A DNA stretch of 64,000 nucleotides from Taxawa tesnikishii (nom. ined.) (lineage: Eukaryota; Ascomycota; Dothideomycetes; Dothideales), in contig JAPDRO010000015.1 in NCBI GenBank assembly GCA_030247885.1, positions 434,001 to 498,000 on the forward strand, in the 5' to 3' direction. Made by a program: the position numbers and the translations under genes. The notes under the pieces were generated by a model. It made no database searches. It saw only the letters and a list, made by a program, of their open reading frames with translations, and had not been told where the DNA came from. How positions within the stretch are numbered: position 1 is the stretch's first letter; the number at the start of each line of letters is the position of its first letter. This document shows positions 1 to 64,000 of this stretch, piece by piece.

Positions 1-886
1 CTCGGCTCCCTCTCCTCACGTCTCCTCACCTCACCCTTGCTATCTTTGCTGCTCCAACTGTTGTTAGCCGCTGTCACGGCTCCACCGCAATGGCCTGCAC
101 GGAATCTGGCTTGCAACACACCGGTCAGGGACTGTTTTACCTCGGTTGATCCGCTCGTCAGAAGAGCCGGGCTGCTTGCAACCAACCAGAATAGCCGCCG
201 AAGATTTCGACGCGCCAGGGCAAGCAAACAAACACACAGGAATAGGCCGAAACAGGCGCGTCGCCCACGATTGTCATCTTCGCTAACCCACATGACGTCC
301 AACGTGGTAGGCGCCGGCGGCCGGCAGACCACTGAAACGGTCATGGTTGATTTTCGACCTCTGCTCTGACGAAGCGCGCAATGGATGCTGCTTGCACAGT
401 CTCAGCCTTACGGCAGGTGGCACACAGAAATAGAAAACGACCGAGGTCGCATCGCACTAGCAGACAAAATGGCTGCTTGTTTCATGTGTCGCATCGTGTT
501 CGACTGGTCGGGCCCGTATTGACAGACCAGCCGTTCCTGCTTCCGTCTGTGGAAAGAGGCCCTGGGAAAGGTCTATAAGACTCTCCAGGCCGCCATCAGG
601 TGGCCTCGGGCTTTGTTTTCGCTGTCAGGCTCTTTTCACACTATCCCATTCTCAATCCCTTCTTCCTGTTTTCTTGTGTTCTTTCCTTGAGTCCCTCCTT
701 CCAATCTGGTCATTGGGGTTTCGTCTGTCTTCTTGACGCCCTTAATCGTTAATCTACCTTCTTTTGTCTTCGGCTGAACCCCGATCTTGCATGAGCTATC
801 CGTCCTATACTAGTCTTCTACATTCAATCCTTGAACTTTCCGTCTGCTGTTAAAGTATACACGACCGTTACGAAATAACGACTGAA
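1..886. other. Gene-free stretch; promoter/leader of the Myb-like gene
   Basis: No convincing coding exon was seen. From about 600 to 860 the plus strand is rich in C and T, the usual look of a fungal core promoter and 5' leader, and it leads into the ATG at 887. Confidence 0.4.
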
Positions 887-1764
887 ATGCCAAAAGAACA
901 GAAGGCCCCTGCTACCATGCACCGTGTGTCACCCATGGCGAGCAATTCTAGGCAAGCGCCTGCCACCGAACACCAGCCATCAACCCAGCGCAACGCTGCA
1001 GTCTGGAACGCCACAGATGATGAGACCCTTCTTTCAGCGAGAGCGTCTGGTCTCAACTGGCAGCCGATAGCGGTAAAGTACTTCCCCACCAAGACGGCGA
1101 ATGCATGCCGAAAACGGCACGAAAGACTTATGGAGCGCCGCAACGTTGAGGATTGGGATGGAGAAAAGCTCGAGCGGCTTGCCAGAGAGTATATGGAGTG
1201 CAGGAAGGAGATGTGGAGCATCCTTGCCGCTAGACTCGGAGAGCGATGGGCAGTCATTGAAGCCAAGGTAATTCCTTCGATAGGACGTCTAGAGTAGCAA
1301 TCGCTAACGCCCGCACAGTGCATGCAAAGGGGTCTCAAAACCTTCAGACCGCCGCACGCGCCGCACAGAAAAGGGCCACCGCGGACGAGGGCCGACCTGA
1401 GCGAGGTAATGAAGACCACAACTCGGACAGCGGCATCGGTTGTTCGGACGCTGAGATGGAGGCAGGCGATGCCAGCGGCCCCTCCTCTGCGGGACCACGA
1501 CTGCGACCACTTCAGCCCCTCATCCATGAGCAACAGCAACCGACTCAGAACGTACCGTCGCCCCTCAACCTGCCTCTGTACCAACCTCCGGTGCAGCAGT
1601 GGATGCGAGCACAGATGGCGCCAGGTCCTCCGCCAGAGCCTCCGTACAACGCTGTGCGTTCTCGGCGCGAACGAGAGCAGCACAGCCACTCGCCCACCCA
1701 TAGCCAGCGTGGATCAATCAGTATCCAATCTATGCTGTCGCCTGCTGAGGTTTCGCACGCTTGA
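887..1764 (+). CDS. Myb/SANT-like DNA-binding protein (apparent frameshift)
   Basis: The first exon (887-1267) starts with ATG and carries a Myb/SANT-like helix array at about residues 38-125, with tryptophans at W37, W57 and W109 and the run NACRKRHERLMERR, as in small fungal Myb-like proteins. An intron at 1268-1318 (GT donor, gctaac branch, CACAG) is well supported and in phase 0. The reading frame then stays right only for about seven codons. A compositionally normal tail rich in S, P and Q lies in the next frame and ends at 1764. One missing base in the A run 1337-1340 would turn the frame into G-L-K-N-L-Q and give about 275 residues. Function is inferred from the fold: probably a nuclear DNA-binding protein with unknown targets. 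Confidence 0.6.
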
Positions 1765-2689
1765 ACATTGACTTCGACGTGCGGCCAGGGTCCGTTTCAT
1801 GGCTGCTGCGCCGCGTGCTACCACCCTTGTCCACCACTCTTGTCCAGTGATGTTCGGAAGTGGACAGGTTTCGACCTGAGCTCACTTGAGCTTCGTCTTT
1901 GCTCTATTCGGGCTCCACTTCGGCCCCGCTTGAACTCTACTCGAGCTCCGCTTCGAGCTATACTCAACTTCGTTCGCTTCCGATTGTTAGTGGAGAAGTT
2001 CTTTACAATTATCGTTGGTAAGGGAGCAATCTGTCTGGATTCATTTGGGTTTGTTAGACATTACACTTGTACTATGTCATGATTCTTGTGCTCCTGCTGG
2101 CTGGCTGGAGGAGCGAGGGATGGCCCAGGCTGTACTACCACACGAACGTTTGATCAATCCCTTGCACCCCTTTAGTGATTACGAGTCAAAGGGGGGGCCT
2201 TGGCAGGTGTATCAAGAGAAATCAAGCAACCTTCTAAGATCGGCACTATTTTTTCCCCATATACGTCACCTTTTCCCGGGTTCAACTGCCCACGAGCCAT
2301 GCACACGCATTAGACGCGTACGCCTCAGCACTGTACACGCAACCAGCGGCCTCGCCTTTCTCCTCGCTGTTGCTCTGCTTGCTGTCATGGTATGAGCCAT
2401 TGGACCCGGCGATCCAGCATTCCAACCCATTCATGCAACCCTGCGTGTCCCCGCGGCTGAGGCTGAGTCTGTTACAAAGTCCGACCGGCCCCTTAAGCAG
2501 ACAGCTGTCGCATGCGCAAATAAACAACACCTGGCCTTCCCCGAGTCTGCGCACGCGACACAGTATCGTGTGTTCAGGTCCTCTGCGGTCGCCTCCTTCA
2601 CCTCCCGTCCCACGCCCTTCGGGTCGCCACACAATTGGTCACATATTGCGCATCGGGCGCGTGGTACTCCTCCCTCCTCTCTGTCAGCT
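1765..2689. other. Intergenic, with degenerate short repeats
   Basis: No complete gene was seen. About 1870-1990 holds an imperfect series of motifs like GAGCTCCGCTTCGAGCT. The segment 2433-2689 is open in two plus-strand frames that both read like mitochondrial presequence (rich in R, S, T and A), so it may be the undetected 5' part of the CDF transporter gene. Confidence 0.35.
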
Positions 2690-3961
2690 ATGGCGACGGG
2701 CACCGCTCTCAACTCCGCGCAGGCACGGGGTCATATTGGACACTCGCATGGCCATGGACATCATCACCACGACAACACCTATTTGACGAGCAAGAACAAG
2801 AACGACCCGGGTGTGCGCATAACGAGGATAGGACTATACGTAAATCTAGGCATGGCTATAGCGAAAGGCATCGGAGGCTATGCGTTCAACTCTCAAGCGT
2901 GCGCCTCACTGCTCCTGTCAAGTGAAACGAATCCCTATATCTGACCTTTCCGTAGACTCACAGCAGACGCGATACATTCCCTGACGGACCTGGTATCAGA
3001 TATCACAACACTAGCCACCATTTCCTACTCGCTGCGCCCGCCTACCACCCGCTTCCCATTCGGCTACGGCAAGATCGAGTCTCTAGGCTCCCTTGGAGTT
3101 TCCGGCTTCCTGCTGACTGGCGGCATCATGATCGGCCTGCAAGCCGTCATTGCTCTTGCGAACCAATTCTTCCCCGAACTCGCACACATCCTCTCTGAGC
3201 TCCTCGCTTTCGGGCATGGACACTCTCACTCTCATTCACACGGCGCTGAAGATTTTGGACCGAACATCAACGCAGCGTGGCTTGCGGCTGGAAGTATCGT
3301 GCTCAAGGAGTGGCTGTACCGGGCCACCATGAAGGTGGCACGGGAAAAGCGCAGTTCGCTGTTGGCTAGTAACGCGTACCATCATCGGGTAGATAGCCTG
3401 ACGGCGTTTGTAGCGCTGCTGACGATCAGCGCGAGTAACATCTTTAGCGGGGCACAGTGGCTGGATCCCATTGGTGGGTTGCTCATTTCTGGAATGGTCG
3501 TACAGGCAGGATATGGAAACACAAAAGCAGCGTTGTTGGAGATCGCGGACCAGGGAGTCGACGACGAAGTCAAGCAGCCGGTAGAAAAGGCCGTGAGAGA
3601 AGTTTTGGGGGATTTCGAGGGCATGAGCGATAAGGTTGAGGTGCAGGGTGTCAAGAGTGGACAGAACTTCTTGGTCGAGGTGGCCGTGAGTGCGCCAGAC
3701 TCGTGGACGTTGGGGCAGATGAAGGAGGTTGAGAACAGGATCCGAGAGAAGGTTGTGAAGAGTGTCAGGGGCACGAAGAGGGTTGCTGTCAAATTTGCGA
3801 ATACGACGGAGGAGCACCCCTTCGCCAGTGAGTTTGTGACCTCGGAGCAGGACTTGGAGGAGCACGGTCATGACCCTGAGCACGATCACGACCACAGCCA
3901 TGAGCACGAACACAAGTCTGGCAGCGATCAGACGAATGGCGATCTCACCAAGAGGAGGTAG
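2690..3961 (+). CDS. CDF-family metal transporter, MMT1/2-like
   Basis: Cation diffusion facilitator, expected to move divalent metal (iron or zinc) across a membrane. The closest family by sequence memory is the mitochondrial Mmt1/Mmt2 group, so location in mitochondria is inferred. Two exons, 2690-2898 and 2956-3961, joined by a 57-base intron (2899-2955), give 404 residues. The join restores the CDF helix with A-L-T-A-D-A-I-H-S-L-T-D-L, containing the HxxxD metal-site pattern; the second site is H-H-R-V-D-S-L-T (about 3382). Three histidine-rich tracts occur: near the N-terminus (about residues 17-29), in the mid loop (about 3215-3242) and at the C-terminus (about 3862-3915). ATG 2690 is the first usable start. 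Upstream codons stay open and look like a targeting peptide, so the true start may lie further 5'. Confidence 0.85.
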
Positions 3962-4389
3962 TATGAGAACAGTTCGGATGAACTCTCTGAAGACTGGACC
4001 TTGGGTCAGAAGCTGCTCGATTACCGATACAGGTCATCTCATCTGTGATGCATGGAGAGAGGATTTACATCAGGACTAGAAGAGGCATTAGAGGGTCCGT
4101 CGGGAGAAGCACACAGTGGCAGCTAAATTCGGTATGAGATTTGGTTCCCATCGTTCAGAAGTGACACCAACGGCATCGCATTCTTCTTCCGTATGCATGA
4201 GTATACAGAATAGGAAGATGTAGACGTGTGGTTTTGTGAGATATGGTGGGTTTGAGGGCTTGGCTTAGCCCTTTCCCTTTTCGGCAAACGACCCGCGTTA
4301 ATTGATGGCGCGTCAGACGCGTCAACTTCTACAAAGCTTCCGTCTTCAACAATCGCATCCAGCGACACACTTTTCACCATTATACAACC
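3962..4389. other. CDF-RFC4 intergenic region
   Basis: Holds the 3' end of the CDF gene and the promoter of RFC4, including the ACGCGT box listed separately. No coding exon was recognised. Confidence 0.5.
4317..4322. promoter_or_regulatory. ACGCGT (MCB/MBF-type) box upstream of RFC4
   Basis: A perfect MluI cell-cycle box lies 68 bases before the RFC4 ATG, with a second CGCGTCA motif just upstream at about 4309. MBF sites of this type drive G1/S expression of replication genes in yeasts. Its use here is inference. Confidence 0.5.
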
Positions 4390-5592
4390 ATGGCCGTAGC
4401 AGAGTCGTCATCCACCGCCGCCCGTAATGGCGCCAAAGCAAACACCGCCAGCGCTCCTGCGAACTACGAACTACCATGGTACCAATCTAAAGCCTCCGTC
4501 GCCCACTAGTGTTCCTGCTAACACCAACCTCAGGGTTGAGAAGTACCGGCCCGTCTTCCTGGACGACATAGTCGGTAACACCGAGACAATCGAGCGACTC
4601 AAAATCATCGCCAAAGACGGCAACATGCCGCACGTCATCATTTCCGGCATGCCAGGCATTGGCAAAACCACCTCCGTCCTCTGTCTCGCGCGGCAGCTGC
4701 TAGGCCCCGCATATAAAGAAGCCGTGCTGGAGCTCAACGCATCCGATGAGCGTGGTATCGATGTCGTACGGAACCGCATAAAGGGCTTCGCGCAGAAGAA
4801 GGTCACACTACCGGCCGGAAGACAGAAGATAGTCATATTGGACGAGGCGGACAGTATGACGAGCGGTGCGCAGCAGGCGCTCAGACGCACCATGGAGATC
4901 TATTCCGGCACGACGAGGTTCGCGTTCGCGTGCAACCAGAGCAACAAGATCATCGAACCGTTGCAGTCACGTTGCGCCATTCTGAGGTATGCGCGTCTGA
5001 CGGACGGACAGATTGTGAAGCGGCTGTTGCAGATTTGCAAGGCGGAGAATGTGGAATATAGCGATGATGGCATCGCGGCGTTGGTCTTCAGCGCCGAGGG
5101 TGACATGAGACAGGCGATCAACAATCTGCAGAGTACGGCGGCAGGATTTGGGTTCGTGGATGGCGATAATGTGTTCAGGGTCGTCGACAGTCCGCACCCG
5201 ATCAAGGTGCAGGCAATGATCAAGAGTTGTCAGGAGTGCAAAATCGATGAGGCGTTGGATGCCTTGAAGGAGTTGTGGTACGTCTACAATCTCTTGCTCT
5301 TGCCCATCGCATTATTGCAAGCACTCAAGGACGGCAGGCGAGCATCAGCTAATCCGGTAACCAATATAGGGATCTCGGCTACTCAACTCACGACATTGTC
5401 AGCACCATGTTCAAGGTCACCAAGACCATCCCTTCGCTCTCCGAACACGCAAAGCTGGAATTCATCAAGGAGATCGGTTTCACGCATATGCGTATCCTCG
5501 AGGGTGTGCAGACGTATCTGCAGCTGTCGGGCTGTATAGCCAAGCTCAGCAAGATTAACATGAAGCCGCAGCTGTTTGCCCTTCCGAAGTAG
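4390..5592 (+). CDS. RFC4: Replication factor C subunit 4 (human RFC2 orthologue)
   Basis: Subunit of the RFC clamp loader that opens and loads PCNA at primer-template junctions in the nucleus. Three exons (4390-4478, 4534-5277, 5370-5592) with introns of 55 and 92 bases encode 351 residues, close to human RFC2 (354). The N-terminal Y-E-L-P-W-V-E-K-Y-R-P block is created by the first splice. Walker A is GMPGIGKTT at about 68-76, Walker B is LDEAD, and the SRC arginine-finger motif reads QSRCA. The C-terminal collar domain carries H-M-R-I-L-E-G-V. All three exons join in frame with no indel. The start is the ATG in ACAACCATGG. Confidence 0.95.
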
Positions 5593-6595
5593 GAGGGAGT
5601 GTCCTCAGGGGGTAACTGGGTTGGTCGTTTTTTTTAAATTTATTTAGCGCGGCGTTGGGGGACGGAAAAGACGATGTGGTTCTGCGTCTTGCTCCGGGCA
5701 TGCTACATCTTGCAATGGAATGTCGAGCACGAGTGGTTTTTACCCGTCTAGTGAAGCCGTCTTTCGGCGAATGGAGAGGAGATTAACTACGAAGATAGAC
5801 ATTCATACAAGTATGTATACTGAAGTCATGACGATGATGCTAGCGCGGCATAGATGACAGGGCAGGTGTAAGTTGCAAGGCGCATATAGACGAGGTGAGC
5901 TGGCTGAGAAATGCAAGTGCGATACACAGGATGTGGGCAGATCAGCGTGACGGGCAAGCATGACTGCGTCCAAACGCGGTTGGTCTCTTGTATACCTCCC
6001 TTCCGGAAAGATCTTCACATCAGCGTAGATAACATACTATTTCACAGGATCAGCGCTGAACCCTATAAGTCCACTCACGTTATACGGCCCGCTCGGGATT
6101 TGAGGCTCTCGGTGCAACACGCAACTTATCTTCGAGGACAAAAGACAACGTTACGATTATCCTGCATTCCTATCCAATTGAGACATGGCAGTGTGATTGA
6201 AATATAATTATCTGGATATCGTAAAACAGAAACGCTGTTAGCATGGTCAACATTGGACGTCGACAGGTGGAGGTAAAGAAAAAGGCAGAAGTGACACTCG
6301 AACGCCTCTAACGTCAATCATATAGACCACACCTCCGTCGTCGTGCAGCCTGGGGAATCAAAATAGAAGATAAAGCAATCGAAAACAAGGAAAGTAGCCG
6401 ACAAAAGGGAGAGAACATTGGACACCTTCGTGCTTGGCTGTTCAGTTCTTCGCTGAGTGTGAGAGCCAGGCGGGGTTCCCATTGCTAGTAGTCGCCGCCT
6501 ACCTCCTAATGAGCAACGCCATCGCCATGAGAGTCACGCCGAGAGAGGATGCCGTTGGCGAGATCGAGGCCAGAAAGACGGTAGTCCGAGGAATT
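5593..6595. other. Convergent 3' region between RFC4 and CBF1
   Basis: About 1 kb between two 3' ends. It contains a T-run (about 5629-5643) and AT-rich segments fitting 3' UTRs and poly(A) signals. No coding exon was recognised. Confidence 0.4.
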
Positions 6596-7553
6596 CTATT
6601 CCTCGTCTTCAGCCTCCAGCTCCTTCCATTGCTCTTCTGTGGGATCAGAAATTCCGGCACGCTTGGCCAGCTTCTTCCACACGTTCTTCTCATTATATGC
6701 CCTTGCCAGCTCGGTCTTGAGCTTGTCGCAACTGCTAGACAGTTCGGCGATGGCTTGTTCTGTGAGGAGCTTCTCGAGCGTCCACTTCTCGATGTTCTGC
6801 GATTCGTTCTCCTTGAGCTGGGTAATGAACTGAACTGCCCGTGCGAGGATGCTGCCTTTGTTCTTTTCGCAGCCGGGTACAATCTTTGCGAGCTCGTTAA
6901 TTCCCTCGTTGATAGTCTCTCGGCGGCGGCGTTCCACTACAAGGCCACATTAGAGCTGATTTTCTCGCAAGCCCAGCTGATCACGAACCTTCTTTGTGGT
7001 TGTCCCTCCGTACCTTATGCCACTCTTCAGATCCCACAGCGGGCTTGGGACCTGATGATGTGCCTGTAGGCGACGCTTCGTGGGGTTGTTGTGGGGTTTG
7101 CGGCTGCTGCGCTTGCTGGCCCTCTTTCAGTGGTTCGAGGTTGGGTAGGTCTGGGTAGATGGTCGGTTGGTGCGCTACTGGGTTACCACTGCCCATATCG
7201 AACGAACCGCCTGATGGCCGAGGGTCACCTTCTGTACCATGCTGCTGAAGAAACGCGTCCGTTGTAGATTGCGGTACTTGCATGGAGTATTGGTGCAACG
7301 CTGCAGTCGCCGTATCGGTTGCGCTCTGGCCGTTAGGATTTCCCGCATCATGGTTGGCGTGGTCGTTTCCCGTGTTGTTGTGCTGTGTGAGCATTTCTGC
7401 AAATTGATTGTCGTCTCCCATAGCGTGGTAGTCAAAGTCGTGCGCGGCGTGAGGACCAGGCGAAGGGTGTGTAAAGCCAGGCGCACTACGGTTTTCTGGT
7501 TCACTGTGATCCAGCGACTCCCTCTTGCGTTTAGCTGACATAACGGCCGCCAT
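6596..7553 (-). CDS. CBF1: Cbf1-like bHLH transcription factor
   Basis: Basic helix-loop-helix protein expected to bind CACGTG (CDEI-type) sites at sulfur-metabolism promoters, and at centromeres in yeasts. Exon 1 is 7553-6989 and exon 2 is 6936-6596, with a 52-base intron between; the product is 301 residues. The splice creates the basic region R-R-D-N-H-K-E-V-E-R-R-R-R-E-T. The conserved E and R residues contact the E-box in this family. Helix 1, the K-N-K-G-S-I-L-A loop/helix 2 and a leucine-zipper-like coiled coil follow. The N-terminal half is low-complexity (Q, P, H, N). A second in-frame ATG at 7541 is also possible. The frame is intact. Confidence 0.9.
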
Positions 7554-8856
7554 GGTTTGTTGTGCTCTGAAGTATGAAGGCGCGGTTCTTCACAGATAGG
7601 CACGGAGTCGCGACTCCTTCTGACAAAGAACGACAAGCGTAGAATGCGCGTGCGAACGCTACTTGACCAACTGCTGACACCTGCTGCCTGTGTAGAAAGT
7701 CGAGGTTTCAGGTGGGGTTTCGTGCGAGTGAGTGATGTATCTGGAGTGTCCGACGCGAGAGTTGGCGGTGTTAAGGCTACGCTTTCGACGAAACCTTCGA
7801 CTACCATGTCAGCATGCGTGTCAACAAGTGTCGCGGCGTGTGTTGCATATCGACGAAAACGCGTGAGCGAGCGGCAGCTGCACTGCGACTGCTACTGCGA
7901 CTGCGACTGCGACTGCGGCTGCGACTGCGACTGCGACTGCGACTGCGACTGCTACAGCCTGTAAAGCTGCGCCATACAGCGCGATGCGCATGTTGTTGGG
8001 CATGGCCGGGCGACAGCGTCGAGCAGGAACAGGTCGCATCGACAGCGACGATGCGGGTGCGAAGAGGCATCTGGCTTGATTGTGCGGTGGTCGCACTGTG
8101 GTCAAGACAGTAATGGAGACTTACTTAGTACAAGCTGAGGTCCCTCAATGTCGCGAGGTCACGGGATGGGAGATCACGAGGAGGCGGTAGTCGTGAAGTC
8201 GATGTTCAGCCAAGGCCGCGGTTGGCGAGAACGGCGGGCGCGACTGCAAAGACAGATATGGCGTTGGAATCGTCAACAGCGATAACGACAATTGCGCGCT
8301 CTGCGATTTTAATACAGTTCGACGCGTGGGTTGGGATAGATGTACATGTGATGCCTCTGGTAGAAGGCAGGTGATCAGCTTGGGACACAAGGCGCAATGG
8401 GCATTGGCGGGGGCGCGGTTAAGGAGGGCGGCGACGTAACGGACTTGGCGGAGATTCAGCTTTCAACCCAACTATAGCACAGGCTGCGTCTCTCGTTAGA
8501 TGTTCAGAGGAAAAGTGCAGGGTTAATGTTTTGAAAGGTAGGATGATCAAGGCAAGCCGGTAACCCGGTAACTCGTTCTAGAAGATCTAGTCTGGTTCGA
8601 CAGACGGTTTATAACCATCAAAGGACTCCGGTGTGTGCGTCGTCCTCCCTGTTTATGCCCCCACCGGCCGCGGTAACTGCCTACTATCCAATCATCTGCC
8701 GGGAGTAAGGACGGTGCACTTCTGCTTCTGTTGTCTCTCTCCGGACCGACGTCCACCGCTCTTAACCAATATCTTTGCTATATCATCATTATTGTTAAAC
8801 GGTAATCTCATCGGAAACAAGGAGTCAGTCGTCTGATTCTGCACCTAGACAATCAA
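7554..8856. other. CBF1 upstream region
   Basis: No gene was recognised. The stretch contains the hexanucleotide repeat at 7881-7955; several long open frames there are a by-product of that repeat. CBF1's promoter should lie at the left end. Confidence 0.4.
7881..7955. repeat. (TGCGAC)n hexanucleotide microsatellite
   Basis: About 12 copies of TGCGAC with a few substitutions. Because the unit is six bases long and has no stop in any frame, all six frames are open across it (Cys-Asp, Arg-Leu, Ala-Val and Arg-Ser dipeptide repeats). Confidence 0.9.
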
Positions 8857-8943
8857 GCCCCTTTAGCTCAGTTGGTAGAGCGCGACACTAGTATCCAGTA
8901 TCCACTAGACTGCAAAATGTCGAGGTCGATCGGTCAGGGGGCA
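8857..8943 (+). tRNA. tRNA-Thr(AGT) with intron; T-arm truncated, probably non-functional
   Basis: The acceptor stem GCCCCTT pairs with AGGGGGC (one G-T pair), followed by discriminator A. The D-arm is intact (box A TAGCTCAGTTGG). The anticodon stem CGACA/TGTCG encloses the loop CTAGTAA after removal of a 23-base intron (8894-8916) at the usual site, one base 3' of the anticodon. Intron bases ACTAG can pair with CTAGT around the anticodon, as in real pre-tRNAs. Between the anticodon stem and the acceptor only 13 bases remain (AGGTCGATCGGTC) where about 22 are expected. The T-loop, and with it box B, is missing about 9 bases. A TTTT terminator follows at 8945-8948. Confidence 0.75.
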
Positions 8944-9278
8944 CTTTTCGCAGGTTGATTACCGTCGGAGCATGTATACGAACTAGTGCTACTATCGCCT
9001 CTCACCTTTTGCCAGCAGAAAGTTGATAGGGCAGCTTCATTGTTGCAAAAGAGGGAGCGCTGCGGAGATTCGGACCAAGGGCAACTTTGCTTGTGATCGA
9101 CGTTGACATCAACGCCCCAAAGGACTTATATAACATGGACAGGAGGTAGACTACTGAGAACACTGTGTTAATTGTGGGATAGCGGCATTGATTAGACAGG
9201 CTATCTGCTGTATCAGAACTCTCCTTTGTCGCCACAAACTCCTCTCTCGATTTGGCTGTTTAGTTGTATGTGCTACCA
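8944..9278. other. tRNA to epoxide hydrolase spacer
   Basis: Contains the Pol III T-run and presumably the promoter of the epoxide hydrolase gene. Nothing else was recognised. Confidence 0.4.
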
Positions 9279-10660
9279 ATGTCATCTCTTTCCGATGTTA
9301 GACCCTTCAAGGTCGACATCCCTAAAGACGAGGTTGATCGTCTCTTCCGCAAGGCCAAGGACACCCGCCTACCGAAAAGGGAGATTGTCCCTGAGGCTGG
9401 GACGGACTATGGTACGTTTCGCACGCAGTGGACAAAGAGCGCATCCTAAACTTCTCAGGCCCATCCCTCCAATGGGCCACCGACCTCCATAGAATGTGGA
9501 CAACCGAATTCGACTGGTACGCTGCCCAAGAGCAAATCAACCAGTGGCCACATTTTGTAGCGGCTGTCGAGGATCTGGACGTCCATTTCGTCCACGCTCG
9601 CGCCAAATCCGATAAAGCCATCCCCATCTTGCTCGTGCATGGCTGGCCGGGGAGTATTCACGAGTTCTCGCGCGTCATCACGCCTCTATCTCAGCCTTCC
9701 AGTGCTTCAGATCCAGCTTTCCACGTCGTCGTGCCTTCACTGCCCGGCTTCGCTTGGTCATCATGGCCGCCGAAAGCGGGCTGGACACTGCAGGATACGG
9801 CGCGCATACTTGACAAGCTGATGAAGAAGCTCGGTCACGAGACGTATGTCGTGCAGTGTGGCGACTGGGGCCACTTTATTGGTAGGGAGCTGGGCACCAA
9901 GTACACTGATTCCTGCCGTGCGGTGCACTTCAATTTCGCGCCGAGCCCGTTGCCGGAGGGCATTGAGTTGACGGAGAGGGAAAGGAAGGTGCAAGAGAGG
10001 GTGGACGACTGGCTGCAGAATCATATCGGGTATGCTGTGTGCATGCGGACGAGGGTGAGTTGGCTTCCAGCCCTCGTGATGCGACCAAGCGGCTGACGTG
10101 CTCATGTGCGAAGCCGCAAACTATAGGTATCGCACTGAACGATAATCCCGTTGGGTGAGTGGTCCCACTGTCCTTTTTGACATACCACAGATAATGATTT
10201 TCCCTCGGAATCATGATGTGGGTAGGAGAAAAGTACGCCGAAGCCGCAGAACCAGAAAAGCAGCGGCAAGCGAGCTGGAAAGAGGCCATCCTGACCACAG
10301 TGTGCATCTACCACTTCACCGGCTGCATTATGCCGTCCATGCTCTGCTACTACGAGAACATAACCCACGACAAGTTCGCGAAATTCAATCTAGAGAATAA
10401 GGTCACCGTGCCCATGGCTTACACTTCGCACTTCTGGGACACGGAGCCGTCCACCCGACGCGCAGTCGAGAGGACGGGTAACCTGGTTTTTACAAAGGTG
10501 AACAGAAAGGCCTGCTGAAGGCATCAAGCGGCTGACAGGTGCAATAGAACGTGACGATGGAGGTCACTTTGCGGCGCTGGAGTGCCCGAACGAGTTCGTG
10601 ACCGACTGTCGAGAGTTCTTTGGAGAACATTATAAGCCGTCGTGGTTGCAAGTGACGTGA
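9279..10660 (+). CDS. Epoxide hydrolase (alpha/beta hydrolase), possibly broken
   Basis: Member of the microsomal-type epoxide hydrolase family, which converts epoxides to diols. The first exon and exon 2 carry the EHN domain (F-K-V-D-I-P near the start, then G-P-S-L-Q-W-A-T-D-L-H-R-M-W). Exon 2 holds the oxyanion motif HGWPGS and nucleophile motif C-G-D-W-G. Exons fit at 9279-9411, 9459-10054 and 10114-10154, then about 10209-10497 and 10548-10660, for about 390 residues. Two faults are visible. The expected acceptor before 10209 reads GG instead of AG. The T run 10487-10491 needs one more T for V-F-Y-K-E-R-D-D-G-G-H-F, which supplies the catalytic His region. It may be a pseudogene or carry base-call errors. 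Confidence 0.75.
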
Positions 10661-11536
10661 ACGTTAATTTGAGAGTAGCCCACATGGTTGTGATGCCGGC
10701 ACGAGGGTTGTCAAACTGATGCTAGTAGTGGGTACGTGCCTTTGTATCTCGGAAAGAAGGGTTTGTCCTGGGGCCATCGGTGGCGATCTCGTTTGGTTCT
10801 GGAGTTTTGTAGAGTTTCAAGCGGTCACTCAAGGTCAGCCGGTTATTCGTGCAATGTGCTTCTTCGAACATCCATTGCATCGCTTTCCGAAACGAAGATT
10901 TGTTCATGGTGTGATGCTTCCAGTCCCGCTGATTCTCACTGTCTTCGTGAAACATGACAATTCATACATCAGTATGCATCCATGAGACCGTCTCTTGTCA
11001 CCGCCCTAGAGCACTGAAACAATTCAGAACAACCCACACGGCCGAGGGGATTGGCGTGCCTTTGCCTTCGTACTTATGCCCACAGAAACCCACATTCGGA
11101 CAGCACATCATCCTCCTCCTTCCCTTCACGTTTGCGTCTCGGCGACCATCTCAACCTCTTCTCATCCTCAGACTTCACCATCCACCATGCCGTGCTCTCA
11201 GCCTTGTTTTCCACAACCACCTCCTTCTTAGTTAATTCAGGCCAGACCCCTTAATCACTGTACGAAACATCAATCTCCGGTGCCCGCTGCTCGAACGCCA
11301 CACGCTTCAACCCAGACAGTCATGGCAGTGTACAATGCGATGAAGTGTCATGTTTCGCAAGAATTGGAGGCGGAGTAGAAGGCATTCACGCGAAACTCGT
11401 TGGTAGTTATTAGTGTTCGGAAGTTGCCAGGCGGAAGTGCCAAGGTTCGGGCTATGCGCCGGCGAGTACGAGCTATATGTATATGCTATCTACTACTCGT
11501 ACACAGCATCATCGTGCAAACACCAACACAGACATA
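10661..11536. other. Gene-free stretch; VPS5 promoter
   Basis: A 77-codon ATG frame on the minus strand (10955-10722) matches no family I know. From about 11090 to 11230 the plus strand is C/T-rich, and 11461-11536 fits a short leader before the VPS5 ATG. Confidence 0.35.
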
Positions 11537-13687
11537 ATGGATGAGGATTCACCATGGGGTGGTGAGTTACTAATTTGCGATCAGTTGTAAGCCGTTTAGT
11601 AACTAATCAATCCAGATGTGCTGTCAAGGACGCATTCGAACAACAACCTCGCCAAGGAAGCCGAAGATGAGACCGCTGCCTCTGGTAGGATGACCACCAG
11701 CATGACCGCGCAGTACGTTTTGTAAAAGAAGCAGTTTCTCATAGTTCCCAGAGCGCCCTCAAACCGCAGAATCGCAAGACAATGCAGCCCCTCCGGCCAC
11801 GCCTATCACCAAACCCGCTCCACACAAGCCTTCGCGCAGACCACAGCGGTTCGGTACCCAGTCCACTACTCTAGAAACCCTCGATGACTCTCTCGGACCT
11901 CTGGGCCCATTGGGTGACAATTTCTCTGCACCTCAGGCCGAGGGACCCCGGCGCCTCCGCAGAAAGAGCAGAAAGAGCAGACAGCAGCTGCGCGGCTCGG
12001 AAAGCCGGTCTCAGCGAGCTCTGGAAGGTCGTCTCTGCGCGGGATGATGGAGTCTGTCAACCTGGACGAGGAGGAGCAGGAAAGAGATGGCAGGCCAAGG
12101 ATACCGCCGCCGGTACAGCCGCCTAGCAACGAAGGACCGAAGAGGACGACACAGCCGAGCGTCAGCGTGGAACAGGCAGCCAAGCCTACCTTCGACATTA
12201 CTGTAGGAGATCCGCACAAGGTCGGAGATCTCACCAGCTCGCACACCGTGTATTCGGTCCGGACGAAGGTAGGCAATGCTGTATGCAGGATCGTGGATCA
12301 GCGATTGATATGTTGAGTGATCAGACGACTTCTAAGGCGTACCGCAACCCCGAATTCACCGTCTCGCGCCGTTACCGCGATTTCCTCTGGCTCTACAACC
12401 AGCTTCACAACAACAACCCTGGAGTGGTGGTCCCTCCTCCTCCGGAGAAGCAAGCCGTCGGTCGCTTCGATACTAACTTTGTCGAAACCAGACGAGCTGC
12501 GTTGGAGCGCATGCTTAACAAGACCGCTGCGCATACCATCCTACAACATGACGGAGACTTGAAGCTCTTCCTCGAGAGTGAATCGTTCAACGTTGACATC
12601 AAGCACAAGGAGCGGAAAGACGTCGGACTACCGGAAAGTAAAGGCGGTATGTTCGGTGCAATCGGTTTGTCCGTTGGAGGTGGTGGCAAGTTCATCGAAC
12701 ACGACGACGTGAGTTGCAACATCTCGATCGTACTGTCTTCCAAGCAAATGCTAACACCAACAAACAAGTGGTTCCACGACCGGCGTATCTACCTCGACGC
12801 GCTAGAAACCCAACTTAAAGCCCTTCTCAAGAGTACCGACACAGTAGTAGCGCAGCGCAAAGCGCTCGCGGAGTCGTGCTCCGACTTCAGCACATCGCTG
12901 CACAACCTCGCGCTCGTGGAACTATCGCCCTCGCTCTCCGCACCCCTGGACGGCCTCTCGGATCTTCAACTCCGCATTCGCGAACTCTACGAGCGCCAGG
13001 CTGCTCAGGACGTCCTGACCCTCGGCATCGTCATTGACGAGTACATCCGCTTGATTAGCTCGATCAAGCAAGCCTTCCAGCAGCGTCAGAAGGCGTATCA
13101 TGCCTGGCACAGCGCGGAAAGCGCGCTGGCGAAGCTGAAGGGCACGCAGGAAAAATTGTTGCGCGCCGGAAGAACGCAGCAGGATCGGCTGAGCCAGATG
13201 CAGGCCGATGTTGGCGACGCAGAGCGCCGGGTTCACCAGTCAAGGTTGCTGTTCGAGGATATGGGACGCTTGATGCGGAGTGAGCTGGAGCGGTTTGAGA
13301 GGGAGAAAGTTGAGGATTTTAAGAGTGGAGTGGAGACATTTTTGGAGAGTGCGGTTGAGGCGCAGAAGGAGGTTTGTCTCGTTTGCAAGATTACTTTTGT
13401 GGCGATCAGATGGGCTGACGTTCTGGTGATTCTAGCTCATCGAACTCTGGGAAACCTTTCTCATGCAGCTCGATGCTGAAGAGGACGGCTCCCCGTTCTT
13501 TAGTACTAATCTCCCCGCTGGTGTCACCGCGGACCCGGATAAGGCTACACCTGCACCTACCACGACGGGTGAGGAGGAGGGCGAGCCAAGGGAGAGCAGT
13601 GAGAGTGCGGCGCTGTCTGGGACCACGGCTAATGAACAGACGGACGCCCAAGCTGCTGCCACGGTGACTGCGGAGGAGGAGGCGTAG
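11537..13687 (+). CDS. VPS5: Sorting nexin Vps5 (retromer PX-BAR subunit; apparent frameshift)
   Basis: Membrane-bending subunit of retromer, which recycles cargo from endosome to Golgi. Exons: 11537-11561, 11616-11684, 11770-12268, 12325-12708, 12769-13371 and 13436-13687, about 610 residues. The acidic N-terminus M-D-E-D-S-P-W-G-D and T-L-E-T-L-D-D are followed by a PX domain with the phosphoinositide-binding S-R-R-Y-R-D-F and a proline-rich P-P-P-P-E-K loop. A Vps5-type BAR domain begins W-F-H-D-R-R-I-Y-L-D. The frame breaks once: the C run 11946-11949 needs one more C to keep P-P-A-P-P-Q-K-E-Q in frame with the upstream exon. The acceptor of intron 2 is chosen by phase and could be displaced. 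Intron 12709-12768 is 60 bases with no stop, so its retention would add 20 residues. Confidence 0.88.
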
Positions 13688-14481
13688 TGGCGGACTGGTG
13701 TCGCCGACGTCTGGAGCAGCGGGAAGTAGATGGATGAACGGATGTGTATATTGTAGCAAGCGTATCTGCCGAAGAGTATGGCAAGGAGCGATTGTTGCAG
13801 AGGCAAGGCCGGAAAACACGAAAGCCGCCAAAAGAGTTTACCGTAGCGTACGCGCGACCAGAAGGTGAGGAGACCAGGATGGGTAAGGACTGTTTGGGTG
13901 TCAGATTCTGTTTCCAACCTTTGCCGTCTCTGTTTCCTTGTTGCTACGTCAAGTCGCGGTTTTCCCGCCAGTGCATACAGCTCCCAACCGTCACGTTCAT
14001 CGACAGGCGTTCTGCTGACCGCTGAACTGGCTAGCCCTACTTGCGAGGCGTGATGCCGTGACTGTCCACCGCTGCGTCGTTCTGCCGCTTTACCGCTGCG
14101 TACCTGCGTACCTGCGTACCTAGGCCAGTGAAAGACAATCCTCAGCCACAAGCAATCGCTCTGCACCTAGCATCACTCAACCATTCAACACAGCAACGAT
14201 CGGCATGGACATGACGGACGAGGAGCGAGATGGACGTGTAGCAGCGTACCACCGATTCATCCAACCTGTTTGTATTGTTAGGGGCAAAACCGAACAACAG
14301 AAACAGCAAAGGCAAGAGAAGGCAAAGATGCTGCACATGCAACCCCTTGCCGAGCTCCCACAGCAGCTCACCCACCTCAATCAGCTCCGATATTCTGCAC
14401 CGCATTACTTCACGAGGCGGTGTACTTTAGGGCAGTAACCCAGAAGAGCTCGTAGAGCTTGAGCATTAAGCCGTTTCCGAA
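13688..14481. other. Gene-free stretch between VPS5 and the C2H2-like gene
   Basis: A 77-codon plus-strand frame starts at 14205 (rich in Q and K), but it has no splice that carries it cleanly into the next gene, so it is not called. GTACCTGC is repeated three times at about 14100-14121. Confidence 0.3.
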
Positions 14482-15335
14482 ATGCTCGCCGACGCCGACG
14501 CCAACGACGTCGATGTCGATGTCGATGCCGCTCAAGAAATCTCTGCGCGCCTCGACGGTTTTAAAATCCATGAATTCTTTTGGAAAATTATCGAAGGCTC
14601 CTCACTCGTCATGAATGACAAGAAGCAGTGTCCGATCTGCGGAGTAACCTACGACACTGGAAAGCACGTCCCAGAACGCGAAGAAGAAGCAGCTCGTGAG
14701 GACCATCGACAAAGGCATCCCTACTTCTTTGACTTTATATCTCCCGAGGCGAACTGTGGACGCGCCTTCACATCCTCGATGCAGATGGAAGACCATGGGC
14801 AAACCGAGCACAACCCCGACAACCCGTACTACGGATCTCTGACTGCCAGAGAAGTGATGCGGACAACGGTTAAGGAAACGCTTCAGGACATTGGACTTGC
14901 AGACCCCTGCCCTTTAACAGAGAGAGACGTTCGAGAAGCGGGTGGATCTCAGGGAACAGCAGGCGAGACCCTCGCTTGCCGAACTAGACGCCCGTATCGC
15001 GGACTACGAGCAAAAGACCGCAGATATGGGAGACCCTGCAAAGCATCTCGCAGAGGCGGGTATTGAGGCAATGGAGAACGGCGACAAGCAGCCTGCAGCT
15101 GATTTGCTGCGAAAAGTTGACCTCGAGGTGCTGCCTATTTTTGCGGAGCCGCTCTACACCACAATCAAAGGGCGCGTACCCGAGGGCGACCAAAAGCTTG
15201 CCAACGACCGAATCGACTTTCTAGGCGCTCGATACAATGTACTACATACGCTTGCTGTGAGTGTCCATCTTGTCTCACGTTCTTAACTTCACGTTCTTAA
15301 CTCAGCAAGGTATTCATGGAGCAGTGCTATGTTAG
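14482..15335 (+). CDS. Hypothetical protein with C2H2-like zinc fingers
   Basis: I do not recognise the family. Exon 1 (14482-14868) has an acidic D-V-D repeat at the N-terminus, a CPIC knuckle at about residues 51-54 with downstream histidines, and a second C-G-R-A-F-T...H...H finger at about 92-108. An intron at 14869-14920 (GTTAAG...CAG, 52 bases, weak donor) joins it in phase to R-E-T-F-E-K-R-V-D, a helical region rich in E, K and A. A final intron (15257-15305) leads to a nine-residue terminal exon ending at 15335. The product is about 250 residues. If the first intron is not real, a two-base loss in the AG repeat at 14919-14927 is the alternative. Confidence 0.6.
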
Positions 15336-15489
15336 GCTCTCTGTGCAATCGTACATGGAAACCCCTCACTCCCAAACCCCATCTGCAGATTGCTTTTCTG
15401 CCACGCAGTTCTGTCTTGCCTACCCAGGGTATCACGAACACTCGAAACAACTCCCAACGAAACCATCCCTTTGCCACCCATCTCATTGC

Positions 15490-16460
15490 TCACAACGCCT
15501 CCCTCCGCTTTCCCGTCCAATCAATGAAAAACCCTACATCCTTGACCACAGCACCAGGAACGCCCATCTTCTGCGCCCACATAGGCAGCATGCCCTTCGC
15601 ATCTGACGCCGTAGCCATCTGCCACTTCACCCTGGCACCCTCATCGACCATCTCCGCACGCTCAATGCTGACATACTGACCCACAGTGACGTCCTTCTTC
15701 TTCTGCGCACTATCCGCGGCCTGCTTATGTCGGCCGTTGCTGTACAGCGCTGCGGGTACTTTGGTGATATCAACGGGAATCTGGACGACCAAGAAAGCTT
15801 CTGTGAATATGGAGCGCGCGGTGATGACGACCACGGAGAAGACGCGATTGTTAAGCGGGGTGGAATCTTGTGGCACATTTCGTAGACTTGTATCTCGTTT
15901 TAGCAATCCCGATATCTTGGGCTTGGTACAAGCAGGGGATGAGGAAACTCACTGCTCATGCCCACTTTTCTCCACTCGCCCACACTGCCAGATAGTTGGT
16001 CATCCCATGAAAGCACCCTGTACGCATCGTACACATCCGGCGTATAGCGCATCTCATGCACGCTATGATCGTCTAGCAACCCGCTCTCAAACTCCATCCA
16101 ATCCGCCGTCCCCGCCTTCCTTGAATTCTCATGCAGACTCGTCCTCGCGAACCACGACTCGGCGACATTGCCGGAGCCGGGTATCCTTGCCTCGGAGGGG
16201 AGAGCGGATGTGGGGATCTCATGCGCGAGAAGCTCGACTTGCGCACTGGAGGGAGGGGAGGACTTGGAGCTGGATTTCGTCTTGAAGTTCGCGGGCAGGT
16301 ACGATGTCATGAACGACGAGGCTTCGTTGAGTGCGGAGAGGACAAAGGTGTTGAGATCGGGAAGTGAGGTGGATGATTGCAGAGATGCGAGATCAGGGTG
16401 TGAGGGCAGGTTGACGGGCGCGAGTGGCCGTAAGCGGACAAGAGGGCCCAGAGATGCCAT
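15490..16460 (-). CDS. DUF3074 (START-like) domain protein
   Basis: Fungal protein of the DUF3074 family, a START/Bet v1-like fold thought to bind a hydrophobic ligand; no substrate can be named. Exon 1 is 16460-15953 and exon 2 is 15893-15490, joined across a 59-base intron (15894-15952); the product is 303 residues. The C-terminal half reads V-F-S-V-V-V-I-T-A-R, Q-I-P-V-D-I, K-K-K-D-V-T-V-G-Q-Y-V-S and K-W-Q-M-A-T-A-S-D-A-K-G. It ends with V-K-D-V-G-F-F-I-D-W-T, the usual end of the domain. ATG 16460 is preferred to upstream in-frame ATGs because the family starts near M-A-S-L-G-P-L. The frame is intact. Confidence 0.75.
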
Positions 16461-16952
16461 TCTCGTATGTGCGATAAGTCGTTTTCTTTTGGTGTACGTG
16501 ATGCAATGCAAAGAAGTGCGAGTACGAAAGGTAAAGAGGCACCTACAACGGTATGAACAGGGGAATGATAAGTGCAACACGCGGCGCGACGCGGCGCGAG
16601 AAGACGCGGAGATGTCGGGTACGTCATCAAATAAAGGCTTGTACGGTTACTACTTGTTTCGGACTCTGTGTATTAGCCATTCTGCACAGGCGGTGAGCCG
16701 AGCAGCACACAAGGTTCCAATGCGTCCGGATGTTGGTGGTCAGGATAAGTTGGAGTGTTGTAGTCACATCTAAGCCGCTGTACAAGGGACTTGGCAGGGA
16801 CAGCGTCTCATGCATAACTCACCCGAGATCACTACTCGGTGTTGTTGATGCTCGGAAGTAAACAGCTGCCGGCGCTTGCAGAGATTGATCACTTGGGACT
16901 TGTAGCAGGTATACAAGTAGGCATAGACAGGAGCGAGCCGCATCGCTGCCTC
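16461..16952. other. DUF3074-MAK10 intergenic region
   Basis: Lies between the start of the DUF3074 gene and the stop of MAK10, both on minus. No coding exon was recognised. Confidence 0.4.
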
Positions 16953-19543
16953 TCATTTAGACATCTCGACAACCTTGGGCACAACCCACCAGCCATGATA
17001 TCTTTTATCTGGCTCCGAGATCTGTACACTAACGCTCTGCTTCAACTCACCCATCTTAGCTTCGACATCCTGCACCTTGTTGACCCCTGTCGCTTCGCAC
17101 GTCTTCCTGAGTCCAGCGACAGCCACGCCCGCAGCTATGGTACTGAGGAGTAGTCCTTGCACCTCCTTCTTCCAGCCTTCTTCACAGCCTGCAAACTTCC
17201 CCTCCTCCGGTTTGGCACCCTTGAGAATCTGCAAGTGGCGTTTGGCGTCCTTGAGTGCCCCTTCGGCGTCCGAAAATATTGACTCAAAGGTAGTGTCGTC
17301 GCTCGGCATACGAACTTCGCAGTCAAGGCCTTCGTAAGTCGGGATCCGTGGTGTGCCTACAGGGAGGAAAGGCTTCATGCGTAGTTCGTGTCTGAGCTGC
17401 GGTGTGCTGTACGAGCGTGGCGGAACTGGAACGAGTCGAAGTGTGTTCAATGCAGAGAATATCTAAGCAGTCAGTCATCCTGTGTGAACCGCACTTCGTT
17501 TATTTTCGACTTACCCTACTCAAAGCTGTAGCCAGGGAAGCGGTCGCATTCGCTTGAGAGACAAGGATCTTGTTCAAGGTCCTGCTTTCCTTGCACTCAA
17601 TCAACAACTCATTCTGGTCCGATCTGGATAAGCGCTGCTGCCGGAGATTGAGGAAGAAGTCGATATGCTGCAAGTGCTCGCTCCGAGTGTTTGCGAGATG
17701 ATCCAAGAATGCATAAACGCCTGCGAGCTCGTCTGGTAGGTAAACTTCTAGCTCAAATCCAAGCTGGACAACCCATTCCATCATGCGTAGCTTGTGGAAG
17801 TAGACCCAGGCAGCCAGCGGATAGAACTGCAAGGGTTCCGATCCTGCGAACTTGTATGTCGCCGATTTAGAGATGTTGTGGATGTCTGCATCGATGATCT
17901 CCGCTTCAGCCTGCAGACCGTCGATGATAACGATAGACTGCGCAAAGGCTCTACGGATGCGGCAGCGGTTTTGGCATATCATGCGGTAGATGTGCATGTA
18001 TTCCTGCATGTGGTAAGCGATGGACTCAAGTCCGAAGGGGAAACTGTTGAGTACCTCTGAAGCCTTCGCATAGAATTCGTCTAGCTTCCTTTGGGCTTGT
18101 TTGTGATCGAGCATAGGATCACCGGCCAAGGTGATCTCCTTCAAATCAGTATGCAACAAGTCTTGATGCGGTACCAGCTGGAGGACGGCATTGTGTCGAA
18201 AGAGTAGACTTTGCAGGATCGCACGCGAGTACGTAGATGGTTGTGGCTTTCTGGACGTAAAGTTCCAGACAAAGCGCTGATAGGAGTTAGCAAATCCCTG
18301 ACTCTCCAACAACTGAGGGAGGCATTGACCATCAAACTATGCGGACTTATACCGAGGGAATCTTGATAGTATAGAGATGCAACGAGCCTGTAGGCTTCCA
18401 TGTTATCTTCACACATCTGTCTCCACTTTGGATAGATTTCCGTCCATGACGTCTGGATCATCGGTCTTGGTGGCGTGTTGCTCGCCAAATATCGTTGTAC
18501 TCGCTCTGAGAATGCTAACGGCACTGGTATGCCGTAAGAGATGTCTCTGTCATTAAGGACATACAGAAACGAATGAGCTTTAGCCCAAATCTCCATCTTT
18601 ATGGTATGAGATTCCGCTGGATCGTCAGGCTGGAATGCTTGGACAAGAAACAAGCGGAGCCAAAGTCTAGTCCTGAATGCGTCCACGATGTTATTGGCAA
18701 GACCGAGTTTTGAGAGTGCATCGATTGCATTTTTGAGCTCCGCTTCGATACTGTCTTCGTCGACATCGCTAAGAAGATATTTATCAAAGGTTTGAGACAC
18801 GAAGTCTTCTTCCTCGTGATAGCGTTCTTTTGCAATATTTTCAATCACCGACTGACAACATTTTGCCAGGCCAAGACAGTAGGCTCGTAGCACCTTAGTA
18901 ATAAGAATGTCGTCGCCATTAGGAGAGTTCCTCTTATCGAAGCGTATCTGATGGAGTGGTTGCCTCTCAATAGGAAGCAGTCGGTCCAGATGAAGCGATG
19001 TGAACAACGTTTGAGAAAGCGGATAGCCCTCGTGCCATGTCATTTCGTAACAGAGCAGCTGGTCCATGATACCCAAGACTTCTTCCGGTGGAAGCGACTT
19101 CAGCGGGTCAAACTCGTCCATTATTGCATCCTGGTCTGGGAGAGTGACCCCACTGTCCATTTTTGGGTCCATGATCTGAACAATCAGCCGCGTTACTGGG
19201 CACAGAATGCAGAGGGCATACCTCCAGAGCTCCGACGGACTCGAAAAGCGTGAAGGACTCATCCTTGACGAGCTGACCCTGGTGGAGCGCTGTGATCTAT
19301 TAGCATGAAACTCGATGATGGGATCTCAGTCCGTGGAAGGAGTGTTGGGATACAATGACTGCCACGATAAGATTTCTAACACCCACCTTTGGATGCTTCG
19401 TTGAACTCTTTGGTGATGTCCCGAGGACCAACTCTCCGACTGAACAACAGATCACTGGATTTTCCGGTGACTCTTGTGGGCGGCGGCGGCGGCACTTGAT
19501 GGTTCGTGTCATCCACGGCCAGACGCGATACGTTTGGAAGCAT
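16953..19543 (-). CDS. MAK10: NatC auxiliary subunit Mak10/NAA35 (apparent frameshift)
   Basis: Large auxiliary subunit of the NatC N-terminal acetyltransferase, acting on ribosomes. Exons: 19543-19387, 19289-19222, 19175-17515 and 17462-16953, about 798 residues. The signature I-M-D-P-K-M-D-S-G comes right after the second splice, preceded by D-E-S-F-T-L-F-E-S-V-G-A-L-E. The long third exon is interrupted once. At the T pair 18325-18326 (AA on the coding strand) one more base would give S-L-M-V-K-C-L-P-Q-L-L-E-S-Q-G-F. The alternative, a 40-base intron at 18313-18352, leaves the frames out of phase. The start is an ATG whose frame runs cleanly into D-I-T-K-E-F-N-E-A-S-K. The C-terminal exon is inferred from phase and composition. 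Confidence 0.88.
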
Positions 19544-19950
19544 GGTTGTACACCAAATGGGGTCAAGCCCGAAATTTGGCGATCAATTTGATGCGGAGCT
19601 TTCAACCCCGGTAGAACGGAAGGAAGAGCATCCTTCTTAGATGTCTACCACAATGACTATAGCTGCAACGAACAGCAGTGTTGTGTAGGAACAAGGTACA
19701 TCGGCGCAAGGTGTTGATGTGCCGTGCAAACAAGAAACAGTTCTACAAACTATGAAATCACTTGTGCATTCGCTCAAACGCAGAGCATCTGCCATGACTG
19801 GAACAGTAGCCACAAGTGGCGGTCATTGCCATTGAAAGCCTCCATTTGCCTCAATGTTGATTGCTGCCGGTATGGTATACACGCTGTACAATTCCTCCTC
19901 AGCTTCCCAATCCCCTCCACCTAGCGGCCCCTCATCATTTCTCCATCCGT
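19544..19950. other. MAK10-ATP15 intergenic region
   Basis: About 400 bases with the MAK10 promoter and the ATP15 3' end. Nothing else was recognised. Confidence 0.4.
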
Positions 19951-20347
19951 CTACTGTTGCGGTTGTCCGCTGGCAGAGTCTGCCATCAGCTGCTGGTTGG
20001 CGTTGGCCAGGTTCTTGTTCTCGCCCTGTCTGCCGTTCTGTCGCAAGCCATCTGTTAGCCCAATGTCCGATCATTAACTGCACCCCTCTCCGTGTTCTCG
20101 CGATCCCAGCTTTTGCATTGCGCTTCCTTCCAATGTACGCACCTCCCACTTGGCAAATCGCAGGTCCATCTCTCCTCTGCGCTCAGCTGCCAGTCTCTTG
20201 TCCTCTTTCAGGGAACGGCGGACGACACGGGCCGCGACGGCCAGGTAGCGGTTGTAGCTGCAGCAACTGGTGAGCTTTGTGGTTTCCGACAACTCCGCAG
20301 ATGAGATTCTCTCACGTAAGGCCGGCTGCTTTCCACGCGAAAACCAT
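19951..20347 (-). CDS. ATP15: ATP synthase F1 epsilon subunit (mitochondrial)
   Basis: Small central-stalk subunit of mitochondrial F1Fo ATP synthase. Three exons: 20347-20316 (only 32 bases), 20257-20143 and 20037-19951. Introns of 58 bases (20258-20315) and 105 bases (20038-20142) separate them. The 77-residue product reads M-V-F-A-W-K-A-A-G-L-T-Y-N-R-Y and then V-A-A-R-V-V-R-R-S-L-K-E. R-F-A-K-W-E-N-G-R-Q-G-E completes the family core, which matches fungal and animal epsilon subunits. The tail is longer than in yeast (62 residues). Acceptor CGACAG before 20037 is chosen because the nearer CTAACAG gives the wrong frame. Confidence 0.9.
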
Positions 20348-20721
20348 TTTGACGGTGTCTGAGGTGGGTTGTTTGGTTGGATAGTCGTCCTACTTTCTTG
20401 AACGACGGCTTGAGAGCTTCGGAGGCTAGGTCTTGGCAAAAGACCCGAGTCACGTGCCAGTAACAAATCGTCCAGCTCCTAGGTGGCCGCATAACCTGCA
20501 TATCCAGAACATCAAAGGTGCTGTCGGAGGGTCAAAAGCATACTGAATGGTGCACGACAAGTAGGGTGGACCAGACATTGGTTGCGCGTGGGACGAGGCT
20601 CAGGCTCAGCTATCGCCAATCCTGCAAAAGCTCACGTTACATTAACCAAAGTTGGGGTAAAAACGCTGGTACATGCTAATGGTACATCTCTACCTGTTCG
20701 CAAGGGGACTCTCGAATTTAT
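20348..20721. other. ATP15 promoter / QCR2 3' region
   Basis: Holds the ATP15 promoter with a CACGTG site (listed separately) and the end of the QCR2 transcript. No coding exon was recognised. Confidence 0.45.
20451..20456. promoter_or_regulatory. CACGTG (Cbf1/E-box type) site upstream of ATP15
   Basis: The sequence GTCACGTG at 20449-20456 fits the Cbf1 consensus GTCACRTG and lies about 104 bases before the ATP15 start. In yeasts Cbf1 acts at respiratory as well as sulfur genes. Function here is inference. Confidence 0.35.
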
Positions 20722-22257
20722 TTACACCTTCAAACCAATCTCCTCCGCGTACGGAAGCATGTACAAATCACCCACCGCAGACACGGAAGCCTTGTTCTCA
20801 AGGAGGCTCTTGGCAGCCTGTACATATAGTTAGTACGAAGTTGCGGTGTCGGGTAAGAAATGTTTGAGTGAGACTCGCCTGCTTGACCTGATCCTCCGTC
20901 ACACCGTCAAAGGCCTTTGCCACCTCGTCGATTTGGTATGCCTTGTCGCCGTGGACGAGACCAGCTCCGGTAAGCTCAAGGCCGTGGTTGACGTTCTCGC
21001 CAGCCTCAAGCTCCTTGAACTTGGCGAGGGCCTTGGCCTTCTGGAATTCCTCCTTGCTGACGCCGGAGGCAATCTCCTGGATAACGTTGACGACTGTTCC
21101 AGCAGCGCCCCTGACGTCCTTTGCGGAACCAGAGATGCCAACGGAAAGCAGACCAGCGTCGGAGTAGATGGCGCTCTTTGTCACAACGGAGGCGCCAGGG
21201 TGTTTGTCGCCGGCCTTGGCGAGAAGAGAGAAACCAGGCGACCACTTGATAGTCGATTGACCACCAAGGAGAGCGGCAAGGACGGCAATCTCTGGCTTGT
21301 AGAAACCGCCAGTGAAAGAGCTCGAGCCCGGGAAAGCCAGAACCATGGCGTTGCCGGAAGCGTGAGCGATGCGCTCCTCACCGCCATGGTACTTGGTCTG
21401 TGGGCTCTCGAGCGTGGTAGCTGGCTGCGACCTGACGTCGCCGAAGAACTCGTTCGCCCACTTGGACACCTCGCCGTGCTCCGCGCCGTTTGCGACAAGG
21501 GCGAAGTTAGGTTTGGCGTATGCGGACTGGGCGAACTCCTCGATGGTGTCTGCACTGAGATACTTGGAAGGAATGGACGATGTAGGGTTCAGAGCAGCGC
21601 CAAGACCGCGGTGGAAAGCAAGGCCGTGAGCAGAGTTGATAGCCATCTCCTTCACATCTCCGAGAAGCTTCTGACGGTGCAATTGAATGTATGGGTGGAT
21701 CTCTTCGTGGTAAATGTGTGCTGCGCTTCATCAGCTTCAATGTCCCGCATTGTTTCTGACATGTTCCTCCATCTTACGGGCGTATTTGGTTTGCGATGCC
21801 ACCTCGGCGAACAGCTCCATGAAGTAGGGCAGGTCATCTCTAAGAAACTTGGCCTTGATAACGAGGTTTTCGCGAGAGTGGTACGAGGAGATGTCCGAGC
21901 CGAGCAACTCAGACTCCCTCTGAATCCTGAGCGCGGAACGCCTTTGGGTGCCCTGCGACCGGGACCAATGTCAGTAAACAATGATGTCGTCGTCAATGGA
22001 GACTGGTGCTTCCCGACCTTGAAGGCGTAGGCCTGCAGACCCAGACTCAGACCGGGCAGAGACTCGTATCTTGTTCCTGCTTTTGACACGAGCGCCAATG
22101 TGGTGGTTGGGCCTGCAACATCCCTGCTGGCGAACTTGACACCAGAGGCGGTGCCGGTCTCGTAGGAGAAGGAGCCCGAGGCTGGCGCAGCGAGGCCTCT
22201 AGTTTGCTGGCGCAGAGCACGCTGTGCCTGCCGTCCAATTGTCGAGCGGGACAGCAT
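20722..22257 (-). CDS. QCR2: Cytochrome bc1 complex core protein 2
   Basis: Core protein 2 of complex III in the inner mitochondrial membrane, related to mitochondrial processing peptidase but without a catalytic zinc site. Exons: 22257-22018, 21952-21778, 21720-20879 and 20817-20722, giving 450 residues. The N-terminus is a mitochondrial presequence (R-S-T-I-G-R-Q-A-Q-R-A-L-R). The core includes N-S-A-H-G-L-A-F-H-R-G-L-G and G-S-S-S-F-T-G-G. The last intron (20818-20878) begins GCGAGT on the coding strand, so it is a GC-AG intron. The only GT option puts the conserved A-K-S-L-L-E-N-K-A end out of frame. All joins are in phase with no indel. Confidence 0.93.
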
Positions 22258-22670
22258 TGTGACAAGAGTGCCCAGGAGAAGAGGAGAGGAGAGGCGGTGG
22301 TGGTGCAATTGGGCGGACGATGGATGTTTTCGGGAGAGCTTTGGTACTCTGAAGTCGAGAGAACAGGCCTGCTTGAAGCTGCGGCCAATCAGGATGTAGC
22401 GGCTTACCACCATTATGAAGCATACGGCTTCATGTTTGTAATGATGAAGGGCCCATCATGAATCCATCGGCGAGTCGGGGCTTTAGCTGTACTCGAGTAG
22501 GACTAAACTTTGAGACCGAGTCTTCGCAAGCATCAGGTATCCTACTTTGTGCGACAGACAGCCCCACTGCGCAACTTGTACAGACACAAGTTGTACCCAT
22601 GCGGAACACTTGTCGGTAGCATCTGCTATAATTCTAGACGACGTGAGAGGTCTCTAGAATTACCAACACC
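22258..22670. other. Divergent QCR2/RPC82 promoter
   Basis: About 410 bases between two divergent starts. It includes a CCAAT box at 22385-22389. No coding exon was recognised. Confidence 0.5.
22385..22389. promoter_or_regulatory. CCAAT box in the QCR2 promoter
   Basis: GGCCAATCAGG fits the HAP/CBC consensus CCAATCA. It lies 128 bases upstream of QCR2. The HAP complex activates respiratory genes in fungi; its use here is inference. Confidence 0.4.
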
Positions 22671-24741
22671 ATGGCTGAGGTAAACCACCATCAGTCACAT
22701 TGCGCAGAACTAGCGAGCCGGAACAGGCAAGAAGACTGATTGATATTCGCACGCAGCAACTCGCGGAACTGTGCGCCCTTCTGGTCGACGACTTCTACGG
22801 CGAGCTGCCTACAGTAGGTCCCCTCCGCGACTTCGAAACGGGCCGGGCAAGAAAATCATTAATCCAAAACAGCAAGTTTTCAAGACTCTCGCTCACTGGG
22901 GCCGCATCACCTTACAGACCCTCATACTCCATTCGGGCCTTCCAAGACTTCACGTCCAGTATGGCATCACCATGCTCATACAACAACACCTTGTCCTGCA
23001 CTTTACTCCAGAGGGCGACGACACCACCTGGTACGAGGTCGACTGGAGCAACGCCTACAACTTGATGCGCTCGGGAAAGGTTATTAACGTTGTGAAAGAG
23101 CGCTACGGTGAAGGCGCCGGTCAACTTGTGGAGAACCTGCTGCAGCTTGGCCATGCTCGTGTGGGCGACCTCACTGACGCCTACAAGTTCGATTCGCAGC
23201 CAAACGGAACCATCAACTCCGCTGCCGAGCACGTCAACGGCGAAGGTATGCCTAATGGCATTGTCAACAATCGCGTGTCCACCAAAAAGCAAATGAAGAA
23301 GATCGCGACCCCAGGACAGCTTCACACTGTGTTGTATCGCCTGCTCGAGGACGGCTTCGTGACCAGAGTTCGCAGGCGCAACTACCACTCGACTGCAGAT
23401 ATTAATGCCGAAGCTGAAGAGGTGGTCAAGCGCGAACAATTTCCGGACGGTAAAGTCTCCGGACCAAAGGCCCGAGAAGCTTTCGGCAACGCCGTCTCCT
23501 CGCTGAAGAGAAAATGGAGAGAAGAGTCTGACAATGGCGCTCAAGCTGGTGTGTCACGAGGGGTCATCAACAGGAAGAACGGATACGGACCAGCACCAAA
23601 GCGTGCCAAGATCAACGGATTTACGAATGGTATCGGCCGGTATGACGATGACGAGGAAGATGGAGTTAGACTCGAGGTATTGCGATGGAAGAACCCCTGC
23701 AAGTTGAAGAACTTACTGATCACACTCACCATAGAACGATATGGTGGTAAAAGTCAACTACGCCAAATGCACAGTAGCGCTTCGTAGTGAGCAGCTCGAA
23801 CGGCTCGCGGCTCGCCTCATCGGAGACACCACCTCCAGGGTGTATGCTGCTCTCCTTGTGCTTCTTGAGAAAAACATCCCTCGGTGTTACGACGATCTGG
23901 CTACGTATCTTGACGAGGATAACGAAGAGGCGGCACAGCCAGAAACGACAACCGTTGATATTTCAGAGATACTGGATCCCTCGCTCGACCTGGTCTCAAC
24001 CATAGGTGTCTCAGATGATATGACTGACGGGTACGGCGATGAGGAACGCACCTCCATCAAGCAAGAGAATTCGGAGGCAAACACGTATCGGGATCGCAAC
24101 AAGCGCCTCAAACAGATCGAACAGCACTTGATCCTCCTAGCAGAGCATCCCCGCCGCTTCGTCACCAAAGTCGGCAATCTCGGCCAAGGGCAATGGCGAG
24201 TTAACTTCCCGCCCTGACCCGTAACCTCCAGCGCACCGAAATCGAAACCGTCATCAACGCGCGTTTCGGCACGATCGCGACCCGCATCGTCCGAATGCTA
24301 GCCAGCAAAGGCAAACTCGACGAGAAGCAGCTCGCCAACTTCGCGCTCATGCGCCAAAAGGACATCCGTGCCATCCTGACCGGAATGCAAGAAGCCGGTT
24401 TCGTCGAGTCTCAAGAAGTACCCAAGGACAATTCCCGCCAACCGAGCAGAACGCTCTTCCTCTGGAACTTCGACCACGACCGCTGTCGCCAGCTCGTCAT
24501 CACGGACGCTTACAAGGGCATGGCGCGCCTGCTCCAGCGCATTCAGGTCCAGAAGGCGAAATACCAGGGCGTTCTCGACAAGGCGGAGCGTTTGGACGTC
24601 GTGGGCCACGAAGACGAGTATCTTACACAGGAGGACAAGGGCCATCTCAGGACCTGGAGAGATCAGGAAGAGCGCTTGCTCACTCAGTTGGCGAGACAGG
24701 ACGAAGCCATTGCGCTGCTACGGGATTTTTCTGGCCCATGA
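22671..24741 (+). CDS. RPC82: RNA polymerase III subunit RPC3/Rpc82 (apparent frameshift)
   Basis: Pol III-specific winged-helix subunit needed for initiation at tRNA and 5S genes. Recognised by L-A-E-L-C-A-L-L-V-D-D-F-Y-G-E-L, W-G-R-I-T-L-Q-T-L and the long conserved C-terminal part (T-R-N-L-Q-R-T-E-I-E...R-I-V-R-M-L). Well-phased introns lie at 22814-22871 and 23677-23734. Two problems remain. The proposed first exon, M-A-E at 22671-22679 with donor GTAAAC, does not join exon 2 in phase. The C run 24208-24210 needs one more C, otherwise a TGA follows F-P-P and the last about 175 residues are lost. The protein stops at 24741. Start coordinates are therefore provisional; identity is firm. Confidence 0.85.
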
Positions 24742-25478
24742 GGCGTTTTTCAACCGGTCCCCCTTTTCGTACCGTTTGTTATCATTCCATCATATGCATA
24801 GCGGCCGGCGTTCTTTGTTGGGGTCATCCGGAGCATTTGCTGGCGCTTCATGGGCAGATGAAGTGCACGAATACCCAAATGGTGGTCCAGAGGGAGGGTT
24901 TATCCGGTTCGAGGGCAACGCATTTACGATGAGGACGACTTCATCCTCAGGAAGCTGTTGGGATGGTTTCTGGCATCTTGCATTCACGCGACCTATTTGG
25001 TGGCAGAAAATGTACAAAATCTCGCTATATACCCATAAAAGCTATCGTGAACGGCATCTGTTTCCCTTCGAAACCCTCCGTGAAACCAGTTTTGAGAACC
25101 TGGTGGGCTGCTGTTTTGCATCATCCTGCTCTACGGCAAGAGTGCATACCAGATAGCGGTGAGTTAGGCATTGTACAGGAAACATGTCGAGTTTTGCCAT
25201 TCGTCAAACATCCGGCTGCTCTGTAGCAGCCATCCACCTGCCCATATTCTACACTCGTCTTCCCAACCCCGAATCGTACTGATCTTGGATATCGATCCCG
25301 ACTGCTGGCCCGCCCTCTTCCGGCTCTTGCATTCTCCTTGCCGAGGCTGCTTGTCTTCGACTCTCTGCTTCACCCCGGTCTTGACCTCCCCATGCTGTTG
25401 CACATGATGGCCCCGTCGCCCGGCGCAAACGTTTCTTCCAAGAAATTCCTCCCTGAACACCAACAAAAAAAGGCCACC
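24742..25478. other. Convergent 3' region between RPC82 and LYS4
   Basis: Two 3' ends face each other over about 740 bases. A string of seven A at 25465-25471 may mark a poly(A) region. No coding exon was recognised. Confidence 0.4.
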
Positions 25479-27924
25479 TCAAAGCTTACTCTCGGCCGCA
25501 ATCTCCTTGGCAACCCACTTCTCCAACCCGCCACGAGCGATGATATCCTGCACGTTGGGCGGCAACTCGCCAACCTTCTGACTCCAGCTGACGCCGCCCT
25601 CGCCCTCCCGGATCGTAACCGAGCTCCTCCTGACGTCCCACGTGAACGTCCATCCTGTCCGCCTGGTCAAGACCTTCTCGTCCTTGGCCATGGGCGCGGG
25701 CGGTGGCGTGTCCAGGCTCTGTCTGTTCTCCGCTGGCTCCGTGATGTCGGCCTTGCCGGCCTTGCCCGTTGCTGGCGCAGAGTCGTTGTCGAAGGTCTCC
25801 CTCAGGCGTTGAACGAGCTTGGCACCTCGACGCCCATGAGGGCGTTGTTGATGCTGTTGCGGGAGAAGATGTTCCCGAAAGACCCGGCGACGACGAGGGG
25901 ATGCCCTTGGCCAGGATGGCCGTGGCGGCCTGCTCGCGAGAACTGCCGCAGCCGAAGTTGAAGCCCGAGACGAGGATGTCGCCCGCTTTCGCGATCGAGG
26001 CGAACTTCTTGTCGAAGTTCTCCATCACTACGGTCGCCATGCGCTCGGGAGAAGAGGAGAAGGCGTCGTCGTAGGTGTACTTGCCCGGGTAGATGCCGTC
26101 GGTATTGACGTTGTCACCGTTGCACCAGACGATCTCGCCGGAGACCTTCTCCGGGAAGCCGGGGAGGATCTCGGTGAGCTTTTCTTCGGCCTGGACCGAG
26201 ACGTCATCGACCTGGCCGCTGGACATTGCGCCGTCCTGGCCGACGGCCCGCTCGCCAGCCTCAATCATGTTCTCCGCGTCGTTGATGATGCGCTCCAGAG
26301 CCTCCTCGATAGTGATCAGGCGCTCTTCTTCCTTGATCCCATCGCCTTCGCCACGGACAACACCAGCCCAGTCCGCTGGCCGCTCGTACCAGCCAGTACC
26401 CGCAATCTTGCCCTGCAGTGCGCTAGCTGCGACAACTTCGGGACTGGCAAGGTAAGCCTTGGCTTCAGTGCTTCCCATACGCCCCTTGAAGTTGCGGTTC
26501 GACGCGCTGATTCCGACCTCGCCTGGCTCCAGCAGTCCGGTACCGAGGCCAATGCATGGTCCGCATCCGGCGGGAAGCGTCTTTGCGCCCGCCTCGATCA
26601 GGGTGCCCCAGTCACCCTGCTCCTCTGCTGCTTGCTGCTCGACCGAACTGGCAGCGGCGATGTAGAAGTCGACGTGATCCGGAATCTTGGGCACGGCACC
26701 GTCGTTCTTCTCAGCGGCCTCCTTGAAGACCTTTGCAGCCGCTGCGATGTCCGACCTGCGGCTGTTGGTGCAGGATACGAGGTATGCCTTGTTGATCTTG
26801 ATGTTCTGCTCCTGAAGCTCTGCAAGTGGAGTCGCAACCTTGACGCTGTTGGGGCCCGAAACGTATGGCGCAAGGGTAGCGAGATCCAAGAACAACTCCT
26901 TGGCGTACTTGGCACCTGGATCAGCGGCAAGTGGGTTCTCGAACAGCTCGTCGAGTCTCTCGTGGTTGAAGCGGTTGGAAGTGGCGGAGGACGTCAGCGA
27001 CGCGGACTTGTACATGGAGGCTTCGGTGGCCTTGTATCTCAGCCATCCTTGCAGAACCTGGTCGATGGGGAAAAGACCGGAGAGCGCACCCCATTCGGTG
27101 GTCATGTTGGCGATGGCCAGGCGGTCGTCGACGGACAGGGAGCGAAGCGTTTCCGGAGATCCAGCGAACTCAATGGCGTAGTTGAGAACCTCGTCTTTGT
27201 TGAAGAGACCGGCCAGAGCGACGATCACATCCTTGCCAGTCACGCCCTTAGGGAGCACGCCCTGGAAAGTGACCTTTGCAATTGGCGGAATCTGCCACCA
27301 TGTCCGGCCGGTCGCCCAGATGGAAGCGGCATCTGTGCGTACGACTGGCGTGCCCAAGCATCCAATTCCACCGTACATGTTGGAGTGACTGTCACTAGCT
27401 ACAGCCAGAGTTCCAGGCCAGGCGTAACCTTCCTCAACCATGATCTGGTGACCGATACCCCGTCCGGCAGGATAGAAGTCGACGCCCTGCTTCTTTGCAA
27501 ACTCCTCGATCTGCCTGTACTTTTGCAGGTTCTTCTCGCTCTTGTTCTGGACATCGTGGTCTAGGGTCATCACAATCTGCCTGTTGTCGTGAATCTTTGT
27601 TGCGCCAATGGACATGAACTTTGTGGCGACGGGCCATGAGTTGTCGTGGGTCATGCAGTGGTGCGGCGACAGGGTCACGTAGTCTCCTGACTTGACGAAT
27701 TTGTCCTCGGCCAGTCCCAAGCTGTGGCGTTGTACGATCTTCTCTGTGAGGGTCTGTGGTACTGAAGATGGTTTGGGCTCTCGTGCGAGGAAGTCGGCGG
27801 TGGAGGGAGAGGAGAGCTGGGCGTGGAAGGCATCCGGCTGTGCCAGGCGCAGCGCAGACGTGGCAGAATAGTACCGCGGGCGGTGGTGTTGGTGCGGTAG
27901 GATGCGGGTGAAAGCTTGTGGCAT
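25479..27924 (-). CDS. LYS4: Homoaconitase, lysine biosynthesis (two apparent frameshifts)
   Basis: Mitochondrial 4Fe-4S enzyme converting homocitrate to homoisocitrate in the fungal alpha-aminoadipate lysine pathway. One exon, about 815 residues. The presequence ends near R-Y-Y-S-A-T-S-A. Cluster cysteines lie in V-S-C-T-N-S-R-R and in [12 protein letters not shown]. The swivel domain follows with [12 protein letters not shown]. After A-K-G-I-P the frame is lost: one more base in the run 25897-25900 (C on the coding strand) restores [15 protein letters not shown] second in the pair 25821-25822 restores [11 protein letters not shown], and the protein then runs on to the stop at 25479. An ATG exon at 28051 could supply another presequence, but its phase does not fit. 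Confidence 0.93.
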
Positions 27925-28581
27925 TGGGCGGGCGGAGAGACATGTCGGGGACGACTTGGTCGCCGATCAGCATGATGTATCGCCTCAGTATGCCAGTGTT
28001 CCTTACCAGTCTTGTCCTCAAGGCAGACGCCCTGATTCTGATGGCTGCCATTGTTCGCTGGGGGATATCTGTGGCGCCGGGAGATGTATGTACCGAGGGA
28101 AGGAGAAGGACGACAAGCCAAAGCAGAGCACAGAGTAAAGAGTACAGGATCTCTCAGCCCCTCAGGCCGAATGGGGCAGGAGCAAGAATGAGAGGCGCAA
28201 AGGGAAAACAGAAGAAAAGGGAAACGGGCAGGAGCGATCCTGCTCGAGTATAGAGTAGTTACGGCTTACAGGTTATAGATCACAGAGAAAATTGGCTTCA
28301 ATTCAGAAAGGCCCCTTCCTGATTGGCTGTTGGCTGTTCCCCGGATTCTTGGCCCTCCGATCGCGGCGGCCGCTCGCCTGCTCACCTCCGCGGCCGACCG
28401 CGTTCCAGTAAATGTTTCGGCGTTTCACCCCGCCAGCCCACTACGCTACACTACGACTGACTCACTACTTACCCATTGTTACTCAGCTCTACAGAACTTT
28501 CACCACTACTACCCTTGTACAAGACTCCAAATACACACATCAACCGACCTCTGCAGCCCTCGTCTCTGTTCTGCCACCGCA
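27925..28581. other. Divergent LYS4/SER1 promoter
   Basis: About 660 bases between divergent starts. It contains a perfect TGACTCA at 28458-28464 and an inverted CCAAT (ATTGG) at 28322-28326. A short presequence-like frame starting at 28051 on minus is noted under findings. Confidence 0.5.
28458..28464. promoter_or_regulatory. TGACTCA, Gcn4/CPC1/CpcA-type site
   Basis: The perfect general amino-acid-control element lies 118 bases upstream of the SER1 ATG and about 530 bases upstream of LYS4. Both genes make amino acids, so a shared cross-pathway control site is plausible. Binding is inferred, not shown. Confidence 0.55.
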
Positions 28582-29937
28582 ATGCCCACGCGCGCCGACA
28601 CCCACTACTTCGGCGCCGGGCCCGCACCCCTGCCCACGCCCGTCCTGGAAGCCGCGTCGCAAGTCCTGCTCAACTACAACGACACCGGCATTGGCATAAC
28701 CGAGATCTCGCACCGCTCCCCGAAGCCAACGCGATCCTAGCCGGCACAAAGTCCGCTTTGCGCCAGCTACTCGATATCCCCGAGCATGGGCGTGACGGCT
28801 ACGATATCATGTTCCTGCAGGGTGGGGGCAGTGGAGAGTTCAGTGCCAGCGTATACCACATGACGGCCCTGTGGGTGGAGAAGAGGAGAAGCAGGATTGC
28901 TGAAGAGGAGAAGGACGAGGACAAAGTGCTCCAAAGGCTGAGGGAGGAGGTTAAGAAGATGAGGATCGATTACTTGGTGACGGGGTCCTGGTCGCTCAAG
29001 GCATCGCAAGAGGCCGCCAGATTGGTTGGTGCAGAGCACGTCAATGTGGCAACCGACGCACGGAAGTCGAGAGAGGCAAGTTCGGCGTGATACCCGCCGA
29101 GCAGGAGTGGAAGTTGACGGAGAAGAAGGAGGATTCGGCCATGGTCTATTTCTGTGACAACGAGACGGTCGACGGCGTCGAGTTTCCTGCTTTTCCCTCG
29201 TGTCTAGAGAGCGGCGACTACCCGGTGGTGGCAGACATGTCCTCAAACTTCCTCTCGCGCAAAGTCGACGTGCGGAAGTACTCTGCCATCTTCGGCGGTG
29301 CGCAGAAGAACGTCGGAACCACTGGTATCACCATCGCCATCGTCAAGAACTCGCTGTTACCACCAAACGCCGACCTGGCCAAACCAGATCTGCTGAGGAA
29401 GCTTGGCCTGCCCGTCGGTCCAGTGGTTTTGGACTGGCCAACCATCTCCAAGAACAACAGCTTGTACAACACGCTCCCCATCTTCGACGTCTGGATCGCT
29501 GGCCAGGTGATGCAAGGCTTGCTAGACAAGCACCCCTCGTCGACCTCACAGCCACGCATTCAAGGCCAACAGGACGAGTCGGAAAAGAAGGCGAGCATGA
29601 TCTACCGTGTGCTGGACAGTTACCCGGACGTGTACCACGTCGTTCCCGACAAGAGCGTACGGAGCAGGATGAACATCTGCTTCCGCGCCGGCAAAGCGGA
29701 TGAGAGAGATGCCAAAGAAAAAGCGTTGGTGTCTGGTGCGGGCAAGCGCGGGCTCCAGGGCATCAAGGGTCATAGGTCGGTTGGTGGTTGCAGAATTTCG
29801 AACTGTAAGTATCCTTGTCTTCATTCGATCAAAGGCGTGAGAATGAGACGCTGACGTCGCATGCAGACAACGCCGTCAGTGTTGCTAGCGTGGAGAAGCT
29901 GGTCAGCTTTTTAGAAGAGTTTGCGCAGAGCAAGTGA
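28582..29937 (+). CDS. SER1: Phosphoserine aminotransferase (two apparent frameshifts)
   Basis: PLP enzyme making 3-phosphoserine from 3-phosphohydroxypyruvate and glutamate, in the cytosol. The N-terminus [11 protein letters not shown] and the motif G-I-T-E-I-S-H-R-S are typical. PLP-binding parts follow: L-Q-G-G-G-S-G-E-F and A-D-M-S-S-N-F-L-S, then [11 protein letters not shown], in which K is the Schiff-base lysine. The frame needs one more C in 28718-28721 ([10 protein letters not shown]) and one more G at 29075-29076 (S-R-E-G-K-F-G-V-I-P). A 62-base intron (29805-29866) leads to the last exon ending F-L-E-E-F-A-Q-S-K. The corrected length is 431 residues. The family residue Ile is Cys in V-G-G-C-R-I-S-N-Y. 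Confidence 0.93.
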
Positions 29938-30146
29938 TGCAGGAAAGCCCTGTAGTTTGGCGACGTAACACGCTCGTTATCGCCGAGTGCATTGTTGGCG
30001 TCTAAAAGTGTTCAAAAGGCCGCAAGCATGGTCAGCACTTCTGCCTTCGCTTCTACCCACCACCATAATATGCAGCTAGTTCAGAGACCATGAGATGTAC
30101 AATCATACGTACCCTTGAGCGATGTTTCTATCTACTTTCCTCAGTT

Positions 30147-31182
30147 TTACTTCCTCTCCGCCTCCCTGGATCTCCACTCCCTGTCGAACACGTTGAGTGA
30201 CCTCTGCGCCGTAGGCACCAAATCCAACGCCTTGATCGAAACATTCAGCGGCTGCGACAGCATATACAGTGCCGCATCCGCCACATTCTGATCCTCCAAC
30301 GGGCTATTCCCTCTGATCAGCAAAGCTCACCCCACTCTGACCCAAGCCCTCCATCCCGATTTCAACAACATTCGGTTTAGGGGGAGGGGGAAAACTTACT
30401 CGAACCCTTCCATGAATTGCCCGTGCAGCTCTTTGTCGAACCCCACCCTCTGCGTATGGAAATGCGTATCCACGACCCCGGGTCTGAGCGCTAGGACCTT
30501 GATGTCGGTGCCACACAGTTCGTTCCTCAGCGCGTTGGTGAAGCCCTCCATGCACGCTTTGTTGGCATGGTATACGGCCTCGCCGGGGAACGGCGGGGCT
30601 TCCAGCGCGGTGGTGGAGGAGACGTTCAGTACCGTGCCCGAGTTGCGCGGAACCATCGATGCGTTGAGAACGGCGTAGGTCGCGAACATGGTCCCGTTGA
30701 CGTTGGTGTTGTTCATTTGCAGAATCTGGGAGATGGAGAGTTTCTGGAAGGGCGCGGGGGCGCCGAGGGCGAGGCCGGCCTGTTGTACGACGACAATCAT
30801 ATCAGTTGCTGCCACGCAGTTGTGTGCTGGCTTGCTAGAAAGGTGCAGCGACGTACGTTGTTGATGAGCACGTCGATTTGTCCACGCTCTTTTACCGCTT
30901 GCTCAACGCTGCTTTGCACGGCTTCGTAATCCTGGACGTCCGTGGCGAAGCACGATACTTTGGCTCCTGAAATGTCTTTTCGCACCGCCTCGGCCACTGA
31001 TTCGAGCTTGTCCTTGCTGCGTGCGAAGAGCATCACGTTGGCTCCTGCTTTGGCGAGCGTGATCGCGATCTTTTCGCCTATGCCCATCGAGGCACCGGTC
31101 TGTATCACCGTTGATTTTGCTATACGGTAAGGGAATTGGGTGAATGTCTTACAATGAGGACGTTCTTCCCTTGAAGAGCCAT
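30147..31182 (-). CDS. Short-chain dehydrogenase/reductase
   Basis: NAD(P)-dependent oxidoreductase of the classical SDR superfamily, resembling 3-hydroxy-acid dehydrogenases; the substrate is unknown. Four exons: 31182-31153, 31099-30857, 30779-30400 and 30303-30147, all joins in phase, 269 residues. The first splice creates the cofactor motif T-G-A-S-M-G-I-G, and the second brings L-I-N-N to A-G-L-A-L, the N-N-A-G-type element. The catalytic triad is S in N-V-S-S-T-T, then Y-H-A-N-K (Y and K four apart), followed by R-P-G-V-V-D-T. The frame is intact. Intron 30304-30399 (96 bases) is longer than the others. Confidence 0.88.
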
Positions 31183-31825
31183 GGTTGATCGGCTGGTGTC
31201 TCTCAACGTGTTCTCTCCTCTTCACCTTACGGCGTGGTCGCCAGAATAGCGCAGGGTTATATAATAGTTTTGCCTGAATCGACTTCCAAGGAAGACACGG
31301 AGAAACAGTAACCTGAAACCTACGATGCAAGAGTAAAAGTATCTAGAAGAGTTCTGCATCCGACGAATAAGTTGTGTTTTGGTGGGCACTACGGAGTGTA
31401 GTTCGGATTGCCTGATCAGGCATAATTACGTCACCGGAAGCGTTCACCTGGCGTCGTAGTGGCTCTTCTATGTGGTACTCGGTAACCGCAAGAAGCCACT
31501 CAACAGAGACACTCAAATGAAGACGAGGGGAAGCATAAGCAGTTAGAATTCACGTCGTTGCTTGAGTGTCCATCAGACAGATTAACGATGATAAAACCGC
31601 TATTACGAATTTTAGCATTGTCTGCATGCTTTTCCCAAAGAACATGTTTGAGCTCCGCTCATTCAAGTCACTGGCAGCTGAAGCGGCCATCCCTTCGCTG
31701 GAATCGCGCTTAGTAAGTGGTCTCGAGTACCATCCCTCCCCCTCCGACCAGATTACGCCGTTGCTCCTTGCTATCCACAACTTTGCCGTGTACACATCGT
31801 GAGGTTTCCGATTTGAACCAACAAT
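31183..31825. other. SDR promoter / TIF6 3' region
   Basis: About 640 bases without a recognisable exon. A 78-codon plus-strand frame at 31566 looks like chance. Confidence 0.35.
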
Positions 31826-32748
31826 CTAGTAGAAAGATTCCACCATGGTGTCCTTGTTGGTCGTGTTGATGGCGCTCGGACCCATACCCTCGCCCAGCTT
31901 GAAGACGGACTCTACCACACTGAGCTCGGTGGCGGTCGTGTCAAGACCTGCACGATTCATATCAGTCCCGGTGATTGTCCGGAGTATCGTGCCACGACGA
32001 ACCTGTAACTGCCATCCAGTCGTTGACGACCATACCCGCGCCCACGACTGGACTTCCTCTGTTCACACTACCAGCCACCAGCGGTACCTGCAGCAAACTC
32101 GACAGCTCGTCCTGGTCCTGTATGCTCGTCTTAGGATGCACGATGCCGCCCTGGTTGCTCAACGCCATATACGAGCCCGTGAGCACATTGTCCGCGACCG
32201 TCTGACGGAAAACCTCTACGCCTAGCACATCGGCTATGATCTCTTCAGTCTCGCGCTCCAGATCCGGATGTACGAGCGCGACATGGTCGTTGGCGCAGAT
32301 GACGTTGCCCAACGCCGACAAGCGCTCCTCGATCCTTTGTATCCGCACTTCATCCGGAATGCTGTTGCGCAGGTGCTGCAGCTCTTGGTCTGTTGTTGAA
32401 GTCGGTACGAGAAGGCCTTTGCGGTTGCCCGCGGTGAGACGGCCCACGATGCGAGTTCCGGCGATTGTGCAGTGGCAGATTGGGATTACGTCTTGCAGTT
32501 CGGCTTCGAAGACACTGGTCTGATATGAGTGGGTGGGGGAGGGGTGGAGGGCTGGGAAAGGCACACCTGTAGAAGTTCTCTGATGCTCCTGTTGCGACGA
32601 GGGCATAGGAGTTTGTAAGGGTAGAGAAGACACCAACTCTGCGCGTTCGCGGTCAGTAACCGGTCCTGCACATGCACACGAGCGCATAAGGTGGGGCGCT
32701 TGGAGGGGCATACTCGTTGGAATTCTCGAATTGCGCGCGAACAGCCAT
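31826..32748 (-). CDS. TIF6: Translation initiation factor eIF6
   Basis: Anti-association factor that binds the 60S subunit and is required for its biogenesis in the nucleolus. Four exons: 32748-32714, 32638-32567, 32514-32003 and 31947-31826, giving 246 residues, the usual length (245). The start [17 protein letters not shown] and the conserved runs [13 protein letters not shown] and [11 protein letters not shown] are present. The end M-V-E-S-F-Y matches the family. All joins are in phase and there is no indel. Confidence 0.96.
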
Positions 32749-33539
32749 GATTGCGGTTGATTGGAGAGTGTCAGTTTGACTGATAAGGATGGTTTGGCGG
32801 TATTGGAAGACTAGGGAGAAGAGCGCAGGTGTTGGTGAGGCACTGTGTGAGGAGTGTAGAAGCAGTTCTGCTGCGCACAGCGAGAAGCTTCGCTTGACAT
32901 TTGTATAAGTGACGTCTGAAGCCACTAGTCCCAAATGGGAATGGGAAGAAGGTTTATCTTGTGAAGAGTCATCGAGAACAGCACTGACATTCTAATTACG
33001 AAGAAAGAGATGACTCTGTTGCACGCCACATAGAACAATGAGTCACCCATGAATGGAGGCGTTCAACTTCATGTCTTACGGGAGGGAATCAGTCTGGACC
33101 GTCTGGTTAGACCATAGCTCAGCCGAGCGGCGGGACTGGACGAGTAACAAAGACCAGGAAGATCGTTTCCAGGCATTCTAATCATTGTGAATAGACCCGT
33201 AGGTTCCATTTCCTTATATCCTGTCCGTTGGACATCTCAAGAACGGGATTGTGTCTTTGTCTTCATAGTTAACATACCCCAGACATCTCTTTATGCAAAC
33301 AGAAAGATTCTTTATTCTTTACAGCATTGTCTCTTTCGTGTGCTCTTACAATCATTTACAGTCACACTTAATTCCGGCAACAATGGGCCAGCTCAATTTA
33401 TATAAGGTCAAGACTCCTCCGGGCATCCGCTCTACCAAACAGACGAAAAACAAAGCGACTTTCACGACTCTGACGACTTTACGAACAAAATCAGGGCGGG
33501 CCCCCAAAAAAAACCAATCAAGACTAGAAACTCGTAGCA
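32749..33539. other. TIF6 promoter and gene-free stretch
   Basis: No exon was recognised. A sequence at about 33111-33140 resembles a tRNA D-arm (CATAGCTCAGCCGAGCGG) but no cloverleaf can be formed around it. Confidence 0.35.
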
Positions 33540-33650
33540 ATGGCTGGCAGCGGAGACTACGGTGGATCCCCGTTCGGTGGTTACGACAGCGCAGAGGCGG
33601 AGCGCAGAGCGAACACTCCTGGAGGAGGTGGACACTGCATTCTCCAGTAG
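33540..33650 (+). CDS. Short glycine-rich ORF, 36 codons, unsupported function
   Basis: Starts M-A-G-S-G-D-Y-G-G and ends G-G-G-G-H-C-I-L-Q before TAG. The glycine-rich start resembles the first residues of fungal RPA32 (Rfa2), but nothing of the OB fold follows, so it could be a 5' fragment or chance. Its start context CAATGG is good. Confidence 0.2.
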   Translation: MAGSGDYGGSPFGGYDSAEAERRANTPGGGGHCILQ

Positions 33651-34003
33651 AGTACACTCTCGAATGTCTACCCCAGCGAGTACGGCTGTGCTGTCGTGTA
33701 TGGGAATGGTGAAGAAGCAATGTCACACTTACGCTAATCTTGTTTTTCCAATGAAATGCTTTTCTGTTTCCAGCTCAACCTTCGCCCTCCCGTAGCTCAG
33801 CCAGGTACAGATTCGTGGTTCTTGTATACAAACATCGAGAAGAGATGTTGGTCCCGTTAGTGTATGCGTATCTCGTCAGTAACGCAAGCATCGTGATGTT
33901 GAGCTTATCCCTCCCGTTGCATTTTGTCCACTATGGCTTTGAGACTGACCATATTTCTGGTCATGCTGTAGAAGACAGGAAACAATTCATCCTGGACTTG
34001 GTG
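33651..34003. other. Gene-free stretch
   Basis: Nothing recognised. Confidence 0.3.
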
Positions 34004-34321
34004 TCAGACGGCGGAGATAGCGCGCTCGGGTGGTATGGACATGTGCTTGTTCCTCGTGGTATCGTACATGATGACCTCCACAAGTATTTGGTTGCGGATT
34101 TCTGGAGGTAGAGAGAAGACGGCTGTAGGCTTGGCATGCTTCTTGTGGTTATGGCAAACGCCTTCTCGAATCAGCTGTCTTCGATTGCTTACGACCCTAC
34201 GCATTGCATCCTCCGGCTCGACGAAACTAGTGTGCGCAAGGCGTGAAGTAAGCCATTTTACGGTGTGACGGTTCAGCATCCTCTTTGAAAGCCGGTGGCT
34301 GACGAAATTGTAAGAAAGCAT
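34004..34321 (-). CDS. Small F-box-like (LPPEIRN) protein fragment
   Basis: A 105-codon ATG frame containing F-S-L-P-P-E-I-R-N-Q-I-L at about residues 69-80, the opening helix seen in many fungal F-box-like/2EXR proteins that would bind Skp1 or act in self/non-self networks. It ends 25 residues later, too short for a full member. A sister copy lies just upstream at 34340-34903. Probably a fragment or a small orphan; function not assigned. Confidence 0.35.
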   Translation of the reverse strand: MLSYNFVSHRLSKRMLNRHTVKWLTSRLAHTSFVEPEDAMRRVVSNRRQLIREGVCHNHKKHAKPTAVFSLPPEIRNQILVEVIMYDTTRNKHMSIPPERAISAV

Positions 34322-34339
34322 AAAGAGGGAATTTTAAGT

Positions 34340-34903
34340 TCAATAGCAGAAAATTTCTCGATATGCAAATTCCATGGTGCCGTAGTACTTCAAACACACT
34401 CTTTGTGGCAAGTCGGCCCTCCCTACATGGCATGCCTTTTCTCTAGTGAGCGTTCCGTTGCACTTTTCTTGAATACAGACTTTACGCGCTGCTTCCCTTG
34501 TGTTCAGGTGACGGCGTCGGTAATAATAATCGCCTCTATGGCGAAGGTGTTTTTGGTACTCATCGTCGCAGAGGTGGCGGTGGATGATGTTGCGGATTTC
34601 GGACGGAAGGGAGAAAAAGGACGCGACTCTGGATGTTGGTTTGAAAGACGAGGGAAATTGCTTGTAGGGAAATATTGGAGAAATGTAAGGCTGTGTGCTT
34701 ACTTGATAGGCAGCGCCCGAAAGCCTGATGCATGCACCCGAGTATCCTACAGTGGTTGGTTCCATGTTAGGCAGCAATACCCAAAGCAGCCGAACCAGCG
34801 GTCGCTGAAATCTGGTATTGCGGAGGAAGAAAGTTGTTCGCACAGGAGGTGGTTCTGATACTTTGTTCCACTGATAATCCGAAGCGAACAGCTCAGAATA
34901 CAA
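34340..34903 (-). CDS. Second F-box-like (LPSEIRN) fragment
   Basis: An open frame of up to 187 codons (first ATG at 34765) with F-F-S-L-P-S-E-I-R-N-I-I-H-R-H-L, the same motif as the frame at 34004-34321. The two look like a diverged tandem pair. After the motif the frame is rich in R and Y and ends at 34340. Neither is long enough to carry a recognisable substrate-binding part. Confidence 0.3.
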   Translation of the reverse strand: MYSELFASDYQWNKVSEPPPVRTTFFLRNTRFQRPLVRLLWVLLPNMEPTTVGYSGACIRLSGAAYQVSTQPYISPIFPYKQFPSSFKPTSRVASFFSLPSEIRNIIHRHLCDDEYQKHLRHRGDYYYRRRHLNTREAARKVCIQEKCNGTLTREKACHVGRADLPQRVCLKYYGTMEFAYREIFCY

Positions 34904-36951
34904 CTCAAGTGTAGCTCAAACGGAATTGCAACCGAGCTTGAGCGAGATTCAAACAAGTGAGCCTGCGTAGGCAATCACCCATTCGCGAGTATCACCGGGA
35001 CAGAGCAGTGCGGAGGAGCTTCCACGACAGAAGGGCTGCTGCCTCCCATAGTCACCCCGGATCCATACCGAAGGATTGTGTTGCGCGGCCGTGCCTACGT
35101 GTCTACCGCGCGGGTCAGCGCGGTGCCCAAACTGATCTCGTGGTCCATCCGGGCGGTCGCGGCCTTCAAGGTTTGCCTGGAGAATGAGAGTTCGACTTGC
35201 CAAGCAAGTTGCTTTAAAGTTTGTGAAAGGTATATACCTAGAATCATCGGTCGTTGGATCTTGTTCGAGTGTTGTGGGTCCGAACAGTCAGCCGGCAACC
35301 ATCATCTGCTGCCCCGGGACAAGGCCGAATGCAGCACGGAGAATGTGACCGACGGTTACGGGCAGTTGTTCGGAAGATTAACAGAGTCTTACGGACAGGG
35401 CCGTATGGACCGAACAAGGACAGCCAGCCACACCTTATCCCCTCGACGCTAGGATGCACCAGGACCAAAAGAGCGGAAGTCGGAGAGGACGGTGGAGACA
35501 AACTCGCTCGGAGAGTGGTGCGGCAACAAACACAGCAGACAGATGATTACCTGCCCGCTCTACGCGAAGTGAACAGATAATGTGATAGATCAAGTTTTAT
35601 TGGCCGTTGGTCGCTATTGGGCAAGCAGGTACATAATCAAACGGCTGGTCGGCTGTGCGTGCAAACGTCGTGCTTCTGGATCGCAACACGGGGTGTCGCG
35701 AAGCGGATTCGGCGCGAGTCCGAGGAGGAAGGAGCAGCAGGAGCAGGGGAAACGATGGGGTGACCAGACGGTGCGCATGCAGCGAGCACACAGGTGGCGT
35801 TGCTGGCGTTGCGAACACGACTCGTGAGGAACAACATGGGGCGGTGGTGGTTTTTTTAGACATTGACAGAGACATCCACAGGCAGATACAGACAGAGCCG
35901 GGTACACAAGTGAGCAAGAGGTGTGGTGTGGTGTGGTGCGGTGGCCAGCTAACCGAGGCTCAGAGAGTCAGCGCAGCAGATCGCCGTCTTCTCGAAGACG
36001 CATGGAAGCCATGTCAGCGGGGAGGGGCTGTTTCAAGGTTGACTGACTGCGGAGGTGACGTGATTTGCAATTTGGCATTTGGCATGGACTCCCTAGACGT
36101 GGCAGAGCTGTAGAACCAGTGGGAGAGCTGGCCTATCGAAGACGATCTGGCTCTGGCAACGCAACGGCACGCAGCACAGCGCTCACGGCAACACACACAG
36201 GTTTCAACGTCCGTCTCCTTGGGTGCTGGACGGGCGTGCAACTGAAAGGCTATCGCCGCGCTATCCTGTTGATCGTTGGCCGTTTCGGGCCTAGTGTTTA
36301 TGCACCCGCCAGTACCGCTGCGTTCTCATGGCGTCGTGCCCGCGGGTACGCCTGACGTTCCAGCGGCTACCGCGTGTTCAACTCGACACGGCTGCTCCCT
36401 CTCGACAACAAAAGCACAACTCTTTCCAAGGAACCCCTGTTCTTCCCACTACCACTACTGTCGTGTCCGCGCCGCTGCTCTGTCGATCACCTCTGTCACC
36501 AAAGCTCCCCAGGACCTGACTCAAACCGCCCTCTGCTGCCGTCGACGCCTATGCCGAGCTGCGTCCAGCAGGTGGGCAAGCGATATCTGGGGAGCTCCGA
36601 CTCTCTCCACCTCTGACAACGAAACATTCCTCACGACATTGCACCACCCACTGAGCATCTTACACCAAACAGTGCGACTGCCAATCGGTTTCTGTTCTTC
36701 GACCGGCTCAACCTCCTGACCGTACCTTCCCCGACCTCAGACTCGACATCCAAGGCGCATCCAGACCCCAGTTGCTCTTGATCCATAGACACAGCGTCTC
36801 ATCTGCCCGGACCACATGCGCTGTAGCGTCTCACTCTTCACTCCTAAAGGTTGCAACCATCACGCAATGCTGCGTTAGTCAACCAAGAACGACACGCGGA
36901 TACATCGAAAAGAGGGCCCTAGCCGTCTAGTGCACCAACACGACGCCAACA
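34904..36951. other. 2-kb region upstream of the phosphodiesterase gene
   Basis: No gene was recognised. Imperfect repeats of CAAGC/GAGCTTGAGCG lie at about 34890-34945. From about 36360 to 36870 the plus strand is C/T-rich and looks like a long promoter and leader of the phosphodiesterase gene. Several open frames of 60-100 codons have no family resemblance. Confidence 0.35.
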
Positions 36952-39900
36952 ATGGATCACGGGCTTTGCAACGTTATCTACCTGGACAGACGGGCGCGAG
37001 AGGTGGGCCTCATCAGGCGACGGGATCGCGCGCGGTCTATGGATGGCATGCTCGCAGGCAAGAGCACAGGAGGATATTTCGAGGCGGACGACGTACAGCC
37101 CAACATCAATGCTATCCTCTCGACATTCAACGAAGGTAGGCCTTCCTAAGAGCCCATGATCTGGATAAAATGTTAACCTCGCGTGTCGCATCAGTCACCG
37201 TGTGTTCCGAAGGGGTGACTTGCCTTCGTAAGATTGCGGATTTGGACCACCCTCACAACCAGACTCCAACAATAGTACTGGTCGAGATACCATACAATGA
37301 GACCGGCCACAGAAAGTCAAGCGGCGCTCCATCACCTTCGACCGCAAGAAGGCTTGCCGTGGAACAAAACGAGCCGGATGACGTATACGGATTGCACATG
37401 CTGTCCCATCTGTCTTCCGAGATACAGCAACGGATGCTGTCGGGGCTCATTATGCCAGTTGCCGTACTATCTGGAGTAGAGCCAGCTATCGGATCGTCTC
37501 CTGCTGCCTCAGGCGTACCGTCTCCGAGTCTGCCAGGAGCTCACGTTCTTGCAGATCCCGGTCGGATGGCGCGTTTCGTAGATGCAGGAGCGGTCGATGT
37601 TCTGACCAGTCCACTCTCAAAGGACCGCGTTCAAGGTTTAGCTGTGCATGCCTATCGCATGTTCAAGCAGTGGTCGAAAGAGTCATCCACGTTTGCACTT
37701 TCTAAGAGGAACCGCAAACTGTCATGGGTGGGTATCAACGAAGAGCGACCCTACGCATATCTGCGAGAGGCCATGGTGTCAAGCTTGATGGATGGCATTT
37801 GTAACCCAGAAAGCTCCGGCGAGTTCTTCAATCCAGTGTACGTCGCTCAACCGCAAATCTTTCGCCAATCCAGCTGACCCGTTTCTGCAGAGACCTCAAA
37901 GTTGAGTCGGAGCGCATACCCGTCATTGCTGATGCTATCGGTACCTGGTCATTCTCTGCACACGAATTCACTTGTGATGAGCTTATATTTGCCTCTCTGT
38001 TAATCTTGGAACATGCTTTGCAGATGCCTGAACTCGAAAAGTGGCGGATGTCCAGAGGTAAGCTCGGTGCATTGCCTTACCTTTGAGCAAACAATGCTAA
38101 CATCGTACAATCAGACGACCTAACCACCTTCCTCATGGCCTGTCGCAGAGCCTATAACGATTTCGTCTTGTACCACAACTTTCGGCACGTGGTTGACGTA
38201 CTTCAAGCGATTTTTTATTTTCTCTTGCAGATTGGCACCTTACCTCCATATCCGGGTGGCAAGGAACGCAGTGCTGAAGTTTCTTCGCCTGTCGCCTCTA
38301 TCCTCAAGCCTTTTGACGCTTTAACCCTGCTGGTCTCTGCTATAGGGCACGATGTGGGACACCCGGGAGTCAACAACGCTTTCCTGGTCGCGCTGAATGC
38401 TCCACTTGCTCAGTTGTACAATGACCGCTCAGTGTTGGAAGCCTTTCACTGTGCAGCCTATTCGCAAATACTGCGGAGATATTGGCCAGTCGCGTTTGCA
38501 GACATTGGCATGCGTAAACTGATGATCAACTCTATTCTGGCTACAGATATGGGCCTTCATTTCAGGTACATGGCAGATATGGGCAATCTTCAGGAGAAGC
38601 TCGCCCACAACAAGAACACTCTTGACGGTTGGAGCGCTAAAATGCTCGAAGAGACGAAGGACCTTGCTTGCGGATTGTTGATCAAATGTGCAGACATCAG
38701 CAATGTGGTTAGTAGACCGTTGAAACCCGGTTCGAGATCTTACTAACGTGCTTTCAGGCTCGAAAATTTGCTGTAGCTGCTCAATGGGCTAGAATCCTTA
38801 CCGATGAATTCTCTAATCAGGGCGCCATGGAGAAGGAGCTCAACCTACCCACGTGTCTGTTCGGGGTCCTCCAGATCGCGACGACGTCATCAAATTAGGG
38901 GAATCTCAAATCGGCTTCACGAACATCTTCGCAACACCGCTGTTCGAAGGTGTCACCGACATCTTCCCGACCATGAACTTCAGCGTTATGGAGCTTGGCA
39001 CGAACAAGAGTATCTGGGAGAAGAAGATTCAAGCGGAGAGAATCAAAAGGGACTCGGCCATGCCAGACACAAGAACAGACAAGCCTCCGGCGTCACCTAT
39101 GAACATGAGCCTTGCCAGCAGTGTGCATACGGAGGATGAGGACGGAAAAGAACCGCCTATGCCGCCGATGCCTGACAAGCTTGTGACAGAACCCCAAACA
39201 CCGCCTACGCCTTCGAAGATGCATCGTAGCAACGTGGATACCAGTGGAGAACGGTCGCGACAGAATGAGAGCGGAGACTACTATACCCCAAAGGAAGAGC
39301 AATCCCGTCGCTCATCGCGAGCTTCTCGCAAACCATCCAGCGTCGTCTTGCCCCATGCCTTTTCTCCGCACAGTGGTTCCAGACGATCATCCAAAGATGC
39401 GGCTCTTGATCAGCTCGAGCAACTACAGCTCGGCCAACTGAGCACGTTCTCTCGTCTTGAGAATCAGAGCTTCCCCACCTCCAGGAGAGGAAGCGCCGAC
39501 GCTTCTCTAACCACAATCTACGTAAGCAGCCAAGGCCAGACGGGGACGCCATCACCGACAAAACCAGCTTCGCCGACGAAGCATGGTTTTCGTCCTGGTT
39601 CGCAGCCGCAACAGGCCGGAGCCCGCTTCTCGGTTCCCTCCAGTAGAAGTCACGCAACAAGCAACGCCACGGCAAACACGACGGTTCCACAGTCACCCTC
39701 TACACAGGCCTCTTCGGTTACCGACGCCGATGGTCCGCCCACGGACACTGTCGAGCCACCGCCGGTTCTCTCAACTGAGAATCCGTTCCTCAGGCCGAAC
39801 ATCAGTCCGGACCTGGAATGGCGAGAAAAGGAGCTCGCACATCATCCTTCTGCACCTGATATCCTTGCCGTCCCTGATGTAGGACCAGGGAAAACCAACA

Positions 39901-40088
39901 TGATCTCGCGGATCAGTTCTGGTGCCAGTGACGACAGGGAAGCAGCGGCCAACAACGGCGGCCTTCAGGACCCCCACAAAGAGCAAAGAGGTCTCAGAGA
40001 GAGCCGAAGCCGCAGCAAATTGAGGGGCCTCCGATTTTGGCGCAAGCGATGGAAGAGTCCCGGCCTCGAGGTTGAAGAGAGCCCCTGA
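36952..40088 (+). CDS. PDE2: Class I cyclic-nucleotide phosphodiesterase with receiver-like N-terminus (apparent frameshift)
   Basis: High-affinity cAMP phosphodiesterase, setting cAMP/PKA signalling. Exons: 36952-37135, 37195-37837, 37891-38057, 38115-38707 and 38758-40088, about 972 residues. The HD-type catalytic domain shows Y-H-N-F-R-H-V-V-D-V and G-H-D-V-G-H-P-G-V-N-N. It continues with D-M-G-L-H-F and K-C-A-D-I-S-N-V, the metal-binding set of class I enzymes. The N-terminal part (L-V-E-I-P, P-V-A-V-L-S-G, F-V-D-A-G-A-V-D-V-L-T-S-P) resembles a degenerate response-regulator receiver fold. The frame needs one more G at 38863-38866 to read F-G-G-P-P-D-R-D-D-V-I-K. The C-terminal 350 residues are low-complexity (S, P, T, R). 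Without the base the protein would stop at L-Q-I-A-T-T-S-S-N. Confidence 0.9.
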
Positions 40089-40916
40089 TCTGATTCTCCT
40101 GGATGCTTTTGCGCGGCCGTGCATTCTTTCGTCATGATGCGCCATCTCTGTCGCTATCGATTTGCTCTTTTACCAGGCGCCTCCGCATCACCACTGTTTT
40201 TTTGTTCGTCCTGCATTTAGCGATCGCGAACAGTGCGCTGCACATTGCAGTACATTCTTGATCGCGCAGCCCACCCAGTGTTTTGTGGGGTTGATCTGAC
40301 GCGTTTTCTTTCCTGTATTCGTTGGTCTTTGGTCTGTTTGGTAGACGGCGCTCGTACCTGGCTGGTTCGAAGGAAAAGATATACCATTGCTTGTACGTGC
40401 GACGACTGCATGAGTTTTTTTGTGTTTGCGGTCCCTTGTCGGCTGGCGGGAGGAAGAGGGTGGCACTCTGTTGTGTTTGTGGTAGATGCTGACTGCTCTT
40501 GTACGCTATTGAAGACACTGTGTCGTCACGAAAATGCCCGGATACCCTTTTGTCCAAGCATGTCCACATTGAGCGAGTAGATGGCAGCCATGCATAGTGA
40601 TATTGATAAGGTAGCCAATAACACTAGGGTTAAGGCTATTGTAAGGTACAGGAAGTTGTGCTGAGGCCTACTGCTCGTGTTCTCAATAGTACGCCTGTCA
40701 CTGTGAAACCATAAACAGGAATTCTAGGAATGATGTTGCGAAGACATGAAACATAGTTCTGCACTCTGACGGATATCGAGAGACAGGATTATTTAGACCA
40801 TCCACTTAAAGCTCACAGGCAGTAGCGCACCCAGTTTCCCTTGCTGTCGCTCGCATACTGTAGGACCAACCGTCTCCACCGGGCATTCTTCTCGCCAACC
40901 CATAACCGCCGCCGTA
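40089..40916. other. Gene-free stretch after PDE2
   Basis: T-rich 3' region of PDE2 (T run at about 40197-40203) and the upstream part of the next gene. No exon was recognised. Confidence 0.4.
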
Positions 40917-42151
40917 ATGTCTTCACCGCCTTTGACACCCATACGACAGTTCATACCGACCCTTGAGACGTCTCCAAACCAGCGGCGGACTCTTAGCCGT
41001 CGTTCGTCGTCTTTCTCGAACAATAGGTCTCCAATAACTCCACGGTCCAACTACTCAGCACACCGCTTGTCTGGTGCCTCACATTATTCCAATGGCAACA
41101 ATGACCTTGGAACACCACTCGGGGGTCCGGGAGGAGGAGGTATGGGTATGGGAAACCTCGCAGACGAGCTAGGGTTCGCGGACGAGGACGGCTGGGACGA
41201 CGAGGGACTCGATGAGGGTATAGGGCACATGTCCATGGCAGACGAGCTGGACAACAGCCAGCCCGCGCAGGACAAGGACATGCACACAGAAGAGCATGAC
41301 GGGCAAATATTCCAGGATCCGCCGCAGAACGACGGTGCAAGGGATAGCGGAATCGATGTTGAATACACTTCTTCCCCGGCAGCACCGCCAATAAGGAATT
41401 TCTCATATGGCCCGTTCGTACAATCGCCCAAGATACAGTCGACGCGGTCGCAGAGAAGCAGGCCTACCTCAAAAGCTGGGAGTCAGGAACAACCGGATGC
41501 GTTCAGTTTTGAGTTGGAGGATGCTATGAATGCGGTCGCTCGTCTAGCGGACCCGCAACATCAGCAACAGGCAGATACCATCGCACGAACAGTATCCGCT
41601 TTACAAGACCTAGCTCCACAGGTGACCCTGGAGTCGCAGACACAGCGTCTTACCACATCAACGAACAGTCTCTCCTCAAACCTGATGCGGCAGACCAAAC
41701 TCCTTGCCTCACTCTCCTCATCTGTGTTCTCACCCTTCGCACTCACCGCACCTCTGGACGCGGTGGACATCGACGAAATCCTCCCCACCCTCTTCGAAAT
41801 CCTGAAAGATCTCCCCTTACCGGACGCCCGTGCCTTGCAGGGTCTGGCGAAACTGGACCGCGAGACGGGGATCTACTGCGCACGCTTGCGGGGCTGCAGG
41901 ACTCGTTGCAGATGGGTAAGCACACCACGACGAGTGCAGCGAGGCATTTGAGGACGACGCAGGCGATGGTGACGGAGCTAAGGAGAGAGAGGGAGAGGGC
42001 GGAGGAGGCGCAGTTTTGGATCGAGAAGGAGGGTTGGGAGCGAAGGTTGGAGGAAAGGTGGTGTGCGAGCGAGTGTAGAGATGTGGTTGGGGGCTTTGAG
42101 CAGGTCTGTGAGGGGTTGAGAAGGGGATTGGAAGAGAATGTTGCCGCTTGA
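40917..42151 (+). CDS. Conserved fungal coiled-coil protein of unknown function (apparent frameshift)
   Basis: I recall similar Pezizomycotina hypothetical proteins but no function. The N-terminal 190 residues are disordered (S, R, P, then G-rich and D/E-rich with M-G-N-L-A-D-E-L). A helical region follows from about residue 200 (L-E-D-A-M-N-A-V-A-R-L-A). The last 80 residues form a strong charged helix (E-L-R-R-E-R-E-R-A-E-E) ending G-F-E-Q-V-C-E-G. The join needs one more G in the run 41867-41870, giving D-L-L-R-T-L-A-G-L-Q-D-S-L-Q-M. Corrected length is 411 residues, single exon. Confidence 0.65.
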
Positions 42152-42708
42152 TCGGAGGCACGGGATTTGGTAACTGACACGGTCGACATTGTTCAGGGTT
42201 GGGAGTAGAGCACATACAGCGATCCATGGCGCTCGGGTTAGGGATGGAAGATGGATGGCAAGAGTGTATTGCGGTATATGGCAAAGGGCATCTGTCCGGA
42301 TGACAGCATGGCGTGCAGAAGACGTTGTTGCGTTCTGCTACTGCATGGGCTTTAAGTCAATATCAGATACGAATGTGATGCGGCCACTGAACACTGCCAG
42401 CAATCCATCTCTCCAGGCCGTTTGTATTCCTTCCGCCTGCATTGAACCGTACTGCATATCATATCAAGCGTAGGACCGAGAATTGTTCGCGTTTCTTGCG
42501 GCCAGGGCACTGTTGCGTCAGATCATGCCACCTGTTGGCCAATCACATCGCACCCGAGTTTCTTTAGCTCGGGAAAGCTCACGAACCTCAAGTCAACTTC
42601 CTGCACCTAACGCCGTAACACCAAACACACGACACGACCCATTCACAACTCACGGCCGGACCAGGTCCCTCTCTTTCCCGCCTTAATACCAAAAATCTCC
42701 ACTCCATA
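42152..42708. other. COX5 promoter region
   Basis: About 560 bases with a CCAATCA box at 42539-42545 and a C-rich leader from about 42590. No coding exon was recognised. Confidence 0.45.
42539..42543. promoter_or_regulatory. CCAAT box upstream of COX5
   Basis: GGCCAATCAC matches the HAP/CBC consensus CCAATCA, 166 bases before the COX5 ATG. HAP control of cytochrome oxidase genes is known from yeasts; here it is inference. Confidence 0.4.
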
Positions 42709-43526
42709 ATGCTACGCAGCTCGATTGTCCGGGCTACTGGCTCGGCCTCCCGTCTCGGTCTTCGCGCGTCGCACGCTCCTGCAGTCTTCACTCCTCTCGC
42801 ACAACAGGCCCGCCAGGCCCACGCCATCTCCAACCCTACATTGGCCAACATTGAGAAGAGATGGGAGCAAATGCCACCCCAGGAGCAGGCCGACCTCTGG
42901 ATGGCCCTCCGTGACCGCATGAAGGTCGACTGGCACGAGCTGACCCTTCAAGAGAAGAAGGCCGGTACGTGCAACACGACCCCTGGCATTCGGGAAGACA
43001 CAATGGCTGCGATTTTGTTGGGAGACGCAATGCGCGGCGGAATCATTGCGGTTTGCGCTCTGCATTCTGCTTCCGCAACCCCTAAAATGACTCGCATTCT
43101 CGTATACTGTCCATCACAGTGCTAACGGATATGCGTCTGCAGCGTACTATATCGCCTTCGGGCCCCACGGCCCTCGTCGTGCCTCTCCTCCAGGCGAGAA
43201 TGCCCAGGTCTTCTGGTACACCATTGGGGGTCTGGTCGTCAGTTTTATTCTCTTTGCCGGCGGGCGCCAATTCGCCGGTCCACCACCAAAGACCATGACC
43301 ATCGAATACCAGCAGGCATCCGATGAGTACTTGAAGGTTCGTGTCATACGTGCGATCAATGCTCTGCCGGACATTGCAGGGTTAGTTGCATACCTACAAA
43401 ACACTGCTAACCTGCTGCGCCCCACAGGAACAAAAGGTGGAGCCTATCACTGGTATTGCTGCCGAGGACTTCAAGGGCTCCATGATGGTCCAGAGGAACC
43501 CACAGACCGCCGGATACAAGCCATAA
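42709..43526 (+). CDS. COX5: Cytochrome c oxidase subunit IV (yeast Cox5)
   Basis: Nuclear-encoded subunit of complex IV with one membrane helix. Exons 42709-42964, 43143-43336 and 43428-43526, with introns of 178 and 91 bases, encode 182 residues. A presequence (M-L-R-S-S-I-V-R-A-T-G-S-A-S-R) precedes W-E-Q-M-P-P-Q-E-Q-A-D-L-W and Y-Y-I-A-F-G-P-H-G-P-R, both typical. The helix is W-Y-T-I-G-G-L-V-V-S-F-I-L-F-A, followed by the conserved P-K-T-M-T-I-E-Y-Q-Q-A-S. The C-terminus I-T-G-I-A-A-E-D-F-K-G is as in other filamentous fungi. The frame is intact. Confidence 0.94.
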
Positions 43527-43965
43527 ATGGAATCGTTGGGCGTAAAAGGGTTGGAGAAGAGTTAAAGGAGTGGTTTCAAGCTGGTCTCGACGGCCAAATC
43601 TGTCAACTATCGAACCAAGGTGGAAAGTCTGATTGGAGAGGGCCACGGCTACCAAGGGACCGGTGTGTAGAGGGAGAGCCAAAACTCCTTGTACTTTTCC
43701 CCTATTTGTACAAAGATTATTCTCACAACTCACGTCATTTGCGCGCTGTGTATGCTTCGGTGCTATATTGTGCTTTTTTGGCTCACGTTTTATAGTATCA
43801 CAGAAGATCTCTTGCTTGCGAGGCTTGGGGGACTGTTAACTGTCAAGCAAAGAGCCCCTCTGGATCTTGGATCATATTACAGTCGAACTTCTTCAAGACC
43901 TTAGGAAACCGGTATGCAGATGCACCGTTCGACTTGAGTTACGTAGCTATGCTCGTGACTGACAG
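43527..43965. other. Spacer that may hide the 5' exons of the next gene
   Basis: Contains a C/T-poor segment with a short hydrophobic frame (43689-43904) and several good donor sites (GTATGC at 43749 and 43912). No combination gives an ATG exon in phase with the cysteine-rich exons that start at 43966. Confidence 0.3.
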
Positions 43966-44510
43966 CTAACACGATCTGCGACTCCTGCCACACGACGAGA
44001 GGTTTGTCCTGCGATCGACAGGGCGTCTGCAGGTAAGCCAACCAACTGCAACGAAAGAATACACGAAACGTGGGTTGACCGCCTTCTCCGCAGGAACTGC
44101 GCGGAATGGGGCTGCCGCTGCGTTCGTCGCTGGTGCCCTTGCATCGGTGCCAGTCCACTCAATGGTCATCCATACGAGCATATGGAGTGCTTGGACAGCG
44201 GATGTACGGGTGTGCATCTGTATCAGTATAATGCATACACTATGGAGATGACTGGTGGCAGTCTCCCCATGGTTGACACGGAGCTGGTGAGTGCTTTCCC
44301 GTAGGTCAAAGACGATGCTGATTGTTGTAGGCTCAATATGGCGCCCTCCATTCAGCGGAAGAACAGAACGGCCGCGAATGCATGAGTATGGCGACCTCGA
44401 GCATCTTGCACTACGGTATTCGCTCGACGCTGCCGACGGGAGGTTGGTGGGGTCGGTCTCGTAGATCGCTTTGTTACCCTACAACATGTAAGAAAGTACA
44501 AAGATTATGA
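43966..44510 (+). CDS. Cysteine-rich protein, three exons, 5' end not found
   Basis: Three segments fit in phase with good splice sites: 43966-44032, 44094-44286 and 44331-44510 (stop TGA). Introns are 44033-44093 (GTAAGC...CAG, 61 bases) and 44287-44330 (GTGAGT...TAG, 44 bases). The joined product starts N-T-I-C-D-S-C-H-T-T-R-G and continues N-C-A-E-W-G-C-R-C, then R-W-C-P-C-I-G, and ends C-Y-P-T-T-C-K-K-V-Q-R-L. It has 14 cysteines in about 145 residues, as in small secreted or metal-binding fungal proteins. No signal peptide was found because the first exon is missing. The family is not recognised. The absence of an internal methionine start makes it easy to miss. Confidence 0.5.
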
Positions 44511-44913
44511 GTGTTGATGAAGGCTTCTGTTTGCTAAGAGTGGGAGGATGGGATGCATAAATGGTATGAGAAGATTTGCTTTCATAGGTTCTCCCCTCTT
44601 CTCAGCGCCTTTTGATGATCGCCTTTCATGCCTTGTTGCACCCTCTGCCATTATAGTGAGTAAAAATCTCCTTCAAATGCCCTATGACTGCGATGGCCTC
44701 TGAGTAGTGAGTGGCCTCTAATCTCTACTGTGCCTCGCTTTGACCAAAACTCCTACTTTTGTTGTTGTGGTGTCCTGCCAGGCCAACCACTCACGGGAAT
44801 ATCCGGAAACCCTGCGTTTGTGAATGTTGCTATGAACGAGTTTAACGAAAACAAACAAGCACGCGGATTCACCATCCTGAGCCTACCATCAATCGCCATC
44901 AATCTGCCATCAA
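44511..44913. other. Spacer between cysteine-rich and coiled-coil genes
   Basis: AT-richer than its surroundings; presumably a 3' UTR and a promoter. No exon was recognised. Confidence 0.35.
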
Positions 44914-46431
44914 TTGAATTCAATCACCTCTGTGGTCTGCCTGACCGGAATGGCCAGCGGTCCCGTTGTCCAACCGTGCGAACGCACAATCGTCGACTCG
45001 TCCGAAGATGAGAAGCCACTCCGTAAGAAGTCTCGTCTACAGCCAAATGATGGGCTCGATGGAAAGGTCAACGCAAATGATAGCATCTATGGTATGGGGG
45101 TCATGCCTGCCGACCAGAAAAGTAAGTTGAACCAGTGTGCTCAACAGTCAGTTCAACTGACTGATGACTGCTATCACAATGCAATAATGCATCAGCGGCG
45201 GTGTTGTCGACGCCTAAGTGCGGGCCTTACTTATACTTGTAGCTGCGGCTAAACATCAAGGTCAAGCATGGCACGGCCTGTGTGCGCGTATGTTGTCTGA
45301 ATGTAGACACAGCAGCATTGTTGCTACCTTGTGACCACAGTCATTTAGTCACCTTAGATCACAATACTGCTGCTCGACACTCGCTAATAACTTGCCAGCT
45401 TCAGGACCCGCCGCCACTGCTCTCTTCAAGACCGCTACCGATGCCTGCAACATATACTCTGCTCATCAGGCTCAGATTGCTCGGATGGCAACAGAGGCGG
45501 AGCCCATTAAACGACTCATCGAACAAGGCATGGAGATCGCACAGCAAAAGGACGCCATGACAGAGCAGTCGAAGGCTCTTACGGAAGAGAATCAATCCCT
45601 CAAGAACACGAATGCAGACCTCAGACAGAAGACGGAGCGCTTGCGTGCTGAGCTTGCGGAGGCGAAGGTAAACTCACGTTCCGAAGCGGTGAAGAAGCTC
45701 GCACAGAAGAAGGACGCTCTGACTGATCAGTCGGAAGAAGTCAGAAGGGAAAACGATGGTCTCAAGGATGCAAAGGCAAAGCTCGAAATGACGGTCTGTG
45801 AGCTCAGCCAGCAAAGGCACACTTGCAGACTGCGCTTGCGGGTGCGACTTCATGTCTTCAAACGGAGATGAAGCGCGCAAAAGTGGAGGCTGAACGAGCG
45901 GACATGGAGAAGGAGCGTGCGGAAAAGCTGCAAGAGAGGAAGCGGTACTACCGAACCCAGACCGAAGAGTTCCACAGCGAGACTCGAGAGCTTCGTTCTC
46001 AGCTTGAGAACGAAACTCGAAAACGCAAGGATGAGATTGCGATAATCGAAAACCAGCACAAGGGCGAGATCGCCACCATTAAAGACTCTCATAAGGATGA
46101 GCTTGCCGCCATCAAAAACGCGCTCACTAGTTTCACCGCTGGTCGTGATTTCGACCGCCTCCATCGATCTCAAACGCGCATCCCCACCTGCGAGGCATGC
46201 TATACCACTCCGGGAGCTCAATGCGACTACCATCATCCCTGCAGACGCTGCAAGAACAAAGGCCTGACTTGCCGGCGCTACTGGTGCAAGAACATCATCA
46301 CGGTCGAGGGGGCCCGTGTCAGCCTCTGTATGTCCAATACCTGTCAGTACCTGCATCCGGATCAGTGCTCGAACGGTCTTCGCGGTTGGAACGCGCTGAA
46401 CGGTCATCTTCCTTCGCGCACCTTCAACTAA
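44914..46431 (+). CDS. Coiled-coil protein with C-terminal cysteine/histidine cluster (apparent frameshift)
   Basis: Family not recognised. The first exon can start at 44914 or 44950 and ends at 45121. A long intron (45122-45398, 277 bases) joins in phase 1 to S-G-P-A-A-T-A-L-F-K. Residues from about 90 to 290 are a charged coiled coil (K-D-A-M-T-E-Q-S-K-A-L-T-E-E-N repeated with variation). The frame needs one more base in 45813-45817 to run into A-H-L-Q-T-A-L-A-G-A-T. The C-terminus carries C-E-A-C...C-D-Y-H-H-P-C-R-R-C-K and later C-M-S-N-T-C-Q-Y-L-H, which could bind one or more zinc ions. About 401 residues from 44950. The role is unknown; it may bind nucleic acid. Confidence 0.6.
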
Positions 46432-46959
46432 GCGACCCCGACGGAGCTCTCTCATCGTTTCTCGAAGGTTTAGAGGGGTACAGACGAAGTTAAGAAGTTT
46501 GCTGCGCAAGGAAGGGTTGATCCATGTGTGTGCTGGTAAATTGTGGCCTTATAGGCCATATGGATATGTGCGAGCGGTAATGCAGTAGCATCAGTGGGGT
46601 CTTTCAATTTGTTTCGTTTTGTCTACGACACAATCAATTACCTTTCTCTTTACTGTTCTCATTGTCCCATAACATGAGCTCTGTGATGCTGTTGCAAGGC
46701 AGAGCGGCTACCACGCCGGCAGCAGTCCCGCATGCGGGCAGGCTTATGCCTTCCTTGACACCGTCCATCATACCGGAGGGGCACACGTATCTGTTCCTGT
46801 TTCAGGTCTCCTGACAAGTCACATCACGACCTTTTCAGATACCGACCCGAGGCAGAGGATTTGTTACGTACTCAGCATCTGCACTACCAAGCAAATCATA
46901 TCTTCTCAATCATTACACCCTGGCCTATCTTATTCCATACGCCTTTCAGAGTGCCCGCA
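46432..46959. other. Gene-free stretch
   Basis: The 3' region of the previous gene. Nothing else was recognised. Confidence 0.35.
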
Positions 46960-47220
46960 ATGTCATCTATTCAGCGCCGCCACAAGACGTTGCTGACATG
47001 TTCAGCCGCGGACATACCCTCGTAAGTCCTCACACCACTGCAAGCCCGAGCTGCGGACTTCATCAATGCCGGATACGCTCATGTATCCCTCATCACCAAA
47101 CTCCACGAAGAAAACCTCTCACTTACCGAGAAAGGCGCCGGCCCGAAGGAGAAATTGACATCTTATCCTTATCAGTCTGCCGTCAGCTTCATGGCTGTGA
47201 AGCACCACGACTTGCAGTAA
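46960..47220 (+). CDS. Small ORF interrupted by one in-frame TAA
   Basis: ATG 46960 opens M-S-S-I-Q-R-R-H-K-T-L-L and meets TAA at 47023. The same frame then stays open for 64 codons (R-A-A-D-F-I-N-A-G-Y-A-H-V, E-E-N-L-S-L-T-E-K-G) to a stop at 47218. A GTAAGT donor overlaps the TAA, but the only nearby acceptor would make a 23-base intron. It may be a small gene with a missed splice, or a relic. No family recognised. Confidence 0.25.
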
Positions 47221-47727
47221 CCTCTCGCAAGACCTGGAAGTAAGCAGTTAGGTCAGATTGAAAGCCACGCTTGAGTGAGAGCTGAAATGGAACCCGAATT
47301 GTAAAGCTTAAGCAAAGCGAGATGAGGTAGCACAGTGAGCCTCAAGCACAACGCGCAGGTCAACTGGCTCGCATTCGCATAGTCAGATATGTATAACGCA
47401 GCCGAGAAGATCATCTTCGTTGTGGGCACTTATAACAACACACCACCGACTTTTCAACTATTGGTACAGGAAAGTAGCATCGAGTAAACCACGGATTTGA
47501 ACCAGAGCCAAAGCTTCAGCCCGAGAAACCACAACGCACAGCAGTGCAATCCTCCTCCCACCTCCCCTTACCTTTTCAATGCAATTGGTACTCCCAGAAA
47601 ACGCAACAAAACACTCATGAATCCTTAGCTCACACCCAAGGGCTTCCAGCCAAGGGAATCATATGTCCAGTAATCTCATCGTGTGAAAGGTCGAGTAATC
47701 GTATAGTCAACACCAACGGCTCCTATC
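47221..47727. other. Spacer before the SEB1 3' end
   Basis: Presumably the SEB1 3' UTR (minus strand). Nothing else was recognised. Confidence 0.35.
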
Positions 47728-50273
47728 CTATTGGAACGGCGGCATGCCTCCGGGCATGTTGAAGTTGAATCCGAAGTTCGGGACCGCAGGCGGAACTCCG
47801 ACGGGCTGCGGGGACTCGTTGCGAGGACCGTCGTAGCGGTCCTGTAAGCGGCCTCCGCCTCCGCCTCCGTAACGGCCTCCGCGGCCACGCTTGCCGCCCT
47901 TATCGGGGTCGATGCGGCGGCTCATGGCTATGAAAGCATTAACGGACTGTAGCTTGGTGATGATGAGAGGACGAGGAACGAGATTGAGACTCACCCTTAG
48001 AGGAAACACCTGCACCGATCTCGATGTCCGGCTCCTCGACGACGAGGCCTGATTCGATGTTTCTGCCGCCGGTACCGCCGGTCGGAGCGGTGAGCATCCA
48101 TTTGACGTCTGCTTCGGTGAGGTGGTCGATAGGGATCACGCTGACTCCCGTACTGTAGTCACAGCACTCACGTGGACCGAAGCCGACGCCCCACTTGGTC
48201 TATAAGAATTTGTGTTAGTGATCGTGTCTCCGAACGTATCCGCGCTCAGTAGTCGTCTGAAACTTACCTGGCGTGCCTTGTGAAGAACATCAGAATCAGT
48301 CATATGCTCCATTCCAGTCTTGGCGTTGACGGCGTCCTGACGATTGTACATCTTGACGAAGGCGTGACGCTTGTCGTTGTTGACGATGCAGGTCTGAACG
48401 TCGCCGAACCTGCTGAAGATGGCTCGGAGGTCTTGCTCACTGCCGTTTGCACCACCAACAAAGAGCGTTCTGCTAAGAACCTTGATGTGTCCAGGCGGAA
48501 GGGTCGGGTCGATTTCGGTCCACTTTGGCTTGACGGGTCCGGTCATACCCGGACTGTCCAGACGCGCACCACGCAACGGACTACGCTGGCGGAAGCGTCC
48601 ACCCCTGCCTCTGCCTCTTCTGTCGTTGGAGTCAGCCTCCGGTGGAGCGGTTTGTTGAGCGGCTGATGGGTCGTATGCTCCGTAGACCGGGCTTGGGCGA
48701 CGGTTGGTGGCACCACCACGGTCTCGGTCACGGCGATAATCGGGAGAGCGACTACGTCCACGACCACGTGGATCACGAGGGTCGCGAGAGAATCTATCCG
48801 GTTCTTGATAACCACCATACTGCTGATCAGCACCAGTTTGTTGGTAGAAGTCTTGCGATGAGGGTGGCGCGGCTGGTTGTCCTCCAGCAGGCATCAGAGC
48901 AGCAAGAACTGGGCCCCATTGATCCTGAGGGACACCAGCGTTGGCAAGGCCTTGGAAAAGCTCGACGGCTTGGGCAAGCGACGCTGGGTTGCTGACGATG
49001 TGTGGAGGTAAAGCACGTGCGATAGCCATGACCAAGTCCTGCTGAGAAGCCGCTGGTTGTTGTAGAGCGTGCTGAACCGGTGGCGGCGGTACAGCGCCAA
49101 ATCCCGAGATCGGAGGTGGAATAGCAGGCTGGCTTAACGTGCGATCGGGTTGAGGGTAAGCGGGAGGGTAGCCTGGGTGAGTGGATGACATGTTAAAGGG
49201 TGGCAGTGTGAGAGCCTGCGACGTCTGCTGCTGCGGTTGAGCAAGACTGCCTAACAAAGCCGAGAGATCCTGTGTGGGAGGTGCTGCAGGGGAGCTGCAG
49301 GCGGTAGTAGAGAGGGGCCAACCGCTTGTGGAGCTGGTTTGGTGAGGCCAGCGAGCGCAGCAAGAATGCTGGACGCATCTTGGGTCGTCGCAGGCGGCGC
49401 TGGGGCTGGGGCTGGTGCGAACACCTGGCTACCGGCAATGCTATTGGTTTTGGGACCTGCGAGGCCGAGTGAAGCGATGAGGGCTTTTGGCGGACTGCCT
49501 GGCGGTGTCGACGAGGCGACAACTGTTGGAGACAAACATTAGAATTTACCTGCGATCGACTTACGGCAGGAGGGGAACTTAGCGGTGGATCATACAGGGT
49601 GGTGGATCCTTCAACTTCTGCTCAAACTCGGCCAGGTCTTTTGCTGGAAAGGTATTTCCGCGCTTCCAGATGTCTACGAGATTCTGAACCTTTGCCTATT
49701 CCGAACGTATGAGTAATCTGGTAAGAAAAGAAATGTGAAAGCACGAAGCGGAGACACGTTGACGTGCAGGGATCGTCCCAGCAATGGAGTCCAAGCTTTA
49801 TGATCATAGGAGCTTCGGTCATACACGCGCCAGATGCTATACTAAACATACCTTCTGATCTTGAGGCGCCACTTTCAGTAAGTCATCAACGAGGGCGGGC
49901 ATCATCTCCGTGATCTTATGGATTCCAGACGCATAGGTGCCATCAGGTGCGGCGCTTCCTGATAGCTCTTGGCCGCTTTGGCGAGCCTTCTCTATCCACT
50001 GTCGAATCACCGAGTCTACTACGAAGAGCACTCCAAGCTTGTGAGTTGGAAGGGTCTTCTTGAAATGCCTGTAAAGCTTTTGCGCGATGATTGATTCCGA
50101 CTGAGACAGTGAGTGAAGGTGTGACAGAGACCGAGTTGGAGACAAAGACCTACCTGAACGTTCTCCAAGCATAGTGTCGTGATAGCTGTGATCTTTCCTT
50201 TGGAAGCGCCTGGCGCCTTCAGAGTCTGCAAGGACTGCAATAGAGTATCCAGTTCGTCCATTTTGGAGGCCAT
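47728..50273 (-). CDS. SEB1: Seb1/Nrd1-type RNA-binding transcription termination factor (apparent frameshift)
   Basis: Binds Ser-phosphorylated Pol II CTD and nascent RNA, acting in termination and 3'-end choice. Exons: 50273-50154, 50100-49852, 49695-49596, 49522-48268, 48199-47995 and 47927-47728, about 709 residues. The CID domain is N-terminal (S-I-I-A-Q-K-L-Y-R-H-F-K and V-D-S-V-I-R-Q-W). P/Q-rich and R-D-R-rich linkers follow, then an RRM with R-T-L-F-V-G-G and K-R-H-A-F-V-K-M-Y. The Seb1/Nrd1 extension G-V-G-F-G-P-R-E-C-C-D-Y and an RGG-like tail end the protein. The frame needs one more base in the run 49314-49317 (C on the coding strand) to connect A-V-G-P to L-S-T-T-A. The remaining joins are in phase. 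Confidence 0.88.
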
Positions 50274-51169
50274 GACTACTTTCAGATTACAGTACCTGAG
50301 AGTCTACGCGATGCAGGGTTCTACGCGCTCAGAACGCACCAACCTACGCGTCCAGCTGGCTATGTGGCAATGCAGTCCAGTGATGGCAAGGTGATAGCTG
50401 CACGGTACCAGAAGTGATGCAGACGTTACGAGCAACGCTGTGTTACTGCTTTTAATGAGACACGTAATAGAGGTGTGGAAGTGAAATGTTACGCCGAGGT
50501 GAGGATGCGGTGTTTCTCTTTGGTTGTTTCTACAGCGGCCAAGGTTAGCTTGTTACGCCACGAGCTATTCACGTGCACGATGTCCGGCTAAGGGCAGAGG
50601 CAGTGACAAGTGGCAAGCGGCAGCTGGCAAGTGGCAGCAAGCAGGCAGATGGTTGGCGTGTTGAAAGTGTCGTGTTGGTGCTGTTGTGTGAATGGTTGGC
50701 GAAAGAGGGAAGTGTTTGAAGAAATCTGTGACTGCGACGAGTCCTTCAGTCCACGTCGGAGGTAATCTCGGCTCGAGCTCGGCAACCGGCTAGCTCTATG
50801 CGGGCTCCGGCATGGGGAGAGCTGCTGATGCGTTGCGTTGCCAGTGGATCAGCGCAGCAGCAATCGTTGTGTGAAGTGTCTTGTCCGGTTTCATATGGTC
50901 AAACCGAGCGGAATCATCCAGATATATTCGTGCAGAGACCCCTCGTTCAAGGCATGCACAAATCCCGGAAGTGTCTAATATGCATCGGACAGAGGGGAGC
51001 AGCTTCCCGAGGCGAGCTTCCATTCGGGGAAGCTATGGGCGCACGGTGACGCTGCGGCGAGCCGTATGCTTTTTCCACCACCGAGAGCTTACAGGCTTGT
51101 TGTCTATCTCCATCTCTCAATAAAATCCTCCGTACCGTCTATCTCTCTCTCCATCACATCAATCCCACA
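50274..51169. other. Divergent SEB1/CIT1 promoter region
   Basis: About 900 bases between divergent starts. It includes a CACGTG at 50570-50575 and a C/T-rich leader (51104-51165) just before the CIT1 ATG. Direct repeats of GGCAAGTGGCA-like units lie at about 50607-50642. No exon was recognised. Confidence 0.45.
50570..50575. promoter_or_regulatory. CACGTG site between SEB1 and CIT1
   Basis: TTCACGTGCA lies about 300 bases upstream of SEB1 and 600 upstream of CIT1. It could be a Cbf1 or other bHLH site; with one copy this is weak. Confidence 0.2.
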
Positions 51170-52867
51170 ATGGCCTCTGCATTGAAGTCCAGCACCTCGG
51201 CCCTGCGCCAATCTCTGGCCTCTGCCACCTCCTCTCCTCTAAGGACTGCAGCCTTCAACGGCGCCAGATACTACTCCTCCAACTCCAAGGTGAGCTCTCG
51301 TTATCAGAGCGCATCGAGACGAACAAGATCAGCGCTGATAACCGTCAATTGCAGTCCCTGAAGGAGACCTTCGCCGCCAAGATCCCAGGCGAGATCGAGA
51401 GGATCAAGAAGCTCAAGAAGTTGGTACAAGCAAGCTATCAGGAATGAGCCGGAAGCTCACAATACCATCACAGGGAGTACGGCAGCAAGGTCATTGGCGA
51501 GGTCACCCTTGACCAGGTCTATGGTGGTGCTCGTGGTATCAAGTCCCTCGTGTGGGAGGGTTCCGTCCTTGACTCTGAGGAGGGTATCCGTTTCCGTGGC
51601 AAGACTGTATGGCATGGCATTTTTCCAGCGCATACGAACAGCAGCTTATCAATTGCAGATCCCAGAATGCCAGCAGCTCCTGCCAAAAGCTCCTGGCGGA
51701 GATGAGCCTCTCCCTGAGGGTAAACACTCCGCAACGCTGGTGACCGAAACAATTCTGACAATTACCAGGTCTTTTCTGGCTTCTCCTCACCGGTGAGGTC
51801 CCATCTGAGCAGCAGGTGCGCGACCTTTCTGCTGAGTGGGCCGCTCGCTCCGACCTCCCCAAGTACGTCGAGGAGCTGATCGACCGCTGCCCCAACGACC
51901 TCCACCCAATGGCTCAGTTCTCTCTGGCTGTTACTGCCCTTGAGCGCGAGTCCGAGTTCGCCAAGCGCTACGGCCAGGGCAGCATGAGGAAGACTGAGTA
52001 CTGGGAGCCAACCTTCGAGGACTCCATGAACTTGATCGGAAAGCTCCCATCGATCGCGGCCCGCATCTACCGCAACGTCTTCAAGGACGGCCGTGTCGCA
52101 GCCACCGAGAAGGACAAGGATTTCGGTTACAACCTTGCCAACCAGCTCGGTTTCGCCGAAAATTCCGACTTCGTCGAGCTCATGCGCCTGTACCTGACCA
52201 TCCACTCCGACCACGAGGGTGGCAACGTCAGCGCCCACACCACCCACCTGGTTGGTTCCGCTCTCAGCTCCCCAATGCTGTCTCTGGCCGCTGGTCTCAA
52301 CGGTCTTGCAGGTCCTCTCCACGGCCTTGCCAACCAGGAGGTTCTTGGCTGGTTGACCAAGATGAAGAAGCAGATCGGCTCCGACCTCAGCGACGAGAAG
52401 ATCAAGGAGTACCTCTGGTCTACTCTCAAGGCCGGCCAGGTCGTTCCAGGTTACGGTCACGCCGTGCTGAGGAAGACTGACCCACGTTACGTCTCCCAGC
52501 GCGAGTTCGCCCAAAAGCACCTGCCAGATGACCCAATGTTCAAGCTGGTCAGCCAGGTCTACAAGATTGCTCCTGGTGTCCTGACCGAGCATGGCAAGAC
52601 CAAGAACCCCTACCCCAACGTTGATGCTGTAAGTGTTTGCACATGGGACTCGCACGAACTAGGCTGACATGCGAATAGCACTCTGGTGTTCTTCTCCAGT
52701 ACTACGGCCTGACCGAGGCCAACTACTACACCGTCCTGTTCGGTGTCTCCCGTGCCCTCGGTGTCCTGCCCCAGCTGATCATCGACCGCGCCGTTGGCGC
52801 CCCGATTGAGAGGCCCAAGTCCTTCAGCACCGATGCCTGGGCCAAGCTTGTTGGCGCCAACCTGTAA
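51170..52867 (+). CDS. CIT1: Mitochondrial citrate synthase
   Basis: Condenses acetyl-CoA and oxaloacetate in the first step of the TCA cycle. Six exons: 51170-51289, 51355-51419, 51474-51606, 51659-51719, 51769-52628 and 52679-52867, all joins in phase, 475 residues. The presequence runs to about R-Y-Y-S-S-N-S. Active-site parts include [27 protein letters not shown] and the region of the catalytic aspartate. The donor at 51420 is GTTGGT, weak but the only one that keeps [11 protein letters not shown]. No indel was seen. The next gene, YHM2, exports its product. Confidence 0.96.
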
Positions 52868-53505
52868 ACTAGACCACAAGGATGAAAGTACGCGGGGATC
52901 TCTTTGTACAATGCAATGTAGTAGGGTAGGGGGCTCTGGGAATACCATGATTTGATCGCTTGCCAACCTTCCCACTCTACGTGTGTTGTGTAATGTGTAT
53001 GCTACTGTGCACATACATGTCAGCCTAGTGTTGCTAGCGTTGCGTGAACGCCGCCCTGTCGCAGCCATGGAGCAACGAGGTGAGATGAGATGCAGTTGAA
53101 AGAGAGCCGCTCCGTACCGTCCACCATGACCGACGGTTGAGTCGGACGATACACTGGAGAAGAAGCGTGTACGGCTCCCCATGCATCGGAGAATACCTCT
53201 CAACGACGATTCAACGCAGCCGGCAAGCCGCAGTCAGACCCTGGCAGCCCTAAACAATGCTCCGAAGCGGGACTGTAAATAGATGTAATACAAGCACAGA
53301 CGTCCGAAGGCAAGTGGAAATGGAAACGGATAATCGATAGTCGAGTATACACTTGTCCGTACTCCGATCAGGATCATGATGTTATATCATACAGAAAGAG
53401 CCGCGCACTCGTCTCTTTCCCCCTTTCCCCCTGTCTGTTGTTGTTGTTCCGACCACAATACTCGTCAAAGATCCATTGTTCCCAAATCCGGCTATTCAAG
53501 GGTAG

Positions 53506-53537
53506 GCAGAAGCAGAAGCAGAAGCAGAAGCAGAAGC
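53506..53537. repeat. (GCAGAA)n microsatellite
   Basis: About five perfect copies of GCAGAA. Confidence 0.9.
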
Positions 53538-53609
53538 AAACACCGATTCCCCGACGCTTGGTTGCGAACAAGGTCAACTGACGCAGAACAGAGCTACCCA
53601 GCTCAACCA

Positions 53610-53638
53610 TAACCACAACCACAACCACAACCACAACC
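53610..53638. repeat. (CCACAA)n microsatellite
   Basis: Between four and five copies of CCACAA, starting about 70 bases after the GCAGAA tract. Confidence 0.9.
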
Positions 53639-53790
53639 TCGCTCAGTCACCTAAACAAACACACTAGCGTTGTCGTTGCTATAGTCTAGGCCACGGTCCG
53701 ACTCTTCTCACCCGAGACTACTCTCTATCTGCGAAGAAGCGCCCTCTTCCCTTGGTCAGGGCCCCTTATCACCACAGCCGCCCAGAAGTA

Positions 53791-55083
53791 ATGAGCACCC
53801 CCGCCGCAACAATGGCAGGTGTCGCCGCCCCGCCCAGGCTTGAGAAGAAGCCTGTCAAGTTCAGCAACTTGTTGTGTAAGTCTGCTCCTTCTGCGAGTTC
53901 AGCGTGAAGATGGAGGAGTGGTGAGACGGGGAGGAGAGCGAGAGCGTGAGACAAGCCGAGGAGTGGAAGGGAAGAGCTAGGAATAGAGCAGGCGTCAGTG
54001 ATATAGAGAGTTAGAGGGAACGGAGAGTGGACGTGGGGTTATAAGAACAACGGCTAACGAGTCGATATAGTGGGCGCCGGCCTCAACCTGTTCGAAGTCA
54101 CTTCGCTCGGTCAGGTAAGCAGACAACTGCAGCAATCCATTAGACGTAGAGGAATCGCGCTAACGTTGCGATACAGCCTCTGGAAGTCGTCAAGACTACC
54201 ATGGCCGCGAACCGCAAAGATGGCTTCGGTAATGCCATTACCCGTATCTGGAGCCGTGGTGGTGTTTTGGGATGTAAGTTCTTCACCTCCAGCTCGAATG
54301 CGCCCAGACATTGCAACCTTGCTCGATGTACGTAAACTGACTCACGTTCGGACAGTCTACCAAGGCCTCATCCCCTGGGCCTGGATCGAAGCGTCCACCA
54401 AAGGCGCCGTCCTCCTCTTCGTCGCCTCCGAGGCCGAGTACTACGCACGCAGCTTCGGCGCGTCAAACTTCGTCGGCGGCATCACGGGCGGCATGGTCGG
54501 CGGTCTCGCTCAGGCCTACGCAACCATGGGTTTCTGTACCTGCATGAAGACGGTCGAAATCACAAAGCACAAGGTCGCGGCCGCTGGCATGAAGCCACCG
54601 GGCACAATGGAGACATTCATGGACATCTACCGCAGGGAGGGCATCCGCGGTATTAACCGCGGTGTCAACGCCGTCGCAGTCCGCCAGGTCACGAACTGGG
54701 GTTCTCGCTTTGGTCTCTCTCGCGTTGCCGAGACCGGCATCCGTAGATTCACGAACAAGGAGCACGGCGAGAAGCTCTCCGCCGTCGAGAAGATCACGGC
54801 CTCTGCCCTTGGTGGCGGTCTTTCTGCTTGGAATCAGCCCATCGAGGTCGTGCGTGTCGAGATGCAGAGCAAGACTGAGGACCCTAACCGTCCTAAGAAC
54901 ATGAACGTGGGGAAGGCGTTCAGGTACATCTATTCCCAGAACGGGCTAAAGGGCCTGTACAGAGGCGTCACTCCACGTATTGGTTTGGGCGTTTGGCAGA
55001 CCGTTTGCATGGTCGCGTTGGGTGATATGGCCAAGGAGGCTGTTGAGAAACTCACGGGTGAGACTGTTACGGCTAAGCATTAG
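53791..55083 (+). CDS. YHM2: Mitochondrial citrate/2-oxoglutarate carrier Yhm2
   Basis: Inner-membrane carrier of the SLC25 family that exchanges citrate for 2-oxoglutarate, supplying cytosolic NADPH; the yeast protein was first noted for binding mitochondrial DNA. Exons: 53791-53875, 54071-54114, 54177-54273 and 54356-55083, joined in phase, 317 residues. Diagnostic blocks: L-G-A-G-L-N-L-F-E-V-T-S-L-G-Q-P-L-E-V-V-K and G-L-I-P-W-A-W-I-E-A-S-T-K-G-A-V. E-I-T-K-H-K and G-V-N-A-V-A-V-R-Q-V-T-N-W-G also match. Three carrier repeats are visible, with P-x-E-V-V-K/R signatures. The frame is intact. The first intron (195 bases) is long for this window. Confidence 0.95.
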
Positions 55084-55474
55084 GTGCAAGGCGTTTGGGT
55101 CGGTCAGGCATGAAGGGGTTGGATTGGGAATGCTGAGGGCGTTTCCGATTTCTAAGTCTGTTCGCATGCCGTTGTGTGGGACGGGAACATTGTTGCCTAT
55201 AAACTGCTTTTTCTCTTCGTCCGATCTGTTTGCTGATAGACTATGCCAGCCGGCGAGCCATGCGGCTTGGGCTCGGCGAGAATCATGGGTTTTGGAACTC
55301 TGCTGGCATGTCTCTGCGTTCTGCCTATTCGTAAACGTCCTCAAAGGTCGTCACTTAGGGCTATCCTGTTCATTGACAACGGGAAGTAAGCGGTGGCCTA
55401 CACTTCATTGCGATCACTCAAGCTTTACCTGAGTTTTCACTTGAGTTCTATTCCAGTTCTGTTTGGGTAATATC
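55084..55474. other. YHM2 3' region
   Basis: Nothing was recognised beyond a probable 3' UTR. Confidence 0.35.
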
Positions 55475-55885
55475 TCAGGGGCAGAGTCCTTGACATTGAG
55501 ATGTATCTCGTGACGAATTCGTGAGTGATGACTCCAGACCCTGTAATACGTGCAGACTTGGCCTCACCGCCTTCACTGGCGTGGTCTCTGGAGATACATA
55601 TACTCCCTCCCCGCTCCGTCCGCCTTCCTGCATCACAAACTGGTACCCCATGTTGAGTTGCCGAAGCCTCAATCACCCCTGCAACGGTGTCCCATTGTTT
55701 GATACGGCCATGAGCTGATCTGCGAAGGGGTACCGGGTCGTCGGGTCGTCGGGTCGTTCACCAAGGATCGAACGACGGCCAACCCTCAACCGAAGGCTCT
55801 CGAATATCAACTTCGCGTTCTGTTCCGTTTCGAAGCCACTTTTGATCTGCGCCAGCAAGCCTTCATCGCTTTTTACAACCGTCAA
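55475..55885 (-). other. Two open stretches in the POP8 frame, separated by TGA
   Basis: Directly downstream of the POP8 stop, in the same frame, lie a 70-codon open stretch (A-Q-I-K-S-G-F-E-T-E-Q-N-A-K) and, after another TGA at 55673, a 65-codon stretch (G-Y-Q-F-V-M-Q-E-G-G-R-S). Neither has a good ATG at its start. They could be chance, remnants of a longer protein, or readthrough extensions. Confidence 0.2.
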
Positions 55886-55891
55886 ACGGCC

Positions 55892-56362
55892 TCACCCCGG
55901 CCCGAACAGATCCATCCCATCACCCATGCCAGAATCCGGACCCCAAGCTCCACGATCCCTGATCCTCCAGCCCTCACCGCTTTTCCCAATCCATCCTAGA
56001 AGTGCCGCTACAATGGCCCCGGAATCATCAAAAGGTACCCTGATCCAGACATCTTGACCTTCTAATTTGAGAAAGTCAAAGGGAATGGCTCTTCCGTGAA
56101 GACCCAAGAACTGCGACAAAGCCAGCTGCAGATACTTGTGGGCCGTCAGCGCATCTAAATCCCCAGTAAACGGTAATCCGAGCAGTGAAAGGTGGAAGTA
56201 TGACCATGATGGGTTCCGGATGGTGAAGTTGGCGAGGGTTATTGTCTTCTTGTCCCGCTTCCGCTTCGTTGTGGTGGGTAATGATGATTGCTTGGATTCT
56301 GATGTGTCTCCCATATCAACATCTTCGTTTTGACGAAGTTTCTGAGCGTCTGGTACGGCCAT
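55892..56362 (-). CDS. POP8: RNase P/MRP protein subunit Pop8
   Basis: Small protein subunit shared by nuclear RNase P and RNase MRP (tRNA 5' and rRNA processing). Single exon, 156 residues from ATG 56362. A basic linker K-R-K-R-D-K-K is followed by the Pop8 core: Y-F-H-L-S-L-L, Y-L-Q-L-A-L-S-Q-F-L-G-L-H-G and K-L-E-G-Q-D-V-W-I-R-V-P. An upstream in-frame ATG at 56437 would add 25 residues, but ATG 56362 has the better context (ACAATGG). The frame is intact. Confidence 0.8.
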   Translation of the reverse strand: MAVPDAQKLRQNEDVDMGDTSESKQSSLPTTTKRKRDKKTITLANFTIRNPSWSYFHLSLLGLPFTGDLDALTAHKYLQLALSQFLGLHGRAIPFDFLKLEGQDVWIRVPFDDSGAIVAALLGWIGKSGEGWRIRDRGAWGPDSGMGDGMDLFGPG

Positions 56363-56749
56363 TGTGAGGTATTGGCCAACTGTGGAATCTTTAGATATTG
56401 AGTAGATGAAGCTTTTCTTCCGGCGGTAATAGCCCAACCGCCTGAATCCACAACACTTTGTGGAGTAATGACTAGACGCAACAATATGCGCTCTTTCGAT
56501 TCCAGCTATCCAAAAGTCCCTATCTTAATCGACCGTCGGTTTCGTACCAAGTGACTTTTTCGAGAGGTCAAATTAAAAACGCGCTAGAGGCGCTAGACTG
56601 CGGCTCTGCAACGGTACCCTGTATGGAGATCACAAAGCCGGGCGCCAAGACATGCCACTCACATGCGAGTGACATATCGTTCCGCTTTCTTTCCCACCTT
56701 GCGCCCAAATACGCCTTCTGACCCTTCCAAGCTCGCCATACTGCACATC
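56363..56749. other. Divergent POP8/ES2 promoter
   Basis: About 390 bases between divergent starts. No exon was recognised apart from possible N-terminal extensions of both genes. Confidence 0.4.
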
Positions 56750-58226
56750 ATGGCGAGCCCAAAGCAGTCGCAAGCGCTTGCGAAGCGCGAGCACGATACA
56801 TCTTTTATGCCGCCTCCTCCACCACCAAAGCGCATAAAAAGACCCGCGAAAGTGCTCGACGAAGACGTTTATACCGACGCTCTTTCCCGTATCATCGCGC
56901 GGGACTTCTTCCCCGGACTCCTAGAATCGCAAGCCCAGCAAGAGTACATCGATGCGCTCGATTCGGACAACAAGGACTGGATCCGAGAAGCTGGACACAA
57001 GCTCAGGCAAGTCATGACGCCCGGTCCCGGCACAAGAGGGCGGAGAGGTACGAGCATGACACCAGCCATGCCAGCAAGAGGAGAACGGACACCTAGATAC
57101 ACAGGGCAGACACCTATCGGAACACCCGGGTATTCTGTGCGCAGTACACCATTGGCTGAACAGATGGAGACACGGCACCCGACTGCTGTCGAGACCGAGC
57201 TCTCGCTCGGCGCATTTCAGGCCAAATACACATCCGAAGACAACGAATCCTTCAACGCACTATTAGACCGACAGAATGCCGCCAGAGCAAAGAAATACGC
57301 CTTCCTACATTCCGGCAACACCATCCCTTCACCACGTCAGATTGCACACCGCGAACGGGAGCAGAAGCTGCTCGCCGCATCGTCCAGCACAGCACTTATA
57401 CCCCGACCATCCGAGGACCTCGACGCTCGACCCGCCTCAATTGCTTCATTTCCAAGCAAACAGGGCGCACGGAATTCCTTCATGTTCTCCCCCAACAGCA
57501 TCGAAGACACGCACGCCACCGTCGCCCAAGCAGCTCAAGACCGGTCCCTCGCGCCCCCAAAGCCGTCAGCTACGCCGCTACCCGCCTCCCCAACCCCAAC
57601 GCAGACAACATTACGTCCGCACCACCCGCCTCGCCCTCGCTCTCCGCCGTCGACGCGGCAATCGCAGGACGTCCCTACGCCAGCAGCACGGAGCCCGGGT
57701 ACTCGGGCGCCGAAACGCCGCGCGTGAACGGGTACGCGTTCGTGGACGCCGAGCCCACGCCCTCCGAACTTGGGATCCCCGTCTCCGACGACGTCGCAGA
57801 TGCCGCGGAGCGCGAGGCCACGATGGCACTGCTCCCCTCCGTCTCCGCGGACGAGGCCAGGAACCCGTTCGTGCTGCAGCAGGCGAGCAAGAGGGAGGAA
57901 TTGCACCATCGGATGGTGGATAAGAGCAATCTGGGGCGGCGGAAGGGTAACAACAACAGGCTAGATGAGTTGAGGGGAGGAGAAGAGGGGAAAGAGGCCG
58001 GGAGGACGCCGACGCCGAGGTTTGGAAGTTTCACGCCCGGTGGGAGTATGGGGCAGAAGGTGGGAAATCTGACGCCTGCGGCGAGGATGCTGGCGAGTAG
58101 GATCGGCGGAACCCCTGGGCGGGATGGGGGTTTGTTCGGGGAGGGAAGAAGGGAGCGGGCGGGGAGAGGAGGGCTTGGACGCCTACGCCTGTGCTGAAAG
58201 GGAAGAAACGAGGGCGGATGGAGTGA
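56750..58226 (+). CDS. Nuclear protein Es2/Bis1 (two apparent frameshifts)
   Basis: Spliceosome-associated nuclear protein of the Es2 (DGCR14, Bis1) family. The N-terminus V-L-D-E-D-V-Y-T-D-A-L-S-R-I-I-A-R-D-F-F is diagnostic. Further family parts are A-K-Y-T-S-E-D-N-E-S-F, N-G-Y-A-F-V-D-A-E-P-T-P-S-E and the C-terminal A-W-T-P-T-P. Two single-base additions are needed. One is in the C run 57554-57558, giving K-A-V-S-Y-A-A-T-R-L-P-N-P. The other is in a G run between 58135 and 58171. The stop would then be at 58224-58226 and the length about 492 residues. ATG 56750 is preferred over the in-frame ATG at 56663 because the family starts close to the V-L-D-E-D-V-Y block. Confidence 0.85.
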
Positions 58227-58535
58227 GATGGGTTGCGTGAGGGTTGCGTGAGTGAAAATTATGATTGTGGACATCTTTGATACCCCGGACAACGATTGAA
58301 TGAGTAGATTGACTTGATGGAATTGTTGCACATTACTTTGTTACGACCTCGTGGTCGCCCACTGCCGTTGCCGGCAAACGGGAAAAGTCACAACCCAACT
58401 ATTAGCCTATCCTGAAAACAAGTGAAAGGGAACAAGTCGAGCAGAGTGCGAGTCGAGCCGGAACGAAGTTGGAGTAAGGTTCGAGTCGAGCTCAATGAAA
58501 CACAAGCAGAATTCCAGTGGGGACGTGAGCATGTA
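58227..58535. other. Gene-free stretch with degenerate GAGTCGAGC-like repeats
   Basis: At about 58435-58500 the plus strand repeats units like GCGAGTCGAGCCGG and TTCGAGTCGAGCTC. Similar runs occur at about 1870-1990 and 34890-34945. No exon was recognised. Confidence 0.4.
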
Positions 58536-58946
58536 TCAGGTGAAGAAAGCTACTTCAAGGTACAGCAGGTGATAGGCAGCACTCACAGCACTGTGGAGCA
58601 CGGCCGGAACTGTCCGTGTATCAAGGGTGTGCTCGAGTCGAGACCTCGGACAAAGGCGTCCCAGGTCAAATAAGCCTTGCTCGAAGTACTGAGCTGGGCT
58701 CCACAGTTTCCAGTCCATTACTTCGTGTCTGCTGATACGGGCCGCTCCGTAGGACGTGGTGAGACGCGACGGCAAGTACATCTGAAGCAGACGCTGATGG
58801 TCAGGGAACACGATCCAGACGTCCGTGCTCTCTCGATAGAAGGATGGCGGCCCCAGACTGTGAGGGAGTTTTGTACGTTCAGAAGGAGGAGGTAGGAGTA
58901 AGAGAAGGAAAAGAGACAGCAAACGGTTGCCTAGAATTGGGGCCAT
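58536..58946 (-). CDS. Hypothetical ORF with signal-peptide-like start
   Basis: A 136-codon ATG frame whose first 22 residues (M-A-P-I-L-G-N-R then L-L-S-L-F-L-L-L-L-L-P) look like a secretion signal. The remainder matches no family I know and has few cysteines. It has no close partner gene. It could be a small secreted protein or a chance frame. Confidence 0.28.
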   Translation of the reverse strand: MAPILGNRLLSLFLLLLLPPPSERTKLPHSLGPPSFYRESTDVWIVFPDHQRLLQMYLPSRLTTSYGAARISRHEVMDWKLWSPAQYFEQGLFDLGRLCPRSRLEHTLDTRTVPAVLHSAVSAAYHLLYLEVAFFT

Positions 58947-59240
58947 CGAGGGATTCGCGACAAGTCTTGGGGGAAGGTGCCATGGCGAATGCGGTTTGAA
59001 GACAGCTTCCGAAATATCTCGGTTGGTGTAGCCATGCGTGCGTTACCTGGCAGCCCCTCGGCCCTCTCAGCCACGCAGGTACGGCTTGTTACTGGCGGAA
59101 GCACTCTCGCTGGTTGGATGAATCGTAATATGAACCAGAAGCGGGCCGATGCTACCGTAGCGACAGAATCATCTGTCCGCCTTGAGTGTCGGTCAGACAC
59201 ACGCGGCCAGCCTTAAACTGCGCCATGGCTGAAAGTCCCC

Positions 59241-59294
59241 GACGCAGAGTGAGTCGCCGATGCACAGTGAGTCGCCAATGCAGAGAGAGTCGCC
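59241..59294. repeat. 18-base tandem repeat, three copies
   Basis: Three adjacent 18-base units ending in GAGTCGCC (59241-59258, 59259-59276, 59277-59294) with two to four differences between copies. On the minus strand they encode G-D-S-L-C-I repeats in an otherwise unsupported frame. Confidence 0.85.
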
Positions 59295-60049
59295 GGCGCC
59301 GGGTGAAGGTCCAGAGAGCAGGAACGGCCCAGAAGTGTGACCGTCAGACGGTGTAAAACGTCTCGAGGGTTTGTAGGGCTGCATTAGAGGGCGTTCGAGC
59401 GGTCACTGATGACATGCATCGATATGCGGCGTCTGCAGTCATGATTCGCTTTCGGCCTATCCCCAAATCGCGCAAAGAAGAAGCGATGACATGGGCGTGC
59501 GCTGCAGGCCAGTCGTTCAGCCCCCCAAAACGAAGGGTCCTATACGTCGTCTTGCAGGGACTGTTGATGTCTTTTCCGATTGTGAGTGGTCCAGTATTTG
59601 AGGAGGCGCAGTCTTACGCTCGAGATTCTCGCGTTCGCGCTTTACCTTAACCGGCCCATTGACTTCTAAAATTGGCGCAAATTAAGGTCCATTTCCCGAC
59701 CGCACCCACAACTTAGCCTGCCATTCTCTCACCTTGTGCGTGTACGGCCCACTCTCGTCATGGCGCTGTCGAGAGGCCTCATTCGCAACAGTCCGTCCAT
59801 GTGCCTTTGCGGACCCGCACCGGGTGGTGGATACCCTCGTCTGACATTGACAGGGCTGAAGGAGCACTTGGCTACGAAACGGGATGCAGGCACGAAGAAC
59901 GCAGAGGCTCATGGCCAGGAAAGATGGCGCAGGCACTGCGGCTGTGACCTCTTCCCAAGTACACGCGGTATGACTGTATCCATTGTTAGAGCTTGCTGCA
60001 GGTCCGGAGTATGGCTTGCCTGGCGTTGGTGTGACGGCTCGCAAAATGG

Positions 60050-60056
60050 TATATAT
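60050..60056 (+). promoter_or_regulatory. TATA box upstream of the micro-ORF cluster
   Basis: TATATAT followed by a C/T-rich tract (about 60068-60110) and an A/C-rich leader. This is the order seen at strongly expressed fungal promoters. It lies 214 bases before the first micro-ORF ATG. Confidence 0.4.
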
Positions 60057-60269
60057 GGTATGGTCTCTTGTTCCTGACCATCCCCCGTTCCTCATCATCC
60101 AGTCTCCCACTACACACATAACAGCTCAGTACATAATCACTTCCACACTTCAACGCTCCTTCCAGCAAACGCTCTCTGTACACTTCACATCAGCATAATC
60201 GTCTCAATTTTCTTATCTCCGTCTCTAATCCCAACCACCACCACCGCAAACACCACCATCTCATACCCT

Positions 60270-60293
60270 ATGGGCCGCGGAGGTTACAACTAA
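60270..60293 (+). CDS. Micro-ORF 1, peptide MGRGGYN
   Basis: Seven codons: ATG GGC CGC GGA GGT TAC AAC then TAA. It is the first of three micro-ORFs within 400 bases whose products all end in G-R-G-G-Y-N. The leader is A/C-rich, and the ATG is followed by GG as in good fungal start contexts. The codons differ at third positions from those of micro-ORFs 2 and 3. No known peptide of this sequence comes to mind. See findings. Confidence 0.55.
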   Translation: MGRGGYN

Positions 60294-60414
60294 GCACATC
60301 ACATACACGTCTAGAAGACCTTCTGCACACAGACACGAGGCGTGAGCGCTTTTGAGCCTGTTTCCTTTGTTTTCAACTTTTCCTACACTTCCCACTTTCA
60401 ACTCACTTGCAACA

Positions 60415-60438
60415 ATGGGCCGTGGCGGATACAACTAA
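60415..60438 (+). CDS. Micro-ORF 2, peptide MGRGGYN
   Basis: Seven codons: ATG GGC CGT GGC GGA TAC AAC then TAA. The peptide equals that of micro-ORF 1 but CGT, GGC and GGA replace CGC, GGA and GGT, so the two are not a recent copy held by chance. The start context CAACAATGG is close to ideal for ascomycetes. It is preceded by its own C/T-rich stretch (60350-60410), so it could also be reached from a separate start site. Confidence 0.55.
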   Translation: MGRGGYN

Positions 60439-60611
60439 GCGTCTCACAAAGACACCGGGCCTCAAGGAAGAACCGGATTCAAGTTCTCTTTTCCACCACC
60501 AGAAACCAGCAAACACCAATCGATCACAACCAACCAGCCAACCAACCGCGCCGCCTTGTATAATTATCCGAGCATCACTATCATACCCATCGCTAAACCC
60601 CTCCCATCAAA

Positions 60612-60671
60612 ATGGTCCACGCACGAGCCGGTCAGATGGCAAACGACGACGGCCGCGGCGGCTACAACTGA
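60612..60671 (+). CDS. Micro-ORF 3, 19-residue peptide ending GRGGYN
   Basis: Nineteen codons: M-V-H-A-R-A-G-Q-M-A-N-D-D-G-R-G-G-Y-N, then TGA. The last six residues repeat the end of micro-ORFs 1 and 2, in codons GGC CGC GGC GGC TAC AAC and with a different stop. An internal in-frame ATG (60636) could give an 11-residue form. The start context CAAAATGG is good. Confidence 0.55.
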   Translation: MVHARAGQMANDDGRGGYN

Positions 60672-61602
60672 GCCCTTAATCCTCTCCTTTCCCTTTCCCT
60701 CTCGGTTATCGCACCCTCGTTCAAATCACCGCGACCCATTGCCGGCAATGGAGACGGATATCCGGATCTCTTCCGAGCCGGCCCTCTGGTGGCAACCGCA
60801 TCTTCACCCTTTCGGCCGGCTTGCTGTTTCTCACGTTTTGCGTTAGACATGTGTTCCCGCTCCTTTGATAGCGTTCAGCGAATCTGTTCTTGTTTCTTGC
60901 ATCGTCGTTACAAAAAAGCATAGCGAATGGCGTTCCTGTCTGGTTTTCGGGATTGCGGCTTTTTCCCTTCTGGTCGAGATTTTTCCCTGTCGTTCCTGAA
61001 AATCTTTGGGTTCATTTGGTTTGGCGTTCAGCACGGTGTTGGTTGCGGTATCGAAGCATTTTTTGGCGCTTTCCTGGCGAACGAACACGCGACAGGGGAC
61101 ATGGGGGCATAGACCGGCATTTCATGGGCGTTGGAGTTTGAGGGTTTTGGAGTGATTGATGAGCGAGTAGTTTAGATACCTAATCTGAGTATTCCTTTTC
61201 GTTCTCACTTCTTCTTGAACACCACTTCACCGTACCTCGTCACCTTCGTCGGGCTTCGTCCTTCCGCGGCAGCAGACATCGGGTCCATAACTCCAGAAGA
61301 CGCGCACACGCCGCTCCATGGCATTGAAGTCTCATTGACCAGCAGTGGGTGACCACAGATCCATCAGTGAAGTGAGGTGGAGTGGAGTGAAGTAAAGTGG
61401 AACAAAGTGATGGATGCGCAACAATTTCCATTCCGACCGGCGCCATTTCCTAACATGGCATGAAGGTATCAAATGCGTAGCCTCAAGGCGCCTCTAGCGA
61501 AAACATTTTTCGAACCGTAGCCCATCCCATGCTCGAACGCTCCAAAGTATACCATGAGCCGATGTAAAAGGACAAACCCTACTCGAGAATGTCCACAAGT
61601 AT
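60672..61602. other. Region downstream of the micro-ORFs
   Basis: No long ORF continues from the micro-ORFs. Segment 60840-61140 is T-rich on the plus strand, fitting a 3' UTR. About 61366-61410 carries short imperfect GTGGAGTGAAGT-type repeats. The right end is the MAK16 3' region. Confidence 0.35.
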
Positions 61603-62619
61603 TTATGCTTGAACCGTCTCCCGCGCCTGAGGAATCCTTTCGTACTCGTACTCGATCTCCCTCTTCGGACCCTTGGCTCCCTTCTTCCTGGGCTTGGTGT
61701 CCGGCACCGTCGGCCGTTTCCTCTTGCCGTTGATGTTTCCAATCGCCTTCTTGAGATCCGCAGCATCCTCGTCATCTACGTCGTCTTCATCCTCATCTTC
61801 GTCTTCGTCTGTGCCGTCTTCGCCGCTCTCCTCACCCAGCCAGTCGTCGAAATCTTCCATATTGTCTTCGTCATCGCTCTCCTCGCCGATATCGCTGACA
61901 TATTCGACATCAGGCTCTTCACCCTCTCTTTCATACTCGTACTCTCTCTCTCCCTCCTCCTCTTCCTCCTCGACACCTTCATCGAGGTCCTCGTCTCTGA
62001 CAGCACCGCCCTCCCTCTCCAGCGCTTTCATGACCCTCTTCCACACATTCTCGTCGACGTTGAGTGGGTGCTCGCCGTAAGCACCACTCCTCAACCTCTC
62101 CACAAGCTCGCGCTCAATCTGCCTCTCGATCTTGGCCGCGGACTCGGCCTTCCTCTCCCTCGTCTCCTCCCTCCGTCGCACCTTAGGAGCAAGTTTACTG
62201 ACCATCGTCTCGCCCAGCCTCTCTTCCTCTCTCGCTAGCCTCTGCATGCGCACCCGCACTTGCGTCAACCGCGTCAGCCGTTGCTTGGTCCTGTGCTGCA
62301 GGAACTTTGGCCAGTACATCAGCCTCTCGTTGATCTGCTCCAGCGCCTTCTCGTACTTGTTGTCCAACCGGATCTTCTCCCACCACTTCGAGGGCATGTG
62401 TGCGCGCTCGATCGTCTTCATGTAGAGGTACAGACGCCCGGTTTCGGGATCGGCGCGAACCGTGGCATAGCGGGAGTTGGCCAAAGGACAGGATTGCCGG
62501 TTGCAGAGTCCGGTTACGTTGTACTCGTTGCGGCAGAAGTTTTGGTGGTTGGGTGCTTTGAGCTTGAAGGAACAGAATTGGCCGTTGATGACCTGCCAGA
62601 CGATCTCGTCTGAAGCCAT
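61603..62619 (-). CDS. MAK16: Ribosome biogenesis protein Mak16
   Basis: Nucleolar factor required for 60S subunit assembly. Single intact exon of 338 residues. The N-terminus [13 protein letters not shown] and [13 protein letters not shown] belongs to the L28e-like domain with a conserved cysteine set. W-W-E-K-I-R-L follows and is typical. The C-terminal third is highly acidic (long E and D runs) and ends in a basic patch (K-R-K-R-P and P-R-K-K-G-A-K), a usual nucleolar targeting pattern. Confidence 0.96.
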
Positions 62620-63024
62620 TGCGGGTGTTGGCGGGTGACGCTGTGCCGGTGGAGAGAAACAGGTGGGTAAAAGAACTACTTTTCGTTGATAGAGAGCGAG
62701 ATTTGTATAGCGCTCTTGTAGTAGATTGCACGAGAGTCACAAAAACTAGTCCGGTCAAGAGAGAAGACAGTGGACAGTGAAAGTCGGCGGGCGGCCAAAA
62801 GTTCGAAGCACATGCAGAAGGAAACTTCCAAGGGCGAAATCTTGGCGCTGACCTACAGGGTCTCGGCTGCGGAAGCCGAAACGTGCAATCTAATCTAATA
62901 TAATCTGATATAATCTAATCTAGTCTTTGGTGCATCCATCTCTAGACGATACTCGGAACCATAGGTAGTGGCTGCAGCACCTCTCATCTACACTTTGCAC
63001 CGCTCGTCCGCATCTTCCTCTCGG
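62620..63024. other. Divergent MAK16/MSS1 promoter
   Basis: About 400 bases. At 62886-62924 there is a short run of TAATC/TAATATAATC repeats. No exon was recognised except a possible N-terminal extension of MSS1. Confidence 0.4.
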
Positions 63025-64000
63025 ATGCGCAGAGCTTGGAAGCCATGGCGAGCATTATGCAGCGGCTCGCTGGCACCCGGAACTTCATTGAACCTCCGTG
63101 AAGCTCCGTTCAGAGTACGCCCTCTATCAACTGCTCCACTACAATCTCTTTATACAACAAATTCCCTCTCTGTCCAGTCCCGGAACATCTCAGCAGATTC
63201 TCAATCTCAAAGCCTCGCTGCAGACCCAACCATCTATGCTCTCTCCACAGCCCCCGGCCGCGCCGCAATTGCCGTCATCAGAATATCCGGTCCAGCGTGC
63301 AGCACCGTCTACCACGCCCTCTGCCCGTCGCGCAACCTCCCAAAGCCTCGATACGCAGCCGTCCGGACTCTCTATGAGCCCGACCAAGCACCAAGCCCGG
63401 AAAACGTTCTAGACTCGAACGCGCTCGTTCTCTACTTTCCCGCTCCGCGCACCGTGACCGGAGAGGATGTTCTGGAATTGCACGTCCATGGCGGCCAAGC
63501 CACGGTCAAGGCTGTGTTATCCGCAATTCCCAAATGCTCGAAGATAGGGAAGGTGGAGGAGTCATCAGATATGCGGAGCCGGGCGAGTTCACCAAACGCG
63601 CATTCATGAACGATCGACTGGATCTGACGCAAGTGGAAGCTCTGGGCGACGTGCTCTCCGCAACTACGGAGCAACAGCGTCGTCTCTACGTCCGCGGGAC
63701 CACGAACCAGCTCTCGCGCCGTTACGAAGCCTGGCGCTCGCAGCTGCTGTACGCGCGGGGGGAGCTGGAGGCGTTGATTGATTTCTCCGAGGATCAGTAT
63801 TTCGACGAGTCGCCTGCTCTTCTAACAGCGTCTGTGGCCGAGCAAGTGCGCAGGCTGCGGACGTTGGTACAAGCGCACAGCAAGAATGCCGTCCGAGGGG
63901 AGCTGCTGAGGAACGGGATAAGCATTAGTCTTCTCGGTGCGCCGAATGCGGGGAAGAGCAGTCTGTTGAATAGGATTGTCGGGCGCGAAGCAGCGATTGT
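63025..64000 (+). CDS. MSS1: Mitochondrial tRNA-modifying GTPase Mss1 (MnmE family), cut by the window end
   Basis: With Mto1 it modifies wobble uridine 34 of mitochondrial tRNAs. The MnmE N-terminal domain starts D-P-T-I-Y-A-L-S-T-A-P-G-R-A-A-I-A-V-I-R and includes G-E-D-V-L-E-L-H-V-H-G-G. E-P-G-E-F-T-K-R-A-F and R-L-D-L-T-Q-V-E-A-L follow. The G1 loop G-A-P-N-A-G-K-S-S-L appears near 63940, just before the cut. The frame needs one more G in 63547-63549 (or a nearby run) to read I-G-E-G-G-G-V-I-R-Y. ATG 63025 gives a presequence rich in R, S, L and W; an upstream GTG-initiated extension is not credible. Confidence 0.92.

Follow-up and report, generated by a model that had tools for sequence, protein, structure and literature searches.

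Tandem short reading frames that share one peptide motif are best known from arthropods, in the insect gene tarsal-less. The tal gene of Drosophila has four frames for peptides of 11, 11, 11, and 32 residues, of which peptides 1 and 2 are identical and all contain a common core (PMC3136413), and tal of Clogmia encodes peptides of 11, 10, 11, and 29 residues and a further peptide of 39 residues (PMC6124123; PMC sources are cited here from excerpts of their text). Our analysis concerns a fungal locus with three micro-ORFs whose peptides, of 7, 7, and 19 residues, share the C-terminal sequence GRGGYN. As in Drosophila tal, the first two peptides are identical and the last is longer (PMC3136413), and the spacers of 121 nt (micro-ORFs 1 and 2) and 173 nt (micro-ORFs 2 and 3) are similar to the first two spacers of the Clogmia gene, 111 and 126 nt (PMC6124123). 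The locus thus has in common with the tal/pri/mlpt genes a tandem array of short frames with one shared motif, here at the DNA level only, and the single-exon, polycistronic structure of those genes has its counterpart in a locus that is intronless by prediction. An earlier note on this DNA had drawn the comparison with tarsal-less; it stands for the layout but not for membership. The core is LDPTGXY in tal/pri/mlpt and GRGGYN here, so the locus is not a member of that family; it also differs in lying in a fungus, in the lengths of its peptides, and in that no second peptide type was seen. No ATG frame of 59950-61250 encodes a further peptide with a GREETSSCRRRR domain, a feature of tal genes in the excerpt of PMC6124123.

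Two other described systems come close. Peptide-dependent uORFs and the GCN4/cpc-1 leaders resemble the locus in their very short tandem frames, long leader, and reinitiation-compatible spacing, and the conserved sequence of the locus abuts the stop codon, as in peptide-dependent uORFs. The difference is the main downstream frame, which was not found here (60080-61350, up to two introns). The uORF peptides of GCN4 are not known to share a motif, and GCN4-type regulation is not known to require a conserved peptide. Proteins of the Par32/Amu1 type (DUF3602, PF12223) share with the locus a GRGG followed shortly by N, and a single Par32 protein contains 3 to 6 repeats of the motif G-R-G-G-X-[AG]-N (PMC4501750). 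The locus peptides, in contrast, carry one motif each, which is one residue shorter and C-terminal. They fail the repeat pattern, and we rejected their membership in the Par32/DUF3602 family by the motif, the peptides being too short for Pfam.

The window, that is, the whole stretch of 64,000 nt that was analyzed, comprises bases 434001-498000 of contig 7 of a genome of 29,367,862 bases in 34 contigs. The three GRGGYN-ending frames described in the earlier note were reproduced in the sequence with their coordinates, reading frames, codons, and stops (Table 1). Good start contexts had been reported for all three ATGs; we find this for the second and third but not for the first. Micro-ORF 3 contains a second in-frame ATG at 60636, from which MANDDGRGGYN would be read.

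Table 1 Features of the micro-ORF locus and its surroundings (positions in the window)
Feature	Position	Strand	Basis or remark
Es2-domain gene, upstream	56663 onward	+	Pfam
TATATA box-like element, presumed core promoter	60050..60055	+	Sequence; transcription start presumed downstream
Presumed 5' leader, ATG-free, C-rich, G-poor	60063..60269	+	207 nt: 84 C, 55 T, 53 A, 15 G
Micro-ORF 1, MGRGGYN-TAA, frame 0	60270..60293	+	Start CCTATGG, C at -3, weak
Micro-ORF 2, MGRGGYN-TAA, frame 1	60415..60438	+	Start ACAATGG, A at -3, good
Micro-ORF 3, MVHARAGQMANDDGRGGYN-TGA, frame 0	60612..60671	+	Start AAAATGG, A at -3, good
Presumed 3' untranslated part	60672..61190	+	End guessed from sequence
Mak16 gene, downstream, convergent	62619-61603	-	Pfam
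Frame with TrmE GTPase N-terminal domain, beyond Mak16	62968 onward	+	Domain scan

All four ATGs within 60063-60671 share the reading frame of a GRGGYN core. Further ATGs lie upstream at 60046, 60055, and 60060, so that the in-frame status of all ATGs depends on the start site: a transcript starting upstream of 60046 would place three other ATGs first. The ATG-free leader is not unusual by itself, since 40% of dinucleotide shuffles also lack an ATG.

The motif, read with its stop codon, is unique to this locus within the host genome. A degenerate GRGGYN-stop pattern matched three times in the 29,367,862 bases, each time in this 400-bp stretch and on one strand; the reversed pattern used as a control had no genome match, and about 0.1 matches per genome are expected by our own arithmetic with uniform bases. 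Without the stop, the pattern had six matches, three of them elsewhere, and these were rejected: one reads GSGGYN, one lies in a 40-codon open frame, and one in an RGG-rich frame. The RGG-rich open frame (219 codons, host contig C18:254982), which we take to be U1-70K-like, has GRGGYN internally. An RGGYN-TRR pattern had one match besides the three, which was discarded as it reads TGG within a 506-codon frame. Two of the four genome-wide matches to an MGRGG[YF]-type pattern are at the locus, and the other two were not accepted as family members: that on C13 sits 500 codons inside a 639-codon open frame, and on C15 a 57-codon open frame continues past MGRGGFE. Allowing up to 3 mismatches, the shared 23-mer GGCCGYGGNGGNTACAACTRAGC was found at five extra places in the genome, all at 3 mismatches, versus three for the control; no place elsewhere in the host genome was reported at 1 or 2 mismatches. 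A search of the host genome with cistron 3 gave no paralogue at E <= 10. When ATG frames of 6 to 60 residues on the same strand with stops at most 600 nt apart were compared, no other pair in the window shared its last 4, 5, or 6 residues, and in 60 simulated strands as long as the window, the mean was 0.05 pairs sharing 4 residues, with none sharing 5 or 6.

Beyond the host genome, the peptide pattern with codons CGN, TAC, and AAC had no match in the collections genome_contigs and viral_contigs. The neighboring Mak16, used as a control, likewise found no relative in either collection, and the empty peptide searches are therefore uninformative about fungi. A wider pattern gave three single matches in viral contigs, two of which read MGSGGYN; the viral-contig match to MGRGGYN lies out of register inside an 860-codon frame and was taken for chance. 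In a protein database, Mak16 had 4464 relatives among 8000 scored candidates (nearest named relatives by score among the best 120 of the 4464: Dothideomycetes sp. NU459, 74% identity, and Aureobasidium melanogenum, 71%), which places the host among the Dothideomycetes and probably close to the Dothideales. A protein-database search with the peptides joined into an artificial query returned no orthologue, frames of 7 to 19 codons being unlikely entries there. Among the matches listed in a literature search by title and start of abstract there was no such fungal gene, and the string MGRGGYN was not found in the literature text searched. GRGGYN was found there in four papers, among them two on yeast Hrp1, whose PY-NLS contains these letters (PMC8140498, PMC9311884, excerpts); that signal, however, is longer, basic, and ends in PY inside a protein, and the micropeptides lack such elements.

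In place of orthologues, we compared the three copies with each other. The 21-base cores are identical at 18 of 21 positions in each pair. Variation is confined to four columns, namely codon position 3 of R, G, and G (CGC/CGT/CGC, GGA/GGC/GGC, and GGT/GGA/GGC in copies 1/2/3) and position 2 of the stop codon (TAA/TAA/TGA), and every one of these differences is synonymous. Only about 25% of random single changes in the core would be synonymous, and by our own arithmetic the chance that at least five changes are all synonymous is about 0.001. The 90 bases on either side of the copies have 20 to 33% ungapped identity, and local alignments of the flanks stayed within the shuffle range in all six tests (lowest P 0.066, for copies 1 and 2 downstream). 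The spacers had been described as unlike in the earlier note; the flanks of the copies resemble each other no more than shuffled DNA does. With the cores fixed and the spacers shuffled, an in-frame ATG for all three arose in 0.0056 of 5000 trials. Taken together, the random flanks, the 18/21 cores, the synonymous-only differences, and the in-frame ATGs support the proposal, also made before, that selection acts on the translated product.

Codon usage was scored against the window background with a model trained on nine frames that were picked for their length of about 300 codons upward; Pfam was used to check two of the nine, and the nine themselves score 0.02 to 0.31 log-odds per codon. Micro-ORFs 1, 2, and 3 score 0.33, 0.29, and 0.37 per codon, values that rest on 33 codons and correspond to the 98th, 97th, and 99th percentiles among the window's 678 short ATG frames, a set that takes in frames within genes and the three micro-ORFs themselves.

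The conservation does not end with the peptide. A feature missed by the earlier note is GC after every stop (TAAGC, TAAGC, and TGAGC, at 60294-60295, 60439-60440, and 60672-60673), which is perhaps a termination context. All copies use one and the same codon for the first G, for Y, and for N; of these, TAC and AAC are the common choices for Y and N (0.67 and 0.77). The GC after the stop and the invariant G, Y, and N codons could possibly reflect a nucleotide-level constraint or a common origin of the copies.

We propose, with a probability of roughly 0.55, that the locus is an intronless polycistronic micropeptide gene with a tarsal-less-like layout, translated by leaky scanning and reinitiation, whose GRGGYN acts in trans. 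A single capped transcript with three tandem cistrons would begin just past the TATA element at 60050. Some scanning ribosomes would pass over the first ATG, whose context is weak; with a weak first start and strong second and third ones, the order permits leaky scanning. Ribosomes that have translated a 7-codon cistron could go back to scanning and initiate again after another 121 and 173 nt, yielding all three peptides, and cistrons of this size followed by more than 100 nt permit reinitiation. In the excerpts, fungal leaders are an established case of ribosomes reinitiating downstream of short uORFs (PMC5972666), and reinitiation is usable for fungal bicistrons, but through a different, 9-bp signal (PMC10352335). 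Cistron 3 would display GRGGYN at the end of a longer tail, and its N terminus, which differs from that of cistrons 1 and 2, is a point against the proposal. Met-Gly starts are substrates of methionine aminopeptidase, so we infer that the initiator methionine is removed and that cistrons 1 and 2 yield the identical hexapeptide GRGGYN. The shared part is this C-terminal hexapeptide, a free tail in cistron 3, which suggests a ligand read at its C terminus; GRGGYN would be the functional part, a small linear motif that binds a cellular protein in trans.

The broader claim, that this is a fungal polycistronic micropeptide gene convergent with insect tarsal-less and that each message provides several copies of a gene-encoded hexapeptide acting in trans, we hold more tentatively, at somewhat less than even odds. 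If it is true, fungi have independently evolved a tandem-motif micropeptide gene, whose peptides are shorter than the tarsal-less ones, and annotation misses entire fungal genes whose cistrons are all below 20 codons. Neighboring short frames with identical last residues would then be a simple search rule for all fungal genomes, and the locus a compact system for testing the translation of multi-cistron messages by fungal ribosomes.

The main alternative is that the micro-ORFs are cis-acting uORFs, in which ribosomes ending after GRGGYN at TRA-GC pause or reinitiate in response to a signal, thereby controlling a frame farther downstream on the same transcript. We consider this unlikely, though it is the strongest of the competing explanations: the conserved part consists of the peptide end, the stop, and the next two bases, which fits a role for termination and would explain the conserved stop context better than the micropeptide gene does, and the spacing fits reinitiation as known in fungi (PMC5972666, excerpt). 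What this explanation lacks is a main frame. The earlier note stated that no longer ORF follows; the micro-ORFs are in fact followed by ORFs of 32, 24, and 61 codons, but none is convincing, as their codon log-odds of -0.02, -0.35, and -0.11 per codon look non-coding. The 61-residue ORF was also rejected as a main product by homology, no protein-database candidate sharing enough words with it. A longer or spliced gene was sought with common fungal splice signals and at most two introns; the 38 models with 0 to 2 introns in 60080-61350 gave a longest frame of 61 residues and never extended any of the three peptides. The convergent Mak16 gene takes up the minus strand from 62619 to 61603, which likewise speaks against uORFs of a longer message, and GCN4-type regulation is not known to depend on a conserved peptide.

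Less likely still is that the repeated 23-mer is a nucleic-acid element, an RNA- or DNA-binding site with incidental reading frames. Such an element would account for the two post-stop bases, identical in all three copies; also in its favor, the ATG of the third copy is not adjacent to the motif. It would not account for the synonymous pattern, in which the variable columns fall on codon positions 3, 3, and 3 and on stop-codon position 2, and the in-frame position of the four ATGs of 60063-60671 and the restriction of close copies of the 23-mer to this locus also argue against it. RNA folding around the three motifs was no better than in shuffles (z -0.52, 1.23, and 1.63), and 59600-61600 contains no Rfam family at its gathering score, the one sub-threshold match reaching 19.4 bits versus 58. 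A bacterial promoter and terminator scan was inapplicable, the host being a fungus.

A special case of the micropeptide gene, which we regard as improbable, is an effect on ammonium transport, exerted by peptides that imitate the GRGG motif of Par32/Amu1-type (DUF3602) proteins or compete with it. GRGGYN equals GRGGxGN minus one residue, and in yeast, binding to Mep1 was compromised when the arginines were changed in all four motifs (PMC4501750, excerpt). The host has three DUF3602/Par32-like matches, on C34, C12, and C34, that read GRGGAGN, GRGGTGN, and GRGGAAN in open frames of 204, 152, and 106 codons, and seven ammonium-transporter matches, some of which resemble exons of one gene. Against this, GRGGYN lacks the small residue before the final N, Par32 proteins bear several motifs per chain (PMC4501750, excerpt), and GRGG is a low-complexity word that also occurs in the RGG-rich protein on C18. 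The Par32 likeness may serve as a lead on a partner of the peptides, the motif pattern itself being absent from them.

Chance, whether as partial duplication debris or as an accidental repeat without function, is very improbable: although just 18 shared codons from one genome are at hand, the genome pattern, the pair simulation, and the flank tests all speak against an accidental origin of such a triplet, and with flanks free of any trace of duplication the cores would have needed preservation.

The window contains other small features near the locus. On the minus strand at 58536-58946 lies a frame of 136 residues with a hydrophobic, signal-like N terminus and no Pfam match; it may encode a small secreted protein or have arisen by chance. 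Near the TrmE-like frame, the frame at 63098-63409 had no match in the domain scan, and upstream of the TrmE-like frame, at 62887-62923, there is a short imperfect run of TAATC/TAATA repeats.
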